Source: Polyangium mundeleinium (GTDB lineage: Bacteria; Myxococcota_A; Polyangia; Polyangiales; Polyangiaceae). Taken from it: DNA of 64,000 nucleotides. The translations under genes and the position numbers were made by a program. Below, piece after piece: positions 1 through 64,000 of this stretch; position 1 is the stretch's first letter, and each line of letters opens with the position of its first letter. The notes under the pieces were generated by a model. That model was not told the origin of the DNA. It saw nothing but the letters and a program-made list of their open reading frames with translations, and made no database searches. Location: the NCBI RefSeq assembly GCF_028369105.1, contig NZ_JAQNDO010000001.1, positions 6,976,501-7,040,500 of the forward strand. The letters run 5' to 3'.

Positions 1-1062
1 GGCGTGGTCTTCGGTCTGTTCCGCAACGCCAAACCCGATGAGCAGATGGAGGGCGGCCACGAGCGGATGATCGAGTACCTGGAGCCGACGAGCATCCCGT
101 GGTTCGGCGGCGAGCGGCTCCTGCACAGGCTCGCCTACCGGATCTACGTGGCCGCGGAGGCGAGCGTGAACGCGGCGCGCGTGCCCTTTGATCGGCCGAG
201 CGAGGAGACCCCCGTGGGCGCGCTCGAGCACCTGCTCGTCGCAAGTCCGGAAGGGCGTGCGAACGCCGAGGTCTTGAAGGACGCGATCCGGCCGCTGCTC
301 GAAGGCGGCGACGCGCGCCCGCCCAAGTCGATCAAGCTCGCCACGCTCGACGGTCCGTTCTTCGACTTCCCGCTCGAAGTGGATCGGCAGGCGATCGCGG
401 CAGAGATCGACGGCTGGTTCTCCGAGGCCGTGGAGGAGGTGCGCGTGGGCCTGGAGAAGGCGCTCGAGAAGATCGGGCGCGATCCGGATCCCTACGACGG
501 CCTGCGCGTGATGCTCGGCGGTCGCATGAGCATGCACCCGGCGCTGCTCGACAAACTCACGGCGACCTTGCCGAAGAACGTGAAGATCCACCGGTTCATC
601 GAGCCCGATCGGCTGAACCTCGGCGCGCCAACCGTGAAGACGGCCTGCGCACTCGGCGCCCTCGCGATGCGCTTCGAACGCATCGGCGCAAGCGTGCGCG
701 CCGAGAAGCGCGACACCTTCAAGTACCGCGTGGGCCGCAACCGCCACGGCCAGCTCGCCGACGTGCTCGATCCGTCCGTCGAGTACGACGTGTGGCGCGA
801 GGTCGGCGCATGCACGAAGCCAAACGTCGAGGTGCTGTACATGCGCGCCGAGGACGACGGCGAAGTCGCAGCCGACGATCCGCGCGTGGAGATCGCAATC
901 TGCAAGCTCGGCGCGACAGCCGTCGGGCAGCGCATCTACATGCGCGCAGTGGGTCCGATCCGCGTCGAGGTGAGCGTCGGGCCGCCCGGCGGCGAGCCCG
1001 CCGCAGGCGCGCCGGTGTGGTGGATCGATCTGAAGGAAAACCTCGCGCGGCCGAAGGCGTAG
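1..1062 (+). CDS. Actin/Hsp70-fold ATPase-like protein, C-terminal part (5' end outside window)
   Basis: The frame is open to the left edge, so the gene probably starts outside the window; the first internal start codon is GTG at 4. About 353 residues are visible. Near residue 165 the sequence VMLGGRMSMHP resembles the second phosphate-binding glycine turn of Hsp70/actin-fold ATPases, and a GALAM helix follows about 45 residues later. The last ~130 residues match nothing I recognise. The assignment rests on one motif and is tentative. The stop codon lies 15 nt before the first hairpin of a composite repeat (1076-1411), which may form the 3' end of this mRNA. Confidence 0.5.
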   Translation, partial: GVVFGLFRNAKPDEQMEGGHERMIEYLEPTSIPWFGGERLLHRLAYRIYVAAEASVNAARVPFDRPSEETPVGALEHLLVASPEGRANAEVLKDAIRPLLEGGDARPPKSIKLATLDGPFFDFPLEVDRQAIAAEIDGWFSEAVEEVRVGLEKALEKIGRDPDPYDGLRVMLGGRMSMHPALLDKLTATLPKNVKIHRFIEPDRLNLGAPTVKTACALGALAMRFERIGASVRAEKRDTFKYRVGRNRHGQLADVLDPSVEYDVWREVGACTKPNVEVLYMRAEDDGEVAADDPRVEIAICKLGATAVGQRIYMRAVGPIRVEVSVGPPGGEPAAGAPVWWIDLKENLARPKA

Positions 1063-1075
1063 ATTTTAGGCGCTG

Positions 1076-1411
1076 CGCCGGGGTTTCACCCCGGGGCCCC
1101 GACCAGGGGTTGTCCACCCCTGGACCCGGACCAGCGCAAGCGCTGGACGCGGGGTCGATGAACTGCGCATCGCGCAGTTCATCGAACAGCCAGGGTCAAG
1201 ACCGGCGACGATCCTGCCAACCAACACGGCAGCGCTGCAGGTTCAACCAGCAACGCGCCCGCTGCCGGCTTGAAATCCACCTTCAAGGTCTTGCCACCGG
1301 CCCGTTGGAAGAACTGCGCGGAGCGCAGTTCTTCCACCCTCGGTCCAGGCCGTGCCTGGTTCGGGTCGAGGGGCGAACAGCCCCCGCGGGGTCCGGGGCA
1401 GCGCCCCGGCG
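1076..1411. repeat. Composite hairpin repeat, copy A: inverted pair of four-hairpin modules between convergent genes
   Basis: The left module contains H1 1078-1094 (CCGGGG/CCCCGG), H2 1103-1123 (CCAGGGG/CCCCTGG), H3 1131-1146 (CCAGCGC/GCGCTGG) and H4 1155-1185, a perfect 14-bp stem with loop ATC. The right module repeats the same elements in reverse order on the other strand: H4' 1306-1336 (perfect 14-bp stem, loop GGA), H3' 1345-1359 (CCAGGC/GCCTGG), H2' 1370-1384 and H1' 1393-1409. About 120 bp of unstructured sequence separates them. The plus-strand gene ends at 1062 and the minus-strand gene ends at 1465, so each transcript reads H1, H2, H3, H4 in that order. Related copies lie at 12600, 45781 and 54184. 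A role in termination or 3'-end protection is inferred. Confidence 0.9.
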
Positions 1412-1464
1412 CAGCGGCCCCAAGAAGCTCCCCATCCTCAGCCCTCGCGGAAGAGGGACAAACC

Positions 1465-2691
1465 TCACGGGCTGCGGCGCGTGACGTAGAAGAAGTCGCG
1501 CGGGGAGGGGTCCTTCACGTAGTCGTGTGCGCGGTAGTCGACGTGCGGCACGAGGGATGAGGCGACGCGGCGCTCTGCGGCGGGCGGGTGCTCGAAGAGC
1601 AAGAAGCGCGGATAGGCGTAGTTCACGTCGAGCTGCGCTGCGTCGCGCGCGCCTGCGGCCTTCATCGCGCGCGCCAAGGATTGCGCCGTGACGGCCTCGC
1701 CGAGTGCGTAGAAGAGCGTGCGCCCTGCGGCGTCGATGCCGATCGCGGACCTGCGGATCACCGTCTCGCCGCTGACCGTCGCGCCCCAGTTCTTGTTGTA
1801 CTCGGTGAGCTTCGTGTTGAGCTCGCCGCCTTCGACGAGGCATGCGGGCGTTTGCCGGTACGCTGCCATCTGCGCCTCGGTGGGCGCGAGCGTGGGCCAG
1901 GTGCCGATGCGGATCGTGTTGTCGCGGTAGAGCCCCACCGTGCAGGCGATGTCGCGTGGGGGCAGGAACGTCTTGCCCCCGATCATCATCCCGTATTGCC
2001 CGTGCAGCGCCTTGAAGCCGCCGTTGAAGGCTGCGATGAGGTCCGGATGCTCGGTGGCCGGGACGAGGCCGGGGCGCTCCGAGAGCGGCACGTTCTGGGA
2101 GACGGGCTCGGTCGTGCCTGCGACGAGGCGGACCACGACGCGCGTCAGGTCCATGGCGACGACGGCCACTGCGGCGAAGCCACGCTTCGGATCGGGGTGG
2201 ACCACGCCCTTGACCATCACGGGCGGCTCGCCTGCGCGGCTGCCGTCCTGCATCACGAGCCATGTCCCGTCGCCCGTCGCCGCGACGTTCGTGAAGGGCG
2301 GCTCGAAGCGTGGCGGGGGGAAGCTCGGGGCTTCGGGCGCGGAGGCGTCGGCGATGTCGGCCTTTGCGGGCACGACCTCGGGCGCGGGGGCGGCTGGCAG
2401 GGCGGCCGAGGCCGAGGCTGGGGCCTCCCAGAACGTCGTGGGGGCCTCGTCCCCGTGACGCCAGACGTTGACGCGGTCGGCGAGCCCGTAGGCTGTGTCC
2501 TCGATCCACGCGACCACGGAGGGGCCGAGCACCGCGCGCACGCCGTCCGCGAGTGCGGGGCCGAAGCCCGGCACGTTGTGGATCGCCCACCACGTCGCCC
2601 CCCCCGCGACGAGCGTCACGCCGAGGCCGATGCCCACGCGCCGTCGCCAGCGCCGCGGCTTCTTCTTCTTTTCTGTCTCGGGGGCGGTCAC
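1465..2691 (-). CDS. Membrane-anchored phosphodiester-glycosidase-like protein (NAGPA/DUF2233 type)
   Basis: From the GTG at 2691 the protein has 408 residues: a basic N-terminus, one membrane segment (about residues 17-37), a Pro/Ala-rich linker, then a globular domain. The stretches AAFNGGFKALHGQYGMMIGG and, later, SAIGIDAAGRTLFYALG followed by LDVNYA resemble the phosphodiester glycosidase fold (NAGPA/DUF2233), whose members act on sugar phosphodiesters or exopolysaccharide. This predicts an enzyme facing the periplasm, anchored in the inner membrane. A TTG at 2730 is an alternative start; GTG 2691 is preferred because it gives a short basic lead before the membrane helix. It ends 56 bp from hairpin H1' of repeat copy A. 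The substrate is unknown. Confidence 0.6.
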   Translation of the reverse strand: MTAPETEKKKKPRRWRRRVGIGLGVTLVAGGATWWAIHNVPGFGPALADGVRAVLGPSVVAWIEDTAYGLADRVNVWRHGDEAPTTFWEAPASASAALPAAPAPEVVPAKADIADASAPEAPSFPPPRFEPPFTNVAATGDGTWLVMQDGSRAGEPPVMVKGVVHPDPKRGFAAVAVVAMDLTRVVVRLVAGTTEPVSQNVPLSERPGLVPATEHPDLIAAFNGGFKALHGQYGMMIGGKTFLPPRDIACTVGLYRDNTIRIGTWPTLAPTEAQMAAYRQTPACLVEGGELNTKLTEYNKNWGATVSGETVIRRSAIGIDAAGRTLFYALGEAVTAQSLARAMKAAGARDAAQLDVNYAYPRFLLFEHPPAAERRVASSLVPHVDYRAHDYVKDPSPRDFFYVTRRSP

Positions 2692-2752
2692 GGGGCCGGG
2701 AGGGTAGCCCAGGACGAGCCGAGGACCCAAGCGGAGGCGTGTATGCCGAGCT

Positions 2753-3241
2753 TCAGACGACCTGACCGTGGGCCATCGTTTTCGGGCCGTCCTTGAACAG
2801 GATCTCGACCTTGCCGCGATCGATCACGCGGGCGACGACGCCGTCGCCGAACTTCGGGTGACGGACGAGCTCGCCCGGGCCGAGCGTGAGCGTGACGCGG
2901 TAGGGCTTGAAGGCGCCCATGGGCTGGCCGGCGATCGCGTGCTCCCACTGCACCGTCTGGTCACGCTCGCGTTGCGCGGCGGCGCTCGCGCGGCCGCTCG
3001 AGGTCTTGCGCTCTTCGCCGCCCTCGCGCTTCGTGGCTCCGGCGGCCTTCGTCTTCGGCGCCAGCGGCGCGAGCTTCTCGCTCTTCGGGCGGCGGTAGAG
3101 GTGATGGGAGCCGCACGTCTTGCACTCGACCTTCTTCACCTCGTCACCGACCATGGCGATGATGCGGTGAGTCAGGTCAAGCTTGCATTTCGTGCAATAA
3201 GAATCGATCTCGCCACCGGTCTTCGGCTTCTTCGTGATCAC
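2753..3241 (-). CDS. Zinc-ribbon protein with a C-terminal small beta-barrel-like domain
   Basis: This 162-residue protein has two CxxC pairs near the N-terminus (CTKC and CKTC, about residues 16-44), giving a four-cysteine zinc ribbon. A charged Lys/Ala linker follows. The C-terminal segment GELVRHPKFGDGVVARV resembles the Tudor-like beta-barrels (DUF3553, CarD-like) found on nucleic-acid-acting proteins. That suggests binding to DNA, RNA or RNA polymerase, but this is inference. The start ATG overlaps the stop of the upstream gene (3238-3798) by 4 nt, so the two are translationally coupled. Confidence 0.65.
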   Translation of the reverse strand: MITKKPKTGGEIDSYCTKCKLDLTHRIIAMVGDEVKKVECKTCGSHHLYRRPKSEKLAPLAPKTKAAGATKREGGEERKTSSGRASAAAQRERDQTVQWEHAIAGQPMGAFKPYRVTLTLGPGELVRHPKFGDGVVARVIDRGKVEILFKDGPKTMAHGQVV

Positions 3242-3798
3242 GTACCCTCGCGTCTTCTGCGCTCGCGCCGCGTCTCTTTTCCTCGGTCCTTGACCGTCAC
3301 CTGCGCGGAGACGGACGGCTTCGGCAAGCCCTTCTGCCCCTCCGCTGCCCCTGCCTCGTCCTCCTCTGGCTCGCCTCCGTCTTCCTCCTCGGCGGAAGGT
3401 TTTTCGGCGGCGCGCGCGTCGTTCGGGACGAAGCGGATCTCCGTCTTGATCTCGAACGAGAGCTTCGTGAGCACCTTCGTCAGCTCGTCGGCGAACTGCG
3501 TGTGTTCGAGGACGTCGCGGATTTCCTTCGCGACGACGCGGTACAGACCGGTCTTCGTGTCGTCGATCTGATGGTAGAGGTAGTTCAAGACCTCCTTCGG
3601 CAGCTTCATGTCCCCCACGAAATGCCGAAGGGTGTCGGGGCCTTCACTCAGCTTGCCGACGCCGGTCTCGACGGCGCGCTCGACGGCGCGCTTGAGCAGC
3701 TCTGGAATGGCACGATCGAACGTGCGCCGCCGCTCCGTCTCCGGCTTCTCCCCCTCGGGCGGCTCTTCACGGCTCGGAAGATCGTCGATGTCGCCCAT
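3238..3798 (-). CDS. Conserved-looking hypothetical protein, charged C-terminus
   Basis: From ATG 3798 this has 186 residues; a GTG at 3810 would add four. The central part (about residues 25-110) is predicted helical, for instance ELLKRAVERAVETGVGKL and LPKEVLNYLYHQIDDTKTGL. The C-terminal third is rich in Glu, Ala and Arg and looks disordered. No enzymatic motif or signal peptide is visible. It overlaps the downstream zinc-ribbon gene by 4 nt, so both products probably act together. I do not recognise the family. Confidence 0.7.
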   Translation of the reverse strand: MGDIDDLPSREEPPEGEKPETERRRTFDRAIPELLKRAVERAVETGVGKLSEGPDTLRHFVGDMKLPKEVLNYLYHQIDDTKTGLYRVVAKEIRDVLEHTQFADELTKVLTKLSFEIKTEIRFVPNDARAAEKPSAEEEDGGEPEEDEAGAAEGQKGLPKPSVSAQVTVKDRGKETRRERRRREGT

Positions 3799-3831
3799 CC
3801 GCCGGCTCACTAGCCAGGAAGGGGGCCTTCG

Positions 3832-4596
3832 TCAATCGGACATCGACACACGGAGCGCCCAAACCTCGGCGACGACCTTTCCTTTTCCGCGCCGGGCGGC
3901 AAGCTCCACTGTCAGGGTATCGTCTTCCAGAGGACAAAACGGCCGATCGGGCTGGACGATGGGCCACCGATCCTCGCCGTGATCCGCGGCGATCGACGTG
4001 CCTCGGCTCGATCGCACCACGACGTCGAGGTCGGTCACGTTCGGATCGGCGACGGCAAAGATCCGATAACACTCACCTTTTTTCGCTTCGAGCGGAAACG
4101 GTACCGGCGCGCCCCCCTCGGCGACCTCCGCCTCCACCGGCTCCTTCGTGAACCGTCGCATCCCGTTCTCCGGACCACAAAGCATCGCCAGGCGCGTGAG
4201 ATCCTTCCGCGGATCCCCTTCGAGTCGAAAGTTGCCGTAACAGCGGATCCAGGGGCCTCCCACACGAACGGGCGAGACGATGGGGTCCTCGTTTCGCGCG
4301 GCCGGGCCTGCTTCGGCGGCGCCGCCGTCGGGGTCGGCCGGGGCCTCGCCGAGCATCGAGGGCGGGAGCTTGGGCAGGGGCGGGGTCGGAGGCGGGGCGT
4401 CGGGCGCGGAGGCGGCGCCGCCGGCCTGCTCCCAGGGGCGCGGGCGCTCGCGACAGCCGGCGAGGAGGGTGAGGCTCGCGAGCGCGGCTAGGAGGAGGAA
4501 GAGGAGGCGCGCGCGGGCACGTCGCGGGTTTGGCCGGCCAAGGTTCTGCGCTAGAGTCCCGGCCCGATGAACATCTTCGCCGAACGCCGCAAGCAA
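3832..4596 (-). CDS. Probable lipoprotein (start uncertain)
   Basis: The frame encodes a lipoprotein signal with hydrophobic core LLFLLLAALASLTLLAGC, whose Cys would be the lipidated residue. A Pro/Ala/Gly-rich linker and a globular domain of about 150 residues follow, including VRVGGPWIRCYGNF and GECYRIFAVADPNVTDLDVVV. The latter resembles periplasmic domains repeated in myxobacterial lipoproteins, but I cannot name it. The start is unclear: the first usable codon upstream of the signal is TTG 4596, which overlaps the divergent pepP start by about 30 nt. No ATG or GTG lies nearer in frame. Confidence 0.65.
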   Translation of the reverse strand: MLAAFGEDVHRAGTLAQNLGRPNPRRARARLLFLLLAALASLTLLAGCRERPRPWEQAGGAASAPDAPPPTPPLPKLPPSMLGEAPADPDGGAAEAGPAARNEDPIVSPVRVGGPWIRCYGNFRLEGDPRKDLTRLAMLCGPENGMRRFTKEPVEAEVAEGGAPVPFPLEAKKGECYRIFAVADPNVTDLDVVVRSSRGTSIAADHGEDRWPIVQPDRPFCPLEDDTLTVELAARRGKGKVVAEVWALRVSMSD

Positions 4597-5868
4597 CTGC
4601 TCGAGCGACTGCAAGGCGTGCTCGTTCTTCCGGCGGCGCCGGAGCTCATCCGCAACAACAGCGTCCACCACGAGTACCGCCAGGACTCCGACTTCCACTA
4701 CCTCACGGGCTTCGGCGAGCCCGAGGCCGTGCTCCTTCTGGCCCCGAAGCACCCGGAACACAAGGTGGTTCTGTTCGTGCGCAAGCGGGATCCGGAGCGC
4801 GAGAAGTACGACGGGGCCCGCGCGGGCGTGGAGGGCGCGAAGGCCGCGTTCGGCGCGGACGCGGCGTTCACCATCGACCAGCTCGACGACAAGCTCCTCG
4901 ACTACCTCGAGGGCTACCACAGGCTCTACTACAAGCTCGGCCAGAGCCGGTCCCTCGACGATCGCGTGCTCCGCGCGCGGGAGCTCCTCCGGATGAAGGG
5001 GACGCGGACCAAGAAGACGTGGCCGACGGAGATCGTGGAGCCGGGCAACGTGCTGCACGAGATGCGCGCGGTGAAGTCGGAAGCGGAGCTCGGCTTCATG
5101 CGACGCGCCGCGGCGATCACGCGCGAAGCTCACCTCGGGTCGATGCGGCTCGCGGCGCCGGGTCGCTACGAGTACGAGGTCGAAGCGCAGATCCGCGAGG
5201 TGTTCCGGAGGAACGGCGCGGAACGCACCGCGTACACGCCCATCGTGGGCGCCGGGCCGAACGCGACGATCCTGCACTACCACGCGAACCGGAAGCAGCT
5301 CGTCGACGGAGAGCTGCTGCTCATCGATGCAGGATGCGAGTACGAGTACTACGCGTCCGACGTGACGCGGACGTTCCCCGTGAACGGGACATTTTCGCCC
5401 GTGCAGCGGAGGCTTTACGAGATCGTGCTCGCCGCGCAGATGGCCGCGATCGAGGCCGTGAAGCCGGGCGTGACGGTGGACGCGCTGCACGACATCACGG
5501 TGCGGACGCTCGTCGAGGGCTTCGTTCGCGAGGGGCTGCTCTCGGGTGACGTGAACGAGATCATCGAGAAAGAGACGTACAAGCGGCTCTACCCGCACCG
5601 CACGAGCCACTGGCTCGGCATGGACGTGCACGACGTGGGACACTACTACCGCGACGGCGAGGCGCGCCCGCTCGAGCCCGGGATGGTGCTGACGATCGAG
5701 CCGGGGATTTACGTGGCGCCGGACGACGAGAAGGCGCCCGCGGAATACCGTGGGATCGGCATCCGGATCGAGGACGACATCCTGGTCACGGCCACAGGCT
5801 ACGAGAACCTGACGGCCGACATCCCGAAGGCGCCGGACGAGGTCGAGCGCGCCTGTCGAGACGCTTGA
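4567..5868 (+). CDS. pepP: Xaa-Pro aminopeptidase (aminopeptidase P)
   Basis: This 433-residue protein is the usual length for the family and carries both domains. The N-terminal creatinase-like domain contains HHEYRQDSDFHYLTGF. The C-terminal pita-bread metallopeptidase has the five metal ligands in order: two Asp in LLIDAGCEYEYYASDVTRTF, His in HRTSHWLGMDVHDVG, Glu in LTIEPGIYV and Glu in GIRIEDDILVT. It cleaves the N-terminal residue from peptides with proline in second position, in the cytoplasm, using two Mn or similar ions. The stop codon overlaps the TTG start of mutY, so the two are probably cotranscribed. Confidence 0.95.
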   Translation: MNIFAERRKQLLERLQGVLVLPAAPELIRNNSVHHEYRQDSDFHYLTGFGEPEAVLLLAPKHPEHKVVLFVRKRDPEREKYDGARAGVEGAKAAFGADAAFTIDQLDDKLLDYLEGYHRLYYKLGQSRSLDDRVLRARELLRMKGTRTKKTWPTEIVEPGNVLHEMRAVKSEAELGFMRRAAAITREAHLGSMRLAAPGRYEYEVEAQIREVFRRNGAERTAYTPIVGAGPNATILHYHANRKQLVDGELLLIDAGCEYEYYASDVTRTFPVNGTFSPVQRRLYEIVLAAQMAAIEAVKPGVTVDALHDITVRTLVEGFVREGLLSGDVNEIIEKETYKRLYPHRTSHWLGMDVHDVGHYYRDGEARPLEPGMVLTIEPGIYVAPDDEKAPAEYRGIGIRIEDDILVTATGYENLTADIPKAPDEVERACRDA

Positions 5869-7001
5869 AGCAAACAACGAAGGGCCGCGCGGCGGAAGCG
5901 GCGACGCGCGAGGCGACGCTCGCCATCGAGCTCAAGGGCTGGTTCCGCAAGAGCGCGCGGGATCTGCCGTGGCGCAGGACGCGGGATCCCTACGCGATCT
6001 GGCTCTCCGAGGTGATGCTGCAACAGACGCGCGTGGAGACGGTGATCCCGTACTACGAGCGGTTCTTGCAGCGATTTCCGGACATGCGGGCGCTCGCGTC
6101 CGCCGAGATCGACGAGGTGCTCTCGCTCTGGAGCGGCCTCGGCTACTACCGGCGCGCGCGGGAGCTGCATCGCTGCGCGCAGGAGGTCGCTTCGATACAC
6201 GGCGGCGTGTTCCCTGCGGAGGCCGAGGAGCTGCGGAAGCTGCGCGGGATCGGCCCGTACACCGCGGGCGCCGTGTCGAGCATCGCGTTCGACAGGCCCG
6301 CGGCGCTCGTGGACGGCAACGTCGCGCGGGTGCTCGCGCGCCTCGAAGCGATCGAGGACGACGTGAAGAGCACGGCGGGCCTGAAGCGCATCTGGGGCGT
6401 GGCGGAGCGGCTCGTCCCACGGGAGGAGCCCGGCGCGTGGAACCAGGCGCTGATGGAGCTCGGCGCGACGATCTGCACGCCGCAAAACCCGGCATGCCTG
6501 ATCTGCCCGGTGCGCGACGCGTGTGCGGCGCGGGCGCAGGGCAGGGAGCGCGAGCTGCCGATCGTGGGGGAGAAACGAGCGTCGCCGCGCGTGGCGATGG
6601 TCGCGGCCGTGGTGGAGCACGAGGGGCGCTTCTTGTTCGCGCGGCGCAAGGAGGGAGGGCTGTTCGGCGGGTTGTGGGAGCCGCCGATGGTCGAGGCGCG
6701 GACGGCCGAGGACGCAAAGCCTTCCCTCCGCGGCGCGGGCGTCGCGCTGGAGGCGAAGCTCACGGAGGTGGGGCGCGTCGAGCACGTGCTCACGCACCGC
6801 GAGCTCGACGTGCTCGTGCTCCGCGCACGCGCGGATCGGCCCTGGCCCCTCGAAGCGCCGACGACGGCGCCCTACGAGCGGCTCGCGTGGATGGAGCGAG
6901 CCGCCGAGGGCGTGGGTGTCTCGACGCTGGCGCGCAAGATCCTCGCGGCGGCGAAGCCGGAGAAGAAGGGCGCGACGCGCAAGAAGAAGGCCCGCGCGTA
7001 A
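5865..7001 (+). CDS. mutY: A/G-specific adenine DNA glycosylase
   Basis: MutY removes adenine mispaired with 8-oxoguanine. The sequence shows the catalytic Glu in SEVMLQQTRV, the helix-hairpin-helix LRGIGPYTAGAV, the Asp in VDGNVARV and the [4Fe-4S] loop CTPQNPACLICPVRDAC (spacing 6-2-5). The C-terminal MutT-like domain that recognises 8-oxoG begins near residue 240 (VAMVAAVVEHEGRFLFAR). The start is TTG 5865, overlapping the pepP stop. The last ~15 residues form a Lys/Arg tail (EKKGATRKKKARA), which is not typical of the family and resembles the tail on Nth in this window. Confidence 0.95.
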   Translation: MKQTTKGRAAEAATREATLAIELKGWFRKSARDLPWRRTRDPYAIWLSEVMLQQTRVETVIPYYERFLQRFPDMRALASAEIDEVLSLWSGLGYYRRARELHRCAQEVASIHGGVFPAEAEELRKLRGIGPYTAGAVSSIAFDRPAALVDGNVARVLARLEAIEDDVKSTAGLKRIWGVAERLVPREEPGAWNQALMELGATICTPQNPACLICPVRDACAARAQGRERELPIVGEKRASPRVAMVAAVVEHEGRFLFARRKEGGLFGGLWEPPMVEARTAEDAKPSLRGAGVALEAKLTEVGRVEHVLTHRELDVLVLRARADRPWPLEAPTTAPYERLAWMERAAEGVGVSTLARKILAAAKPEKKGATRKKKARA

Positions 7002-7011
7002 CGCCCTCGGC

Positions 7012-7602
7012 TCACTCCGTGGGGCCTGCGCGCTTGCGCGAGGCGGGTTTGTCCCGTTCGCGTGGATCCTCCATCCTCGTACGATCGTCCTCCGAGAAGT
7101 ACACGTCCTCGGCCTCGGCGCCGATCTCCTCGACGAGGAACGGCGTCTCGAGGTCCTGTCCCTCGTCCGACAAGATCACGTCGCTCATGTCGCGGCCGCG
7201 CGTCGCGCCTTCGAGGAACTCGGCCCCGAGATCGCCGGCGAGATCGGCTGCCGCGTCGGCATTGTCGGGATCGAACGAGAAGCCTTCGCTCACCTGATCG
7301 TTCGGGTGATGTCGGAAAACGCGGTCGCTGTCGTCGAGCGTGTGCACGGGCTCGTCCATCGCGTTGGCCGGGTGCACCTTGCCCGGCAGAGGCGGCGCGG
7401 CGAACTCGTCGAGGTCTTCGAGCACGGGACGCGGGGGCCTCTCGTCGAACGACATCCCCGCGCGCCGCGAGGGGGTGTCGCCGTAGCGGTGTTCGCTGCT
7501 GCGTACGCTCGATGCGGGGGGCGGAGCCTGGGTGGACGGGGCGGCCGCCCGTGCGTGTTTCGCCCCGGATCGGGCCGGCTTGAGAGATTTGTTGCTGCTC
7601 AC
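7012..7602 (-). CDS. Acidic low-complexity hypothetical protein
   Basis: This 196-residue frame (GTG start at 7602) runs convergent to mutY, 10 bp from its stop. The first 50 residues are basic and Ala/Pro-rich. The remainder is rich in Asp and Glu with little predicted structure, for example HPNDQVSEGFSFDPDNADAA. No signal peptide, membrane segment or known domain is visible. Codon use (G/C in third position) fits a real gene. Function unknown. Confidence 0.6.
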   Translation of the reverse strand: MSSNKSLKPARSGAKHARAAAPSTQAPPPASSVRSSEHRYGDTPSRRAGMSFDERPPRPVLEDLDEFAAPPLPGKVHPANAMDEPVHTLDDSDRVFRHHPNDQVSEGFSFDPDNADAAADLAGDLGAEFLEGATRGRDMSDVILSDEGQDLETPFLVEEIGAEAEDVYFSEDDRTRMEDPRERDKPASRKRAGPTE

Positions 7603-7684
7603 GCCGGGGCCGAATGCAAGAGTCGCGCGCGTGATTTGACGTGCGAAGAACGCACGTTACGCGGTAAGACCCAAGGGCCCCGAC

Positions 7685-8359
7685 ATGCGCGAAAAACGCC
7701 CGCGCCCCCGACGTTCGACGGCCCTCGTGACGACGTTCGCGACAGGGTGTGTCCTCGCCTGGGCCGGGACCGCGATCGCCGCCGAAGACGCGCCCGCCGC
7801 GCGGGGAGAAGACGCAGCCGGAGCGAGGCGCGCGCTCTACGAGGCCCTGTCGGCGCCGCCCAAGGGTTACGTGCGTGCGCTCGCCGGGCTCTCGTTCGGC
7901 GGCGGGCTTCGCTTCAACAACCCGTATCGGCTGGCCACGCAGCTCGGCGCGTCGGCGGAGTCGCCGAGCGCGACGGCGCCGTACACGACGCTCATGGGCG
8001 CGCTCGCGTTCGGGCCGCCCGACGGGTTGCAGCATGGAGGGATGCTGGGGCTCTCGTTTGCGCTGAGCGGCGTCGGGCAAACCGTGCTCACCCCCGGGTA
8101 CATCCTGATGTACCGCGGTCCGGGTCGGCTGCTCGCGTATGGTCGAGTTGGCCCGGAGATCCTGCTCTCGCCGGATCTGAACGTGGGCCTCACGGTCGCA
8201 GGAGGAGGCGCGTTCTTCGTGACGGGCGGGCTCGGGCTCGTCCTCGATGTGGCGGGCAGCCTGTTCTACGGGGCGAGCACGTGGGAGAAGAAGTACCCGG
8301 CGTACCCCGTGCTCTCGGCCTCGCTCGGCTTGATCGTCGACGTGGAGTTCTTGCCATGA
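7685..8359 (+). CDS. Secreted or outer-membrane protein of unknown family
   Basis: This 224-residue protein begins with a twin-Arg/basic n-region, a hydrophobic core and an AIAA-type signal peptidase I site near residue 33. The mature part alternates glycine-rich hydrophobic strands (LAGLSFGGGLRFNNPYRLA, LTVAGGGAFFVTGGLGLVL), as in small outer-membrane beta-barrels. It ends in an aromatic/hydrophobic segment, FLP. It is first in a tight operon: its stop overlaps the next ATG by 4 nt. A role at the outer membrane is inferred from the pattern only. Confidence 0.7.
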   Translation: MREKRPRPRRSTALVTTFATGCVLAWAGTAIAAEDAPAARGEDAAGARRALYEALSAPPKGYVRALAGLSFGGGLRFNNPYRLATQLGASAESPSATAPYTTLMGALAFGPPDGLQHGGMLGLSFALSGVGQTVLTPGYILMYRGPGRLLAYGRVGPEILLSPDLNVGLTVAGGGAFFVTGGLGLVLDVAGSLFYGASTWEKKYPAYPVLSASLGLIVDVEFLP

Positions 8360-8751
8360 AGCAGGCTCGCGTGATCGGCCGCATCGAAATCGCGCGCCTC
8401 GCGGCGATGCTCGTCCTCGTCGTCGCCGCGCCGACCGTGGGCGACATCGGGAGCTGCGGCGAAGCGCCCGCCGATCTCGACGCCGCCGCGTTCTTCCGCG
8501 AGAAGGCCGCGGTCGACTGCGCGCGTTGTGAGGAGTGCGGTTTTTCCACAGCGGCGTGCACGCGCGCCTGTGATCCGATGCAGCCTGCGCAATCGTTCCC
8601 CGAGGGCTGTTACCCCATCGTGCACGACGGCGACGTTTGTCTGCGCGCGCTCGAAGCGGCCTCGTGCGACACGTACGCGAGCTTCGTCGCGGATCAGGGC
8701 TCGACGATCTCGACCGAGTGCAACTTTTGTCCGCCGGAGGCGAAGCCGTGA
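8356..8751 (+). CDS. Small cysteine-rich secreted protein
   Basis: ATG 8356 overlaps the preceding stop (ATGA). The 131-residue product has a hydrophobic N-terminal segment (IARLAAMLVLVVAAPTVG), probably a signal peptide or anchor. It is followed by many cysteines, including CARCEECGF, CTRACDP, GCYP and CNFC near the C-terminus. The spacing suggests disulfides rather than a classical metal site. The next gene starts at GTG 8748, overlapping its stop. No family recognised. Confidence 0.75.
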   Translation: MKQARVIGRIEIARLAAMLVLVVAAPTVGDIGSCGEAPADLDAAAFFREKAAVDCARCEECGFSTAACTRACDPMQPAQSFPEGCYPIVHDGDVCLRALEAASCDTYASFVADQGSTISTECNFCPPEAKP

Positions 8752-9758
8752 CGCCTGCGGGGCGCGCCTTCGCCCGATGGATCGTCCTCGCGGCGGCGCT
8801 CGTCGCGCTCGCCTCGGGCTGCGCTGCGCTCCGCCCCGTCACGACGTCCACGGCCGAGTACGGCGCGTTCCGCAAGACGCGCGTCTCGCCGACGCTCGAA
8901 GGGCGCATCGTCGCGGCAGCGCGTTACCTCGCGCAGTACCCCGACGGCACGTTCGCGACAGAGGTGCGCGCGTTCTACACGATGGCCGAGCCGCTCTACT
9001 TCGAGGAGCACCGGAGCACCGCCGCGGGCCTGCACTTCTACCTCGCAGCGCTCCCGCGCGGCCCGCATGCCGCCGAGGCGCGGCAACGGCTCGAACGACT
9101 CGCCGAGAAGGGGCCAAGCGCGGAAGGCGGCTTCGATCGGGCCGTCATGGGCACGAACGATCGCCTCGCGAAGCTCGCCGGCATGCGAAGCGCCGCGCGT
9201 GAGCAGATGACGACGTCGCTCCGCGTGTGGCTCGACCCGGACGCCTTCGCGCGCCCGCTCGTAGAGGCGAAAGCGGAGCTCCTCGTCCCGTGGAGCCTCT
9301 CGCTCCCATGGCCCAGGTGCACGTGGAACGACGAAACCCGCGGCGCAGAGATGCGCTGTGAAAAGCTCTTCGAGTTGCCGTACGAGGTGACGAAGGGGGA
9401 GGGCACGGAGGAGCGTCAAGCCACCGTCGAAGTCGTGGTCGTCGAGGACGCGCGTGGCAGGCCGCTGCGTGTCACGATCGGCGGGCCGGATCTCTTCGTA
9501 CGCCTCGAAGAGACGTTCACCGGTCGGGCGATCGATCTCGGAGATCCGAGCGGTCGAGCAGCGGGCGTGTCCCGCGCGACGGAGCTCGTGCGGCGCGAGT
9601 TTTCGGCGCGGATCTCGGACAATCCCGCGTGTCGGAAGCGCACGCGCGCGCCGAAGGTCCTCGAGCTCGCCTGCGGCGGCGTCCGTGTCGTCGTGGAGGC
9701 CGCCCTCGACAGCACCGAGGACGATCGCATCGTGATCGCCCCGATGACCTCAGACTGA
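8748..9758 (+). CDS. Lipoprotein with helical repeat-like domain
   Basis: GTG 8748 overlaps the stop of the upstream gene, and the resulting N-terminus has a clear lipobox (LVALASGC), which supports this start over earlier ones. The 336-residue product is probably outer-membrane anchored. Residues 35-110 are helical and TPR-like (RYLAQYPDGTFATEVRAFYTMAEPLYFEE). The second half looks like mixed alpha/beta with no known motif. It is the third gene of a translationally coupled set with 7685-8359 and 8356-8751, implying one envelope complex. The kinase at 9810 follows 51 bp later. Confidence 0.75.
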   Translation: MTPAGRAFARWIVLAAALVALASGCAALRPVTTSTAEYGAFRKTRVSPTLEGRIVAAARYLAQYPDGTFATEVRAFYTMAEPLYFEEHRSTAAGLHFYLAALPRGPHAAEARQRLERLAEKGPSAEGGFDRAVMGTNDRLAKLAGMRSAAREQMTTSLRVWLDPDAFARPLVEAKAELLVPWSLSLPWPRCTWNDETRGAEMRCEKLFELPYEVTKGEGTEERQATVEVVVVEDARGRPLRVTIGGPDLFVRLEETFTGRAIDLGDPSGRAAGVSRATELVRREFSARISDNPACRKRTRAPKVLELACGGVRVVVEAALDSTEDDRIVIAPMTSD

Positions 9759-9809
9759 ACCCGAAGCGCGATCGGGGAGAGCGCGTATCTCCCCGGAAAC
9801 GAGGCGCGT

Positions 9810-11171
9810 GTGATACTCCTTCGGGCAGTGGAGATCGGCCGCGTCCTCGCCGAGCGTTACGCGCTGGTCCGCCCCCTCGCGGAGGGAGCGATGGCGACCG
9901 TGTGGGTCGCGGAGGATCGCGTCTCCGGCGGCGAAGTCGCGATCAAAGCGATCTCGCTCGACGCGGCCGGATGGCGCACCGAGGTGCGTGATCGTTTCAT
10001 GAAAGAGGCGCGCCTGCTCGCGATCGCCCAGCACGAGCACCTCGTCGGCGTGCGTGACGTGGGCGAGACCGAAGACGGCTTCCTCTACCTCGTCCTCGAT
10101 CTGCTCGACGGCGAGACGCTCGCCGATCGCATCGCCCGTGATCCGCCCCTCGACTGGAAGGAAGCCGGCGCGATCTCGCTCGCGATCACGCGCGGCGTCG
10201 CAGCCCTGCATCGCGCGGGGATCGTCCATCGCGACCTCAAGCCCGCCAACATCGTCCTGCATCGTGACAGCGGCGGCACGGTGCCGAAGATCATCGATCT
10301 CGGCATCAGCAAGGTGCGCGCGGCGGCCGCGGATCCCGAGCTCTGCGCGACGCTCACAGCGACGGGGCAGGTGCTCGGCACGCCGCAATACATGAGCTAC
10401 GAACAAGCGCTCGGCGATCCGGACGTGGACGCGCGCAGCGACGTGTGGGCGCTCGGCGTGATCCTCTACGAGATGCTCGCGCGAAGGCGACCGTTCGAAG
10501 CGCCGAACGCAAACGCAGTGCTCGCCGCCATCCGCCGCAAGGACGCGCCCGCGCTCGCCGAGGTCGCGAGCGACGTGCCCGCCGTGCTCGCGAAGCTCGT
10601 CGATCGTTGTCTGCGCACCGATCGCGCCGAGCGCTTCAAGGACGCCGGCGAGATGGCCGAAGCCCTCCCGACCGCGCTCTGCTCGGCCGCCGCGGATCCG
10701 ACGCCCGCCGAGCCGCCGCCCCCCGAGGCGAAGAAACCCGCGAGCGTGACGGCGCCGAAGCAACCTTCGCCCACGCCGATGCCCGCGGCGATCCCGGCCG
10801 AGAGCCCCGCGCCGCAGCCGCAGCGATCCCGCGCCGTCGCAGGCGCCTTCCTCATCGCGGGCGCGGCCATCCTCGGCGCGACCGCCGCCACGTTCTTGAC
10901 GCGCGATCCTGCCCCGACCACGCAGATCGCTCCTCCGAAGCCCACGACCGGCGGCGCCGCGCCGGCCCCGCAGGAGCCCGATCCTCGGACGAAGGCCCCG
11001 CCGAGCCCCACGCAAACGCCGGCCACCACGTCCACCACGGGCGAAGTGCGCCCCGTGGTGCAAGCAACCAGCACGGCCGCCTCTTCGGCTTCGGTTCCAA
11101 CGACGCGCCCGGCGGTCACGACGCGAGGCGGCACCAAGCCCCTCACGCAGGTGAACGAAGCGGGTTTCTAG
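9810..11171 (+). CDS. Eukaryotic-like Ser/Thr protein kinase, single-pass membrane protein
   Basis: The kinase domain spans about residues 10-280: glycine loop LAEGAMATVW, VAIK lysine, catalytic HRDLKPAN and DLG in place of DFG. All catalytic residues are present, so it should be active. A Pro/Ala-rich juxtamembrane region leads to one membrane helix (AVAGAFLIAGAAILGATAA) and a short Thr/Pro-rich extracytoplasmic tail with no sensor domain. The GTG at 9810 has GAGG 5 nt upstream; GTG 9828 is an alternative. The next gene, 41 bp downstream, encodes an FHA-domain activator, a likely phospho-threonine reader and possible substrate. Confidence 0.9.
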   Translation: MILLRAVEIGRVLAERYALVRPLAEGAMATVWVAEDRVSGGEVAIKAISLDAAGWRTEVRDRFMKEARLLAIAQHEHLVGVRDVGETEDGFLYLVLDLLDGETLADRIARDPPLDWKEAGAISLAITRGVAALHRAGIVHRDLKPANIVLHRDSGGTVPKIIDLGISKVRAAAADPELCATLTATGQVLGTPQYMSYEQALGDPDVDARSDVWALGVILYEMLARRRPFEAPNANAVLAAIRRKDAPALAEVASDVPAVLAKLVDRCLRTDRAERFKDAGEMAEALPTALCSAAADPTPAEPPPPEAKKPASVTAPKQPSPTPMPAAIPAESPAPQPQRSRAVAGAFLIAGAAILGATAATFLTRDPAPTTQIAPPKPTTGGAAPAPQEPDPRTKAPPSPTQTPATTSTTGEVRPVVQATSTAASSASVPTTRPAVTTRGGTKPLTQVNEAGF

Positions 11172-11212
11172 AGTACGCGGCGCCCCGTTCATGGTACCCC
11201 TCCGAGCGGACC

Positions 11213-12580
<1,368 letters not shown>

Positions 12581-12599
12581 TCGTCAAGCGAAGCGTGGC

Positions 12600-12718
12600 G
12601 CCGGGGTTTCACCCCGGACCCGACCAGGGGCTCTTCGCCCCTGGACCCGAACCAGGGCAAGCCCTGGACCGCTGATGCATCGACCGCGATGCGGTCGATG
12701 CACGCCAGAGGGAACAGC
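12600..12718 (+). repeat. Composite hairpin repeat, copy B: single module
   Basis: Four hairpins follow the stop of the sigma-54 activator: H1 12601-12617 (CCGGGG/CCCCGG, identical to copies A and C), H2 12624-12644 (CCAGGGGC/GCCCCTGG), H3 12652-12667 (CCAGGGC/GCCCTGG) and H4 12676-12702, a perfect 12-bp stem TGCATCGACCGC with loop GAT. The H4 sequence is wholly different from the AACTGCGC stem of the other copies, yet it is in the same place and equally well paired. Only the plus-strand transcript gets a module; the convergent mutase gene ends at 12722 without one. Confidence 0.88.
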
Positions 12719-12721
12719 CCG

Positions 12722-14404
12722 TTAGATGGTGAGGATTTCCGTGTGCTCGCCCCATGCGGCGCGGAGCACGTCGCTGATCTCGCCCACGGTCACGCCCGCC
12801 TTCACCGCCGCGAGGATCGGCGGCAGCAGGTTGTCCGTGCCGCGCGCCGCGCGATCGATCACGGCGAGCGCCTCGCTCTTCTTCGGCCCCTCGTGCGCGG
12901 CACGCCACGCGCGCGTCCGCTCGGCCTGCTCGCGCTCGATGCGCGGATCGATCTTCATCGCCGTCACGGGCGGGCTCTCCGAGGCGAACTCGTTCAGGCC
13001 CACGATGACGCGCTTCTTCTCCTCGATCTCGAGCTGGTAGCGATACGCCGCCGCCTGGATCTCGCGCTGCACGTAGCCCTGCTCGATCGCCGACACCATC
13101 CCGCCGAGATCGTCGACCCTGCGGATGTACTCGCGCGCCGCCTGTTCGAGCCGCGTCGTCAGCGCCTCGACCACGTAGCTGCCGCCGAGCGGATCCACGA
13201 AGTCCGTCACGCCCGACTCGTAGCCGATCACCTGCTGCGTCCGGAGCGCGAGCGTCGCCGCCTCCGCCGTCGGCAGTCCGAGCGCCTCGTCGAATCCGTT
13301 GGTGTGCAAACTTTGGCAACCGCCGAGCACCGCGGCGAGCGCCTGCATCGCCACGCGCACCACGTTTACCATCGGCTGCTGCGCGAGCAGCGTCATCCCC
13401 GCGGTCTGGCAGTGGAACTTGAGCGCCCGCGCCCGGTCCGTCTTCGCGCCGAACCGCTCCTCCATGACCGACGACCAGATCCTCCGCGCGGCTCGAAACT
13501 TCGCGATCTCCTCGAGCAGGTTGTTGTGCCCGTTGAAGAAGAACGAGAGCTGCCCGCCGAAGTCGTCGACGTCGAGCCCGGCCTCGACGGCGGCCTTCAC
13601 GTACGCCATCCCGTCGGCCAGCGTGAACGCGATCTCCTGGGCCGCGTCGCAGCCCGCCTCGCGCATGTGGTAGCCGCTGATCGAGATCGTGTTCCAGTGC
13701 GGCACGTCCTTCGAACAGAACGCGAAGATGTCACTGATGAGCCGGATCGAAGGCCGCGGCGGGTAGATGTACGTCCCACGCGCCACGTACTCCTTCAAGA
13801 TGTCGTTCTGGATCGTGCCGCGCAGTTTGTCCCTCGGGACCCCGGCCTCATCCGCGACCGCGATGTAGAGCGAGAGCAGGATTGCCGCCGTCGCATTGAT
13901 CGTCATCGACGTCGAGATTGTGTCGAGCGGCAGCCCCGCGAGCAGACGCCGCATGTCGCCGAGCGAGTCGATCGCCACGCCCACGCGCCCCACCTCGCCG
14001 GCCGCGAGCGCGTGATCCGAGTCGCGCCCCATCTGCGTCGGCAGGTCGAACGCGACCGAGAGCCCCGTTTGCCCCTGCGAGAGCAGGTAGTGGTAACGCG
14101 CGTTCGACTCCTCCGCGGTGCCGAACCCTGCGTACTGCCGCATCGTCCAAAGGCGCCCGCGGTACATGTTCGGCTGCACGCCGCGCGTGAACGGCGGCAT
14201 CCCCGGGAAGCCGAGATCGTTCGCGGGATCAAAGCCCAGCCGCTCGAGCGTCTCCTCGTCGTAGAGGTCGTCCGCGTCCACGCCGACCGATCCGGGCGGC
14301 CCCGAGAGCAGCGGTGCGCGTGGTCTCGCCGCCTTGCGCGTCTTCGCGAGCCGCTTCTCGAATTCGTCCTTCGCCTGGCCTTCCGCTCGGTCGTCGCTCT
14401 TCAT
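12722..14404 (-). CDS. Methylmalonyl-CoA mutase-type large (catalytic) subunit
   Basis: This 560-residue protein is the TIM-barrel catalytic half of a B12-dependent acyl-CoA mutase. Recognisable are [42 protein letters not shown] and SISGYHM with the conserved His. Arg in [10 protein letters not shown] occupies the position of Arg207 of the Propionibacterium enzyme, where isobutyryl-CoA mutase has Gln, so methylmalonyl-CoA or a close analogue is the better guess. The C-terminal cobalamin-binding domain is absent and no small subunit is nearby. The usual Arg before LSFFF is Gln here (GGQLSFFF). The G-protein chaperone gene meaB is at 25079. Confidence 0.85.
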
Positions 14405-14427
14405 CGTTCGTCGTCCTCGACGTTCGT

Positions 14428-16086
14428 CTACCCGCGCGCCGACAGGAGCCGCGCGAGCGCCTCGCCTACAGCACGAGCGAGCTCGTCCATCCTGCGCGTG
14501 CCGGTCAGCGTGTCGCCGAGATCATCGACCATGAGCACCGCCGCCGGCCGCCCCGCGACGCGCACCGCCACGACGGCCACGTCCGGGCTCGCGCGCTCCA
14601 TCACCGCGAGCAGCCCCTCGTGCGCCGGCGTTTCGGGCACGGGCCCGAGATAGATCGACGTCGCCGTCGCCGTCGCGAACACGCTCGGCACGTCGTGCGG
14701 GATCGAGAGCGCCCGCAACGCCTCTTCATCCCCGAACTCCTCGTTGCAGGTCCATCCGTGGAACCCGTCGCGCTTGACCGCGAAGAGCGCCACGCGACGC
14801 GCGAAGAGCGCCGCGCCGCCGAGCGCGAGCGACACGATCTCGTCCCGCGTCGCCGCGCGCGCGAGCGCCCCGAGGATCGCGCTCGGATCCGGGAAGGGCA
14901 GGGGAGGCGGCCCCACGAACGTCTGGCGTTGCGGCTCCTCGTCGTGCTCCGAGACGGTCACCGGCGCAGGCGCCGTCACCTGGCCCTTCACAGGCACCGG
15001 GAGCGACATCGCAGGCGGTGGCACCGACACACCCCCACGACGTGCCGACGGCGCCGGCGCGAACGAGTTCGGCCCCGCAGACGGCTCTGGGATCGGGCCC
15101 CCGAGCGCTGGCGCGAGCGCGTGCGAGATGGGCGCGTCGTGCGTCGTCCACATCGCCGCTGCTCGCTCGGCCTTCTCCGCGTTCGCCGCGTCGCCCACGA
15201 CACGCGGCGCCGTGCCTCCGTCGCTCGAAGGCACACGCGAGAAGACCGATGGATCCAGGGTCGGACGTGTCGCGCCGCGCCACGCCGTGAGCTCGGGCGG
15301 CGCCACGGCGAGCGGCGACGGCACCGACGCGGGGCCCGGCGGCGGCGTCGAGGGAAACGACACGCGCGGCGGATCGTCCGAGCTCGGCGGCGGTGCCGCC
15401 GCGGCCTTCGTCGCCGGGAGCGCCGAACGAACGACACGCTCCACCGGCACCGCTCCGCGCAGCGTCCCCGGCGCTCCGCGTCGTGTCGCCGGTGCTGCGG
15501 GTGTTTGCGACCCGTCCGCGTCGCTCCCTTCCGGCACGCGTTTGACCAGCGGGATCGGCGTGCTGATCGTGGGCGGCGGCGGGATCGACGACTGCGGCGC
15601 GCCGTAGGGCGAGGCCGGCGTGATGCGGCGGCCTCGTGGCTTCTTCGGGGCCTCGGGCTGCGCCGCCGTGAGCTCGATCCGCCGGATCGCCTCTTCCACT
15701 GCGCCGATCGGCGCGCGCAGCACGCGCACCGGCGCGCCGAGGTGGAACGACATCTCCGACTCGATGTGCGTGTCCAGCGGATCGGCCGCGGCCACGTCCA
15801 CGGTCCCCGTGAACGGATCGAGCCGCGTCGGCAGCGCGCAGAGCCTCCGGCACATCGCGCGCGGCAGCTTCGCCACGAGCTCTGGCGCGCCTTGCACGTG
15901 ACGCAGCCCCGGCCCTGCGTACCGCGCGATCTCCTCGTCGAGCTCGGCCTCCGTGATCGCCCCGCGATCGACGAGCGCGCGCGTGAACGGGATTCCCCGC
16001 ACGACCGACAGGAGCAGCGCCGCCTGCACCTTCTCCCGCGTCACCAGGTTCGCCGCGATCAGGCGTCGCCCCAACTCGACCGACAC
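14428..16086 (-). CDS. GspE N-terminal (MshEN-like) domain protein with Pro/Ala-rich linker
   Basis: Residues 1-140 resemble the N-terminal domain of type II secretion and pilus ATPases (GspE_N/MshEN): [37 protein letters not shown] and VAAADPLD. The family can bind cyclic di-GMP, but here no ATPase follows. Instead there is a ~260-residue Pro/Ala/Ser-rich linker and a C-terminal domain of about 150 residues ([21 protein letters not shown] onwards) with a GAF-like layout. A stand-alone regulatory or adaptor role is inferred. GTG start; the mutase gene begins 23 bp downstream, so cotranscription is likely. Confidence 0.7.
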
Positions 16087-16134
16087 GGCGCGAACGATAT
16101 CACTCTTTATGTTGGCGAGGAGCCCCTTGGACCC

Positions 16135-16434
16135 TCAGCGCGACGCGGGAAACTGGAAGACGACCTCGGTCTGTCGCACGAGCCCGAGGTTGTCCCGCGC
16201 GATGCGCTCGACCGCCGTCGGATCGTCCCGCAGCCGCTCGACCCGGCCCCGCAGTGCGTCGATCTCGCGGTGCATCTCCGCGCTTTCCTCTTCCACCTGC
16301 TCGAGCTCACGTTCGAGCCCTCGCAGCCGCGGCAGCCCCTCCGGCGAAAGGATCATCACCGGGACCCCGATGACCGCCACGACGAGGATTCCGACCGGCA
16401 GAACCCGCTCGATCGCCAAGGTGAGTCGACGCAC
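16135..16434 (-). CDS. FtsB/DivIC-like septum formation protein
   Basis: At 99 residues this matches the length and layout of FtsB/DivIC proteins: a short cytoplasmic start, one membrane helix (VLPVGILVVAVIGVPVMIL), a coiled coil (LERELEQVEEESAEMHREIDALRGRVERL is the span, residues 40-70) and the terminal motif DPTAVERIARDNLGLV typical of the family. It would act in the divisome with FtsL and FtsQ. The GTG start at 16434 gives a proper N-terminus. It is transcribed away from the large pseudokinase gene, with 209 bp between them. Confidence 0.85.
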   Translation of the reverse strand: MRRLTLAIERVLPVGILVVAVIGVPVMILSPEGLPRLRGLERELEQVEEESAEMHREIDALRGRVERLRDDPTAVERIARDNLGLVRQTEVVFQFPASR

Positions 16435-16643
16435 GTCTCCCTCCCTGCCATGGCCGGGGGCACCTGGTCAACTTTCCGAGCTCGCGAACTTCGGAAAGGT
16501 CGCGCGCTTTTGGGTCGGTTGTTCTTCGCGAACGACCTGACCTTTGGCTAGCATACGCCCGGCCGCGGGCGCCCTGGTCGGTTCTTCTGGACCGAACACT
16601 GACCAGACGAGGCCGCCCCCGCGAAGGATCCCGAGGAGATTTC

Positions 16644-19600
16644 ATGTCGATCGATATCGTCCGAGGTGAGCTCGAGCGCCTCTTCTCGCTCGATGAAATG
16701 ACCGCGCTGTCGAGCGAGCTGCTCGGGCTCGATCCGGCCCAGGTGGGAGGCGCCGTCTCGAAGGCATCCTTCGCTCGCGCGCTCACGGATCGCTGCTTCG
16801 AGAACGACGCCGAAGGCGCGCTGCTCGACGCGATCTTCGCCGCGAGGCCCGAGGCCGACGCGAAGCTGCGCGAGCTCGTGAAGAAGGGCACCGGAGCCGA
16901 CGCCGAGATCAAGGCAGGCGAGGCGTTCGGCGCGTTCACGGTGACGCGCAAGATCGGGGAAGGCCCGCGCGCCGTCGTTTACGCCGCGACACGCAAGGTC
17001 GAAGGCGAGGAGAAGCCCCAGGAGCGGATCCTCAAGGTCTTTCGCAAGGACGCCGCGTCCGGTCCGCGTGCTCTCCAGCGTTTCCTCACGGCCGTCCGGC
17101 TCGCCGCGAAGGTGCAGCACGAAGGCCTGCCCGCGTCGCTCGAAGCCGGCGTCGTCTCGGGACACGCGTACGTCGCGTACGCGCCCGTCGACGCCCAGCC
17201 GCTCGCCGCGCGCGTGACGCGCACGGGCGCGCTGCACATCAACGAGGCGCGCGAGATCGTCCGCTCCGTCCTCTCGGCCCTCGCCGCGCTGCACGAGGCG
17301 CGCGTCGTGCACGGCAACATCAAGCTGGAAAACGTGCTCGTCGGCCGCGGCGAAGGCGGCAAGGTCCGCGCGTACCTCGTCGACGCCGGCTGCGATCGCC
17401 TCGGCGCCTTCGTGGGCGGGCCGTTCGGCATCCCTGCGCTCGCGCGCGCCCTCTCGCCCGAGCAGATCCGCGGCGGCGCGCTCGACGCGCAGAGCGACAT
17501 CTACGCCTTCGGCGCCCTCCTCTTCGAGCTGCTCGCGGCCAAGCCTCCGTTCGGCGGCGAGACCGGCGCCGACGTCGCGGCCGCGCACCTCGTCCGCGAG
17601 GCGCCGGTCGCGTCCACGGTCGCGCCGAAGGGCTGGGTCAACAAGGAGCTCGACGAGATCATCGCGCGCCTGCTCGACAAGAACCCGGGCACGCGCCCCA
17701 AGGGCGTGAGCGGCGCGCTCGACCTCGTCGATCCCAAGGCCAAGACCGCCGAGGAAGCGCCCAAGGGCAAGACCTTCACGGACGAGGAGATCAACGACCT
17801 CGCCGACCTGCTCCTCGCCGATCCCACGGATCACGACTCGGCCCTCGCGCTGGAGAGCGCCTCGCGCGACGGCGCCGATCCGCACAAGGTCGCCGAGGCC
17901 TTCGTCATCGCGGCCTCCGAGGTCGACGAGGGCGAGAGCGCGGGCGAGAAGATCAAGGCCGCGGAGACGAAGAAGCAGCTCCTCTTCCGCGCCGCCCGCA
18001 CCTTCGAGAATGTCGCGAAGGATCTGGAGAAGGCCGAGGGCGTGCTCGAACAGATCGTCGAGCTCGACGCGGACGACGACGTCGCGTTCGGCGCGCTCGA
18101 AGACGTGCGCCGGCAGCTCGGCAAGCACGAGGAGGTCGTCGAGATGCTCCTCGAGCGCAGCGAGAAGGCGCAGGATCCGCCGGCGCGGGCGCGCGCGCTG
18201 AACGAGATTGGCCGCCTCTACGTGCGCGAGCTCGAGGACATCGAGCAGGGCGTCTTTGCCTTCGCGCAGGCGCTCTCCATCCTCCCCGAGAACCAGGACT
18301 ACGCGAAGGATCTCGAGCGCTCGGCCGGCAGCGACATGAAGGTATGGGCCGAGGCGCTCCAGATCCTCAGCACCGCGACGACAAGCGCGGAGATGTCGAC
18401 CGAGTCCAAGATCGCGCTCTTCAACCTGCTCGGGCGCTGGTACTCCGAAAAGATCGCGCGGCCCGACATGGGCTTGCCTTGCTTCCAGGCCGTGCTCTCG
18501 GCCGAGCCCGGACACGACGGCGCGCTCGACGGCATGGCGCAGCTCTACCGCCGCGCGCAGCAGTGGCAGGAGCTCTGCCAGATCCTCCAGACCCGCGCCG
18601 ATCGCGCCGCGACGCCGGAGCGATCCCGCGAGATCCGCGCCGAGGCCGCCGACGTCCTGGAGACGCGGCTCAACGACGCCTCGCGCGCCCGTGACCTCTT
18701 CGAGCACATCTTCCAGGAAGATCCGAGCAACGACAAAGCCGCCGAAGCGCTCGGCCGCATCTACCACCGCCAGGAGGACTGGGCCGGCTACGCGAAGATC
18801 CTCGAGCGCCGCGCCGACGCGCTCCGCGGCGAGGCCCGTGTCGAGGCCATCTGCAAGGTCGCCGAGCTCTACGAGGATCAGCTGAACGACCTCAGCGAGG
18901 CCACGCGCCGCTACGAGGCCGCGCTCGACGTCGACCCGCACGGCCTCACCGCGCTGCGCGGCCTCGATCGCATCTACAATCGCACGGGCCGCTACAAGGA
19001 GCTCGTCGGCAACCTCGAGAAGCAGATCGCGATCAGCGCGACGCCGCGCCAGAAGATCAACCTCTACGAGCGGCTCGCCGGCATCCACGACGAGCAGTTC
19101 CTCGATCACGGCAAGGCCGCCGAGGCGTACGAGGCAATCCTCCAGATCGACCCGGCGCACGAGGGCACGCTTACCGCGCTCATGCGGCACTACCGCGCGC
19201 TCGAGCGCTGGGAGGACGTCGTCTCGCTCTACGAGCGCCTCCTCCGCATCGTCACCGACGACAAGCGCCGCATCGACCTGCTCCTCGCGATGGGCCGCGT
19301 CCTCGTCGAACAGGTCGGCTCGCCCGAGCGCGCCTCCAAGGCGTACGAGAAGGTCATCGAGATCGACCCGCAGCACGGCGGCGCGCTCGAATCGCTCGCG
19401 AACGTCCGTGCCGCGAGCGGAGACGCGCTCGCCGCGCTCTCCGCGATCGAGTCGCTCGCCGTCAAGGCCACGACGCCCGAGACGCGCGCTGATCTCTGGA
19501 TCCGCGCCGCCAAGCTGCTCGACGACAAGGGCGATCGCGACGGCGCGATCGAGCGTTACAAGAAGGCCCTCGACGCCCAGCCTGGCAACGTCGCGGCCTC

Positions 19601-21979
19601 CACCGCGCTCCGCACCGCCTACCTCGCGCGCGGCGACGCGACCAGCGCCGTCGAGCTCCTCGGCCGCGAGATCGACGCCGCCGAGGGCAACCTCGCGAAG
19701 GCGCGCCTCTACGGCGAGATGGCCTTCCTCCTGCACGAGAAGCTCAAGGACGCCGATCGCGCGCAGGCCGCCGCGACGAAGGCGATCGACCTCGATCCGA
19801 CGAGCATGAAGGCGCTCTACGTCTCGGGCGAGATCGCCTTCGCCGCGTCTCGCTTCGTCGAGGCGGCCAAGCACTTCGAGTCGCTGGCGAACCGCTCCGA
19901 CGCGATGCCGAAGGACCTCGCGCTCGACGTGCTCAGCCACTACATCGACGCGCTCAGCAAGAGCGGCTCGACCGAGAAGGCCGTCTCCGTCCTGCCCACG
20001 CTGCTCGCGCTCGCGCCCGACGTCCCGCAGGCGATCCGCCGCGCGGCGAAGGTCCGCTACGACGCCAAGCAGTACAAGGAGAGCGCCGCGCTCTACGTCG
20101 ATCTCACGAACCGCTTCGGCGACAAGCTCGATCCGATCGATCGCGCCGAGGCGATGCTCTACCTCGGCCAGGCGCGGCTCTCGCTCGGTGAGGTCGAGGA
20201 GGCGGTCCTGCCGCTGCTCGACGCGGCCGACCTCATGCCCGAGGCCCCCGAGCCGATCGCGGCGCTCGTGCGCCTCTACGAGGCGAAGAAGGACTGGGAG
20301 GAGGTCATCCGCCTCAAGATGCGCCGCATCGACGTCGTCAGCGGCGACGAGCGCGTCGCGCTGCTCCTCGACGTCGGCGACATCATGGCCGCGCAGCTCG
20401 GCGATCGCACCCGCGCCGCGAAGAGCTACGTCGCCGCGCTCGACGAGCGCCCGGACGATCGGAAGATCCTGACCAAGCTGATGCAGCTCTACAGCGAGGA
20501 GAAGGACTGGTCGAAGCTCATCGAGGTCGTGCTCAAGCTCGCCGGCAAGATCGACGACAAGCGGCAAAAGGCGAAGTACATGCACACCGCCGCGATCGTG
20601 AGCTGGCGTCAGCTCGGCGATGCGGACAAGGCGATCGAGTACTACGACCAGGTCCTCGAGCTCGATCCCACGCTCGACAAGGCCCTCGCCGAGGCGATCG
20701 AGGTCCGCGAGCAGAAGAGCGACTGGGAGGGCGTCGAGCGCCTCGTACGCGTCGATCTCGAGCGAGCGACCGAGCGCAACGAGACCGCGAAGGTGCTCTC
20801 CACGATGGAGAAGCTCGGCGCGCTCTACAAGGACAAGCTCGGCGCCATCGCGGACGCGATCGACGCCTACGAGGCCGCGCAGTCGCTCGATCCGAGAACC
20901 ACGAGCGCGAGGAGCTGCTCGCCAAGCTCTACGCGAGCGACCCCGCGCAGTACCTCGACAAGGCCGTGACCGCGCAGGCGATCCTGCTCCGCCGCAACCC
21001 CTACCGCCCGGAGCCCTACAAGCTCCTGCGCAAGCTCTACACCGAGTCGAAGCGCGCCGACTCCGCGTACTGCCTCTGCCAGGCGCTCACGCTGATGAGC
21101 TTCGCCGAGCCCGACGAGGAGCGCTTCTTCAAGCGCATGCGATCGGACACGGCGGCGGCGGCGCAGGTCCCGCTCGGCGAGGAGGAATGGTTCGCGAACC
21201 TCACGCACCCCGACGCCGACCCGCTCCTCACGAACGTCTTCGCCGTCATCCAGCCGGCGGTGATCATGAAGAACGGCCAGCCGCTCGAGGCGCTCGGCTA
21301 CCAGATGGCCTACGCCATCGACCTCATGCGGCACCCGTACCCGCTCTCGCAGACGATCGTCTTCTCGGCCGGCGTGCTGGGCCTCGAGTTGCCCCTCTGC
21401 TTCCAGAATCCCATGGATCCGGGAGGCCTCTCGTTCCTCCACGCCCACAACCCCGCGATCGTGCTCGGCGCTGCTGCGCTCGCCACGGAGGTGCCCCCGC
21501 AGATGGGCGCGTTCATCGCGAGCCGCCACCTCACATACTACCGGCCCGGCATGTACCTCCGGTACCTCGTCCCCACGGGCACGGGGCTCCGGGCGTGGCT
21601 CTTCGCCGCGATCAAGCTCATTTCCCCGAACTTCCCGATCTCCAAGGACATCGAGGGTCCGGTGAAGGAGAACCTCGCGGTCATCGAGGCGGTGATCACG
21701 GGCGCCCGCCGCGACGAGCTCGCGAGCGCCGTCACGAAGCTCCTCCAGGCCGGCGCGATCGACCTGAAGAAGTGGGTCGGCGGCGTCGACCTCACGGCCG
21801 ACCGCGCGGGCTTCATTGTTGCGAACGACCTCGAGATTTCCCAGGAAATCATCAAGGCCGCCGACGACGCCGCGAGCGCCGTGCCGCAGAAAGAGCGCCT
21901 CAAGGAGCTCGTCCTGTTCGCGGTCAGCGAGGACTATTTCGCCATTCGTCGTAAGCTGGGCATCAACATCGACGCCTGA
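16644..21979 (+). CDS. Giant TPR-repeat pseudokinase, interrupted by a one-base deletion
   Basis: ATG 16644 has AGGAG upstream. Residues 1-90 are helical. A protein-kinase fold spans about 92-350: glycine loop IGEGPRAVVY and ILKVF lysine, but HRDLKPEN has become HGNIKLEN (catalytic Asp to Asn) and DFG is DAG, so it is probably inactive. TPR-like helical repeats fill residues ~400-1420. At 20894/20895 the frame breaks: CCGAGAAC should be CCGGAGAAC. Restoring one G continues the protein without interruption to the stop at 21979, about 1778 residues. The last ~300 residues form a domain I do not recognise. A recent mutation or a sequencing error is likely; without the restored base, translation ends at 20969. 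Confidence 0.85.
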
Positions 21980-22157
21980 GTGCCGTCGTTCGACCCGCGC
22001 GAAGGGGCGATCTCGGGGTTTGGGGTGACGGGCGCCGTCGGGCGACCCGGCGCCCCGAACGTCGAACGGGGGGATCCGAGCGGCCTTTTCGCGCGTTGTC
22101 GGGCCGGGGGGTACGAATTGAGGCGACGCGGCCGCGGCGTTTGTGCAAGAACAGCGG

Positions 22158-22187
22158 TTGACGGGCAAAATCCTTGGTTGCTACCCT
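22158..22187 (+). promoter_or_regulatory. Candidate housekeeping-type promoter for the H1-tail/Fic gene
   Basis: TTGACG (22158-22163) and TACCCT (22182-22187) are separated by 18 bp. They lie in the 301-bp gap between the TPR gene and the Fic-like gene, about 95 nt before the ATG at 22281. The -35 box is near consensus; the -10 box is weak. If correct, upstream start codons near 22143 are not used. The rest of the gap holds only a GC-rich inverted stretch near 22040-22080. Confidence 0.4.
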
Positions 22188-22280
22188 CACGCCCCGTCGC
22201 AGGGGCCCGAGGGGCCCGACAGACTCATCGTGCCGTGTCGCCGCGGGGGGTTCTCCGAGCGACCGCTGGAATCACGCTCC

Positions 22281-24104
22281 ATGGCGGCTAAAAAGACCCG
22301 TAAATTGGCCAAGAACACCAAGAAGAAGGCAGCTACCCGAGCCAAGGCGAGTCGGCGCGCGGCCCCGCCCCGAAAAACGGCGGCGGCGAAGCTCAAAAAG
22401 AAGCCGCGTGCGCAGGCCACGAAGCGAGCGAAGCCAGCCGCGAAGAAGGCCGTCCGCAAGGCCGCTGCCGCACGCGCGACAAAACGCGTGGCGGTGGTGA
22501 AAAAGCGCGCGGCCGCCAAGAAGGCCAAGGCGACGGTAAAGCCGAAGAAAAAAGCGGTCGTCCGCGCCAAACGCGCGCCGGTCCGGAAGGCGCAAAGCCC
22601 CGCGAAGAAGAGGATCAAGCGCGCGATCGCGAAGAAGAAGTCGAAGAAGGTCGCGCGCAAACCCGCCCGAGCCGCCGAGCGTCGCCAAGCCCGCGCGATC
22701 CCGCGCAAGAAGAAGGCGGCGCTCCCGAAGGTCAAACGCGCTGCGCGCCCGGCCGCGAAGGCCCGCCCGGTCAAGCGCGTCGCCAAGCCGACCCGCCCGA
22801 AGCGGCCGGCGCGGCCCGCCCCGAAAGCTCGCGCCGTCGAGAAGGCCCGCAAGAAGGCCGAGCTCCGGGAGGCGCGCGAGGCGAGGGAGGCCAAGGAGGC
22901 CAAGAAGTCCGAGGCCGCCGCCAAGGCCCGCGCCGCGCGTGAGGCGGAGGAGGCCGAGCGGCTCGCTGCCAAGGCCGAGCGGCTCGCCGCCAAGGAAGCT
23001 CTCCGAAAGGGGAAAGCGGCGAAGAAGGACAAGGCGGCCCGCAAGGAGAAGGAGGCCGAGCAGGCCCCGGCTCCGAAGGAGAAGGCCAAGGCCCTCCCGC
23101 TCAAGGAGAAGGGCAAGGCCGCCAAGGAGAAGCCGGCCGAGGAGCGTGAGCCGGTCGCCAAGGAAAAGGGCGCCAAGGAAAAAGGCGCCAAGGAAAAGGG
23201 CGCCAAGGAAAAGGGCGCCAAGGAAAAGAAGAAGGGCAAGCTCCTCAAGGCCGACAAGCCGCGTGAGGGCCGCCTCATCGCGGTGCGCGAGCCTGCGCCC
23301 CGGGTCGTGGCGCTCCCGCTGCCGCTCCTTCCCCCGACGCGCCGCGCGACCATCGAGGAGCGCTCGGAGGTCATCGAGAAGCGCCTGACCTCGCAGAGCG
23401 AGGAGTTCCAGAAGAACTACACGGACCGCTTCGACATGTCGTGGATCTTCCACGACAGCGCGCTCGAGGGTGTCGTGTACACGTTCGAGGAGCTACGGAC
23501 GGCGCTCTCCGGATATGCCCCGCCGGTCTCGGACACGAACCTTCAGCCGACCTACGACGACATTCGCCGCCACAAGGAGGCGATCGAGTTCGTCCGCGAT
23601 TACGGCAAGAAGAAGCTGCCCATTACGATCGACGTGATCAAGAAGATCTACCTCATCCTCCATCCGGAAGAGGGAGACATCAAGACCGTCAAGTACCGCA
23701 AGGACATCCCGCAGCACCGGCTGTATTTCCACGAGTATGTGCCGCCGGACAAGATCGCCTACAAGGTGCGGCAAATCGTGGATTGGCTGAACGATCCCGA
23801 GACGCGCAAGACCCGCAATGGCCTGCGCATCGCGGCCCGCGCTCACTACGACCTCCTGCGCGTCTATCCCTTCCAGTCGGACAGCGGCAAGGTCTCGCGG
23901 CTGTTCATGAACCTCCTGCTCATCCGCTCGGGCCTGCCGCCGTCGATCATCCACTCGACCGAGCGCCAGCGTTACTACGAGGCGCTCAAGGGCTCGGCCA
24001 CGACCGTGCTCCAGATGGTGCAGGAGGCGGTCGAGAACGCGCTCTCCAGCGTGGAGAAGCTCCTCGACGAGTACGAGACGCGAAAGCGCGCGTTCGTGAG
24101 CTGA
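22281..24104 (+). CDS. Histone-H1-like Lys/Ala-rich tail fused to a degenerate Fic domain
   Basis: From ATG 22281 the protein has 607 residues. Residues 1-345 are almost entirely Lys, Ala, Arg, Pro and Glu, starting MAAKKTRKLAKNTKKKAATR, like histone H1 C-terminal tails and the basic tails of some bacterial nucleoid proteins. Residues ~360-600 have a Fic-like layout: an inhibitory-helix-like DSALEGV (391-397), the alpha-helical core, and at 529-540 the motif YPFQSDSGKVSR where active Fic proteins have HPFxDGNGRxxR. The catalytic His is Tyr, and the Asp/Glu and Asn positions are Ser. AMP transfer by the usual mechanism is therefore unlikely. DNA binding by the tail is inferred. Confidence 0.75.
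   Translation: MAAKKTRKLAKNTKKKAATRAKASRRAAPPRKTAAAKLKKKPRAQATKRAKPAAKKAVRKAAAARATKRVAVVKKRAAAKKAKATVKPKKKAVVRAKRAPVRKAQSPAKKRIKRAIAKKKSKKVARKPARAAERRQARAIPRKKKAALPKVKRAARPAAKARPVKRVAKPTRPKRPARPAPKARAVEKARKKAELREAREAREAKEAKKSEAAAKARAAREAEEAERLAAKAERLAAKEALRKGKAAKKDKAARKEKEAEQAPAPKEKAKALPLKEKGKAAKEKPAEEREPVAKEKGAKEKGAKEKGAKEKGAKEKKKGKLLKADKPREGRLIAVREPAPRVVALPLPLLPPTRRATIEERSEVIEKRLTSQSEEFQKNYTDRFDMSWIFHDSALEGVVYTFEELRTALSGYAPPVSDTNLQPTYDDIRRHKEAIEFVRDYGKKKLPITIDVIKKIYLILHPEEGDIKTVKYRKDIPQHRLYFHEYVPPDKIAYKVRQIVDWLNDPETRKTRNGLRIAARAHYDLLRVYPFQSDSGKVSRLFMNLLLIRSGLPPSIIHSTERQRYYEALKGSATTVLQMVQEAVENALSSVEKLLDEYETRKRAFVS
23157..23226 (+). repeat. In-frame 15-bp tandem repeat (Lys-Glu-Lys-Gly-Ala)
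   Basis: About five near-identical copies of a 15-bp unit (GCCAAGGAAAAGGGC) encode KEKGA repeats near residues 292-315 of the H1-tail protein. One copy differs by a single silent base. The unit length is a multiple of three, so copy-number changes would lengthen the tail without breaking the frame. Confidence 0.9.
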
Positions 24105-24153
24105 TCCCCGGACAAACACGACCCCTTTGCATCAGGGGTTCCAGAAGGTAAAA

Positions 24154-24202
24154 CCATCGCCCCGCCGATGCGCTCGTACCGAGCGAGATCGCGGGGCGAT
24201 GG
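24154..24202 (+). terminator. Long two-part hairpin between the Fic-like gene and nth
   Basis: CCATCGCCCCGC (24154-24165) pairs perfectly with GCGGGGCGATGG (24191-24202). The loop holds a second stem, CGCTCG/CGAGCG (24171-24185). A smaller hairpin CCCCT/AGGGG lies just upstream at 24122-24138. There is no T-run, so this is not a standard intrinsic terminator. It could end the Fic-like transcript, or sit in the nth leader, whose ATG is 22 nt downstream. Confidence 0.5.
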
Positions 24203-24224
24203 CCCATTTCTACCGGAACCCAGC

Positions 24225-25082
24225 ATGACCGCGACGAACCAGGCACGCGCGCTCGCCCAGGAGACCTTCAGGCGCCTGCGCGTGATCCATCCGGACGCAC
24301 ACTGCGAGCTCGACCATGCAAACCCCTTCCAGCTCCTCGTCGCCACGGTGCTGAGCGCCCAGACGACGGACGTGCTGGTCAATCAGATCACGCCGAAGCT
24401 GTTCGGCCGCTGGCCCGACGCGCCATCCCTGGCGAAGGCGCCGGTCGCCGAAGTCGCGGCGCTGCTGCGCGAGCGACTCGGGATGTTCAACCAGAAAGGG
24501 AAGAACATCGTCGGGCTCGCGAAAAAGCTCGTGGAGAAGCACGGCGGCGAGGTGCCGCGGACGCTCGCCGCGCTCGTGGAGCTGCCCGGCGTCGGGCGAA
24601 AAACGGCGAACGTGGTGCTCGGCGTCGCGTTTGGCCGACCCGAGGGCGTTGTGGTGGACACGCACGTGCAGCGGCTGTCGCAGCGGCTCGGCTGGACCAC
24701 GGAGCAGAAGCCCGAGACGATCGAGAAGGCGCTCTGCGCGCTGTTCCCGCCCGAAGACTGGAACATGCTGTCGCTCGTTTTGATCTTCCACGGGCGGCGG
24801 GTCTGCTTCGCGAAGAAGCCCGCGTGCGCCGCGTGCGGGGTGAACGACGCGTGCCCGAGCGCGTTCGCGGCGGAGAACGTGGGGCGTAAGCCGCCGAGGA
24901 AGCGGCCGGCCGTGGTCACCGAGGCAGCGCCAAAGAAGAAGGCCGCGGCGACGAAGGGTGTCACGAAGAAGGCCGCGACGACGAAGGCGACCACGAAGAA
25001 GGTCGTCGTGAACAAGGGCAGCGCGACGCGGATCGCGCCCCAAAAAGCTGCCGCGAAAGGGAAGGGGAGCGGGCAGGCTTAA
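24225..25082 (+). CDS. nth: Endonuclease III with a Lys/Ala/Thr-rich C-terminal tail
   Basis: Nth removes oxidised pyrimidines and cleaves the abasic site. From ATG 24225 the protein has 285 residues. The helix-hairpin-helix LPGVGRKTANVVLGV carries the catalytic Lys (residue 126), VVDTHVQRL the catalytic Asp (145), and CFAKKPACAACGVNDAC the [4Fe-4S] ligands (6-2-5 spacing). E. coli Nth has 211 residues; here about 60 extra residues form a basic tail (KKKAAATKGVTKKAATTK and onward) similar in composition to the H1-like tail of the gene upstream. The stop overlaps the convergent meaB stop by 4 nt. Confidence 0.95.
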   Translation: MTATNQARALAQETFRRLRVIHPDAHCELDHANPFQLLVATVLSAQTTDVLVNQITPKLFGRWPDAPSLAKAPVAEVAALLRERLGMFNQKGKNIVGLAKKLVEKHGGEVPRTLAALVELPGVGRKTANVVLGVAFGRPEGVVVDTHVQRLSQRLGWTTEQKPETIEKALCALFPPEDWNMLSLVLIFHGRRVCFAKKPACAACGVNDACPSAFAAENVGRKPPRKRPAVVTEAAPKKKAAATKGVTKKAATTKATTKKVVVNKGSATRIAPQKAAAKGKGSGQA

Positions 25083-26095
25083 CGGCCGCGGAATGCAGTC
25101 ACGAGCCGCTCGGCCGCGGTGTACGGATCGGCTTGCCGATGCGCCACGGCCTGCGCGGCCTCGTCGAGCGCGCCGCCGAGCTCGCCCATCGCCGCGTCGA
25201 GCAGCGCCTCGCGGAGCTGCGTGCGCATCGCCTCGCGGAGCCGCTCGAACCGCCGCGCCGCGCCTGACTCCGTGCCCGTGAGCCACGTGTGGTGCGCTTC
25301 GAGCTGCGTCACCAGCGCGGCCACGCCCTCGTCCCGCGTCGACACGGTCCGCGCCACGGGCGGCACCCACTTGTGCGCGTCGTGCCGCACCACCTGCTTC
25401 TGGATGTCGAGCGTGCCCGCCGCGTGCCCTCGGCTGTGCACGCCCGCCTTCACGACCTCGCCGCCGAGCGCGATCATGAGCTCGAGGTCCCGCACCGCCG
25501 CGTCCGCGCCCTCGCGATCCGCCTTGTTCACGGCGAACACGTCTGCGCATTCGAGCAGGCCTGCCTTGATCGCCTGCACGTCGTCGCCGAGCCCCGGCGC
25601 CATCACCACGAGCGTCGTGTCCGCCGTGCGCGTGATCTCGAGTTCGTCCTGACCGACCCCGACCGTCTCCACGAGGATCACATCTGCGCCCCACGCGTCG
25701 AGCACGCGGATCACGTCTGCGGCCGAGCGCGACAAACCGCCGAGCGCGCCGCGCGTCGCGAGCGATCGGATGAACACCTCGGGATCGCTGAAATGCGCCT
25801 GCATCCGGATGCGATCGCCGAGGATCGCGCCGCCGGAGAAGGGGCTCGTCGGATCGATCGCGACCACGGCGACGCGCTTGCCTTGCTTGCGGAAGACAGC
25901 GATGAGCCGATCCGTCAGCGTGCTCTTGCCCGCGCCGGGGTTGCCCGTCACGCCGATGGTCCAGGCGCGGCCCGTGTGCGGGAAGAGTTCCTTCAGGACC
26001 GTGAGATAGTCCCCGGTGCGATCGTCGGCCAGACGGCAGGCCCGGGCTGTGCCACGCATGTCCCGGGCGAGCACCTTCTCGGCGAGCGGATGCAC
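25079..26095 (-). CDS. meaB: G-protein chaperone of B12-dependent mutases (MeaB/ArgK family)
   Basis: This 338-residue GTPase has Walker A GVTGNPGAGKST, the base-specificity motif NKAD and the family signatures DPTSPFSGGAILGDRIRM and VETVGVGQDE. MeaB proteins load and protect the cobalamin of methylmalonyl-CoA mutase. The mutase large subunit at 12722 is the plausible client, though the genes are 11 kb apart. GTG start at 26095. It follows the large flavoprotein gene after about 13 bp on the same strand, so cotranscription is possible. It converges on nth with overlapping stops. Confidence 0.93.
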   Translation of the reverse strand: MHPLAEKVLARDMRGTARACRLADDRTGDYLTVLKELFPHTGRAWTIGVTGNPGAGKSTLTDRLIAVFRKQGKRVAVVAIDPTSPFSGGAILGDRIRMQAHFSDPEVFIRSLATRGALGGLSRSAADVIRVLDAWGADVILVETVGVGQDELEITRTADTTLVVMAPGLGDDVQAIKAGLLECADVFAVNKADREGADAAVRDLELMIALGGEVVKAGVHSRGHAAGTLDIQKQVVRHDAHKWVPPVARTVSTRDEGVAALVTQLEAHHTWLTGTESGAARRFERLREAMRTQLREALLDAAMGELGGALDEAAQAVAHRQADPYTAAERLVTAFRGR

Positions 26096-26108
26096 GGCGC
26101 GTGCGCTC

Positions 26109-29100
26109 CTAGATCCGCCTGAGATCGGGCTCCTTCGCGAGGATCCGATCCAGCCACATGTTCGTGAGCTTCTCCTGCGCGCTGTTCGCGCGGAGGCGCG
26201 CCGTCAGGTTCTTGAAGTCGACGCGATCGATGGGCTGGTCCTGGTTGTAGCAGGTGAAGACGAACTGCTCTTTGCCCGTCTCCGGATCCACCCAGCGCTG
26301 CAGGCACTGCGCGCAGACCTCTTTCATCATGCACTGCATCGGCGAGTTGATGCTCACGATGCCCACGTGCTTCGGGTTCAGGTGCGGCGCGAGCACGCCG
26401 TGCCGCGCCTCGCGCACCGCGTTCATCATGCGATCGGATCCGATCGCGATGATGCGGTTCACCTGCGAGAGCTTGAACATCTCGCCGCCGAGCGCACCCT
26501 CCGCGTAGGCCTTCATCGCCTGCACGATGTTGCCACGGAAGTGACGATCCGCGGCCCTGCGCGGGGCGATCTCCGTGCCGGCGTCCGTGCACCACACGAC
26601 CTGATCCGTCGCGGCCTCGATCTCCTCCTGCTTGAAGAGATCCTGGCCCATCTTGTAGCCCGCGAAGTACACGACGTTCGCGCCGCTCGCCTTGAGCGCC
26701 TTCGCGATCGAGAAGAGCACCGCGTTTCCGAGGCCGCCGCCCGCGAGCAGCACGGTCTCGCCCGTGGGGATCTCGGTCGGCGTGCCGGTCGGACCCATGA
26801 CCACGACCTCCTCGCCCACGCGAAGCGCGGCGAGCAGGCGCGTCGACGTGCCCATCTCCAGCGCGATGAGCGAGAGCAGGCCCTTCTCCTTGTCGACCCA
26901 CGCGCCCGTGAGCGCGATGCCCTCCATCGCGAGGCGCGTGTCGTCGATGACCTTCGAGAACACCTCGTAGTTCTGCAGCCGGTAGAACTGGCCAGGCTCG
27001 AACTTCCGCGCCGCGGCGGGCGCGCGCACGACCACGTCGATGATCGTCGGCGTCAGGCGCTCGACCTTCACCACGACGGCCTTGAAGTCGTCGTCGAGCC
27101 TCGTGTAGAGCGCGCGCCGCCGCTCGTCCCGCGCGGCCTGCGGTTCCTCGCCGAGGCGCTCGATGTCCTTCGCGAAGAGCGAGACCACGTGCGGATACGC
27201 GTCCTTCGCGCTCGCCATCGCCTTGACCACGCTGCCGGCGTAGTGCGGGTGGTTGTCGCCGTAGAAGCTCACCGCATGCGCGCCGTCGCTATAGCTCGTG
27301 AAGAACCCTTCGCGCGCATCCGCGACGGGCTCGACCTGGAGCTTGCCCGCCTCGTCGACGAACGCCTTGTGCGGCTGGAAGTACTGCTTCCTCTTGTCGA
27401 AGGCGAACGTGCCGGGTTTTTCCTTCTCGTACATCACGTTCGGGCTCGTGCCCGCCGCGACACACACGCTGCGCGCCGGGAGCTCCACGATCTCGCCGCT
27501 CGCGGTCCACTTGCCGGCCTCGTCGACCTTCTGTCGCTCGAAGGTCATGCCACGCACGTGCCCGCGCTCGTCGAGGACCGCCTCGACCGGCGCCATGTTC
27601 TCGATGTAGCGAACGCCCTCCTCGAGCGACTTCGCGACCTCTTCGTGGTTCAGGCGATACGCCGGCGAGTCGATCACGCGCTTGCGGTACACGAGCGAGA
27701 CGCCGCCCCACGCGTCGAGCAGCTTCTGCAGGTTCGGCGCGCGGCCCTCGCGTTGCGCCTTCTCGCGCTCCTCGCGGATCTGCGCGGCATGCGCGCGTTG
27801 CTCCAGGATGAACTCGCGCTCTTCCTCGTCGAAGGACGCCATCGCAGCGGCCTCGCCGCGCTCGGCGACGAGCTTCGCCACGCGCGCGTCCGTCTTCTCC
27901 GCTTGGATCGTGTAGTAGGCGATGAGCTCGGTCGCGGTGTCGATCGCCGTGAGGCCGCCGCCGATCACGATCGCGGGCAGCCGCACCTGCAGGTTCGCGA
28001 GCGACGAGCGCTTGTAGGCCCCCGTGAGCTGCAGGGCCATGAGGAAGTCGCTCGCCTTGCGGATGCCGCGCGCGACGTTGTTCTTGAGCGGGATGATCGT
28101 CGGGCGGCCAGCGCCCGCGGCGATCGCGACGTGGTCGAAGCCGAGCTTCCACGCGTCGTCGAGATCGAGCGTCCCGCCGAAACGCACGCCGCCGTAGGCG
28201 CGGAAGTTCTGGTGACGCGCGAGCGTGATGTAGAGGACCGTCAGGAAGTTCTTGTCCCAACGAACCGTGATGCCGTACTCGCTCACGCCGCCGAACCCGA
28301 GCAGGATGCGCTCGTCGAGCTCCGTATAAAGCTTCTTGTAGTCACGCACCGGCCGCGGCGCGCGCGTCGCATCCCCCGTCAGCTCGACGGGGAGCGGCTC
28401 GATCTTGAGCCCATCGACGGCCGCGACGGCAAACCCTTCGAGCGCGAGGTGGTGCGAGAGCGTGTAGCCCGCGGGCCCGAGGCCCACGACGAGCACGTTC
28501 TTGCCGATGTACGGGCGCGGGTGCGGCCGCTTCACGTTGAGCGGGTTCCAGCGCGAGAGCAGGCCGTAGATCTCGAAGCCCCAGGGCAAACCGAGCACGT
28601 CCGTGAGCACGCTCGTCTCGATCTGCGGGATGTTGACCGGCTCCTGCTTCTGGAAGACGCACGCCTTCATGCAGTCGTTGCAGATGCGGTGACCGGTGCC
28701 GGGCAGCATCGGGTTGTCGATGCAGACGAGCGCGAGCGACGCGATGGAGTCGCCGCTCCGGCGCATCACGTGCATCTCGCTGATCTTCTCGTGCAGCGGG
28801 CAGCCGTTCAGCGTCACGCCGAGCGGGTTCGGCTTGATCGCGCCGGTCTTGTTGTCGCGCAGCCCCTTCGAGCACGAGTCCTTGTCGCGGTCGTGGCAAT
28901 AGAGGCAGTAGTCGACCTCGCTCTCGACCTCGCGCGCGCTGCCGCGCCGATCGGTCAACACGAAGCCGTCGCGGTGGCGCCGCTCATGCTCGGGGCCGAC
29001 GAAGAGCTCGGGCAACTTGTCGTCGGCGCGGCGGAGCTGGACGAGCTGGTTGTGATCGAGCGTCGCGGGCGCCTTGAGCGAGCCCCAGCGCCGCGCCGGA

Positions 29101-29888
29101 TCGTGATGATCGGCGCGCCGCGCCGCGAGCCACGCCTCCACCGCGTCGAGCGCGAACGCGACGACCGCGCCGTCCTCCGCGTCCGTGGGCGCATCCCCCG
29201 CGACGGCCACAGCGCCCGCGGCGACCTGCGTCAGCATCGGATCTGCCGCAATCGCGGCCCGCACCTTCGCAGCCTGCTCGTGCAGCTCGGGCGTCCACGA
29301 GGCGCCTCCTGCCTTCGCGGCCTTGCGCGCGACCTCGTCGATCGCGACGAGCACGAGTGTCGCCGACGCGACCGCGAGCTCCTCTGCCTCGGAGCCACAC
29401 TCGAGCCGGCTCGACTCCGCGCCGACCGCCGTGAGCGCGCGCCGCGCCGTGTGCGCGGCCTCGACGGCCGTGCCTTTCCAGGCCTTGCCTGCGCTCGGCT
29501 TGAAGAGGCGCTTCTTCGCGAAATCCTTCTTGAACGCCCAGAGCGGCGAGCGCTCCTCGGCGCCCGCGGCGAGCGTTTCCACTTCGCGCTCCACGCCGAA
29601 GAGGCGCGCGACGAAGCGGGACAGGTGCGGCGCGCCGACGAGCAAGGACTCCGAGAGCTCCTCGGGGCTCATGCCGCTCCCCTGGCACGCGCGGTACTTC
29701 GAGAACCGCTCGTACCCCGTGGGATCCGCGGCCTCGAAGTACGCGTAAAACCGCCCCGTGAGCTCGGCCAGACGACCGGCGTCGAAGAGATCGGCGTACA
29801 CGAACCCTGGCTCGCCGAGGACGAGCTCGGAAGGTTCGGAGGTGGCGTTCACCCAGGAGGAGAAGTCGACTTGCAGACCGTCTTGCAT
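26109..29888 (-). CDS. Large flavin/iron-sulfur oxidoreductase: NfnB-like and NfnA-like halves in one chain
   Basis: About 1259 residues from ATG 29888 (a GTG directly precedes it). Residues 1-290 are helical and unrecognised. Near 320-420 there are many Cys (DYCLYCHDRDKDSC, CNDCMKAC), suited to [4Fe-4S] clusters. Two nucleotide-binding folds follow, as in the glutamate-synthase small subunit/NfnB family: VLVVGLGPAGYTLSHHLALE (near 463) and IVIGGGLTAIDTATEL (near 639). From about 940 there is a ferredoxin-NADP reductase-like part (FEPGQFYRLQNY, LLAGGGLGNAVLFSIAKAL), then CMMKEVCAQC (from 1186) plus a further Cys, like the [2Fe-2S] site of PyrK/NfnA. It probably moves electrons between NAD(P)H and ferredoxin or another carrier. 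Confidence 0.8.
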   Translation of the reverse strand: MQDGLQVDFSSWVNATSEPSELVLGEPGFVYADLFDAGRLAELTGRFYAYFEAADPTGYERFSKYRACQGSGMSPEELSESLLVGAPHLSRFVARLFGVEREVETLAAGAEERSPLWAFKKDFAKKRLFKPSAGKAWKGTAVEAAHTARRALTAVGAESSRLECGSEAEELAVASATLVLVAIDEVARKAAKAGGASWTPELHEQAAKVRAAIAADPMLTQVAAGAVAVAGDAPTDAEDGAVVAFALDAVEAWLAARRADHHDPARRWGSLKAPATLDHNQLVQLRRADDKLPELFVGPEHERRHRDGFVLTDRRGSAREVESEVDYCLYCHDRDKDSCSKGLRDNKTGAIKPNPLGVTLNGCPLHEKISEMHVMRRSGDSIASLALVCIDNPMLPGTGHRICNDCMKACVFQKQEPVNIPQIETSVLTDVLGLPWGFEIYGLLSRWNPLNVKRPHPRPYIGKNVLVVGLGPAGYTLSHHLALEGFAVAAVDGLKIEPLPVELTGDATRAPRPVRDYKKLYTELDERILLGFGGVSEYGITVRWDKNFLTVLYITLARHQNFRAYGGVRFGGTLDLDDAWKLGFDHVAIAAGAGRPTIIPLKNNVARGIRKASDFLMALQLTGAYKRSSLANLQVRLPAIVIGGGLTAIDTATELIAYYTIQAEKTDARVAKLVAERGEAAAMASFDEEEREFILEQRAHAAQIREEREKAQREGRAPNLQKLLDAWGGVSLVYRKRVIDSPAYRLNHEEVAKSLEEGVRYIENMAPVEAVLDERGHVRGMTFERQKVDEAGKWTASGEIVELPARSVCVAAGTSPNVMYEKEKPGTFAFDKRKQYFQPHKAFVDEAGKLQVEPVADAREGFFTSYSDGAHAVSFYGDNHPHYAGSVVKAMASAKDAYPHVVSLFAKDIERLGEEPQAARDERRRALYTRLDDDFKAVVVKVERLTPTIIDVVVRAPAAARKFEPGQFYRLQNYEVFSKVIDDTRLAMEGIALTGAWVDKEKGLLSLIALEMGTSTRLLAALRVGEEVVVMGPTGTPTEIPTGETVLLAGGGLGNAVLFSIAKALKASGANVVYFAGYKMGQDLFKQEEIEAATDQVVWCTDAGTEIAPRRAADRHFRGNIVQAMKAYAEGALGGEMFKLSQVNRIIAIGSDRMMNAVREARHGVLAPHLNPKHVGIVSINSPMQCMMKEVCAQCLQRWVDPETGKEQFVFTCYNQDQPIDRVDFKNLTARLRANSAQEKLTNMWLDRILAKEPDLRRI

Positions 29889-30006
29889 CACCCGCGTCCC
29901 TGTCGTGACTGCTGTCTTTAGCGATGAAATATGGGGAAGCCACCCCGACGATAGAAGGGGACTCGTCGAGATTCGCTCACGCCTGTCCGGCTCGTTCGTG
30001 CTTTCC

Positions 30007-31344
30007 CTAGAATCGTAGTCGTTCGATCGTGCGTGTAGACATCTTGCCGGCGACTACGTCGGGATCCCGCAGGAGAGCCTGGTGGAGCGGGATGTTCGTG
30101 CGGATACCGCCGATCACGAACTCGTCGAGCGCGCAGCGCATGCGGGCGATCGCTTCCGCGCGGGTGGCGCCGTGCGTGATCACCTTGGCGAGCATGGGGT
30201 CGTAGTTGTTCGGCACGCGGAAGCCGCCGTAGACGCCCGAGTCGACGCGCACGCCGCCGCCGCCGGGCGGCAAGTACTCGGTGATGAGGCCCGGCCAGGG
30301 GACGAACGTGCGCGGATCCTCCGCGTTGATCCGGCACTCCAGAGCGTGCCCGCGAAGACCGAGAGCGCGGCCGCTCGGCAGGGAGAGGGCTTGTCCCGCG
30401 GCGGCGCGGATCTGGTTCTCCACGAGATCGATGCCCGTCACCAGCTCGGTGACCGGATGCTCGACCTGCACGCGGGTGTTCATCTCCATGAAGTAGAGAT
30501 TCCCGCGCTCATCCATCAAGAATTCGAGCGTCCCGAGCGAGGTGTAGCCCGTCTCCAAGAGCGCGTGCGCACACACCTCGGAGAGCTCGGCGCGTTTCTC
30601 CGGCGTCATGACCGGGCTCGGCGCCTCCTCGATGATCTTCTGGTGCCGGCGCTGCAAGGAACACTCGCGCTCGCCGAACGTGAAGATGTGGCCGTGGCCG
30701 TCGCCGAGCACCTGCAGCTCGATGTGCCGCGGCTCCTCGACGAACTTCTCCAGGTAGACGTCCGGGTTCTTGAAGCCCGCCTGCGCCTCGCTCGTCGCCG
30801 TTTCGAAGGAGCGGCGGATCTCGCTGTCGTCGCGCACGACACGCATGCCGCGCCCGCCGCCACCGCCCGCGGCCTTGAGGATCACGGGGTAGCCGATACG
30901 CGCGGCCTGCACCGCGGCGTCCTCGGCGTCCCGCAGGACGGTCGTGCCGGGGAGGAGCGGCAGCCCGAACCTCTTCGCGGCTTCCCGCGCGCGGACCTTG
31001 TCGCCCCAGAGGCGCATCGCCTCGGGCGTGGGGCCGATGAAGGTCAGGCCACAACGACGGCAAAGCTCGGCGAACTCGGCGTTCTCCGAGAGGAACCCGT
31101 AGCCCGGGTGCACCGCGTCGGCGCCGGTGATCTCGGCCGCGGCGATGATCTGCGGGATGTTGAGGTAACTCCGCCGCGGATCGGCGGGGCCCACGCACAC
31201 GGCCTCGTCGGCGAACCGCACGTGGGGCGCGGTCGCGTCGACGTCCGAGTGGATGGCGACCGTGCGGATGCCGAGCGTGCGGCACGCCCGGACGACGCGC
31301 ATCGCGATCTCGCCGCGGTTGGCGATGAGGATCTTGCCGAACAA
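30007..31344 (-). CDS. accC: Acetyl-CoA carboxylase biotin carboxylase subunit
   Basis: This 445-residue ATP-grasp protein carboxylates biotin on the carrier protein. Seen are the N-terminal KILIANRGEIAMRV, the ATP-binding glycine loop KAAGGGGGRGMRVV, and the active-site stretch MEMNTRVQVEHPVTE with GIDLVENQI. Length and order match bacterial AccC. The start is TTG 31344; no better codon is nearby. It lies 28 bp downstream of accB on the same strand, the classic accBC operon. The carboxyltransferase genes are not in this window. Confidence 0.95.
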   Translation of the reverse strand: MFGKILIANRGEIAMRVVRACRTLGIRTVAIHSDVDATAPHVRFADEAVCVGPADPRRSYLNIPQIIAAAEITGADAVHPGYGFLSENAEFAELCRRCGLTFIGPTPEAMRLWGDKVRAREAAKRFGLPLLPGTTVLRDAEDAAVQAARIGYPVILKAAGGGGGRGMRVVRDDSEIRRSFETATSEAQAGFKNPDVYLEKFVEEPRHIELQVLGDGHGHIFTFGERECSLQRRHQKIIEEAPSPVMTPEKRAELSEVCAHALLETGYTSLGTLEFLMDERGNLYFMEMNTRVQVEHPVTELVTGIDLVENQIRAAAGQALSLPSGRALGLRGHALECRINAEDPRTFVPWPGLITEYLPPGGGGVRVDSGVYGGFRVPNNYDPMLAKVITHGATRAEAIARMRCALDEFVIGGIRTNIPLHQALLRDPDVVAGKMSTRTIERLRF

Positions 31345-31372
31345 GGCTCCTACCTCTCTGCCACAGCGGCGC

Positions 31373-31816
<444 letters not shown>

Positions 31817-31945
31817 GCCGATCCGTTCCCGCGTGGTGGCGGCCGCTCTACCCTGGAAGCGACCCGCCAGCGTCGGGGTGCTTTCTAGCGGAAGGACGGC
31901 AAAAAGGAAGGGGATTCGGGGGCGTCGGCGGCGTGACGCTCGACG

Positions 31946-32407
31946 TCAATTTTCGCGCTGCTGCAGGTGGTAGACGAGGCCCAGCAAGCCGAGCACGTAC
32001 GACGCGGGGCCAAAGCCGGCGACGGTACCGAGGCACGCGCCGGCTGTGATCGAGTGGTGACGGAAAGGTTCGCGCGCCGCGGTGTTCGTGATGTGCACCT
32101 CGACCACGGGCAGGCCGCTCGCGCGGATGGCGTCGTGCAGCACGACCGAGGTGTGGGTGAGTCCGGCGCCGTTCATGACGATGCCGTGAAAGCCCCCGTC
32201 CGCGGCGCGCCCGATGGCCGTCACGAGCTCACCCTCGTGGTTGGATTGCAGGAACGAGACGTCCACGCCTTCGCTCCGCGCGACCTCCTCGACGGCCTTG
32301 TGGATGTCGTCGAGGGTGGTCGTGCCGTAGATGGAAGGTTCACGCTTGCCGAGCCTGTCGAGGTTCGGCCCCGAGATCACGAGGACGCGCTTCGGCGAGG
32401 TGCTCAC
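31946..32407 (-). CDS. aroQ: 3-dehydroquinate dehydratase, type II
   Basis: AroQ converts 3-dehydroquinate to 3-dehydroshikimate. The 153-residue length fits the dodecameric type II enzyme. It has the start VLVISGPNLDRLGKREPSIYG with the catalytic Tyr, the flexible lid region, QSNHEGELV, NGAGLTHTSV, and the catalytic His in VVEVHITN. GTG 32407 overlaps the stop of the Roadblock gene by 4 nt. An efp gene is often found between aroQ and accB in bacteria, but here the 129-bp gap to accB holds none. Confidence 0.95.
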   Translation of the reverse strand: MSTSPKRVLVISGPNLDRLGKREPSIYGTTTLDDIHKAVEEVARSEGVDVSFLQSNHEGELVTAIGRAADGGFHGIVMNGAGLTHTSVVLHDAIRASGLPVVEVHITNTAAREPFRHHSITAGACLGTVAGFGPASYVLGLLGLVYHLQQREN

Positions 32408-32760
32408 ATGTCCTTCAAGAGCACTGGCGCCTTGACGCGTAGCATGTACCGGGCCTTGCCGACGTTACCGTCTGGCCGCACGGAGACCGCGACGAAGTGT
32501 CGCTCGTTCAGCACACGAATGACCGTCGTCACCTTCGCCGCTTCGATGGCGATCTCGGCGGTATCGCCGGCTTCGAGCATCTGGGCCGCGCGCTGGATCG
32601 ACTTGATGACGACGCTGAACTCCGCGCCGATCGTGTTGATGTCGAAGGGGGCATCGGGCTTCGAGTAGCTGTCGACCGGGATGCCCTCGAAATCCATGAG
32701 GAGGCTGGCGATGCCACCCTCGGTGCCTTCGACGACCTCCTTGAGGACGCTCTGGAACAT
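32404..32760 (-). CDS. Roadblock/LC7-domain protein (MglB-like)
   Basis: From ATG 32760 the protein has 118 residues, the length of a single Roadblock domain. The pattern VVEGTEGGIASLLMDFEGIPVDSYS then AEFSVVIKSIQRAAQM is typical. Roadblock proteins such as MglB regulate small Ras-like GTPases in myxobacterial polarity and motility. No partner GTPase gene is adjacent. It overlaps aroQ by 4 nt, so expression is coupled to shikimate synthesis, an arrangement without an obvious functional reason. Confidence 0.85.
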   Translation of the reverse strand: MFQSVLKEVVEGTEGGIASLLMDFEGIPVDSYSKPDAPFDINTIGAEFSVVIKSIQRAAQMLEAGDTAEIAIEAAKVTTVIRVLNERHFVAVSVRPDGNVGKARYMLRVKAPVLLKDM

Positions 32761-33130
32761 GGGCTGAAACCTTAGCGAAACCCGAGGCGGACGGGAAAAA
32801 GAAAGGGGAGGTTCGTTCGAAGAGCCTCGGATTTGCGGCCTGGCACCCCAGGACACCCGTCCGTCCGGCCGCTCTTTCCGTCCTCCGATCGTCCCGGCAG
32901 TCTCGGGGGAGCGTCTTTTGCCTCTTGCATCCCGATGCCAACCGGTCCATTCCCGCACCTACGGGCCCGCCCTCACCGGCGCTTGACCCTCGTCCCGCCG
33001 AGCGGCTAACGTGCGTCGCGGCTACGTGCCCACCGACCCATCGCGGTGGCACCTGGTTTGTCCCCACGTATCCGAACGAGAAGGACGGCCCAAAGAAATG
33101 CGCGCACGAGCCGGGGATCCCCCCCGCACG
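32761..33130. other. 370-bp divergent intergenic region
   Basis: This separates the Roadblock gene (minus) from the aconitase-like gene (plus). Apart from a short hairpin CCTGG/CCAGG at 32839-32852 and the weak promoter-like pair listed separately, I see no gene, repeat or clear regulatory site. An open frame from 33011 runs into the plus-strand gene but has no supporting start signal. Confidence 0.5.
32983..33010 (+). promoter_or_regulatory. Weak candidate promoter for the aconitase-like gene
   Basis: TTGACC (32983-32988) is followed after 16 bp by GCTAAC (33005-33010). The -35 element is close to consensus and the -10 element is poor. It lies about 120 nt upstream of ATG 33131. Without transcription data this remains a guess. 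Confidence 0.3.
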
Positions 33131-34957
33131 ATGCCCCAGAAGATCCTCGCGGGACGCGCCGCCGATCCGCAGCTCCGAGGAGATCTGGTCCAGGTCAAGG
33201 TCGACCAGATCATCCTCTCGCGATCGCCCAACCGGGCCCTCGGCGAGGCGCTCTCCGCCGGGATGAAGAAGACTCCGGTCGAGATGGCCGTGGCCTACGA
33301 CGGTACGTGCGTGACCGACGCGCGCGCGCTCGCCGACGTGGCCGCCGGCGCGCCGCAAGCCGTCTCGCCGGAGCTGCCTGCGTACAACGTGCCCATCGCC
33401 CGCGGCGGCATCGGCTTCCCCGCGCCCGTGCACCTCGAGCGCTTCGCCGCGCCGGCGAGGCTCGCGCTCACGGACGACGCGCGCCTCGCCCCCGTCGGCG
33501 GGGTCGGGATGTTGACCCTCGTGGTCTCGCCGAGCCAGCTCGGCCAGGCCCTCGCGACGGGCTCGACCTGGGTGCGCCCGCCGCGCAGCGTGCAGATCCA
33601 CCTATCGGGCCGCGTGCGCCCGTTCGTGTGCGCGCGTGACGTGGCGCTCGAGCTTCTGCGCCGGGGCATCGACGAGATCGTGCGGCGTATCGAGGCCGAG
33701 CACCACGCGCCTGTCGTGCTGGAGTTCGCGGGCCCGAGCGCGCGCTTGCTCTCGGTCGCGGAGCGCGCGGTGCTCTGCGGCATCGCGCCGCAGGTCGGCG
33801 CCGCCGCGGCCCTGTTCGTGAGCGACGAGAAGACCGAGGTGTTCCTCCGGGATCAGCGCCGCTCCAAGGCGCATCGCGCCCTCGTCCCCGATCCGGGCGC
33901 GCCGTGCGAAGAGGTGGTCTCGCTCGACCTCAGCACGGTGGATCCGCTCCTCATGGACGAGGCGGGCGTCGTGCGGCCCGTGCGGGATCTCGCGGGCAAG
34001 CCCGTGGGTCAGGTCGTGCTCGGCGGCGACTCGGGGGTGACCCTGCGCGACATGCTCGCGGCCGCGCTCCTGCTCAAGTCGAAGCGTGTTCCTTCCCGGC
34101 TCGATCTGCTCGTGGCGCCGCCGTCGCGCCAGGTGCTCGAGGTCCTCGCGCAGTCGGGCGCGCTCGTGGATCTCGTGGCCACGGGCGCGCGCATCATCGA
34201 GCCCGATCGGCGCGTCGTGACGGGCGAGTTGTATCCGCCGCCGGCGGGGACGCTCTCGCTGCGCACGGCGGAGCCGGCCCCGCGCGTGCCGGGCGTGCCG
34301 TCGTTCGTCGTGGCCTCGGCCGAGACGCTCGCGTACGCGGTGGCCACGGGGACCGTCGGGGATCCGCGCTCGTTCAAGCGCCCGGTGCGCGTGACCGTAC
34401 CGCGCGCGCTGCCCACCGACGACGTGCTCGTGCTGCGCGACAAGAAGGGCGAGGGCGCGGCCGCGGGCAAGTCGCCCGCCTTGCCGCCGCCGGCGTCGTG
34501 GAAGGGGCCGCTCGTGCTCGACCTCATCGAAGGCGCGTCTCGACCGAGCTCGAACGGCAAGCCCGCGGAGATGCCGCCGACGCCCGGAGGTCCGCCCCTC
34601 GCGGGTGGCGTCGTGGTCGTGCTGCGCTCGCTCGACGAGGTCCGCGCCGTCGTGGAGAAGACGATCGATCTGCCCGCGCTCCGCGCTGTCGTCGCACCGT
34701 TTGTGCCGAGCACCGCGGTTGCAGCGCTGGCGAGCGAAGGCATCGCCACGTTCGAGCTGCCGCCCGCGTCGCTCGACGGGTTGAAGGGGCAAAAGAGCCT
34801 CTCCTTGCCCGAGCCCGCCGCGTGGGGGGACAAGGTCGGCGTGGTCGTTGGTGAGCAAACGATCCAGATGACCTGGCTCGCGCTCGGCGCGGAGCGGACG
34901 TGGACGCACGCGGGCACGTCGCGCTCGCCGGGTTCGTCGAAGGCCTCGAAGGCCTGA
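33131..34957 (+). CDS. Aconitase-superfamily protein lacking the iron-sulfur cysteines
   Basis: From ATG 33131 (608 residues) the N-terminal MPQKILAGRAADPQLRGDLV and the segment VQIHLSGRVRPFVCARDVAL to VLEFAGPSARLLSVAERAVL follow the aconitase/LeuC fold closely. Where active members have GSCTNGR, this has GGDSGVT after VVL, and the CxxC near ARIIEPDRRVVTG is gone, so all three [4Fe-4S] ligands are missing. A C-terminal part after a Pro-rich linker may correspond to the swivel domain. It is unlikely to be a working aconitase. Codon use is normal and the frame is intact, so a changed function is more likely than decay. Confidence 0.75.
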   Translation: MPQKILAGRAADPQLRGDLVQVKVDQIILSRSPNRALGEALSAGMKKTPVEMAVAYDGTCVTDARALADVAAGAPQAVSPELPAYNVPIARGGIGFPAPVHLERFAAPARLALTDDARLAPVGGVGMLTLVVSPSQLGQALATGSTWVRPPRSVQIHLSGRVRPFVCARDVALELLRRGIDEIVRRIEAEHHAPVVLEFAGPSARLLSVAERAVLCGIAPQVGAAAALFVSDEKTEVFLRDQRRSKAHRALVPDPGAPCEEVVSLDLSTVDPLLMDEAGVVRPVRDLAGKPVGQVVLGGDSGVTLRDMLAAALLLKSKRVPSRLDLLVAPPSRQVLEVLAQSGALVDLVATGARIIEPDRRVVTGELYPPPAGTLSLRTAEPAPRVPGVPSFVVASAETLAYAVATGTVGDPRSFKRPVRVTVPRALPTDDVLVLRDKKGEGAAAGKSPALPPPASWKGPLVLDLIEGASRPSSNGKPAEMPPTPGGPPLAGGVVVVLRSLDEVRAVVEKTIDLPALRAVVAPFVPSTAVAALASEGIATFELPPASLDGLKGQKSLSLPEPAAWGDKVGVVVGEQTIQMTWLALGAERTWTHAGTSRSPGSSKASKA

Positions 34958-35014
34958 GAGGGGAGGGGGGCCCCCGCGGCGTCGGCCGCGCGGCGCCCCC
35001 CGCTCACGCGCTCG

Positions 35015-37159
35015 TCACGGGTTCGGCAGCGCCTTCTCCAGCTTGATCGAGGCGAGCAGATCCCGCAGCCGCACCGACTGCTCGTTCACCTCGATCTCGA
35101 GAATCGTCAGGCGCTTCGTGAGCTCGCCGAGGCGCGTCGAGGCCTTGCCGAGCCGATCCGTGAAGTCCTGCCGCATCTTCTCGGTGTTCTGGCGCGACAC
35201 GGTGTCCCGCGGGTCGTCCTTGATCTTCTCGATCGCCTTGAGGTTGCGCCGGAGCTGCTCGCTCTCGCGCTCCAGCGTGTTCTGCTCGGACTGGAGCTTG
35301 TTCCGCTCGTCGAGCGCGGTGCGCAGCTTGCCACGCGCCTCCCACGCCTTCTTCAGGTCCGCCACCACGACCTTGTCGGCGCGCGCGTCGTTCATGTAGG
35401 CCTTCACCGCGTCGTCGGCGAGCTGCGACAGCACGTCGACCTGCCGCGTGAAGCTGCGACGCTCCTCCACGTCGAGCACGTTCGTCCCGCGCTTCGGCGT
35501 CGCCTGCGGGACGAGCGCGCTGCCCGTGCCGACGTTGTCTTCCGTGCCCTTGGGCGGGTTTTCGAGCCGCGTGCCGGGCATCCGCGCGTGCTTCACGAGC
35601 GTCTTCGCGTCGAGGTCCGTGCCGTTCTTGATCGTGTACTTCGTGTGGTAGACCCAGTCGCGCTCGATGAAGAGCTGCCCCGCATCGATCTTCGCGAGGC
35701 GCGCGCTGAGCTCGTCCTCCGTGCGATCCGTGGTCACGGCGAGGCCCCGTTCGAGGGCGAACGGCACCGTGGCGACGGCCCCGGGCGGCAGCGGATCGAC
35801 CATGCCTTGCCCGAGGAACGCGCCGTTGTCGAACACCGCGATCGGCCCCTTTTCGAGCAGGCCCTTCGTGTTGTTCGTGAAGCGCGCGACGCGGAACGGA
35901 TGCGCGAACGAGTCACGCACGCCGCCGTCGGGCGAGTAGAGGAAGATCGCCTCGCCGGGCACGCTTTGCGCGAGCAAGAGGACCATCGTCGCGCTCTTGT
36001 TCGGGATGTCGACGGGGAAGGGGAGATCGTAGCGCGTCGTGCCGCCCTCGATCGCGACGGCCGCCAGCGCGTTCACGTTGCGCGGGTTCGACGGCGTCAC
36101 CGGTCGCGGCATCTCCGTCGGATACGGCGCTTGCGAGGCCGCAGCGCCGGCGCCGGGATATCCGCCGCCGTAGTTCGCCGCCACGCGACCCTTCGTCGCG
36201 GGCGCCGAGCGCGTCGTCGACGCGCGCGGCGCCCTCAATCCACCCCGACCCTCGCCGCCAAAATCGCCATCTGCTGCCGCCTCTTCCTTCGCGGCCTCGG
36301 CCTCTGCGAGCAGACCGTCGAGGCTCTCGCCCGTATCTTCTGTCCGCGACGCGTCCATCGGCATGGGCGGCGGCGGCGGAGACGCCGGGGGCGCCATCGT
36401 GGGCAGGCTCGTCTCGCCCACGGGCACCGACGCGATCACCTCGCCTTGATCCGTCACCACGGGGCGCGGCGGCACCACGGGTTTGTCGAGGGTCGCCTGG
36501 AACGCGAGCGGCGCGCCCGCGACGAGCGAGAGCCGCACGCCCTTCCAGTCCTCGCCCGACTGGTTCTGCACGATGCCCCAGGCCTGCAGATCCGCCTTCC
36601 CCGCGCCGGCGGTCTCGCCCCTGCCGATCACCAGGCGATACGAGGGCCGCCAGACCGGCGTCTCCGCGACGTACCCGACCACGAGATCGTGCTCTTCGCC
36701 GTCGAGCGTCAGCCGCACCGTCTCGCGCCCATCGCCCTTCTTCTTCTTCTTCAGCTTCGGCGGCTGCGGCGGCTGCGGCACGCCGAAACGAGCCTCGGGA
36801 GCCGGCGGCTCGGCCTCGGCGTCCTCATCCTCCTCTTCGCCGTCGCCTTCGTCCTTGTCCTTGTCGAGCTCGACCGGGAACGATGCGCTGCGCACGCTGC
36901 TCCCGCCCTGCTCCATCACGGCGAGCGTGGCGAGGAAGTCGCCGATGCGCTCCGTGCGGACCTTGAACGCGACCTCGGGATCTTCCACGTGCCCGGCGCG
37001 CTCGTAGTAACCGACGCCGTTGCGGTAGATGACCACGCGCCGCAGCGCGAGACCGCTCTGTACGTCGGGCCCCCGCGCGCATCCCGCGAGGGGGAGCGCG
37101 GAGGCCAGAAGGAGAAATCCACCTACGGTACCCAGTCGAAAGCGAGAAAGACGGCTCAT
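35015..37159 (-). CDS. DUF4139-family lipoprotein
   Basis: ATG 37159 gives 714 residues with a lipoprotein signal (FLLLASALPLAGC). The mature protein has an N-terminal strand region (LALRRVVIYRNGVGYYER), an acidic insert, the DUF4139 core (VGYVAETPVWRPSYRLVI, WGIVQNQSGEDWKGVRLSLVAG), a long Pro/Ala/Gly-rich insert, and a C-terminal coiled coil (about residues 600-700). DUF4139 proteins are widespread with no established biochemical role. It is likely to sit in the envelope. The promoter region is shared with the divergent sulfatase-like gene (94 bp gap). Confidence 0.8.
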   Translation of the reverse strand: MSRLSRFRLGTVGGFLLLASALPLAGCARGPDVQSGLALRRVVIYRNGVGYYERAGHVEDPEVAFKVRTERIGDFLATLAVMEQGGSSVRSASFPVELDKDKDEGDGEEEDEDAEAEPPAPEARFGVPQPPQPPKLKKKKKGDGRETVRLTLDGEEHDLVVGYVAETPVWRPSYRLVIGRGETAGAGKADLQAWGIVQNQSGEDWKGVRLSLVAGAPLAFQATLDKPVVPPRPVVTDQGEVIASVPVGETSLPTMAPPASPPPPPMPMDASRTEDTGESLDGLLAEAEAAKEEAAADGDFGGEGRGGLRAPRASTTRSAPATKGRVAANYGGGYPGAGAAASQAPYPTEMPRPVTPSNPRNVNALAAVAIEGGTTRYDLPFPVDIPNKSATMVLLLAQSVPGEAIFLYSPDGGVRDSFAHPFRVARFTNNTKGLLEKGPIAVFDNGAFLGQGMVDPLPPGAVATVPFALERGLAVTTDRTEDELSARLAKIDAGQLFIERDWVYHTKYTIKNGTDLDAKTLVKHARMPGTRLENPPKGTEDNVGTGSALVPQATPKRGTNVLDVEERRSFTRQVDVLSQLADDAVKAYMNDARADKVVVADLKKAWEARGKLRTALDERNKLQSEQNTLERESEQLRRNLKAIEKIKDDPRDTVSRQNTEKMRQDFTDRLGKASTRLGELTKRLTILEIEVNEQSVRLRDLLASIKLEKALPNP

Positions 37160-37253
37160 GCGTTGCCTCGAACGCGCGAGGATACGCGCCCTTACACCAA
37201 AATGTGCGGTTTTCGCGGCCGTCCGGCACGAACGGGGGTAGATAGCCGGCGCC

Positions 37254-38651
37254 ATGCCCTCTGCTCTGCGCTGTACCGCGTTCCTGGCCCTCCTCGGGGC
37301 CTCCGCTGCCTGCACCCAGAACGGCGAATCCCAGCCCCCGAAGCCTGCCGCGACGCCTGCCGCGGAGGCCACGAGCGCCGCGGCTCCGGTCGTCTCGATC
37401 GCACCTGCCGCGAGCGCGGCGCCGGCGCCGACCACCGAAGCCCCGAAGACTGCGCCCGCCGATGCGACGGGCCTCCCCAAGGACCTCAACGTCCTCGTGG
37501 TCACGGTCGACAGCTTGCGGGCCGACATGCCCTGGCTCGGCTACCCGCGCGACATCGCGCCGGTGCTCACGAAGTTCGCGAAGAGCGCGGTCTCGTACTC
37601 GCGCTTCTACGCCATCTCCTCGTACACGGCGATGAGCCTTGGCGGCTTCCTCGCGGGCCGGTACCCGAGCGAGCTCGAGCGCAGCGGCTACTTCTTCGGC
37701 AACTACCCCGACAGCGTGCTCATGTTCCCCGAGCTCCTGCAGAAGGCCGGCGTGCGCACGTTGACCGCGCACGCGCACTTCTACTTCGACCAGAAGGCCG
37801 GCTTCCGGCAGGGATTTGATGTCTACGAGATCATCCCGGGCCTCTCGGTGGACAACACCACGGACAAGAACGTCACGAGCCCGCAGCACGTCGATCTCGC
37901 GAAGAAGATCCTCTCGGAGAAGGCGAACACGGGCGGCCGCTTCTTCGCCTGGTTCCACTTCCTCGACCCGCACGATCAGTACATGCCGCACGACGGCATC
38001 GGCCCGTACGGCAAGTCGACGCGCGACAAGTACGACGCCGAGGTCACGTTCACCGATCAGCACCTCGGCAAGCTCTTCGAGTTCGTCGATTCGCAGGAGT
38101 GGGGCAAGCGCACGGCGATCATCATCTCGAGTGATCACGGCGACGCGTTCGGCGAGCACGGCATGTACCGCCACGGCTTCGAGCTCTGGGACGTGCTCAC
38201 ACACGTGCCGCTCATCATCCGCGCCCCGGGCGTCGTGCCCCGCCAGATCGACGAGCCGCGCAGCGGCGTCGATCTCGCGCCCACGATCCTCGAGATGTTC
38301 GGCCAGCCCAAGGATCCGGCCATGCAGGGCACGAGCCTCGTGCCGGAGCTCTACGGCAAGGATCCCGAGAAGCGCGACGTGATCATGGACCTGCCGCGCA
38401 CGAGCGACAACGACCGCCGCAGGGCCTTCATGCGGGGCGACTTCAAGCTCATCGCCGAGGGCGACGACGCGGGCTACCGCTTCTTCAACGTGAAGGACGA
38501 TCCGGCCGAGAAGGTGGATCTCAAGAAGAAAAACGCGGACGAGTTCGAGAAGATCAAGGCCGCGTACAAGGAAAAGAGCGGCACGATCAAGGACGTCTGC
38601 CCGAAGATGCGCGAGAAGCTGAAGGGCAAGAACAAGAAGAAGCCCTGCTGA
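37254..38651 (+). CDS. Sulfatase/alkaline-phosphatase-superfamily lipoprotein with Thr at the nucleophile position
   Basis: The 465-residue protein has a lipobox (LLGASAAC), an Ala/Pro linker, then the sulfatase-like fold from about residue 78 (LNVLVVTVDSLRAD). Metal-site motifs SSDHGDAFGEHG and the C-terminal RAFMRGDFKLI match the family. At the formylglycine position, ten residues before GRYP, it has Thr (TAMSLGGFLAGRYP) instead of Cys or Ser of CxPxR. Thr is the nucleophile in phosphotransferases such as LtaS, so a phosphodiester or phosphoethanolamine substrate is more likely than a sulfate ester. Probably envelope-anchored. Confidence 0.85.
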   Translation: MPSALRCTAFLALLGASAACTQNGESQPPKPAATPAAEATSAAAPVVSIAPAASAAPAPTTEAPKTAPADATGLPKDLNVLVVTVDSLRADMPWLGYPRDIAPVLTKFAKSAVSYSRFYAISSYTAMSLGGFLAGRYPSELERSGYFFGNYPDSVLMFPELLQKAGVRTLTAHAHFYFDQKAGFRQGFDVYEIIPGLSVDNTTDKNVTSPQHVDLAKKILSEKANTGGRFFAWFHFLDPHDQYMPHDGIGPYGKSTRDKYDAEVTFTDQHLGKLFEFVDSQEWGKRTAIIISSDHGDAFGEHGMYRHGFELWDVLTHVPLIIRAPGVVPRQIDEPRSGVDLAPTILEMFGQPKDPAMQGTSLVPELYGKDPEKRDVIMDLPRTSDNDRRRAFMRGDFKLIAEGDDAGYRFFNVKDDPAEKVDLKKKNADEFEKIKAAYKEKSGTIKDVCPKMREKLKGKNKKKPC

Positions 38652-38670
38652 ACGAGGGGAGCGACGAGCC

Positions 38671-39183
38671 GTGGACAAACTCACGCGAGGCGCTTCGGGG
38701 CTCCGTCACCTGCGGTGGGCGCGGGAGATCTACGCGACGCTGGCCGCGCACGTGGAGCACGGCGCGCTCGAAGCAGAGGCGAAGAAAGCGCTGCGGAAGG
38801 AGCTCACGCGGCTCGACAACTGCATCCAGGAGCTCTCCGGCGCCGTGAAGGCGTACCGCGATTTCCTGGAGCGCGAGCGCGTGCGGTACCGCGGCGCGAT
38901 CCGCGCGGCGACGTTCAAGCAACACGCCTCCGACGGGGAACGCCTCGGGGAGGCGACGGCCGCGATGCAGCGGGAATCGCTGCCGCGCCAGCGCACGCTG
39001 AAGGCTGCGCTGGAGCTCGCGATCGCGGAGCTCCGCGCCCACCTGTCCGAGATGGACACGCGGATCGCGGGGATCGTGTCCGAGGTCTTCGTAGAGAACC
39101 TCTACCCGCCGCTCACGAAGGACCGATCCCGCGTCGCCGACGACGGCGACGACGATGACGACGCGGCCGGGCGCGACGACTGA
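38671..39183 (+). CDS. Helical hypothetical protein
   Basis: The GTG at 38671 is preceded by GAGGGGAG. The 170-residue product is largely helical with heptad-like spacing (ALRKELTRLDNCIQELSGAV, LELAIAELRAHLSEMDTRI) and ends in an acidic tail rich in Asp. No signal peptide or catalytic motif. It follows the sulfatase-like gene by 19 bp and converges on the helicase gene (10 bp gap). I do not recognise the family. Confidence 0.7.
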   Translation: MDKLTRGASGLRHLRWAREIYATLAAHVEHGALEAEAKKALRKELTRLDNCIQELSGAVKAYRDFLERERVRYRGAIRAATFKQHASDGERLGEATAAMQRESLPRQRTLKAALELAIAELRAHLSEMDTRIAGIVSEVFVENLYPPLTKDRSRVADDGDDDDDAAGRDD

Positions 39184-39193
39184 CGCAGACGGC

Positions 39194-41542
39194 TCAGTGA
39201 AAGATCGAGGCGAGCAGCCCCAGCGCCGCCTTCTTCCGGATCCCGTCTCCGCTCGTCGCGCCTACGCACATCGGGCACCCGGCCTGGCACGTGCACCGTG
39301 AGACGAGCTGCCGTGTCCGCGCCACGAGCTCGTGCGCCGACTCGCAGATCCGCTCCGCCAAACCCACGCCGCCGGGCACGTTGTCGAAGAGGAAGATCGT
39401 CGGATCGAACCCGGCGTGCGGGCCGCCCGACGCTTGCGGCGGCTGGTTCTCGTCGTCGCCGCCGTCGCCGAGCGTCTGCCCGAGGTCCCGCGGATCGCAC
39501 ATCAGCGCGAGCGTCGAGACCGTCTCCAGCGCGACCGCGATCCCGCGCATCCCCTCGATCGCGGCGGCGCGCCCGAGCCCGAGCTCCATGCACACCTCCT
39601 CCGGCACCGTCAGCCAGAAGCTCGTCGTGTGCATCTGCATGTCCGGCAGCCGCACGTCGCCGTAGCCCGTGTTCTCGTGCGTGTGGAACTTGATCTTCTT
39701 GTACCCGACGATCTTCTCCACGACGCTCACCTCGCCCCAGCCAGACATCGCCCGGCCAAGCGGCGCGCGCGCGCTCTCCTCGATGACGGCCACCTTTCGT
39801 TTCGTCATCGCGGTCGTGAAGTAGTCGGGCTCGACCTTCGTGACGAACGCCTTGTGGTTCTCGTAGTCGAGCTTCTCCACTTGGTACTGCTCGCCGTCGT
39901 GCTGGTAGATCGCCTGCTCATGCAACATCGTGTGCGTCGAGCGGAAGTCGAGCTCGGCGAGGACCTTGCCCTGGGCACGATCGATGATGACGAAGTTGTC
40001 CCAGCCCACGGTCCGTAGGCTCACGTGGTTCGCCGGGTACGCGTCCGTCGACCAGTGGAACCGATCCTCGGACTCGTGCACCACGCCGTGCCCGGCGAGG
40101 AAACGCAGCGCTGCCTCGGTGTTCTCGGGATCCATGCCGCGGTAGTCCTCGCCGCGCAAAAACGGCATCTCGAACGCCGCGCACTTGAGGTGCTGGATCA
40201 GGATCTCGGTGTTGTCCGGATCGATCCGCGCCTGCTCGATCTCGCCCCGCAGGAGGTACTCGGGGTTCGTCGCGAGGTACTGATCGAGCGCGTTCGAGTT
40301 CGCGACCATCACCGCGATGCTCGTGCCGCCGCGCCTCCCTGCGCGGCCGAAGCGCTGCCACGTCGCCGCGATGCTGCCCGGATAACCCGCGCAGACGACC
40401 GCGTCGAGCTCGCCGATGTCGATCCCGAGCTCCAGCGCATTTGTGGCCACGACGCAGAGGATTTCTCCCTCTCGTAAGCCGTGCTCCACACGCCGCCGTG
40501 TCTCCGGCAGATAACCGCCGCGGTACGCCATGATCGCGTCAGGCCCGACCTCGTCGCCCACGCGATCACGTAGGTACTTCAGCATGATCTCCACGGAGTT
40601 CCGCGACTGCCCGAACACGATCGTCGGCACGCGCGCCCGGATGAGATCCACCGCGAGGCGCACCGACGCCTTCAGCGTGCTCGCGCGCACGCCGAGCTCG
40701 GCGTTCACGACGGGCGGGTTGTAGACGAAGAGCCGCCGCGCCCCCCGCGGCGCGCCCGATGCGCCGACCACGCGGATCCGATCCTCCGGCACCCCGAGCA
40801 GCCGCGACGCGTGCTCGCCCGGGTTCCCGATCGTCGCCGTCGCGCACAGGAAGATCGGATCCGACCCGTGGAACTGCGCCACACGCCGCACGCGCGCGAG
40901 CACGTGCGCCACGTGCGATCCGAAGACCCCGCGGTACGTATGCAGCTCGTCGAGCACCACGTACTTGAGCCGCTGGAACGTCCGCGCCCAGTGCGCGTGA
41001 TGCGGCAGGATCCCCGCGTGCAGCATGTCGGGGTTCGTCATGACGATCGGGCTCCGCTCACGGGCCGCGCGCCGCGCGTCGCCGGGCGTGTCCCCGTCGT
41101 AGACGATGGCCGGGATGGTGAGCCCCGCGTCGCGGATGAGCTTCTGCACCCCGGCTTCCTGGTCCCGGGAGAGCGCCTTCGTCGGGTAGAGGTAGATCGC
41201 GCTCGCGTCGGGATCGGCCATGAGCGCCGAGAGCACGGGCAGGTGGAAGCACATGCTCTTGCCGCTCGCGGTCGGCGTCGCGACCACCACGTGCTTGCGC
41301 TCCCGCGCGGCCACGAGCGCCTCGGCCTGGTGCGCGTAGAGCCGCGTGATCCCGCGGGACGCGAGGGCGCGGCGCAACGCGTCGGGCAGATCGGCGGGGA
41401 TCTCGCGGTAGTCGCCTTCGGACGCGGGCAGGGCCCGATCGGCGGTCAGGCAAGGGCGCACGTACCCGGAGGCGAGCCAGCCTTCGATCACGGCATCGAC
41501 GCCCACGGGCTGCTTCCACGGCGGCAGCGGCATGGCGCGCAT
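39194..41542 (-). CDS. MrfA/YprA-like DEAD/DEAH helicase with DUF1998 domain
   Basis: This ~782-residue superfamily 2 helicase shows Walker A TPTASGKS, DELH (VVLDELHTYRG), motif III SAT-like CATATIG, and motif VI QRFGRAGRRG. The C-terminal DUF1998 region carries the four cysteines CTCQAGCPMC, the metal site of the MrfA family. MrfA in Bacillus takes part in repair of mitomycin-type DNA damage; a repair role here is inferred from family. The start is ATG 41542 or 41533; an earlier frame extension has no support. Confidence 0.9.
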   Translation of the reverse strand: MRAMPLPPWKQPVGVDAVIEGWLASGYVRPCLTADRALPASEGDYREIPADLPDALRRALASRGITRLYAHQAEALVAARERKHVVVATPTASGKSMCFHLPVLSALMADPDASAIYLYPTKALSRDQEAGVQKLIRDAGLTIPAIVYDGDTPGDARRAARERSPIVMTNPDMLHAGILPHHAHWARTFQRLKYVVLDELHTYRGVFGSHVAHVLARVRRVAQFHGSDPIFLCATATIGNPGEHASRLLGVPEDRIRVVGASGAPRGARRLFVYNPPVVNAELGVRASTLKASVRLAVDLIRARVPTIVFGQSRNSVEIMLKYLRDRVGDEVGPDAIMAYRGGYLPETRRRVEHGLREGEILCVVATNALELGIDIGELDAVVCAGYPGSIAATWQRFGRAGRRGGTSIAVMVANSNALDQYLATNPEYLLRGEIEQARIDPDNTEILIQHLKCAAFEMPFLRGEDYRGMDPENTEAALRFLAGHGVVHESEDRFHWSTDAYPANHVSLRTVGWDNFVIIDRAQGKVLAELDFRSTHTMLHEQAIYQHDGEQYQVEKLDYENHKAFVTKVEPDYFTTAMTKRKVAVIEESARAPLGRAMSGWGEVSVVEKIVGYKKIKFHTHENTGYGDVRLPDMQMHTTSFWLTVPEEVCMELGLGRAAAIEGMRGIAVALETVSTLALMCDPRDLGQTLGDGGDDENQPPQASGGPHAGFDPTIFLFDNVPGGVGLAERICESAHELVARTRQLVSRCTCQAGCPMCVGATSGDGIRKKAALGLLASIFH

Positions 41543-41634
41543 ACTAAACGGATGTACCGCAGTGCGCCACCACGCCCCGGGGAACAAGGAGCCACGCTGG
41601 GCCGCTTTGCAGGTCCGTGGCCCATCGCGTACAC

Positions 41635-42297
41635 ATGGTCGACCCCATGACCGGACAAGACGCCGAGGAGAAGCGCGCGGAGGCGCCCCCGGACGACACC
41701 TACCGCCCCTCCATGCTCTTCCTCGCCGTGATCACGGTCGTGTCCGCCGCGGCCGATCTGGCCTCGAAGGGCTGGGCGAAGGCTGCGTTGTCCGGGGCAG
41801 ACAAGGGTCGCCCGAAGAGCATCGAGGTGATCAAGGATCACTTCGACTTCATCTACACGCTGAACCCGGGCGGGGCCTGGAGCTTCCTCCGCAGCTTGCC
41901 CGAGAACCTCCGGCGCCCGTTTTTCCTCTTCGTCTCCTCGGCCGCCGTCGTCTTCATCGTCTCGGTCTATCGCCGCATCCACCGCGATCAGTGGGCCATG
42001 CGCTGGGGCCTGCCCCTCGCGCTCGGCGGCGCGGTCGGCAACCTCGTCGACCGCATCCGCTACGGCTCGGTCATCGACTTCATCGACTTCTACGTCATCC
42101 GGAACGGCCGCGAGATCCACTGGCCGACCTTCAACGTCGCCGACATCGCCATCGTCGCCGGCGTCCTGCTCATGGCCCTCGATACGTTCCTGTCGCGCAA
42201 GACGCGCGGGGGATTCGGCGAGCCTGTGCCGCCAGCCGAGCCCTTGACCGCGAGCCCCGCGCCGCCGGCGCCTCTGCCTCCGCCGGGAGAGGCGTGA
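41635..42297 (+). CDS. lspA: Signal peptidase II (lipoprotein signal peptidase), first copy
   Basis: LspA cleaves diacylated prolipoproteins in the inner membrane. The catalytic Asp pair is present in GNLVDRIRYG and FNVADIAIVAG, with NPGGAWSFL and four hydrophobic segments. It has an N-terminal charged extension and a Pro/Ala-rich C-terminal tail, making it longer (220 residues) than E. coli LspA (164). The start is ATG 41635; GTG 41617 is possible. It is followed by a second lspA and by lgt on the same strand. Confidence 0.92.
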   Translation: MVDPMTGQDAEEKRAEAPPDDTYRPSMLFLAVITVVSAAADLASKGWAKAALSGADKGRPKSIEVIKDHFDFIYTLNPGGAWSFLRSLPENLRRPFFLFVSSAAVVFIVSVYRRIHRDQWAMRWGLPLALGGAVGNLVDRIRYGSVIDFIDFYVIRNGREIHWPTFNVADIAIVAGVLLMALDTFLSRKTRGGFGEPVPPAEPLTASPAPPAPLPPPGEA

Positions 42298-42394
42298 GGC
42301 AATTCGACACTGGACAGCCGCCACGCCTCGGGGTACCGCCGAACACGCTACCGAAAGATCCGGCGCGCCTTGGGGGCGCACCATCGCGAAGACC

Positions 42395-43084
42395 ATGACG
42401 GAAGAGAAATCCGAGGAGCAAGAGGCCGCCCAAACGGCGGGCGAGGGGTCGAACGAGCCGAGCGCGGAGGCCCCGGAGACCGGGGCGGGCGAGGCCCCGA
42501 AGGCCGCGCCGCCGTACCGCGCCTCGTACGTCTTCCTCGGCGTGGTCGCGATCGTCACCCTGGCGCTCGATCTCGGCAGCAAGTGGTGGGCGGTCCAGAA
42601 CCTCGACAAGCCGTTCGCCCGCGTCGACCTCATCAAGGGCTACCTCGCGCTCGCGCTCGCGCACAACCGCGGCGGCGCCTGGGGCCTGCTCCAGAACGAG
42701 AGCGAGAACGTGCGCAGGCCGTTCTTCGTGCTCGTGTCGATCGTGGCGATCGCGTTCATCGTCTCGCTCTACCGCAAGCTCGCCCCGAACCAGACGGCGC
42801 TCCGGTGGGGCCTACCCCTCGTGCTCGGCGGCGCGCTCGGCAACCTCGTCGACCGCATCCGCTACGGGCACGTCATCGACTTCATCGACATGTACATCGG
42901 CAACGGCACGGGCCTCGACAAGCTGGTCGAGAAGATCTCAGGGCCGATGCGTGAGTACCACTGGCCCACGTACAACATCGCGGACATCGCGATCGTGGCC
43001 GGCGTCATCCTGATGGGCGTCGACATGTTCACGTCGCGCAAGAAGAGCGCGCCGCCGAAGAAGGCCGAAGAAGCCTCTTCCTGA
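42395..43084 (+). CDS. lspA: Signal peptidase II, second copy
   Basis: The 229-residue protein is a paralogue of the preceding gene: GNLVDRIRYG and YNIADIAIVAG keep both catalytic Asp residues, and AHNRGGAWGLL aligns with NPGGAWSFL. It has a longer acidic N-terminus and an insert (about 20 residues, GNGTGLDKLVEK) before the second catalytic motif. ATG 42395. The spacing to lgt is 7 bp with an AAGGAG ribosome site, so translation is probably coupled. Myxobacteria are known to carry several lspA paralogues, some linked to resistance to LspA inhibitors. Confidence 0.93.
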   Translation: MTEEKSEEQEAAQTAGEGSNEPSAEAPETGAGEAPKAAPPYRASYVFLGVVAIVTLALDLGSKWWAVQNLDKPFARVDLIKGYLALALAHNRGGAWGLLQNESENVRRPFFVLVSIVAIAFIVSLYRKLAPNQTALRWGLPLVLGGALGNLVDRIRYGHVIDFIDMYIGNGTGLDKLVEKISGPMREYHWPTYNIADIAIVAGVILMGVDMFTSRKKSAPPKKAEEASS

Positions 43085-43091
43085 AGGAGCC

Positions 43092-44120
43092 ATGCGACCC
43101 GAGCTCTTCCGCGTCTTTTACCTCGACATCGGGTTCCCGGCCTATTTCGGCCTGCTCCTCACGGGCTTCCTCTTCGCCACGGCCCTCGGATCCATGTGGG
43201 CGCGGCGAATCGGGCAGGATCCCGATGTCATCGTCGATCTCGGGCTCGCGTGTCTGCTCATGGGCGTCGTCGGCGGGCGCCTGCTCCACGTCATCGCGGA
43301 CGGCTACTTCTGGGACTACGTGCACCTCTGCACGGACCCCACGAAGGTCGACTGGCCCTACAACGAGGCGCAGTGCGCGCAGCTCGTCCCGCGCGGCTCG
43401 GGGCTCAACCTCTTCGGCTGGTACCCCTTCGGCGAGGAAGAACGCGTCGCGCGTGGCGTTTGGGACGCGACACGCGGGGTCTGCCATCCGCCGGCGCGCG
43501 ACTGCTTCGCGTGGGCGAAGTTCTGGCAGGGCGGGCTCGCGTATTACGGCGGGTTCATCGGCTCGTCGCTCATGGCGGTCTACCTGCTCAAGCGGGATCG
43601 GTTTCCCTTCTGGAAAGCCGCGGACATGGCCGGATTCGCCGTGCCGCTCGGGCTCGGGTTCGGGCGCATGGGCTGTCTGCTCGCAGGCTGCTGCTTCGGC
43701 GTCCGCACGGACGGTCCGCTCGGGCTCGCGTTCCCCGCGAACAGCCCGGCGAGCGAGGCGCAGTGGAAGCTCCACGAGCTGCCCGGCCTGAACCACGTCT
43801 CGCACCCCGTGCACCCGACGCAGATCTACGAGTCGGCCGTCTCGTTCGCGATCGCGGCCTTCTGCCTGCTCTACGTCCACGGTAGGAAGCGCTACGACGG
43901 CCAGGTCTTCGTCGCGTTCCTCGCGCTCTACGCCGTCGGCCGGTTCGTGCTCGAATTCTGGCGCGCCGACGATCGCGGCGGCCTCTTCAGCCTCTCGACC
44001 TCCCAGCTCATCGGCCTCGCGATCTGCGGGCTCGCCTTCGCCCTCCACAAGCAGCGCACCCGCGCCTCCTCGGCCACGCCGCCGGCTCCCCCGCCCACAA
44101 ACGCCGCGACGGCGAGCTGA
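43092..44120 (+). CDS. lgt: Prolipoprotein diacylglyceryl transferase
   Basis: Lgt transfers diacylglycerol from phosphatidylglycerol to the lipobox Cys, the step before LspA. The 342-residue multi-pass protein has GGRLLHVIAD, FWQGGLAYYGGFIG, the signature GLGFGRMGCLLAGCCFG with the essential Arg, HPTQIYES, and GRFVLEFWRADD with the second essential Arg. The position of E. coli His103 is Tyr here (AYYGG), a change I believe is common outside enterics. An extra ~60-residue loop with several Cys lies between segments 2 and 3. ATG 43092 with AAGGAG. Confidence 0.93.
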   Translation: MRPELFRVFYLDIGFPAYFGLLLTGFLFATALGSMWARRIGQDPDVIVDLGLACLLMGVVGGRLLHVIADGYFWDYVHLCTDPTKVDWPYNEAQCAQLVPRGSGLNLFGWYPFGEEERVARGVWDATRGVCHPPARDCFAWAKFWQGGLAYYGGFIGSSLMAVYLLKRDRFPFWKAADMAGFAVPLGLGFGRMGCLLAGCCFGVRTDGPLGLAFPANSPASEAQWKLHELPGLNHVSHPVHPTQIYESAVSFAIAAFCLLYVHGRKRYDGQVFVAFLALYAVGRFVLEFWRADDRGGLFSLSTSQLIGLAICGLAFALHKQRTRASSATPPAPPPTNAATAS

Positions 44121-44193
44121 TCGTCCGCGCTGGATTCGAGCGCCCACCCCGGGAGGCATTTTGCCGGACCCAGGAAGCGCTTATCCTTGCGCC

Positions 44194-45033
44194 ATGACGA
44201 AATCCTCTTCGCTTTCCCTCGTTCTCCGTGGCTCCGTATTCACGAGCCTCGTGTGCGTCGCGGCAGCGTGCGGGTCCGCGGAGACCGACCTCGACCCGCG
44301 GCCTCCGTGCACCGGCCCCGGCTGCGTCAACCCGAGCGGCGGCGTAATCCCGAGCGGCGGCGGAGGTGGCGCAGGCGGGCAGGGCGGCGAGGGCGGAACA
44401 CTCTCGAACGACGTCACGGGCAACGTGGGCGTGCTGAACGAGCCGGGCTTCGCGCAAATCGGCCCCTACGCCGGCGCCGCGACGATCTTCGCCACATCGA
44501 GCACAGGCATGCCCCTCGAGGCGCCCTACGGGGACATGGTCACGAGCTTCAGCCTGCCCTCCGTGATCAGCGGCACGCCCTGGATCTTCGTGCGCGATGA
44601 GACGCTCGGGGCCACCGGCATCCTGTCCACGCACTCGGCCGTGCGCGTGCCCTCCTCGGGCTCCGTGACCTTGCCCGTCGTCGATCGCAACGTGCTCACG
44701 TCGATCGCGGCAACCTTGCCCGCGCCAATCGTCATCGACACGGCGCGCGCGCACCTCATCATCAAGGTTTCACGCAACAACCAGCCGCTCTCCGGCGTCG
44801 CACTCACGACGTCGCTGCCAGGCGCAGAGGTCGTCTACGACACGGGCGTGGGGCTCTACTCGAACTCGACGAACCTCACCGGCCCAGCCGGCGTGATCCT
44901 CGTCCTCGACGTCGATGCGCCCCAGACGGCCGAGCAACGCACGTTGACGCTGACGGACGCGAACCAGCAAGGCTTCATGATCCAGCTTCCGATCCAGGCA
45001 GGCGCGGCGACAGTCGCAGGGTTCGCGCTGTAG
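44194..45033 (+). CDS. Lipoprotein with Gly-rich linker
   Basis: From ATG 44194 the 279-residue product has a lipobox (TSLVCVAAAC), a Gly/Pro-rich linker (SGGGGGAGGQGGEGG), and a mature domain of about 200 residues with beta-rich pattern (VRVPSSGSVTLPVV, AHLIIKVSRNNQPLSGVALT), perhaps immunoglobulin-like as in carboxypeptidase-regulatory domains. It follows the lgt gene by 73 bp on the same strand. Function unknown. Confidence 0.8.
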   Translation: MTKSSSLSLVLRGSVFTSLVCVAAACGSAETDLDPRPPCTGPGCVNPSGGVIPSGGGGGAGGQGGEGGTLSNDVTGNVGVLNEPGFAQIGPYAGAATIFATSSTGMPLEAPYGDMVTSFSLPSVISGTPWIFVRDETLGATGILSTHSAVRVPSSGSVTLPVVDRNVLTSIAATLPAPIVIDTARAHLIIKVSRNNQPLSGVALTTSLPGAEVVYDTGVGLYSNSTNLTGPAGVILVLDVDAPQTAEQRTLTLTDANQQGFMIQLPIQAGAATVAGFAL

Positions 45034-45081
45034 CCGCGTTCTTGACGGGATCGGAGCCATCCCCGAAAGTACGCGCCCCAA

Positions 45082-45762
45082 ATGAAAGCGACGAAGGGCA
45101 AGGCGCGGCCAGCAGAGGACGTCATCCCCGAGGAGGCGCCCGCAAAACCGGCCGAGGAGACGCCCGAGGAGAGCGCAGCCGCTCCGCCAGGAGAAGCCGC
45201 CGCCGACATCGCGCCCGTGGTCAGCGGCAACCTGAAGCGCCTGCGCACCGAGCGTGGTCTCTCCCTGGAGAAGCTCGCGCGCGCCTCAGGCGTGAGCCGC
45301 GCCATGCTCGGGCAGATCGAGCTCGGCCAGAGCACGCCAACGATCAGCGTGCTCTGGAAGATCGCACGCGCACTCGACGTGCCCTTCTCCGCGCTCATCA
45401 ACCCCGAATCCGGCCCCGGCGCGATGGTCCTGCCCGCCGCACGCGCCCGCGTGTTACGCAGCGTCGACGGCTCCTTCCAATCCCGCGCACTCTTCCCCAT
45501 GGACCGGCCGCGCAGCGTGGAGTTCTACGAGCTGCGTCTCGCCCCCCACGCCGAAGAGCGCGCCGACCCGCACCCACCAGGGACCGTCGAAAACCTCGTA
45601 GTAAACGCAGGCCGCTGCGAGATGACCATCGGCGCAGAAAAACGAATGCTCGGCACAGGCGACGCCATCGTCTTCGAAGCCGACGTGCCGCACGTGTACC
45701 GAAACCCCGACGCAAGCGACACGATCATGTACCTCGTCATGACGTACGCGCAGAGGCTCTAG
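45082..45762 (+). CDS. XRE-family regulator with C-terminal cupin domain
   Basis: Residues 1-45 form an Ala/Glu/Pro-rich lead. The helix-turn-helix follows (LKRLRTERGLSLEKLARASG, SRAMLGQIELGQSTPTISVL), then a cupin domain (about residues 120-226) with LRLAPHAEERADPH and the second motif GDAIVFEADVPHVY. This architecture is common in small regulators that sense a metabolite through the cupin barrel and bind DNA as dimers. Its target is not evident. Hairpin module copy C begins 20 nt after its stop. Confidence 0.9.
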   Translation: MKATKGKARPAEDVIPEEAPAKPAEETPEESAAAPPGEAAADIAPVVSGNLKRLRTERGLSLEKLARASGVSRAMLGQIELGQSTPTISVLWKIARALDVPFSALINPESGPGAMVLPAARARVLRSVDGSFQSRALFPMDRPRSVEFYELRLAPHAEERADPHPPGTVENLVVNAGRCEMTIGAEKRMLGTGDAIVFEADVPHVYRNPDASDTIMYLVMTYAQRL

Positions 45763-45780
45763 CTAGGGGGCTGGCTGTTC

Positions 45781-46083
45781 GCCGGGGTTTCACCCCGGGC
45801 CCGACCAGGGGTTGTCCACCCCTGGACCCGGACCAGGCACAGCCTGGACTGGGGGTTGAAAAACTGCGCTCCGCGCAGTTTTTCAAACAGGCCGACGAAG
45901 AAGCCGGGTCGCCAGCCGAACCAGCAGCGCGGCGGTCTTGGTCGGCAACGCCGCTGCTGGTCTTGACCGGGCCTGTTCGATGAGCTGCGCGGAGCGCAGT
46001 TCATCGAGCTTGGGTCCAGCCCCTGGCTGGTCCGGGTCGAGGGGCGGACAGCCCCTCGTCGGGGTCCGGGGTGAAACCCCGGC
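45781..46083. repeat. Composite hairpin repeat, copy C: inverted pair between convergent genes
   Basis: Left module: H1 45782-45798, H2 45805-45825, H3 45833-45847 (CCAGGC/GCCTGG, loop ACA) and H4 45856-45886 (14-bp stem, loop TCC). Right module: H4' 45977-46007 (14-bp stem with one G-T wobble, loop GGA), H3' 46016-46030 (CCAGCC/GGCTGG), H2' 46039-46057 (GAGGGGC/GCCCCTC) and H1' 46066-46082, an exact reverse complement of H1. It lies between the XRE-cupin gene (ends 45762) and folD (ends 46093 from the other side), so both transcripts meet H1 first. Confidence 0.9.
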
Positions 46084-46092
46084 GCTATGCCC

Positions 46093-46953
46093 TCAGCGAC
46101 CGGCTGTCCGGGCCCAGGCCGCGCGTGCCGTGTTCTGCAACAGACATGCGATGGTCATCGGCCCGACGCCGCCGGGCACGGGCGTGATGAACGAGGCGCG
46201 GGCGCGGGCGCTGTCTGTGTCTACGTCGCCGCAGAGCTTGCCGGCTTCGTCGCGGTTCATGCCCACGTCGATCACGACGGCGCCTTCTTTGATCCAGTCG
46301 CCTTTCACCATCCGCGCGCGGCCTATGGCGACGATCAGCACGTCGGCCTCGCGACAGACGGCGGGGAGATCCTTCGTTCGTGAGTGCGCCATTGTCACGG
46401 TCGCGTTGGCGCCGAGCAGCAGCATCGACATCGGTTTGCCCACGATGTTGCTTCGCCCCACGACGACGACGCGTGCTCCTTCGAGGGAGCGACCCGTCTC
46501 TGCGAGCAGCCGCATGCACCCTATGGGCGTGCATGGCACGAGCGAGGCCTTCCCCGTGGCCAGCCGACCTGCGTTGCTCGGGTGGAAGCCGTCCACGTCC
46601 TTCGCTGGCGACATTGCGTCGATCACGAGATCCTCGCGGATGTGCTTCGGCAGCGGGAGTTGCACGAGGATCCCGTCGACGGTCTCGTCTGCGTTCAACG
46701 CGGCGATTCGATCGAGCAGCTCCGCTTCGCTCGTCTCGGCGGGCAGCCGGTGGAGCCGCCCTCGCATGCCGACCTCGTTCGAGGCTTTTTCCTTGTTGCG
46801 CGTGTAGACCACGCTTGCCGCGTGCTCGCCTACGAGGATCACGTCGAGACCGGGCGGACGACCGTGCTTTGCGACGAACTGCGCGACGTCTTCGCGCACC
46901 TCGTCACGCACCTTTTGCGCCAGGGCTTTCCCGTCGAGGAGGGCTCCACTCAT
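46093..46953 (-). CDS. folD: Methylenetetrahydrofolate dehydrogenase/cyclohydrolase
   Basis: FolD interconverts 5,10-methylene- and 10-formyl-tetrahydrofolate. The 286-residue protein has the catalytic Lys in YTRNKEKA, the signature [23 protein letters not shown], the NADP-binding [17 protein letters not shown] and the C-terminal [16 protein letters not shown]. All family landmarks are present. ATG 46953. It ends 11 bp from hairpin H1' of repeat copy C. Confidence 0.96.
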
Positions 46954-46980
46954 GCGGCGAAGTCTAGGCAGAAATCTGCG

Positions 46981-47436
46981 CTAGGCCACATGTGCGCGCC
47001 GGGGATCGGTTCCGCCCGCACGGTCGATCCAGGCGACGAGCTGCGCGGCGCGGACGAGCCCGGCTTGCGACACGATCACCTCGCCTCCGCGGAGCACCAC
47101 GAAATGTGGGATCCCGCGGACGCCGAACCGACTGGCGAGCTCGGGGTGCTCGTCGGTGTTCACCTTGAGCACGATCGCCTTTCCGGCGCGCAGGGAGGCG
47201 GCGCGGGCGACCTCCGGCGTCGCCATGCGGCACGGGCCGCACCAGGGCGCCCAGAAATCCACGAGCACCGGCACCTTCGCGGTCCGGACGATGTCCCCGA
47301 ACTCCCGGGCGTCGACCTCCAGCGCTTCCGCGAGCGGCGGCAACGGCGCTTTGCAGGCGCCGCAGCGACCGGTGTCGCTCAGATGATCAGGAGGAATGCG
47401 GTTTTTCGTCTGGCAAGACGGACAAGTGCGGATCAC
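46981..47436 (-). CDS. trxC: Thioredoxin 2-type thioredoxin with N-terminal zinc ribbon
   Basis: From GTG 47436 the protein has 151 residues, close to TrxC (139). The N-terminal zinc ribbon has CPSC and CGAC pairs; the thioredoxin fold carries WAPWCGPCRM and the cis-Pro segment GIPHFVVLRGG. TrxC-type proteins reduce cytoplasmic disulfides and respond to oxidative stress. A longer frame from 47478 would add an unneeded N-terminal segment; the chosen start places MIRTCPSC at the beginning as in relatives. It lies 27 bp upstream of folD. Confidence 0.88.
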   Translation of the reverse strand: MIRTCPSCQTKNRIPPDHLSDTGRCGACKAPLPPLAEALEVDAREFGDIVRTAKVPVLVDFWAPWCGPCRMATPEVARAASLRAGKAIVLKVNTDEHPELASRFGVRGIPHFVVLRGGEVIVSQAGLVRAAQLVAWIDRAGGTDPRRAHVA

Positions 47437-47556
47437 GGGTACCTCGGCGTCGAGCGGACGGGCGCGCACCGACAGCACGCTCGCAACCCGGCGCCATGCG
47501 AGCGCCGTGCCGACGCCTGGAACGATTTCGCGGAACGCCGTCCCGTTCGGCGCCTT

Positions 47557-48438
47557 CTAGCAGTACTCCGCGATGATCTCCCAGCAGGCGTGGGCGAACT
47601 CGCTGTAGAGCGAACGATCCAGCTCGCGCGGCGGCTCGTGCATCACGCCCTTGTTCTCGGCGAACAGCGAAAACAGCGCGCCTTCGATCTCGTTCGCCGT
47701 CTCGACCCACAAGAACTCTTCGATCGCGTGACAGATCTGATCACGGATCAGCGTCGGGACCTCGCGGAGCTGCACCTTGCCTTGCAAGCGGCGCGCGACC
47801 ATCGAGGCGATCCGCTCGGCGTGCTCGGGCCAGCCGCGCAGCGCCTTGTGGAACGTCGAGCCGACGAGGCGCAAAATCTGCTGCGCCAGGCGCCGCACGC
47901 GCGGCCTTTGCACCCGCTCCTCGTGCTCGGCGACCATCGACAGGTACTCGTCCGTCAGCAGCCGCTTCAGGTCCTCGGAGAGCATGCTCTGCGACTCTTG
48001 CGTGAGCTTGAGCTCCACGATCTGCGCGAGGAACACGTCGCGCAGGACGCTGAGGCGCGAGATGAGCGTGCCTTCGGGCGTCGTGTCGAGGATGAGGGCG
48101 AGGGGATCGATGAGGTGCCGACCGAACGTCGTGAGGACGTGGTCGAGGATCCGCTTCTGGTGTTGCTCGCGGGCGAGGACGGAGAGCGCGCGCGTCAGGA
48201 TTTGACGGTTCGGCGCGTCCACGAGCACGTCGCCGGCGGCGGAGCCGTAGTCGTACATGCGGAGCGACGTCAGCATCTCGCGGAAGGCTTCGATGTTCTC
48301 GGCCGTCCCGCCCTCCTCGCCGTAGACGCGGATGACGAGGCCCGAACCGGCCTGGGCGAGGAACAGGCGGTGGATCTCCTGCTCCACGTCCTGCTCGCTG
48401 ATCAGGCCCGGAGGCGGGGGCGTAGACGGCTCGGGCAT
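47557..48438 (-). CDS. Helical hypothetical protein
   Basis: ATG 48438 gives 293 residues with no signal peptide. It is almost entirely helical (QEIHRLFLAQAGSGLVIRVY, ALSVLAREQHQKRILDHVL, SMLSEDLKRLLTDEYLSMV). No catalytic motif is visible. The frame upstream to 48627 lacks a credible start. Possibly a cytoplasmic protein-interaction module; I do not recognise it. Confidence 0.75.
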   Translation of the reverse strand: MPEPSTPPPPGLISEQDVEQEIHRLFLAQAGSGLVIRVYGEEGGTAENIEAFREMLTSLRMYDYGSAAGDVLVDAPNRQILTRALSVLAREQHQKRILDHVLTTFGRHLIDPLALILDTTPEGTLISRLSVLRDVFLAQIVELKLTQESQSMLSEDLKRLLTDEYLSMVAEHEERVQRPRVRRLAQQILRLVGSTFHKALRGWPEHAERIASMVARRLQGKVQLREVPTLIRDQICHAIEEFLWVETANEIEGALFSLFAENKGVMHEPPRELDRSLYSEFAHACWEIIAEYC

Positions 48439-48509
48439 AGGGTTCCTTTCCTTCACGAACGCTGAACTTGTGTAGCGCGGTCGGGGCGCGACTCGGAACG
48501 AAAAGCGCG

Positions 48510-48995
48510 TCAGGACGGTACGACGAGCCGCTGCGCGAATTCCCGCGTGCTCGTGGGCAATCGCTTGTCCCCGGACACGCGGCGGATGTCGTCCTGCACC
48601 TCGCGCAGCTCCGAGGGTCGGAGCCACGCGAGCGCCAGGAGGGTCGTGTAGTTCATGTTTTTCGCGAGCACGGCGCGGACGATGCCGAACGCGGGGAAGG
48701 CGAGGGAGGCTTCGAACTCCGGCAGCCCCAGCGCCCGTCCGGCTTCGTCGAGTTTGTCATCGAACTTGTCGCGTTTCCACTCCAGCACTTCGTGGAAAAC
48801 ATGCGCATCTTCCGCACTGTACGGAGTGATCGTGTCGCCCTCGGCGCTCGCGAGCACGAACGCTCCTTCGGCATCCGTCCCCACGCGCGCGCCCGAGTCG
48901 AGCGTCACGAACGGGAGGAACGTGCGCCCCCCGATCGACTCGCCCTTGCCTTCGGCCGCGATCGCGCGGACGTGCAGGCGGAACGTTTCGTCCAT
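48510..48995 (-). CDS. Hypothetical protein
   Basis: This 161-residue frame starts at ATG 48995 and lies 71 bp upstream of the previous gene on the same strand. It begins with a beta-rich part (TFRLHVRAIAAEGKGESIGG) and continues with helices (AHVFHEVLEWKRDKFDDKL). No known motif. Cotranscription with 47557-48438 is possible. Confidence 0.65.
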   Translation of the reverse strand: MDETFRLHVRAIAAEGKGESIGGRTFLPFVTLDSGARVGTDAEGAFVLASAEGDTITPYSAEDAHVFHEVLEWKRDKFDDKLDEAGRALGLPEFEASLAFPAFGIVRAVLAKNMNYTTLLALAWLRPSELREVQDDIRRVSGDKRLPTSTREFAQRLVVPS

Positions 48996-49094
48996 CGCTC
49001 GATTCTCTCATGAAAACGACCCGCGCACAGAGCCCGTGGTAAGCTCGGTGCGCACGTTTCCGTCCGCGGCGATCAACACGGGAGAGTACCGGGA

Positions 49095-49478
49095 ATGGGC
49101 AAGGCGTTCGGGTGGGGCCTCGCAGCGCTCCTCGTCACCGCGGCCGCATGCACGGCAGACGGAGACGACGTCGGGAGCGGAGGCGGCGGCGGTGACGCAA
49201 GCGGAAGCGGAAGCGGAAGCGGCGGCGGAAGCGCAAGCGGCGGCGGAAGCGCAAGCGGAAGCGGCGGCGCGGCGCCTGATTGCGCCGACGGCCTCCCCAA
49301 CGGCGACGAGACCGGCGTCGATTGCGGCGGCCCGACGTGCGGCCTGCTCGGCTTCAAGTGCCCCAAGGGCTCAGGCTGCCTCAGCTACGACGATTGTTTG
49401 ACCGGCAACTGCTGTGGCGCGAGCGGCGCCCAGCTCGGCACCTGCATCGCCGCGGACGAGACCTGCATGATCCGCTGA
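49095..49478 (+). CDS. Small lipoprotein with Gly/Ser repeat linker and Cys-rich module
   Basis: ATG 49095 gives 127 residues: a lipobox (LLVTAAAC), then a ~35-residue Gly/Ser/Ala linker encoded by imperfect GGAAGC hexamers (49174-49272), then a cysteine-rich module DCADGLPNGDETGVDCGG followed by further Cys pairs. This CxDGxxNGxETxxDCGG pattern recurs in surface proteins of myxobacteria, often as repeats next to adhesion-type domains. The linker may vary in length by hexamer slippage without frame loss. Confidence 0.8.
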   Translation: MGKAFGWGLAALLVTAAACTADGDDVGSGGGGGDASGSGSGSGGGSASGGGSASGSGGAAPDCADGLPNGDETGVDCGGPTCGLLGFKCPKGSGCLSYDDCLTGNCCGASGAQLGTCIAADETCMIR

Positions 49479-49482
49479 AGGC

Positions 49483-50013
49483 TCAGGACAGATCGAGGAT
49501 CCGGTAGTGGTGCCGGTAATCGAAGAGCGGCGAGATCGCGTGCGCGGAGAGCCGCAAGAGGTCGGCGACCCGCGGCTCGTGCGAGATGAAGAGCACGAAA
49601 TCCTGGTGCACCTCGGCGAAGAGCTCGAACAGGCTCGACCGCTGCTGCACGGCGAGCGAGGGCGGCTTCTTCCGGTGCTTGCCGGGATCGGCGCGGAAGC
49701 GCTTCGAGAAAAAGGGACGGTCGTCGCTCTTCACGCTGCGCAGGATCCGCTCGAGATCCTGCGGCCCGACGCGATCCGGCACGAGGCCGCAGAGCGTGAT
49801 GCCGGGCGCCATCCGCGCCTCGTCGAGGTCGTCGAGCTCGCTCGAAATGCACGTCTCGGCCACGAGCCCCGCAGCCTTCATCCGCTCCATCTCGGCGAGC
49901 AGGGCCGACTTGTACATCGCGGGAGACGCATGCTCCGGCGACGCGGGGACATACCCAAAAATGAGACCTCCACGCATGGACCCACGGATCAGGTCCTCCA
50001 TCCGGTACGCCAT
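49483..50013 (-). CDS. Hypothetical protein downstream of a phased repeat array
   Basis: ATG 50013 is preceded by GGAGG at good spacing, which fixes the start although the frame is open further upstream. The 176-residue product has no signal peptide. The sequence is mixed alpha/beta (MKAAGLVAETCISSELDDLD, GITLCGLVPDRVGPQDLERI) with a basic insert (KRFRADPGKHRKK). I do not recognise the family. Its upstream region (50102-50480) carries nine phased T-rich cores. It converges on the small lipoprotein gene, whose stop is 4 bp away. Confidence 0.7.
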   Translation of the reverse strand: MAYRMEDLIRGSMRGGLIFGYVPASPEHASPAMYKSALLAEMERMKAAGLVAETCISSELDDLDEARMAPGITLCGLVPDRVGPQDLERILRSVKSDDRPFFSKRFRADPGKHRKKPPSLAVQQRSSLFELFAEVHQDFVLFISHEPRVADLLRLSAHAISPLFDYRHHYRILDLS

Positions 50014-50101
50014 GCCCCCCTCCGACGTGACGCGCTGATGGAGGAAATCTGTACTCCCGGCGCGCCGCGTCGCAACCCGGGCAAGCGCGTCGAGCGGAGG
50101 G

Positions 50102-50480
50102 CGAGGGGAGCGGCCGACCGGGGCGGTTTGCGGCGCAAACACGTCCAGAGCGCGGCGCGCGGGGGGCTTCGTGCGTGGCGAAATGGATCGGTCCGTCGCC
50201 GACGACCCAGTTCTGCGCGGAGACATCAGCCGGGGGCCGACGACGGGGTCGTTTTGCGATGCAGGACGGGGGATGTCGGCCGCCGACGGTGTCGTTTTGC
50301 GATGCAGGACGGGGGACGTCGGCCGACCACGAGCGGGGTTTGCGGCGGCGGAAGGGGGGAACGAGCGACGCACTGGCGTGTTTTGCGGCGTGAGGCAGGG
50401 CGGCGGCGGGGAGCGGGGCGGTTTTGCGGGGCGGGACACCGGGGGTCGACGACGTCCCCCCGTGTTTCCGCGCGATCCGC
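50102..50480. repeat. Degenerate ~42-bp tandem array with a phased TTTGCG core
   Basis: The core occurs at 50127, about 50169, 50212, 50253, 50296, 50339, 50382, 50423 and about 50465; steps are 42, 43, 41, 43, 43, 43, 41 and 42 bp. Units four and five are nearly identical; the others share only the core and GC-rich spacers. The mean step equals four turns of B-DNA. Steps are not all multiples of three, which argues against a coding repeat. The array fills the gap between two minus-strand genes and would lie 110-455 bp upstream of the gene at 49483-50013, reading CGCAAA on its strand. Confidence 0.75.
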
Positions 50481-50502
50481 CCCAGGGGCCGATCGAGCGG
50501 CG

Positions 50503-50901
50503 TCAACGGGCCATGCGGCAGGTTCCCGCCACGCAGCGCACCGGCCGTGGTGCGGCGCATCGGCAAACGGAGCGCCCGCGATGGCATTGCGCCCGGGTCC
50601 AGCGGGAGGCAATGGCATCGAGCTCCGCCTGGTGGACCCTCGTGTTCGCAGCGAAGGAGCAGCCGCCCAGCCCCACGCCACAATGCCCATGAAGCACCTG
50701 GCAACGGTCCGTTTCCTCTTCGCATGCCGTCGTGCGCGGGCTCGTGATTTTCTCCTCGTATTCGCGCTCGATGGCATCACAGACCTGCCGGTCCACCAGG
50801 GACGTCTCCGGGGCATGGGTGTTCCCATCCCCGGGCTCCTCCGGCGTTCCGACACAGGAAAGCAAAAGCGCACAGGGCAACAAATGGGCGATGGCGTTCA
50901 T
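50503..50901 (-). CDS. Small cysteine-rich lipoprotein
   Basis: ATG 50901, with GGGAG upstream, gives 132 residues. The lipobox is HLLPCALLLSC. The mature part is charged, then Cys-rich (EEETDRCQVLHGHCGVGLGG, CHRGRSVCRC, RCVAGTC) and probably disulfide-bonded outside the cell. The last ~40 residues are Arg-rich. No family recognised. It is the last recognisable gene before the accessory patch to its right. Confidence 0.7.
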   Translation of the reverse strand: MNAIAHLLPCALLLSCVGTPEEPGDGNTHAPETSLVDRQVCDAIEREYEEKITSPRTTACEEETDRCQVLHGHCGVGLGGCSFAANTRVHQAELDAIASRWTRAQCHRGRSVCRCAAPRPVRCVAGTCRMAR

Positions 50902-50932
50902 GGCGGCTCCCTTTCCCCTTGGCTCGCTTTCG

Positions 50933-51115
50933 TCAGCGCGCCGGACGCAAGCCCTGGAGCTCGGCAAGAAGAATGCCGCCCGACGTGTACAGGGGGAGAC
51001 CGATCCACGTCCATCTCGCCCGCTTGTCTTCATCGACGAGACGCGCCGAGCCGCCGCTCGAGACCCACCGCGCCGAGTTGCCCCCGCCGAGCCCGGCGAC
51101 AGAGAAGCTCAGCAT
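50933..51115 (-). pseudogene. Possible truncated coding remnant
   Basis: From ATG 51115 a 60-residue frame with high third-position GC (FSVAGLGGGNSARWVSSGG and onward) ends 32 bp upstream of the lipoprotein start. The open frame continues upstream to 51205, then stops just where base composition drops. It looks like the 3' end of a gene cut by the AT-richer segment that begins near 51206, but a small intact gene cannot be excluded. No domain is recognised. Confidence 0.3.
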
Positions 51116-51205
51116 GACCTGCGCGATCGGCTCGCTCCTGGGCGGGCGCGGAAGCTGATCAAGGGCTTGACCGGCGTCGCCATCCGGAACGCCGTCGAGG
51201 CGCAA

Positions 51206-51601
51206 TCAACATCGTTGTACAATTACCGTGAGTATCAAACAACTCCACCGCCTGCAGCACGAATGTAACCGAACCACCTCTTGACTCATACGGATCTAGC
51301 AAAGCAAGCTGGGCTCACTTCAGTCCAGAGCGCACTTCACACGCGCAATGAGCGATGCCGCATAGGACTACGAAAACGCATTTCGTGCGCTGAGCAAGTC
51401 CGACCGCCGCATCGTCCCACGCACCAGCCTGTGGATCAGCTCTGAGAGAAGCGTACGTTTGCTGCATAGGCAGTACCGGGTTCCGGTCGGGTTGTCCAGG
51501 AAGCAATTCGACGAGGCCCCGGAATGTGTGACGATTCAAAAGGTGATGTTTTCTGCATCGTAGCCGATGTTTACGGGATTCGTGTCAAGGAGATCATGAT
51601 C
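51206..51601. other. AT-richer non-coding stretch
   Basis: About 400 bp with clearly lower GC than its surroundings (for instance around 51206-51300). Stop codons are frequent and no frame is convincing. There is no transposase, no terminal inverted repeat and no tRNA. A Shine-Dalgarno AAGGAG at 51587-51592 belongs to the following gene. Confidence 0.6.
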
Positions 51602-52105
51602 ATGGGACAGAAGAAGGCAGGCGGAAGAATGCTCGGTGTTGCTGTTTTGGCACTACTGACGACTGTAATCCTTTCAGGCTGTGCCTACGAAACGAGTGAG
51701 GAAGAGACGCAAGAGACCTCGGACGCGCTCTATGATTCCCCGCAGCTTACGGGCAGCGGTGTTCTCGCGTTGCACGCTGCGCAGGCTCTCACACAAGCAA
51801 ATGGAAATGCGTGGGAGTACTGCGGTTTGGTCGTCCGGAAAGCCAACGGTGAGTACCGCGCTGGAGCCCCGGTGACACAGAATTCCCAGACATCCTGCTC
51901 GGCGAGCATTTCACTATCTTCGGGCGAAAGCGTCGTGGGCTTTTACCATACGCATCCTGCCGGGGTGGAGGATGAGTTTAGCCCCGAGGACATAGCTGAC
52001 GCCGAAGCCGGCAATCGCATGTACTTCGTGGCATGCAGCGATGGCTGTGGCTATAGGTACGACCCCGCGACCAATATCACCTGGGGTCTCGGTTGCTCGT
52101 TCTGA
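51602..52105 (+). CDS. Lipoprotein with JAMM-type (DUF4329-like) metallopeptidase domain
   Basis: AAGGAG at 51587 favours ATG 51602 (9-nt spacing) over ATG 51596. The 167-residue product has a lipobox (LTTVILSGC). The mature domain contains EYCGLVVRKANGEYRAG and then GFYHTHPAGVEDEFSPEDIA: HxH, a short loop and SxxD are the zinc ligands and polar residue of JAMM/MPN+ metallopeptidases, as in DUF4329 domains. A surface peptidase or isopeptidase is inferred. GC content and codon use are lower than in neighbours, suggesting acquisition by transfer. Confidence 0.75.
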   Translation: MGQKKAGGRMLGVAVLALLTTVILSGCAYETSEEETQETSDALYDSPQLTGSGVLALHAAQALTQANGNAWEYCGLVVRKANGEYRAGAPVTQNSQTSCSASISLSSGESVVGFYHTHPAGVEDEFSPEDIADAEAGNRMYFVACSDGCGYRYDPATNITWGLGCSF

Positions 52106-52166
52106 AAAATCTGGTAGCGTCGAGTGAACCCATAAAGGTATGGGTCTGCTTCAAGGATAGGTCTTA

Positions 52167-53141
52167 ATGCGCATGACCTGGTTGCGACATTTCAGTGCGG
52201 CAGTAACGCTTGGTCTCTGTTCATGCGCAGCCGGGAGCGCGAGAGAAGCCACATCGCCAAAGACAGACCATGGCGTCCATCCACCGGCCACGGGCGGTAC
52301 CGATGGACAGGACGTCGGGCGTGGGGCTCCGTGGCCCGGTTGGATGGCCGTTCCGGATCCACAAACCCGTCCGGACGACATCGAGTGCGCCGGGCGGGTC
52401 GAAGCACCGATATGGGGTTTCAGGCGCGAGGATGGGGAACGGGTGGTTCCTGTACAGGTCGACAAGTGGGCTCCCGTCGTGGACGCCCTCCCTGTCGAGT
52501 TGCCAGAGGAACTTCGGTCCAGCGTTCCCAGCGGCGCTGCACGTCGCGTCGTTGATGTAAACGATGGCTGGTTGATCGCGATCGACAAAGGGGAGTTTGG
52601 TGCAGGACTCTTCTGGATCGACAAGCTTGGTACACGAGCCCGTCGCATCGACACCGCGCTCGACGAACGGATACGATGGATCTCGCGCGTCAAGTTCGGG
52701 GTCATCGGAATCGCCGGACTTTGCCATGGCGAGGCGTGCGCGCGGCACACGATGGTCTATCGAGTCGAACGCAATGAGCAAGGTAGCTGGGCACTGGCGC
52801 CGCATGCAGATCTCGTCGGTTGCCCGGCGACGCACGTGGTCGATCACGGCACGGACGCCGTGCTCATCGGCACCTGCGGCGCGCTGTACCGAGTGACCAA
52901 AGCTGGTGCGGAGACGGTGGGGCAATGGTCAAAGCTGCTAATACCGCGCGCGTTTGATGCCTCCGTGACAGGGGACATGCACGGCGACGCCTACGTGAGC
53001 TTCGGCCGGCTGATTGCACGATTCTCGAAGAAAGGAAAGGCGGACTGGTTTGCTCCTACGTCGTGCGCGAGCGTCCGCCTTCATCCAGGAGGAGAATGTT
53101 CCTGCGTCACGGCGGAAGGCAACGGCAAGCCCGGCCCTTGA
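52167..53141 (+). CDS. Lipoprotein, possibly beta-propeller-like
   Basis: The ATG at 52167 follows AAGGATAGG. The 324-residue product has a lipobox (AAVTLGLCSC). The mature part has repeated short strands with Trp/Gly turns (RRVVDVNDGWLIAIDKGEFG, VVDHGTDAVLIGTCGALYRV), as in irregular beta-propellers. It lies 61 bp after the JAMM lipoprotein and shares its lower GC at the 5' end, so they may have come together. No enzyme motif seen. Confidence 0.7.
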   Translation: MRMTWLRHFSAAVTLGLCSCAAGSAREATSPKTDHGVHPPATGGTDGQDVGRGAPWPGWMAVPDPQTRPDDIECAGRVEAPIWGFRREDGERVVPVQVDKWAPVVDALPVELPEELRSSVPSGAARRVVDVNDGWLIAIDKGEFGAGLFWIDKLGTRARRIDTALDERIRWISRVKFGVIGIAGLCHGEACARHTMVYRVERNEQGSWALAPHADLVGCPATHVVDHGTDAVLIGTCGALYRVTKAGAETVGQWSKLLIPRAFDASVTGDMHGDAYVSFGRLIARFSKKGKADWFAPTSCASVRLHPGGECSCVTAEGNGKPGP

Positions 53142-53168
53142 CCATCCTGGCGTAGAGTTCCGGCCTCA

Positions 53169-53192
53169 CCGGGGCCCGGAGTGGAGCCCCGG
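53169..53192 (+). terminator. Hairpin resembling H1 of the composite repeat
   Basis: CCGGGG (53169-53174) pairs with CCCCGG (53187-53192) across a 12-nt loop, 27 nt after the stop at 53141. The stem equals that of H1 in the composite repeats, but H2-H4 are absent. It could be a decayed module or an independent hairpin. Confidence 0.35.
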
Positions 53193-53303
53193 CGCGGCAG
53201 CTTCCTCGATGTCACGGATGGACCGCTCCCGACGTAGACGAATCCGACCGGGAAGGTGATCCTGCGCGGGTGAGTGATCTTCTGCTCGGGATTCGGACGT
53301 AGG

Positions 53304-53366
53304 GAGGGAGCGGGAGAGGGAGAGGGAGCGCAAACGCAAACGCAAACGCAAGCGCAAGCGCGAGCG
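53304..53366 (-). repeat. Hexamer tract at the 3' end of the sigma factor gene (possible Rho-loading region)
   Basis: Reading from the sigma factor stop on the minus strand, repeats of GCGCTT and GCGTTT are followed by a C/T-rich run (CTCCCTCTCCCTCTCCCGCT). On the RNA this is C-rich and G-poor, the composition favoured by Rho. A similar tract in the same orientation relative to its upstream gene lies at 55425-55490. Confidence 0.55.
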
Positions 53367-53906
53367 TCAGAGGGGGGCGCAGTGCGCCAGGCGGAGCCGG
53401 GCGAGGCGCAGGCGGGCGTAGGCGGTCTTCAGGCGGATCCGGAGCGCGCGGGCAATCTGCGGCATCGAACGGCCTTCGATTTCGTAGGCCCAGAGCACGG
53501 CCGCGAGCTTTGTGTTGAGCTTCCGAAGGGCCTTCCATAACAGGCGGGCCGCGTCCATGGCCTGCGTCGTTCGCGGGTGGACCAGGGGCTCAGGGAGCTC
53601 GCCCGTGAGCGCTTCCCAGCGATTGCGCGCGAGCTTGCGATGGTTCGACGCGCGATAGAGCGCGACCGTGAAGAGCCAAGACCGCGCTTGCTCGCCCCCC
53701 ACGAGGCCGTCCCACCGTTGCCAGACGACGAGAAAGACCTCCTGCACGAGGTCGTCCACCTCGCGCGGCTCCACGCGGCCATGCTTGAGGAGGACGGAAC
53801 GAACGAAGGGCCGGTATTCGCGGTAAAACCGCGCGAAAAGCGCCTCCGGGGAGGGAAAGGGGACAGGTTTCTTGGCGGATTCAGGGCAGACGTCTAGATG
53901 GGTCAC
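53367..53906 (-). CDS. ECF-type RNA polymerase sigma factor
   Basis: The 179-residue protein (GTG 53906) has region 2 (FARFYREYRPFVRSVL, DDLVQEVFLVVWQRWDG, SWLFTVALYRASNHRK) and region 4 with a helix-turn-helix (YEIEGRSMPQIARALRIRLK, TAYARLRLARLRL). This is the size and layout of extracytoplasmic-function sigma factors. No anti-sigma gene lies next to it, so its control is unclear. The upstream region holds an opposing intrinsic terminator 39 bp from its start and repeat copy D. Confidence 0.9.
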   Translation of the reverse strand: MTHLDVCPESAKKPVPFPSPEALFARFYREYRPFVRSVLLKHGRVEPREVDDLVQEVFLVVWQRWDGLVGGEQARSWLFTVALYRASNHRKLARNRWEALTGELPEPLVHPRTTQAMDAARLLWKALRKLNTKLAAVLWAYEIEGRSMPQIARALRIRLKTAYARLRLARLRLAHCAPL

Positions 53907-53944
53907 AGCTTGTGGACTCCGGTTCCTTCGGGGTTTGCAGGTCA

Positions 53945-53988
53945 GACGCCGGTCGGTGTTACCAGCACCGGCTGGCGTCGCTTTTTTT
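53945..53988 (+). terminator. Intrinsic terminator, plus strand
   Basis: GACGCCGGTCGGTG (53945-53958) pairs with CACCGGCTGGCGTC (53966-53979) with two G-T wobbles and a 7-nt loop, followed by seven T residues (53982-53988). This is the clearest Rho-independent terminator in the window. It would stop plus-strand transcription just outside the divergent sigma factor gene; no plus-strand gene of known kind ends here, so a short RNA or read-through from 52167-53141 may be the target. Confidence 0.6.
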
Positions 53989-54183
53989 GTGTCTCATGAA
54001 TCGGGGGGAAAGGCAATCGCGAAAGGCTTGGATTGGTTCGTCGCGGGAGAACCCGCGTTCCATGCGGAATGCGGCAATGGTGCTCGCAATGGGCCCGCGG
54101 ATCCAGGCCGAACGGGCGGGCCGCCCTGGGGGGACGGCCCGCCCTCGATTCACGATGCGCGGCGGTAGATGAGGCGTCTTAGC

Positions 54184-54297
54184 GGCCCGTTGGAAGAACT
54201 GCGCACCGCGCAGTTCTTCCACAAAAGGTCCAGCGCTTGCGCTGGTTCGGGTCGAGGGGCGAACAGCCCCCGCGGGGCCCGGGGCGACGCCCCGGCA
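54184..54297 (-). repeat. Composite hairpin repeat, copy D: single module
   Basis: Read on the minus strand the order is H1, H2, H3, H4, as in other copies: H1 54279-54295 (CCGGGGC/GCCCCGG), H2 54256-54270 (GGGGC/GCCCC), H3 54230-54245 (CCAGCGC/GCGCTGG, the reverse complement of copy A H3) and H4 54191-54221 (14-bp stem, loop ACC). Linkers are nearly identical to the right half of copy A. No minus-strand gene now ends just to its right, so this copy is orphaned; a gene may have been lost. Confidence 0.88.
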
Positions 54298-54481
54298 CGA
54301 CGGCCTGCGAGGAGACCCATGCTCAGCTCTACGACACCCCGATGACGTGCAGCGCTGCGTTCTGGCGCAATGTGGCGCGCTTTTGGAGCGGCACACGAGA
54401 CTTTTCCTGCGTCAAAGGGCATTGAGGTCTTCGTGAACCATGGCACATGGATTGCTGATGTGAGCTGCGGAGGTTCCGCTC

Positions 54482-55336
54482 ATGGCTTATCTGCTTCGAT
54501 TCGCTCGTCTCGTGCTGATCCTCGTCCCCGTCCTTTCGCTCGGAGCTCTGGGATGCGTGACAGAGGTCACCTCCGGCGGCGGGGAAGGCGGCGGCGGGGA
54601 AGGCGGCGGCGGGGAAGGCGGTAGCGGGGAAGGCGGCGGCGGGGAAGGCGGCGGCGGGGAAGGCGGCGAAGGCGGCGAATCCCAGGTCTGCGCGGCGTAT
54701 ACGGGCGCCGGCTGCACGCCTGGCGAGACAGACATATTCTGTAGTAAGTGCACGATCGTCGAAGGGTGTGAGACGATCTGGGTGGAGCCGTCGCCCTCGT
54801 TCGAGTGCCCCAGCACGCCGCTCGTGCTCTCCTTCGACGGGGAAGCCGTCGAATTCGCCGTCGACGCGACCTGCACGTTCGACCTGAATGGCGCCGCGAG
54901 CCAGGTCACGGATTGGCCCACGTCGCGCACGCCGTGGCTCGCCTTCGATCGGGACGCGAGCGGCGCCATCGAGAATGGCTCCGAGCTCTTCGGCTCGATG
55001 TCCCCGCTCTCGAGCGGCCGCACCGCGCCCAACGGCTTCATCGCGCTGCGCGAGCTCGACGAGAATCACGACGGGCGTATCGACGCGAACGACCCGCTCT
55101 TCTCGCGCCTGCTCGTCTGGGCCGATCGCGACGCGGATCGACGCGCCGCGCCGGCCGAGCTCCGGGGCGCGGGCGCCGTCGAGATCGAGTCGATCAGCCT
55201 CGATTACGTGTCCGTACCTCGCTGCGACGCGCGCGGCAATTGCGAGGTCGAGCGCGCCCCGTTCGTCTATCGCGACGCCGCAGGCGCTCTGCGCACCGGG
55301 ACGGTGATCGACGTCCACCTGCCGTCGCAGCGCTGA
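54482..55336 (+). CDS. Lipoprotein with Gly-Glu linker and EF-hand-like calcium loops
   Basis: ATG 54482 gives 284 residues. Lipobox: LVLILVPVLSLGALGC. A ~35-residue linker of GGGGE units (15-bp repeats, 54574-54676) leads to a Cys-containing region and a C-terminal domain with two EF-hand-like loops: FDRDASGAIENGSELFG and LDENHDGRIDANDPLF. The pattern is common in large myxobacterial surface lipoproteins, where calcium stabilises the fold. Function unknown. Confidence 0.8.
   Translation: MAYLLRFARLVLILVPVLSLGALGCVTEVTSGGGEGGGGEGGGGEGGSGEGGGGEGGGGEGGEGGESQVCAAYTGAGCTPGETDIFCSKCTIVEGCETIWVEPSPSFECPSTPLVLSFDGEAVEFAVDATCTFDLNGAASQVTDWPTSRTPWLAFDRDASGAIENGSELFGSMSPLSSGRTAPNGFIALRELDENHDGRIDANDPLFSRLLVWADRDADRRAAPAELRGAGAVEIESISLDYVSVPRCDARGNCEVERAPFVYRDAAGALRTGTVIDVHLPSQR
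54574..54676 (+). repeat. In-frame 15-bp tandem repeat (Gly-Gly-Gly-Gly-Glu)
   Basis: About six copies of a 15-bp unit (GGCGGCGGCGGGGAA) encode the linker of the lipoprotein at 54482. One copy carries AGC (Ser) instead of GGC. The unit length preserves the frame when copy number changes. Confidence 0.9.
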
Positions 55337-55424
55337 TCCTGCTCGTTTGAGCGCAAATCTGCGGCACGGGCGCACGACGGTACGCTCGCCGTCCCCGAGC
55401 GGGATCCCCTGAATGCCCGTCCCC

Positions 55425-55490
55425 CTCGCGCTTGCGCTTGCGCTCGCGCTTCCTCTCCCGCACCCGCACCCGCTCCCGCACCCGCCCTCC
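55425..55490 (+). repeat. Hexamer and C-rich tract after the lipoprotein gene (possible Rho-loading region)
   Basis: GCGCTT repeats (55427-55450) are followed by a C-rich, G-poor run with repeated CCCGCA units (55456-55486), about 90 nt after the stop at 55336. The order and composition match the tract after the sigma factor gene (53304-53366, minus strand). Both lie directly downstream of a gene and in the same orientation to it. Function as a Rho site is inferred. Confidence 0.5.
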
Positions 55491-55546
55491 GCCCCCGACG
55501 CATCAAACTTGTACCCGCTCGCCCGCCCACCGTACGCTTTCATCCC

Positions 55547-56440
55547 ATGGCCGCCCCCACCATCGACTCCGACACCTCCCTCCTCGTCCAGGTCGAAGAG
55601 CTCTTCCGCAACGAAGCCCGCCTCCTCGTCCACCCCCTCACGACCTCCCTCGCGGGCGACTTCACGGCCCTCTTCGAGGGCACCTGGGTCCCTCTCCAGG
55701 CCCAGGAAATCCAGCTCATCCGGGCGCTCATCCACGCCGAGGCCCGCGTCTGGTATGCGGACATGCGGCTCGACGCATTCGTGGATCGCTTCCATCCTGC
55801 GCTCCTCCTCGCCGTCAACAAGGACACCTCCGATGCGCGGTATACGGCCCTCTTCTCCAAGCGCCCGCACGAGCTGAAGCGCCCTGTCCTCGGCGGCCAG
55901 CTCGCCACCATGCTCAAGTGGCCGGAGATCCTCTCCGGCGCGGCCTATCAAGGGTTCCCCGACGTCGTCGCCTTGCTCCCGGAACTCCATGCGCGCCTCG
56001 CCGTGGCCACCGACGCGCAGGATGCGCGCGACACGGCCCTCGAAAACCTCAAGAATTTCCGCACCGTCGGTGAGCGCATGCTCTTCACCGACGCGTTCAA
56101 TGCCCTCCGCAAGGCATCCCTCGGCAAGCTCCTTGAAATGCCGCACAAGCTCACCGCCGAGGCCCTCCCGAGCGATTTTGCGGATTGGTTCTTTCCCCCG
56201 CGCCGCCGCGGCGGTGAGGAGGCGACTGCCAAGGAGCTCGGCGAGCGCATCGAGGCCTTGGAGGCCGAACTCGCCGAGCTGAAGCAACGACACCAGGCAG
56301 CCCTCGACAAGGAGCAGGCCGAGGCTGCCCGCAAGCAGTCGAGGGAAGAGAAGCGCGCTGAGCTCGAGGCTGCGCGCAGGGAAGCTGCGGAGAGGGCGAA
56401 GCGTGTGAAGGAGCTCGAGGCCGAGCTCGACAAGGGGTGA
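55547..56440 (+). CDS. Hypothetical protein with C-terminal coiled coil
   Basis: ATG 55547 gives 297 residues. Residues 1-205 are helical with no recognised domain (LLVQVEELFRNEARLLVHPL, QEIQLIRALIHAEARVWYAD). Residues ~225-297 form a charged coiled coil (ELGERIEALEAELAELKQRH). No signal peptide. It converges on the P450 gene (46 bp gap). Probably a cytoplasmic oligomeric protein. Confidence 0.75.
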   Translation: MAAPTIDSDTSLLVQVEELFRNEARLLVHPLTTSLAGDFTALFEGTWVPLQAQEIQLIRALIHAEARVWYADMRLDAFVDRFHPALLLAVNKDTSDARYTALFSKRPHELKRPVLGGQLATMLKWPEILSGAAYQGFPDVVALLPELHARLAVATDAQDARDTALENLKNFRTVGERMLFTDAFNALRKASLGKLLEMPHKLTAEALPSDFADWFFPPRRRGGEEATAKELGERIEALEAELAELKQRHQAALDKEQAEAARKQSREEKRAELEAARREAAERAKRVKELEAELDKG

Positions 56441-56486
56441 AACGAACGACGCCTGGGTGCGCGCCGCGATCAGCCGCGCGGCGCGC

Positions 56487-57923
56487 TCACGAGAGATCGA
56501 CGAGCGTGCGGATCTCACCCTTCGGCTCTGGCCGTCGCGTGTTCCGCGGCCGCGGCGCGCGGCGCGTCGTGACGTCCATCGGCAGCCCGTTCTTCGGCGC
56601 GCCGGAGATCCCTTTGAGCTGCAAGGAGATCTCGGTGTCCGGCCGGAGCGCGAACCGGAATCGTTGCAACGCCATCGGCAGGATCAGGCGCATGGCCAGG
56701 TTGGCGAAGCCGTGGCCGATGCACATCCGCGGCCCCGCCCCGAAGGGCAGGTACTCGAAGGGCGTCGGCGTGATGCGGCTCCATCGACCCGGCAAGAAAC
56801 GCGCGGGCTCGGGGAAGACGTCGCCCATCCGGTGCGTGACGAGCGGGCTCAAGAGGATCCGGGATCCCTTCGGGAGCGTGTATTTCCCGAGCGTCGCCTG
56901 CTCCCCGACGAGGCGGAACGAGCAGATGGGCGTCGCCGGGAGGATCCGCGCGGACTCCTTGAGGACCGCGTCGAGCAGCGGCATGGACGCCGCGTGCTCG
57001 GCCGTCGGCGTCTCGCCGCGCAGCACGGCGTCGATCTCGTCTTCGAGGTCGTACAGGATCTCGGGGTGCAGCGCGAGGAGCAGCAGCGCCCAGGAGAGCG
57101 ACTGCGCCGTCGTCTCGTAAGCCGCGATGTAGACGAGGATGCTCTGCGCGACGAGCTCGACGTCGCTGAGCCGCGAACCATCCTCGTCGTGCGCGTGGAT
57201 CAGCGCCGAGAACATGTCCCGCCCGTCGCTCGTCGCGCGCCGCTCCTCGATGAGCGCGAGGAGCCGCTCTTCCAGGCGCTTCGCGTCACGCAAGAGCTTC
57301 CTGTACGGCGTGCCGGGCACGTCGTAGGGCAGGATCAAGTTGGCGGGGGAGAGGAACCCTTCGAGCAGCGCGATCGACAGCGAGCCGAGGGGATCCCCGC
57401 CGGCCGACACATCGACGCCGAAGAGGCAGCGCATGATGACGCCGAGCATCAGGTCCAGCATCACGCGCGAGGCGTCCACGACCCCGCCCGGCACCACGCG
57501 GCGGAGGGACGCCTCGGTGACCGCGACGATATCGTCTCGGTAGGCCAGGATCCGCGCTTTCTGGAACGCGGGCATGAGCATCCGGCGCAAGCGGCGGTGA
57601 TCCTGGCCGTTCTTGCTCATCATGTTTTCCCGCAACATGCGCCCGAGCGCGCTGTCCTCGGGCAGCGGGAACGGCGGCTCGCCGTGCGAGAGGAACGTGC
57701 TGTCGTCGCCGAGGACCGCGCGGTTGTGCTCGGCGCCGAACGCGCAGACCATCGCGGGGCTGCCTCCCGTGATCGCCGCGATGTCGCCATGACGCCGATG
57801 GAGCGCGAGCAGCGAGGTCACCGGCTTGCTGAAGAACCGGAACGAATTGCCGCTCTCGCCGAGGACCGGAAGCGCGCGCGGACCGGGGATGGGAACGCGA
57901 GGGAGCTTGGGGTTGGCAGGCAT
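56487..57923 (-). CDS. Cytochrome P450
   Basis: The 478-residue protein has all P450 landmarks: the I-helix oxygen-binding segment AAYETTAQS, the K-helix ESAR of ExxR, the PERF-like region FPEPARFLPGRW, and the haem-thiolate loop FEYLPFGAGPRMCIGHG with Cys as ligand. It is soluble (no membrane anchor). Its redox partners are not adjacent and no biosynthetic cluster is evident around it. The substrate is unknown; the IPGPRALPVLG start and overall pattern are closer to class CYP110/CYP102-like bacterial enzymes than to narrow-range steroid types (weak inference). Confidence 0.93.
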   Translation of the reverse strand: MPANPKLPRVPIPGPRALPVLGESGNSFRFFSKPVTSLLALHRRHGDIAAITGGSPAMVCAFGAEHNRAVLGDDSTFLSHGEPPFPLPEDSALGRMLRENMMSKNGQDHRRLRRMLMPAFQKARILAYRDDIVAVTEASLRRVVPGGVVDASRVMLDLMLGVIMRCLFGVDVSAGGDPLGSLSIALLEGFLSPANLILPYDVPGTPYRKLLRDAKRLEERLLALIEERRATSDGRDMFSALIHAHDEDGSRLSDVELVAQSILVYIAAYETTAQSLSWALLLLALHPEILYDLEDEIDAVLRGETPTAEHAASMPLLDAVLKESARILPATPICSFRLVGEQATLGKYTLPKGSRILLSPLVTHRMGDVFPEPARFLPGRWSRITPTPFEYLPFGAGPRMCIGHGFANLAMRLILPMALQRFRFALRPDTEISLQLKGISGAPKNGLPMDVTTRRAPRPRNTRRPEPKGEIRTLVDLS

Positions 57924-58120
57924 TTCCGCCTTGTATCACGTTCCACTTTCGCCTCTTTCGCCCCCGACGCAGCCTCCCTCGCGGCGACGACGAAACGTGG
58001 GGAGGGGCTGGAAGCCTTGCTCGACGAGGGGTGATACGAACCGCGCCCAGGTCCCGCGACCAGGCCGGCGCCGCGAAACGATCTTTCCCCCCGCCTGAAC
58101 TTGTCGAACAATGCCCCGCG

Positions 58121-60793
58121 ATGAAGCCGCGCGTCAGGCGAGCGCTCTTGCTTTCCGGGGCCCTCCTCGGCGTGGCCGGGATCCTCGGCGCGCTCGCCTC
58201 GCCCTCGATGCGCGCCTCGCTCTCCGCCGGCTACCGCGCCTTCCGCGATCCCACGCTCCTCGACAAGCCCGTGATCGAGGATCCCACAGCTCCGGTCGCC
58301 CGCCGCATGCCGGGCGAGGAGGAGAGCCGGCTGCTCGACGCGGCCATCGCCAAGGACTTCGAGAAGGCGAAGGAAAACGATCTCGACGATCCCGAGGGCA
58401 CGACGCTCGCCACGCTGGCGATGCCGGATCTGAAGATCCCCGTCACCCGCCGCACCATGCGCTTCGTGCGGTTCTTCGCGAAGACCGACGGCGGCCGCGC
58501 CATCTTCGGCGATCGGTACCAGCGGAGCGGCCGGTACCGCCCGATGATCGAGCACAGCCTGCGCGAGTCGGGTTTGCCCGAGGATCTCGTGTGGCTCGCG
58601 GCGGTCGAGAGTGGCTTCGATCCACGCGCCGTCTCGCCCGCGGGCGCGGCCGGGCTCTTTCAGTTCATGCCCGAGACGGGCGCGCTCTACGGCCTCGATC
58701 AATCGCAGTGGGTCGACGAACGCCGCAGCCTCCGCCGCTCGTCGACCGCTGCCGTCGCGCACCTGCGTGACCTCTACGAGCGCTTCGGCCGCTGGGATCT
58801 CGCGCTCGCGGCCTACAACGCAGGCATCGAGACCGTACTCCGGGGCATGGCGCGTGTCGCCGAGACGCGCCCGCAAGGCGCCCCGCAGACGCCCATCGGC
58901 TTCGCCGAGCTCGCGCAGCAAAAACTCTTGCCCGAGGAGACGGCGAATTACGTCCCGCAGATCGTGGCCTTCGCGATCGTCGCGAACAACCGCGCGCGCT
59001 TCGGGCTCGACGGGTTCCACGCCGATCCATCGCTCGAGATGGGCGAGATCGCCGTGCCCGAGGGCACGCGCCTGCGCACGATCGCGCGCGCCGCCGGCAT
59101 CCCCACGCGCCTGCTCCGCGAGTACAACCCCGAGCTCTTGCGGGATCGGACCCCGCCCTTCGGCGGCGATTACATCATCCACCTGCCCGCCGAGCGCGTG
59201 CAGCAGACGCTCGCGGCGTTCCCGGCCTACCTCGAACACGAGCGCGTCGATGATCCCAGCGCCGATCCCGTCACGGAGCACGCGAGCGCGATGCGCGCGC
59301 CGTCGATCCCGGGCGTGGACGAGGGCGACGAGGACGACGGCCCGCTGCCGCCGCGCCCGTCGCCGATCGGCAAGAACCGCCTGCCCGATTTTGCCCTTCC
59401 GGGGCAGGGCCCGCCCACGCTGAGCATGGCGAGCCTCGGCCCGATGGGCGCGAAATTGCCGTACGTCTCGATCGGCGGCGGCGTCGGCTGGCAGCCGAAC
59501 CGACCGGACGATCCGCTCGCGGTCTTCGCCGCGGAGGAGCGCCGCGCGCCCGCGGCGGCCGCGAAGGGGCTCGGCGGCGCGGCTCTCGAAAAGCAGCTCG
59601 GCTTCATCCCGGCCGCGCGGATCGAGCCGCCGCCGGATCCCTTCCAGCGATTCGTCCTGCCGAACGGTGTGGCTATGCGCGTGCGCGAGGACGCCTCGGC
59701 GCCGCGCGTGGCGATCACGATCCGCATCGCGCCGGACGAGGGGAAGATCGCGGGCACGAGCGAACCTGCGGGCGAGGCGGGCGCGGGCGAGACGCGGCAC
59801 ACGATCACGGTGGGCAAGCGGGATCTCGACCTCGGCCTGGAGCTCGCGGCAGGACGCTTGCGGCTCCTGCTCGGCGAGACGTCGGGCGCGCAGCTCGCGA
59901 GCTTGCGGCGCTTCTCGGCGCTGCCGCGGCGGCGCTTGCTCGAAACACAGGCGTACGGCCCGGCGTGGCTCGCGCTCGGCGACGCGCTCTTCCCGGCGGG
60001 CCACCCGCTCGAAGGGTACGTGCTCGGCGCCCGCGAGGACGCGGCTGTGGCGCGGGATCTCTTGCTCGCGGAGTCGATGGCCACCGAGCGCACGCCGACA
60101 CGCGCGTCAGTCACGGTGATCGGCGACGTGAGCCGCACGCGGATCGAGGAGCTCGCGAAGCGCGTCTTCGCCACGCTGCCCGCATCGCCGGACGCCCTTC
60201 CGATCGGCCCGCACCCGCGCGAGGAGCGGCTCACCGTGGAGCAAAACGTCCCGGCGACGCGGGCGCTCTACGGCTGGATCGCGCCGGGCGAAGAGGACGT
60301 GAAGGAGCACGCGGCGATGCGCGTGGCGATGTGGATCCTTTCGAGCTCGAAGGGTGGGCGGCTCGATCGCGCGCTCGTCGAGAAGGGGTACGCCTCCGAG
60401 GTGCGCGCGATGCTCGACGCGGGCAGCCGCGCGAGCGTGGCCGTGGTCGAGGTCGTGCCTGCGGTGCCGCACGATCTCGCGGCGGTGGAGCCGCGGCTCG
60501 ACGCGGAGATCGACGCGTTCATCCAGGCGGGCCCGACGGGCGTGGAGATCGCGTATGCGGTCGCGCATCTGAAAGCGGGGCTCAAGAAGGAGATCGCGAG
60601 CCAGCGTGGGCCGGTCGTGGAGAACGCGCCGAAGTTCGCGAACAGCGCGCGGATCCGCGAGGCGCTCGCGCCGGGCGCCGCGGAGGCGCTGATCGAGGAG
60701 CTCGACAAGATGAGCGTGCAGACGATGCGAACGGCGCTGCGGAAGACGCTCGCGCGTGGGCACCGCGTCGTCGTGACGACGGCGCCGAAGTGA
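58121..60793 (+). CDS. Lytic transglycosylase (MltD-like) with LysM-like domain fused to an M16-like peptidase domain
   Basis: ATG 58121 gives 890 residues. A signal or anchor segment (ALLLSGALLGVAGILGALA) is followed by an SLT domain with the catalytic Glu (near 164) in WLAAVESGFDPRAV and the typical SPAGAAGLFQFMPETG and ALAAYNAGIETV. A LysM-like part (EIAVPEGTRLRTIARAAGIP) lies near 305. After a Pro-rich linker, residues ~507-890 follow the M16 (insulinase/PqqL) layout (FQRFVLPNGVAMRVREDA, ALYGWIAPGEEDVKEHAAM). The zinc motif HxxEH is not found where expected, so this half may be inactive. It would act on peptidoglycan in the periplasm. Confidence 0.8.
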   Translation: MKPRVRRALLLSGALLGVAGILGALASPSMRASLSAGYRAFRDPTLLDKPVIEDPTAPVARRMPGEEESRLLDAAIAKDFEKAKENDLDDPEGTTLATLAMPDLKIPVTRRTMRFVRFFAKTDGGRAIFGDRYQRSGRYRPMIEHSLRESGLPEDLVWLAAVESGFDPRAVSPAGAAGLFQFMPETGALYGLDQSQWVDERRSLRRSSTAAVAHLRDLYERFGRWDLALAAYNAGIETVLRGMARVAETRPQGAPQTPIGFAELAQQKLLPEETANYVPQIVAFAIVANNRARFGLDGFHADPSLEMGEIAVPEGTRLRTIARAAGIPTRLLREYNPELLRDRTPPFGGDYIIHLPAERVQQTLAAFPAYLEHERVDDPSADPVTEHASAMRAPSIPGVDEGDEDDGPLPPRPSPIGKNRLPDFALPGQGPPTLSMASLGPMGAKLPYVSIGGGVGWQPNRPDDPLAVFAAEERRAPAAAAKGLGGAALEKQLGFIPAARIEPPPDPFQRFVLPNGVAMRVREDASAPRVAITIRIAPDEGKIAGTSEPAGEAGAGETRHTITVGKRDLDLGLELAAGRLRLLLGETSGAQLASLRRFSALPRRRLLETQAYGPAWLALGDALFPAGHPLEGYVLGAREDAAVARDLLLAESMATERTPTRASVTVIGDVSRTRIEELAKRVFATLPASPDALPIGPHPREERLTVEQNVPATRALYGWIAPGEEDVKEHAAMRVAMWILSSSKGGRLDRALVEKGYASEVRAMLDAGSRASVAVVEVVPAVPHDLAAVEPRLDAEIDAFIQAGPTGVEIAYAVAHLKAGLKKEIASQRGPVVENAPKFANSARIREALAPGAAEALIEELDKMSVQTMRTALRKTLARGHRVVVTTAPK

Positions 60794-60800
60794 GGCGGGG

Positions 60801-62348
60801 CTAGCGCTTCGTGCTCGCCGCCGTGTTCTCCGGCGGCATCTCAAACGTCTCGACTGCCTTCAGGAGCTCGTCCTTCACGCTCGCAAACACCTCGGTCCGG
60901 GCGAAGGCGATCACCTGGAACGCCCGATCTCCCCGCGCGAAGAGCCCATAGAAATACTCGAGCTTCATTCCTTCCGCCTCGGCATGGACGCGGAGCAGGC
61001 GCGCATTCTTCGAATCCGTGCGGAGCGGCTCGCGCGACTCGATCGTCCCGTGCATGCGCTCGAGGATCGAGCTCGCCACCGCATCCACGTACTTCTCCAG
61101 ATCCACGACCGCGCCCGGCGCGTGCTCGGCCACCACGAAGACGTGCGCGTCTTTGTCCGGACGAACGATCCAGCGATCCGCGAGCGGGTTGTCCTTTTGC
61201 GTCACCTCGCGCTTGCGCAGGGCCCACGCCTCGCTCGGCGGCGTCAGCGTGTAGTTCGTCGCGACGCCCGTGAGCTTGCCCGGCGGCAGGGCCTCGGCGT
61301 CCGCCGGCAGGCCCGGCTTCTCGTCCGTCGGCAGCTCGAACGACTCCACGCACGCGCGAAGCTCGGGCTCGACCTGGGCGAACACCTTCTTCGGCGCGTA
61401 GGCGACGACCTGGTAGCCGCGCTCGTACGTCGCCACCACGGCCGTGAGCGACTCGATCTCGATCCCGCTCGTCGTCGACCGCGTGTGCACGAGCCGCCCG
61501 TCCTCCGGGTGCGTGCGGAGCGGGACGCGGTCCACGAATTCGAAGGCCGTCGCGCTGCTCTTGCCGTTCTTGATCACCGCGTCGACCATGGCGTCCGGCA
61601 GCACCAGCATGCCGGGCACCTTCTCGGCGACGACGAGCACGTGCGCGTCGACATCGGGCCGCGAGATCCAGCGATCCGCGAGCGGGTTGGTCTTCCTCGC
61701 CGCCTCGGGCTTGCGAAGGCGCCAGCGATCCGAGGGCGCGCGCAGGCGGTAATGGGACGCCTCGCCCGTGACCACGCCCGCCGGCGTGCTCTCGATGTCG
61801 CCGCGGGCCTGCCAGATGAGCACGGCCATCGGGTTCGTGCCCGTGAGCTCCGCGGACAGGCCGAGCACGCGGAGGAACGCGTAGATGCCGAAGAGCGCGC
61901 CGCCCACGGCCATGCGAGGTTTGCCCGCGTCCCCGACGAGCAGGAGCAGGAGCGAGGAGCACACCACGAACTGCATCCCCGCGAGGAACGGATCCTTCAA
62001 CGCGGCCTGCGCCGTCATCACGAAGAGCCCGATCCCCATGCGCACGATGGCCCAGAGGAGGAGCTTGCGGCTCCGGTAGAGCAAGCTGGTCCCGATCAGG
62101 CCGTCGATGAGCGCGGAGATGGTCAGCGCGACCGGCGACGAGAGGACGCTCGGCTCCCGACCGTTTGCCGGCAGCGCCACCTCGACCAGCAAGAACACGG
62201 CGTTCACGATGAGCAGGCCGCCGGCGATACGCTGGGCGGACGTCGCGGTGTCCGGCGCATGGACGACGGGCGGCTCGCGCAGCGGCGCCGTGGGGGGAGC
62301 ATAGGCGTTCGCCTCCGGGGGCGGCGCGTCGGGGGCCTGGTTTGTCAT
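60801..62348 (-). CDS. Multi-pass membrane protein with duplicated C-terminal domain
   Basis: ATG 62348 gives 515 residues. Residues 40-180 contain about five hydrophobic segments (IAGGLLIVNAVFLLVEVAL, LLLWAIVRMGIGLFVMTA). The remainder holds two copies of a ~140-residue domain: APSDRWRLRKPEAARKTNPL and PPSEAWALRKREVTQKDNPL begin matching stretches, followed by ADRWI(S/V)RPD and AHV(L/F)VVAE. The duplicated domain resembles PsbP/DcrB-like envelope domains in size and pattern (weak). Function unknown. Convergent to the transglycosylase gene (7 bp gap). Confidence 0.75.
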   Translation of the reverse strand: MTNQAPDAPPPEANAYAPPTAPLREPPVVHAPDTATSAQRIAGGLLIVNAVFLLVEVALPANGREPSVLSSPVALTISALIDGLIGTSLLYRSRKLLLWAIVRMGIGLFVMTAQAALKDPFLAGMQFVVCSSLLLLLVGDAGKPRMAVGGALFGIYAFLRVLGLSAELTGTNPMAVLIWQARGDIESTPAGVVTGEASHYRLRAPSDRWRLRKPEAARKTNPLADRWISRPDVDAHVLVVAEKVPGMLVLPDAMVDAVIKNGKSSATAFEFVDRVPLRTHPEDGRLVHTRSTTSGIEIESLTAVVATYERGYQVVAYAPKKVFAQVEPELRACVESFELPTDEKPGLPADAEALPPGKLTGVATNYTLTPPSEAWALRKREVTQKDNPLADRWIVRPDKDAHVFVVAEHAPGAVVDLEKYVDAVASSILERMHGTIESREPLRTDSKNARLLRVHAEAEGMKLEYFYGLFARGDRAFQVIAFARTEVFASVKDELLKAVETFEMPPENTAASTKR

Positions 62349-62395
62349 GGCAGGGCGATGGTACGCCCGGTCCAGGCACTCCGTCGATGGGCGCT

Positions 62396-64000
62396 TCAAT
62401 CGCGGCAGCGCGTTTTTTCTGCCCAGCGGACGACCTGACGCTCGGCCACGGGCAGATACCGAATCTTGCGACCTCGGCCGCGGTCGGCGACGACGACCTC
62501 GACGGGTTCGTCCGTGTCCTCGGTACGCCCGGCCGGCACCTTCGACGAGAGCACGAGCGCGCCTTCTTCGAGGCCCGCGCGCGCGGCGGCCGAGCCCGCG
62601 ACGAGGCCGCGGATCACCCCGGGCGTACGGCGCAGGCTCGCCTCTTCGAAGCCGAGCTCGTACACCTTCGATTTCGTACGCGCGCGGTGGAAACACGGAC
62701 CAAAGGCATCACCGTCCAGGGTGATCTCGCCGTGGCCGCGCACCATGACCCAATCGAGCTCCTCGCCGCGCGCGGCGCCGAGCTCGCGCGCGACGAGCTC
62801 TCCGAGCGCCGAGACCGGGAGGTCGGTTTTTTTTTCGGCGGCGGCGCGATCGAGCAAGGCGCGCACGAGATCGTCGAGGGACCGCTCGCCGCCCGAGGCT
62901 TTTCGCAAGGCCGCGTCGAGCGCCGCGGCGTAGAGCGCGCCGCGCTGGTAGTCCTTCCGCGAGCGCGCGTGCGCCGGCAGCTCCGCCTCCGCGTTCACGA
63001 GCGTGCGCTCGAGATCCGCCGCGAAATCACGCGCCCCGATGAGCTTCTCCGCGAGGGCGATCTTCCGGGCGTAATGCACGGCAAATCCCTCGGAGAACCA
63101 GACTTGCTCGCGACCCTCCGCGACGAGACGGACGGCGCCGCCGATCCAGCGGTGCGAGAGCTCGTGGGCCGCGGCGATGGTGACGGCGGCGTCGAAGGGC
63201 CGCTCCTCGCCGATCCACAACCCGAACGAGCGCCCGAGCAGCGCGCCGTCGTGGCCTTTCCCAAGCCCGGGCTCGGCGGCGAGGAGATACGAAAAATCGG
63301 TGTTCGTCGCGGTGCCGGAGCGCGGAGCGCCGCCGAAGAGGCGCGCGAGCGCGGCGTGGGCGCGGGAGATCGTCGCGAGCGTCGCTTCGGGTTCGAAGGC
63401 CGGGCGTCCGAGGAGAACGAGGCGCTCTTTCTCGGACGCATCGACCGTGCGGAGCCGGCCCGCGAGGTACACGGCATTCGCGAGCTCGGCGGGCGTCGCG
63501 TCCGCCTCGACGTCGTCGCCGACGCCGAACGAGCTCGCGCCCGAGGCGCCTGGCGTGAGGGCGCCGGGGCGGATCTGGACGTGCACGGCGAGCGGCTCGT
63601 TCGTGCGGGGCAAGAGCAGGAACGTGTGGCCCACGCCGGACAGGCGCTCGCGATCGAGGTGCAACGCGAAACGCGCGGCGTCCTTGGGCGCGGAGGCGAC
63701 ACCGTAGGTGATCGCGAGGTGCGAGGTCGGCGCGCGGCCAAGCACGAGAATGCGATCAGGGCCTTCGTCCGGGCCGGGTTGCGTCGGGATCACGCCCTCG
63801 CCGTCGCGCACGCGGATCCCGCGCAGCGCCGTCATGCCGTCGATCCCGGCCCAGGAGCGGGCGATGCCGAGCGCCTTCGCGCGCGCGGCTTCAGGGCCGA
63901 CGAGGTGGACCTCGACGTCGAGCGCGCTGCGATCGGGCCGCGGCGTCAGCCGCACGGTCAGGCCGTCCGGGAGCGAGGGCAGGGGAGGGAGTGGCTCGGC
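62396..64000 (-). CDS. M61-like zinc aminopeptidase with PDZ-like domain (5' end outside window)
   Basis: The frame is open to the right edge, so the N-terminus is missing; about 535 residues are seen. The gluzincin site is AAHELSHRWIGGAV (HExxH with Glu) followed by the third ligand Glu in WFSEGFAVHYARKI. A PDZ-like part follows (TPGVIRGLVAGSAAARAGLE). This order is that of the glycyl aminopeptidase family M61. It probably acts in the periplasm. The stop lies 48 bp from the start of the membrane protein gene 60801-62348 on the same strand. Confidence 0.85.
   Translation of the reverse strand, partial: AEPLPPLPSLPDGLTVRLTPRPDRSALDVEVHLVGPEAARAKALGIARSWAGIDGMTALRGIRVRDGEGVIPTQPGPDEGPDRILVLGRAPTSHLAITYGVASAPKDAARFALHLDRERLSGVGHTFLLLPRTNEPLAVHVQIRPGALTPGASGASSFGVGDDVEADATPAELANAVYLAGRLRTVDASEKERLVLLGRPAFEPEATLATISRAHAALARLFGGAPRSGTATNTDFSYLLAAEPGLGKGHDGALLGRSFGLWIGEERPFDAAVTIAAAHELSHRWIGGAVRLVAEGREQVWFSEGFAVHYARKIALAEKLIGARDFAADLERTLVNAEAELPAHARSRKDYQRGALYAAALDAALRKASGGERSLDDLVRALLDRAAAEKKTDLPVSALGELVARELGAARGEELDWVMVRGHGEITLDGDAFGPCFHRARTKSKVYELGFEEASLRRTPGVIRGLVAGSAAARAGLEEGALVLSSKVPAGRTEDTDEPVEVVVADRGRGRKIRYLPVAERQVVRWAEKTRCRD

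Follow-up and report, generated by a model that had tools for sequence, protein, structure and literature searches.

What kind of element is formed by the T-rich cores that recur about every 42 bp between two minus-strand reading frames of Polyangium mundeleinium? Within the window, i.e., the whole 64,000-nucleotide stretch of DNA that was analysed, the first-pass annotation had reported nine such cores at ~42-bp steps, and its count holds for eight units, spaced at 41-44 bp, and for a ninth that is weak. The array (GC = 0.73) is flanked by the minus-strand gene 49483-50013 and by a minus-strand ORF at 50503-51033. Its features are listed below, with the core start defined as the base preceding the Ts (approximate, ~50464, for the ninth core).

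50106..50472, plus strand: diverged tandem array; eight units spaced 41-44 bp apart and the weak ninth
50126..50134, plus strand: core 1, GTTTGCGGC
50167..50175, plus strand: core 2, CTTCGTGCG, degenerate
50210..50218, plus strand: core 3, GTTCTGCGC, degenerate (GTTCTGCG)
50251..50259, plus strand: core 4, GTTTTGCGA
50294..50302, plus strand: core 5, GTTTTGCGA
50338..50346, plus strand: core 6, GTTTGCGGC
50380..50388, plus strand: core 7, GTTTTGCGG
50421..50429, plus strand: core 8, GTTTTGCGG
50464..50472, plus strand: weak ninth core, GTTTCCGCG, assigned by eye, degenerate, its conservation not clear

The core-to-core steps are 41, 43, 41, 43, 44, 42, and 41 bp, followed by 43 bp to the ninth core (placed by eye). 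The TTTGCG/TTTTGCG spelling is present in 6 of the 9 cores, with cores 2, 3, and 9 being degenerate. The periodicity of the cores is confirmed as real and far above chance. The autocorrelation against shuffled sequence that had been named as a possible refutation gives a clear excess: identity at lag 43 equals 0.503. For 1000 dinucleotide shuffles the mean is 0.321 (sd 0.024), and no shuffle matches the observed value at any lag of 10-120 or reaches the T-run score (lags 15-120). Both scores stay at 0/1000 when one of the twin units 4 and 5, which are 93% identical over 43 bp, is removed. The pattern TTTGCG-N33..39-TTTGCG occurs 4 times in the window, every time in the array (shuffle mean 0.03, n = 100), and the top five of 1272 window tiles ranked by T-run periodicity at 40-44 bp all overlap it. 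Tandem Repeats Finder reports a 43-bp unit at 50235-50331.

The spacers, previously described as unconserved except in units 4 and 5, proved partly conserved, as identity without one twin is still 0.45 at lag 43 and 0.46 at lag 84. Common to the units are a CCGACG-like element 6-10 bp 5' of the core and, 3' of it, a GGAAGGGGG-like stretch. The unit consensus is CGnGGGCCGnCGACGGnCnnGTTTTGCGnnGGnGGAnGGGGGG, obtained from 25 of the 30 units of four genomes (the core-2 units and core 1 of Polyangium fumosum were excluded), and two columns are invariant among these 25 aligned units. Since the units share more than the core, the array is a tandem repeat of 42-43 bp, now worn, rather than a set of lone cores amid random spacers. 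CRISPR arrays combine near-identical repeats of ~23-47 bp with unique spacers; the window array resembles them in its regular spacing but has a short core and a 42-bp step in place of a long identical repeat. A CRISPR array is not supported, given that near identity is limited to units 4 and 5 and that just two columns are invariant among the 25 of 30 units. As for a coding repeat, the minus-strand frame of gene 49483-50013 stays open across the array (318-aa ORF from GTG at 50439); this candidate was rejected, because open frames abound in GC-rich DNA and the steps are mostly not multiples of three. The annotation had likewise judged a coding repeat unlikely, with which the kilobases between array and gene in two relatives (see below) agree.

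The array was next compared among six Polyangium genomes: the own genome (G000, 13.25 Mb), P. fumosum DSM 14668 (G001), sp. y55x31 (G002), sp. 6x1 (G003), sp. 15x6 (G004), and G005. Relatives had been proposed as a place to look for the array, and orthologues were indeed found in P. fumosum and two congeners (steps of 40-45, 42-43, and 41-43 bp), the array region matching at 86% in P. fumosum, 73% in sp. 15x6, and 71% in G005. Counting the own genome, 4 of the 6 congeners thus carry the array, one has three cores, and one has none. Unit numbers are ~8-9 in the own genome, 8 in P. fumosum, 7 in sp. 15x6, 8 in G005, 3 in sp. y55x31 (steps of 41 and 43 bp, counted by hand), and 0 in sp. 6x1, where no cores were seen by eye beside the neighbour gene. 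Two further features are needed here.

49483..50013, minus strand: neighbour gene, 176 aa, outside the array
50021..50134, minus strand: conserved leader of gene 49483-50013, including core 1

At E up to 1, the product of this gene has no match among the Pfam families. The gene is found in 6 of the 6 congeners and, weakly, in 1 of 102 other genomes of the family. The annotation had placed the array upstream of it, which is true of the window and of G005, where the two adjoin; a fixed tie is contradicted by the other species, since ~1.8 kb (P. fumosum) and ~4.4 kb (sp. 15x6) of other sequence lie between them and sp. 6x1 is array-less. With such distances in two of the four genomes, the array is not simply the operator of that gene and would thus behave as a separate element. 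Genes beside the array differ among species. A T-rich core is present at the place of core 1 beside the gene in P. fumosum, sp. 15x6, and G005, is degenerate in sp. y55x31, and is missing in sp. 6x1; in P. fumosum core 1 also occurs in the array copy, and the 64-bp block 50071-50134 is present twice, on either side of the insert. Absence of the array from relatives that keep the flanking genes had been named as evidence against it. Judged on gene 49483-50013, this is the case in sp. 6x1 and nearly so in sp. y55x31, which marks the array as dispensable.

Several observations concern the surroundings of the array. The ~1.8-kb insert of P. fumosum (within L083, 4185-6490) holds a small, presumably cysteine-rich ORF and an ORF that we take to be DsbD-like; it resembles an insertion with duplicated target, or else a deletion in the other species. 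In sp. y55x31, a 7-copy 43-bp array without T-rich core (L086, 3184-3497) lies ~1 kb away from what is left there of the window array. Within the window, the ORF at 51524-52105 has a DUF4329 / Prok-JAB domain and, by eye, probably encodes a lipoprotein.

Conservation of cores and spacers was counted in the alignment of the four arrays, with the window as reference. The core Ts are retained in 24, 23, and 25 of 28 cases in P. fumosum, sp. 15x6, and G005, respectively, and the spacer Ts in 16, 8, and 9 of 26. In sp. 15x6 and G005, the retention of core Ts is ~2.6-fold that of spacer Ts (Fisher P = 2.6e-4 and 4.8e-5), a ratio that may be inflated if the alignment is pulled to T-runs; for P. fumosum, the nearest relative, the excess of core Ts is not significant (P = 0.06). 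Among 36 eight-base phase windows, evaluated over cores 2-8, the one at the core start ranks top in sp. 15x6 (0.88, mean 0.67) and G005 (0.84, mean 0.67), and the top one in P. fumosum begins 3 bp into the core.

The register is maintained as well. The length from core 2 to core 7 equals 213, 212, 213, and 212 bp in the own genome, P. fumosum, sp. 15x6, and G005, with 1-2 gap columns, at an identity to the window of 89%, 68%, and 67% for the latter three, although exchange between units may slow divergence. The claim that all cores face the same side of the helix is supported, the phase coherence in the four genomes being 0.80-0.98 at 10.55-10.65 bp/turn and 0.72-0.91 at 10.5. Core 2 reads TTCGTG in the own genome, sp. 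15x6, and G005 ((C/G)TTCGTG in the last two) and ATCGTG in P. fumosum, and core 3 reads TTCTGCG in all four genomes; that these degenerate cores keep their spelling in three and four genomes, respectively, argues against simple homogenisation. Core-T retention in sp. 15x6 and G005, together with the core 2-core 7 length held at 67-68% identity, makes selection on the cores and their register likely. The binding sites suggested in the annotation would fit the better retention of cores than of spacers.

Further sites of the unit were searched for with a unit profile in the six Polyangium genomes, scoring the best 150 of ~20,000 candidates per genome. The matches comprise the orthologous arrays, several linker sites of a presumably DnaX-like gene in G005, and scattered single sites, and G005 has a second matching locus at C1:128 kb. 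In the genome scan that the annotation had called for, the best 150 of 22,848 candidates of the own genome comprise six units of the array and, elsewhere, two borderline sites (E 0.009). No profile site is found in sp. 6x1 among the best 150 candidates. A large regulon is unlikely, as judged from the best 150 of 22,848 candidates. The unit family probably occupies more than one locus within the genus, and perhaps lies even inside a gene.

According to pattern counts, TTTGCG pairs 39-45 bp apart are present 25 times in the own genome (4 of them in this array), and the reversed pattern 11 times. Pairs of TTTTG at a distance of 41-43 bp (TTTTG-N36..38-TTTTG), however, are rarer than their reversed control in 6 of 6 genus genomes, and GTTTTG-N35..38-TTTTG, found in 75 of 108 family genomes, has control counts of the same size. 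True GTTTTG arrays also match the reversed control, which for them is thus not independent. Genome-wide periodicity of the cores was rejected on the TTTTG and GTTTTG counts. GTTTTG triplets are found in 29 of 108 family genomes and at least 99 of 371 phylum genomes, and include 41-43 bp arrays but also units of 27-28, 31-33, 36, 38, 45, and 51-53 bp; CTTTTC triplets are found in more family genomes (48 of 108) and matched coding repeats and further 42-44 bp arrays. Since the triplet searches show coding repeats and other unit lengths, a core-independent repeat survey was relied on. A search of the plasmid collection gave no match.

Two kinds of loci were noticed along the way. The gene with 42-bp repeats that we assume to be DnaX-like from its protein features was seen in G005 (L191, 4314-4587) and sp. 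y55x31 (L186, 2985-3282); several units of the G005 linker match the profile of the window array, and its 42-bp repeats are in-frame by eye. The own genome has a second group of T-rich cores at L193, ~3629-3850 (GTTTTGCAG twice, TTTTCGG, GTTTGCG, and GTTTTGCG), which are 43 and 41 bp apart where measured and have spacers other than those of the window array.

The survey was performed with Tandem Repeats Finder on spaced 20-kb stretches, chosen regardless of content, plus the window, together 2.064 Mb; eight genomes of the phylum are represented. Among the intergenic arrays with units of 31-62 bp, as separated from genic ones by a crude codon-based gene finder, 23 of 28 have units of 41-44 bp, with a mean of 42.44 bp, or about four helical turns. 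The share is 22 of 27 without the window's own array and 19 of 24 after dropping four possibly related arrays. By genome, it amounts to 12/14 in P. mundeleinium, 2/2 in G005, 4/6 in G012, 2/2 in G072, 3/3 in G109, and 0/1 in G100; the sampled stretches of G088 and G108 have no intergenic arrays with units of 31-62 bp. The 800 kb of P. mundeleinium surveyed beyond the window contain 11 such arrays, which would extrapolate to ~180 per genome, and its next group has units of 21-22 bp (10 of 33 intergenic arrays of at least 15 bp). In comparison, 5 of 25 coding arrays of 30-66 bp fall at 41-44 bp, and order-4 Markov sequence modelled on the P. mundeleinium and G005 samples (2.53 Mb) yields 8 arrays with units no longer than 26 bp. 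In 400 kb from two megaplasmids outside the phylum there are two intergenic arrays, of 22 and 25 bp, a modest control in view of their lower GC (0.62 and 0.64) and plasmid nature. Given the other unit lengths among the GTTTTG triplets, four-turn unit length is a strong preference within the survey, not a law. The first-pass annotation overlooked that such genomes contain many 42-43 bp arrays besides its own.

The 23 class units are nearly all unrelated in sequence, with 4 of 253 array pairs scoring above the largest of 250 null scores. TTTTG/CAAAA is seen, by eye, in the window's consensus only; together with the greater number of genomes having CTTTTC than GTTTTG triplets, this means that T-rich cores are no class marker. 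Mean palindromy of the unit is z = 1.77 (s.e. 0.38) for the 23 class arrays, 0.63 (s.e. 0.20) for other intergenic arrays, and 0.02 (s.e. 0.23) for the 25 coding ones, and 9-12 of the 23 are palindromic over the unit at z >2; for the window unit, no palindromy is seen at the DNA level (z -0.23 ungapped, 1.0 gapped). The 10.5-bp harmonic in 38 units (20 of the 23 class arrays and 18 picked from pattern-found arrays) has P values of 0.003 for A/T dinucleotides, 0.002 for purines, 0.02 for A/T, and 0.17 for G/T. Purines reach significance in the first subset but not in the second, A/T dinucleotides in the second but not in the first; T-runs were part of the choice of the second subset, and the harmonic is no more than suggestive of a DNA-level constraint. 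Among titles and abstract openings of the open-licence literature, no paper on such arrays was found, and the part of the myxobacterial genomics review PMC8538405 that was consulted makes no mention of them.

Other repeats came up in the same material. Intergenic 28-bp two-copy repeats of the GGGGTTTCACCCC..GACC..GACCA type recur in the genus (window 1080-1134 and 45784-45837; L215, L289, and L290). Related 44- and 43-bp arrays are present in G100 (L197, 2357-2915) and G099 (L205, 2150-2319); their palindromes differ by paired changes (AGATGGGTGGCACCCATCT, AGACGAGTGGCACTCGTCT) and are followed by a T-run as in tandem terminators. Palindromic GCTTGCGTCGATGCAAAC-like repeats lie at L013, ~1501.

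Bacterial minisatellites or VNTR loci, such as the mycobacterial MIRUs, consist of head-to-tail intergenic units of tens of bp. The window array shares with them head-to-tail copies in the 10-100 bp range and a copy number that differs between relatives (across the six congeners), but departs from them in a core better conserved than the rest (two relatives) and in a length common to unrelated arrays. It is quite possible that the array is a neutral minisatellite, a functionless 43-bp unit copied by slippage or unequal exchange and decaying by point mutation and whole-unit loss, with the class length set by a mutational bias of the lineage. The whole-unit differences among species, the absence in sp. 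6x1, and the 42-bp arrays in the DnaX-like gene of G005 and sp. y55x31, along with the 5 of 25 coding arrays at 41-44 bp, all fit; the ~2.6-fold retention of core Ts in sp. 15x6 and G005, the core 2-core 7 length constant within 1 bp at 67% identity, and the mostly retained spelling of degenerate cores do not. With two of the three congeners providing the evidence for selection, this neutral origin is nearly as likely as the reading preferred below. Operator arrays bound cooperatively at whole-turn spacing also have conserved short cores on one helical face, but the window array has neither clear regulon copies (best 150 of 22,848 candidates) nor a constant neighbour gene. That it serves as an operator or enhancer of gene 49483-50013, to which a local regulator would bind cooperatively, is improbable: the position directly upstream in the window and G005 and the T-rich core left beside the gene in P. 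fumosum, sp. y55x31, and sp. 15x6 are outweighed by the kilobase distances in P. fumosum and sp. 15x6 and by the gene without array in sp. 6x1.

An element acting in RNA, as tandem hairpins or terminators, is a slightly poorer candidate still. Class units are often palindromic, the window consensus folds at z -1.80 against shuffles on the plus strand (-0.71 on the minus strand), and there is one weak terminator-like site at 50274-50288. However, terminator-like sites number 2 versus a shuffled mean of 1.1 (sd 1.3), the only Rfam match is at chance level (E 0.92), the window unit itself lacks palindromy as DNA, neighbouring genes vary among species, and four-turn spacing is needless for RNA function. 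The phased bend proposed in the annotation, i.e., intrinsic curvature through T-tracts, finds the T-runs in helical register but is very unlikely. Phased A-tract bends have tracts of at least four about once per turn; here, a four-T run is found in only 4 of the 9 cores and tract density is one per four turns, in DNA with a GC of 0.73 and a conserved core that reads TTCTG. Least credible are mobile palindromes of the REP/BIME kind, with a Y1 (RAYT) transposase as their mover. Palindromic intergenic repeats do exist in the class, but the window unit is not one of them, no clear second locus appears among the best 150 of 22,848 candidates of the own genome, and no Y1_Tnp (PF01797) match is found there at E up to 0.001, with the control search positive in 5 of 14 known genomes.

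The reading that we prefer, while giving it somewhat less than an even chance, is that the array is an old intergenic four-turn minisatellite, a class member whose cores are kept by selection as putative protein sites and which would act as a stand-alone element. It starts from direct observations, namely, tandem structure, orthologues, whole-unit copy differences, core and spacing conservation in divergent orthologues, and the class unit length. The cores (~GTTYTGYG, with CCGACG just 5') would be held on one helical face by selection, and a putative DNA-binding, probably architectural, protein may occupy successive units side by side. The array would then act as an intergenic element in its own right, not as operator of gene 49483-50013, and the four-turn unit may arise from, or be filtered by, a process reading helical phase, not sequence.

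In filamentous cyanobacteria, the LTRR repeats have a 37-bp unit and belong to one sequence family. Intergenic tandem arrays with a lineage-typical unit length are common to both cases; the arrays described here, unlike LTRRs, are nearly all unrelated in sequence. For the phylum, we tentatively propose, a little less firmly than for the window itself, that many Myxococcota carry numerous sequence-unrelated intergenic arrays of ~42.4 bp because four turns are gauged, whatever the sequence, either by the copying process or by a protein that wraps DNA, the window array being an old member with T-rich cores under selection. Intergenic minisatellites are usually seen as slippage products of arbitrary unit length. 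If the proposal is true, the four-turn length common to unrelated arrays would point to a ruler, which may be a nucleoid protein wrapping or bridging DNA in steps of 42 bp, or a duplication process under helical constraint.
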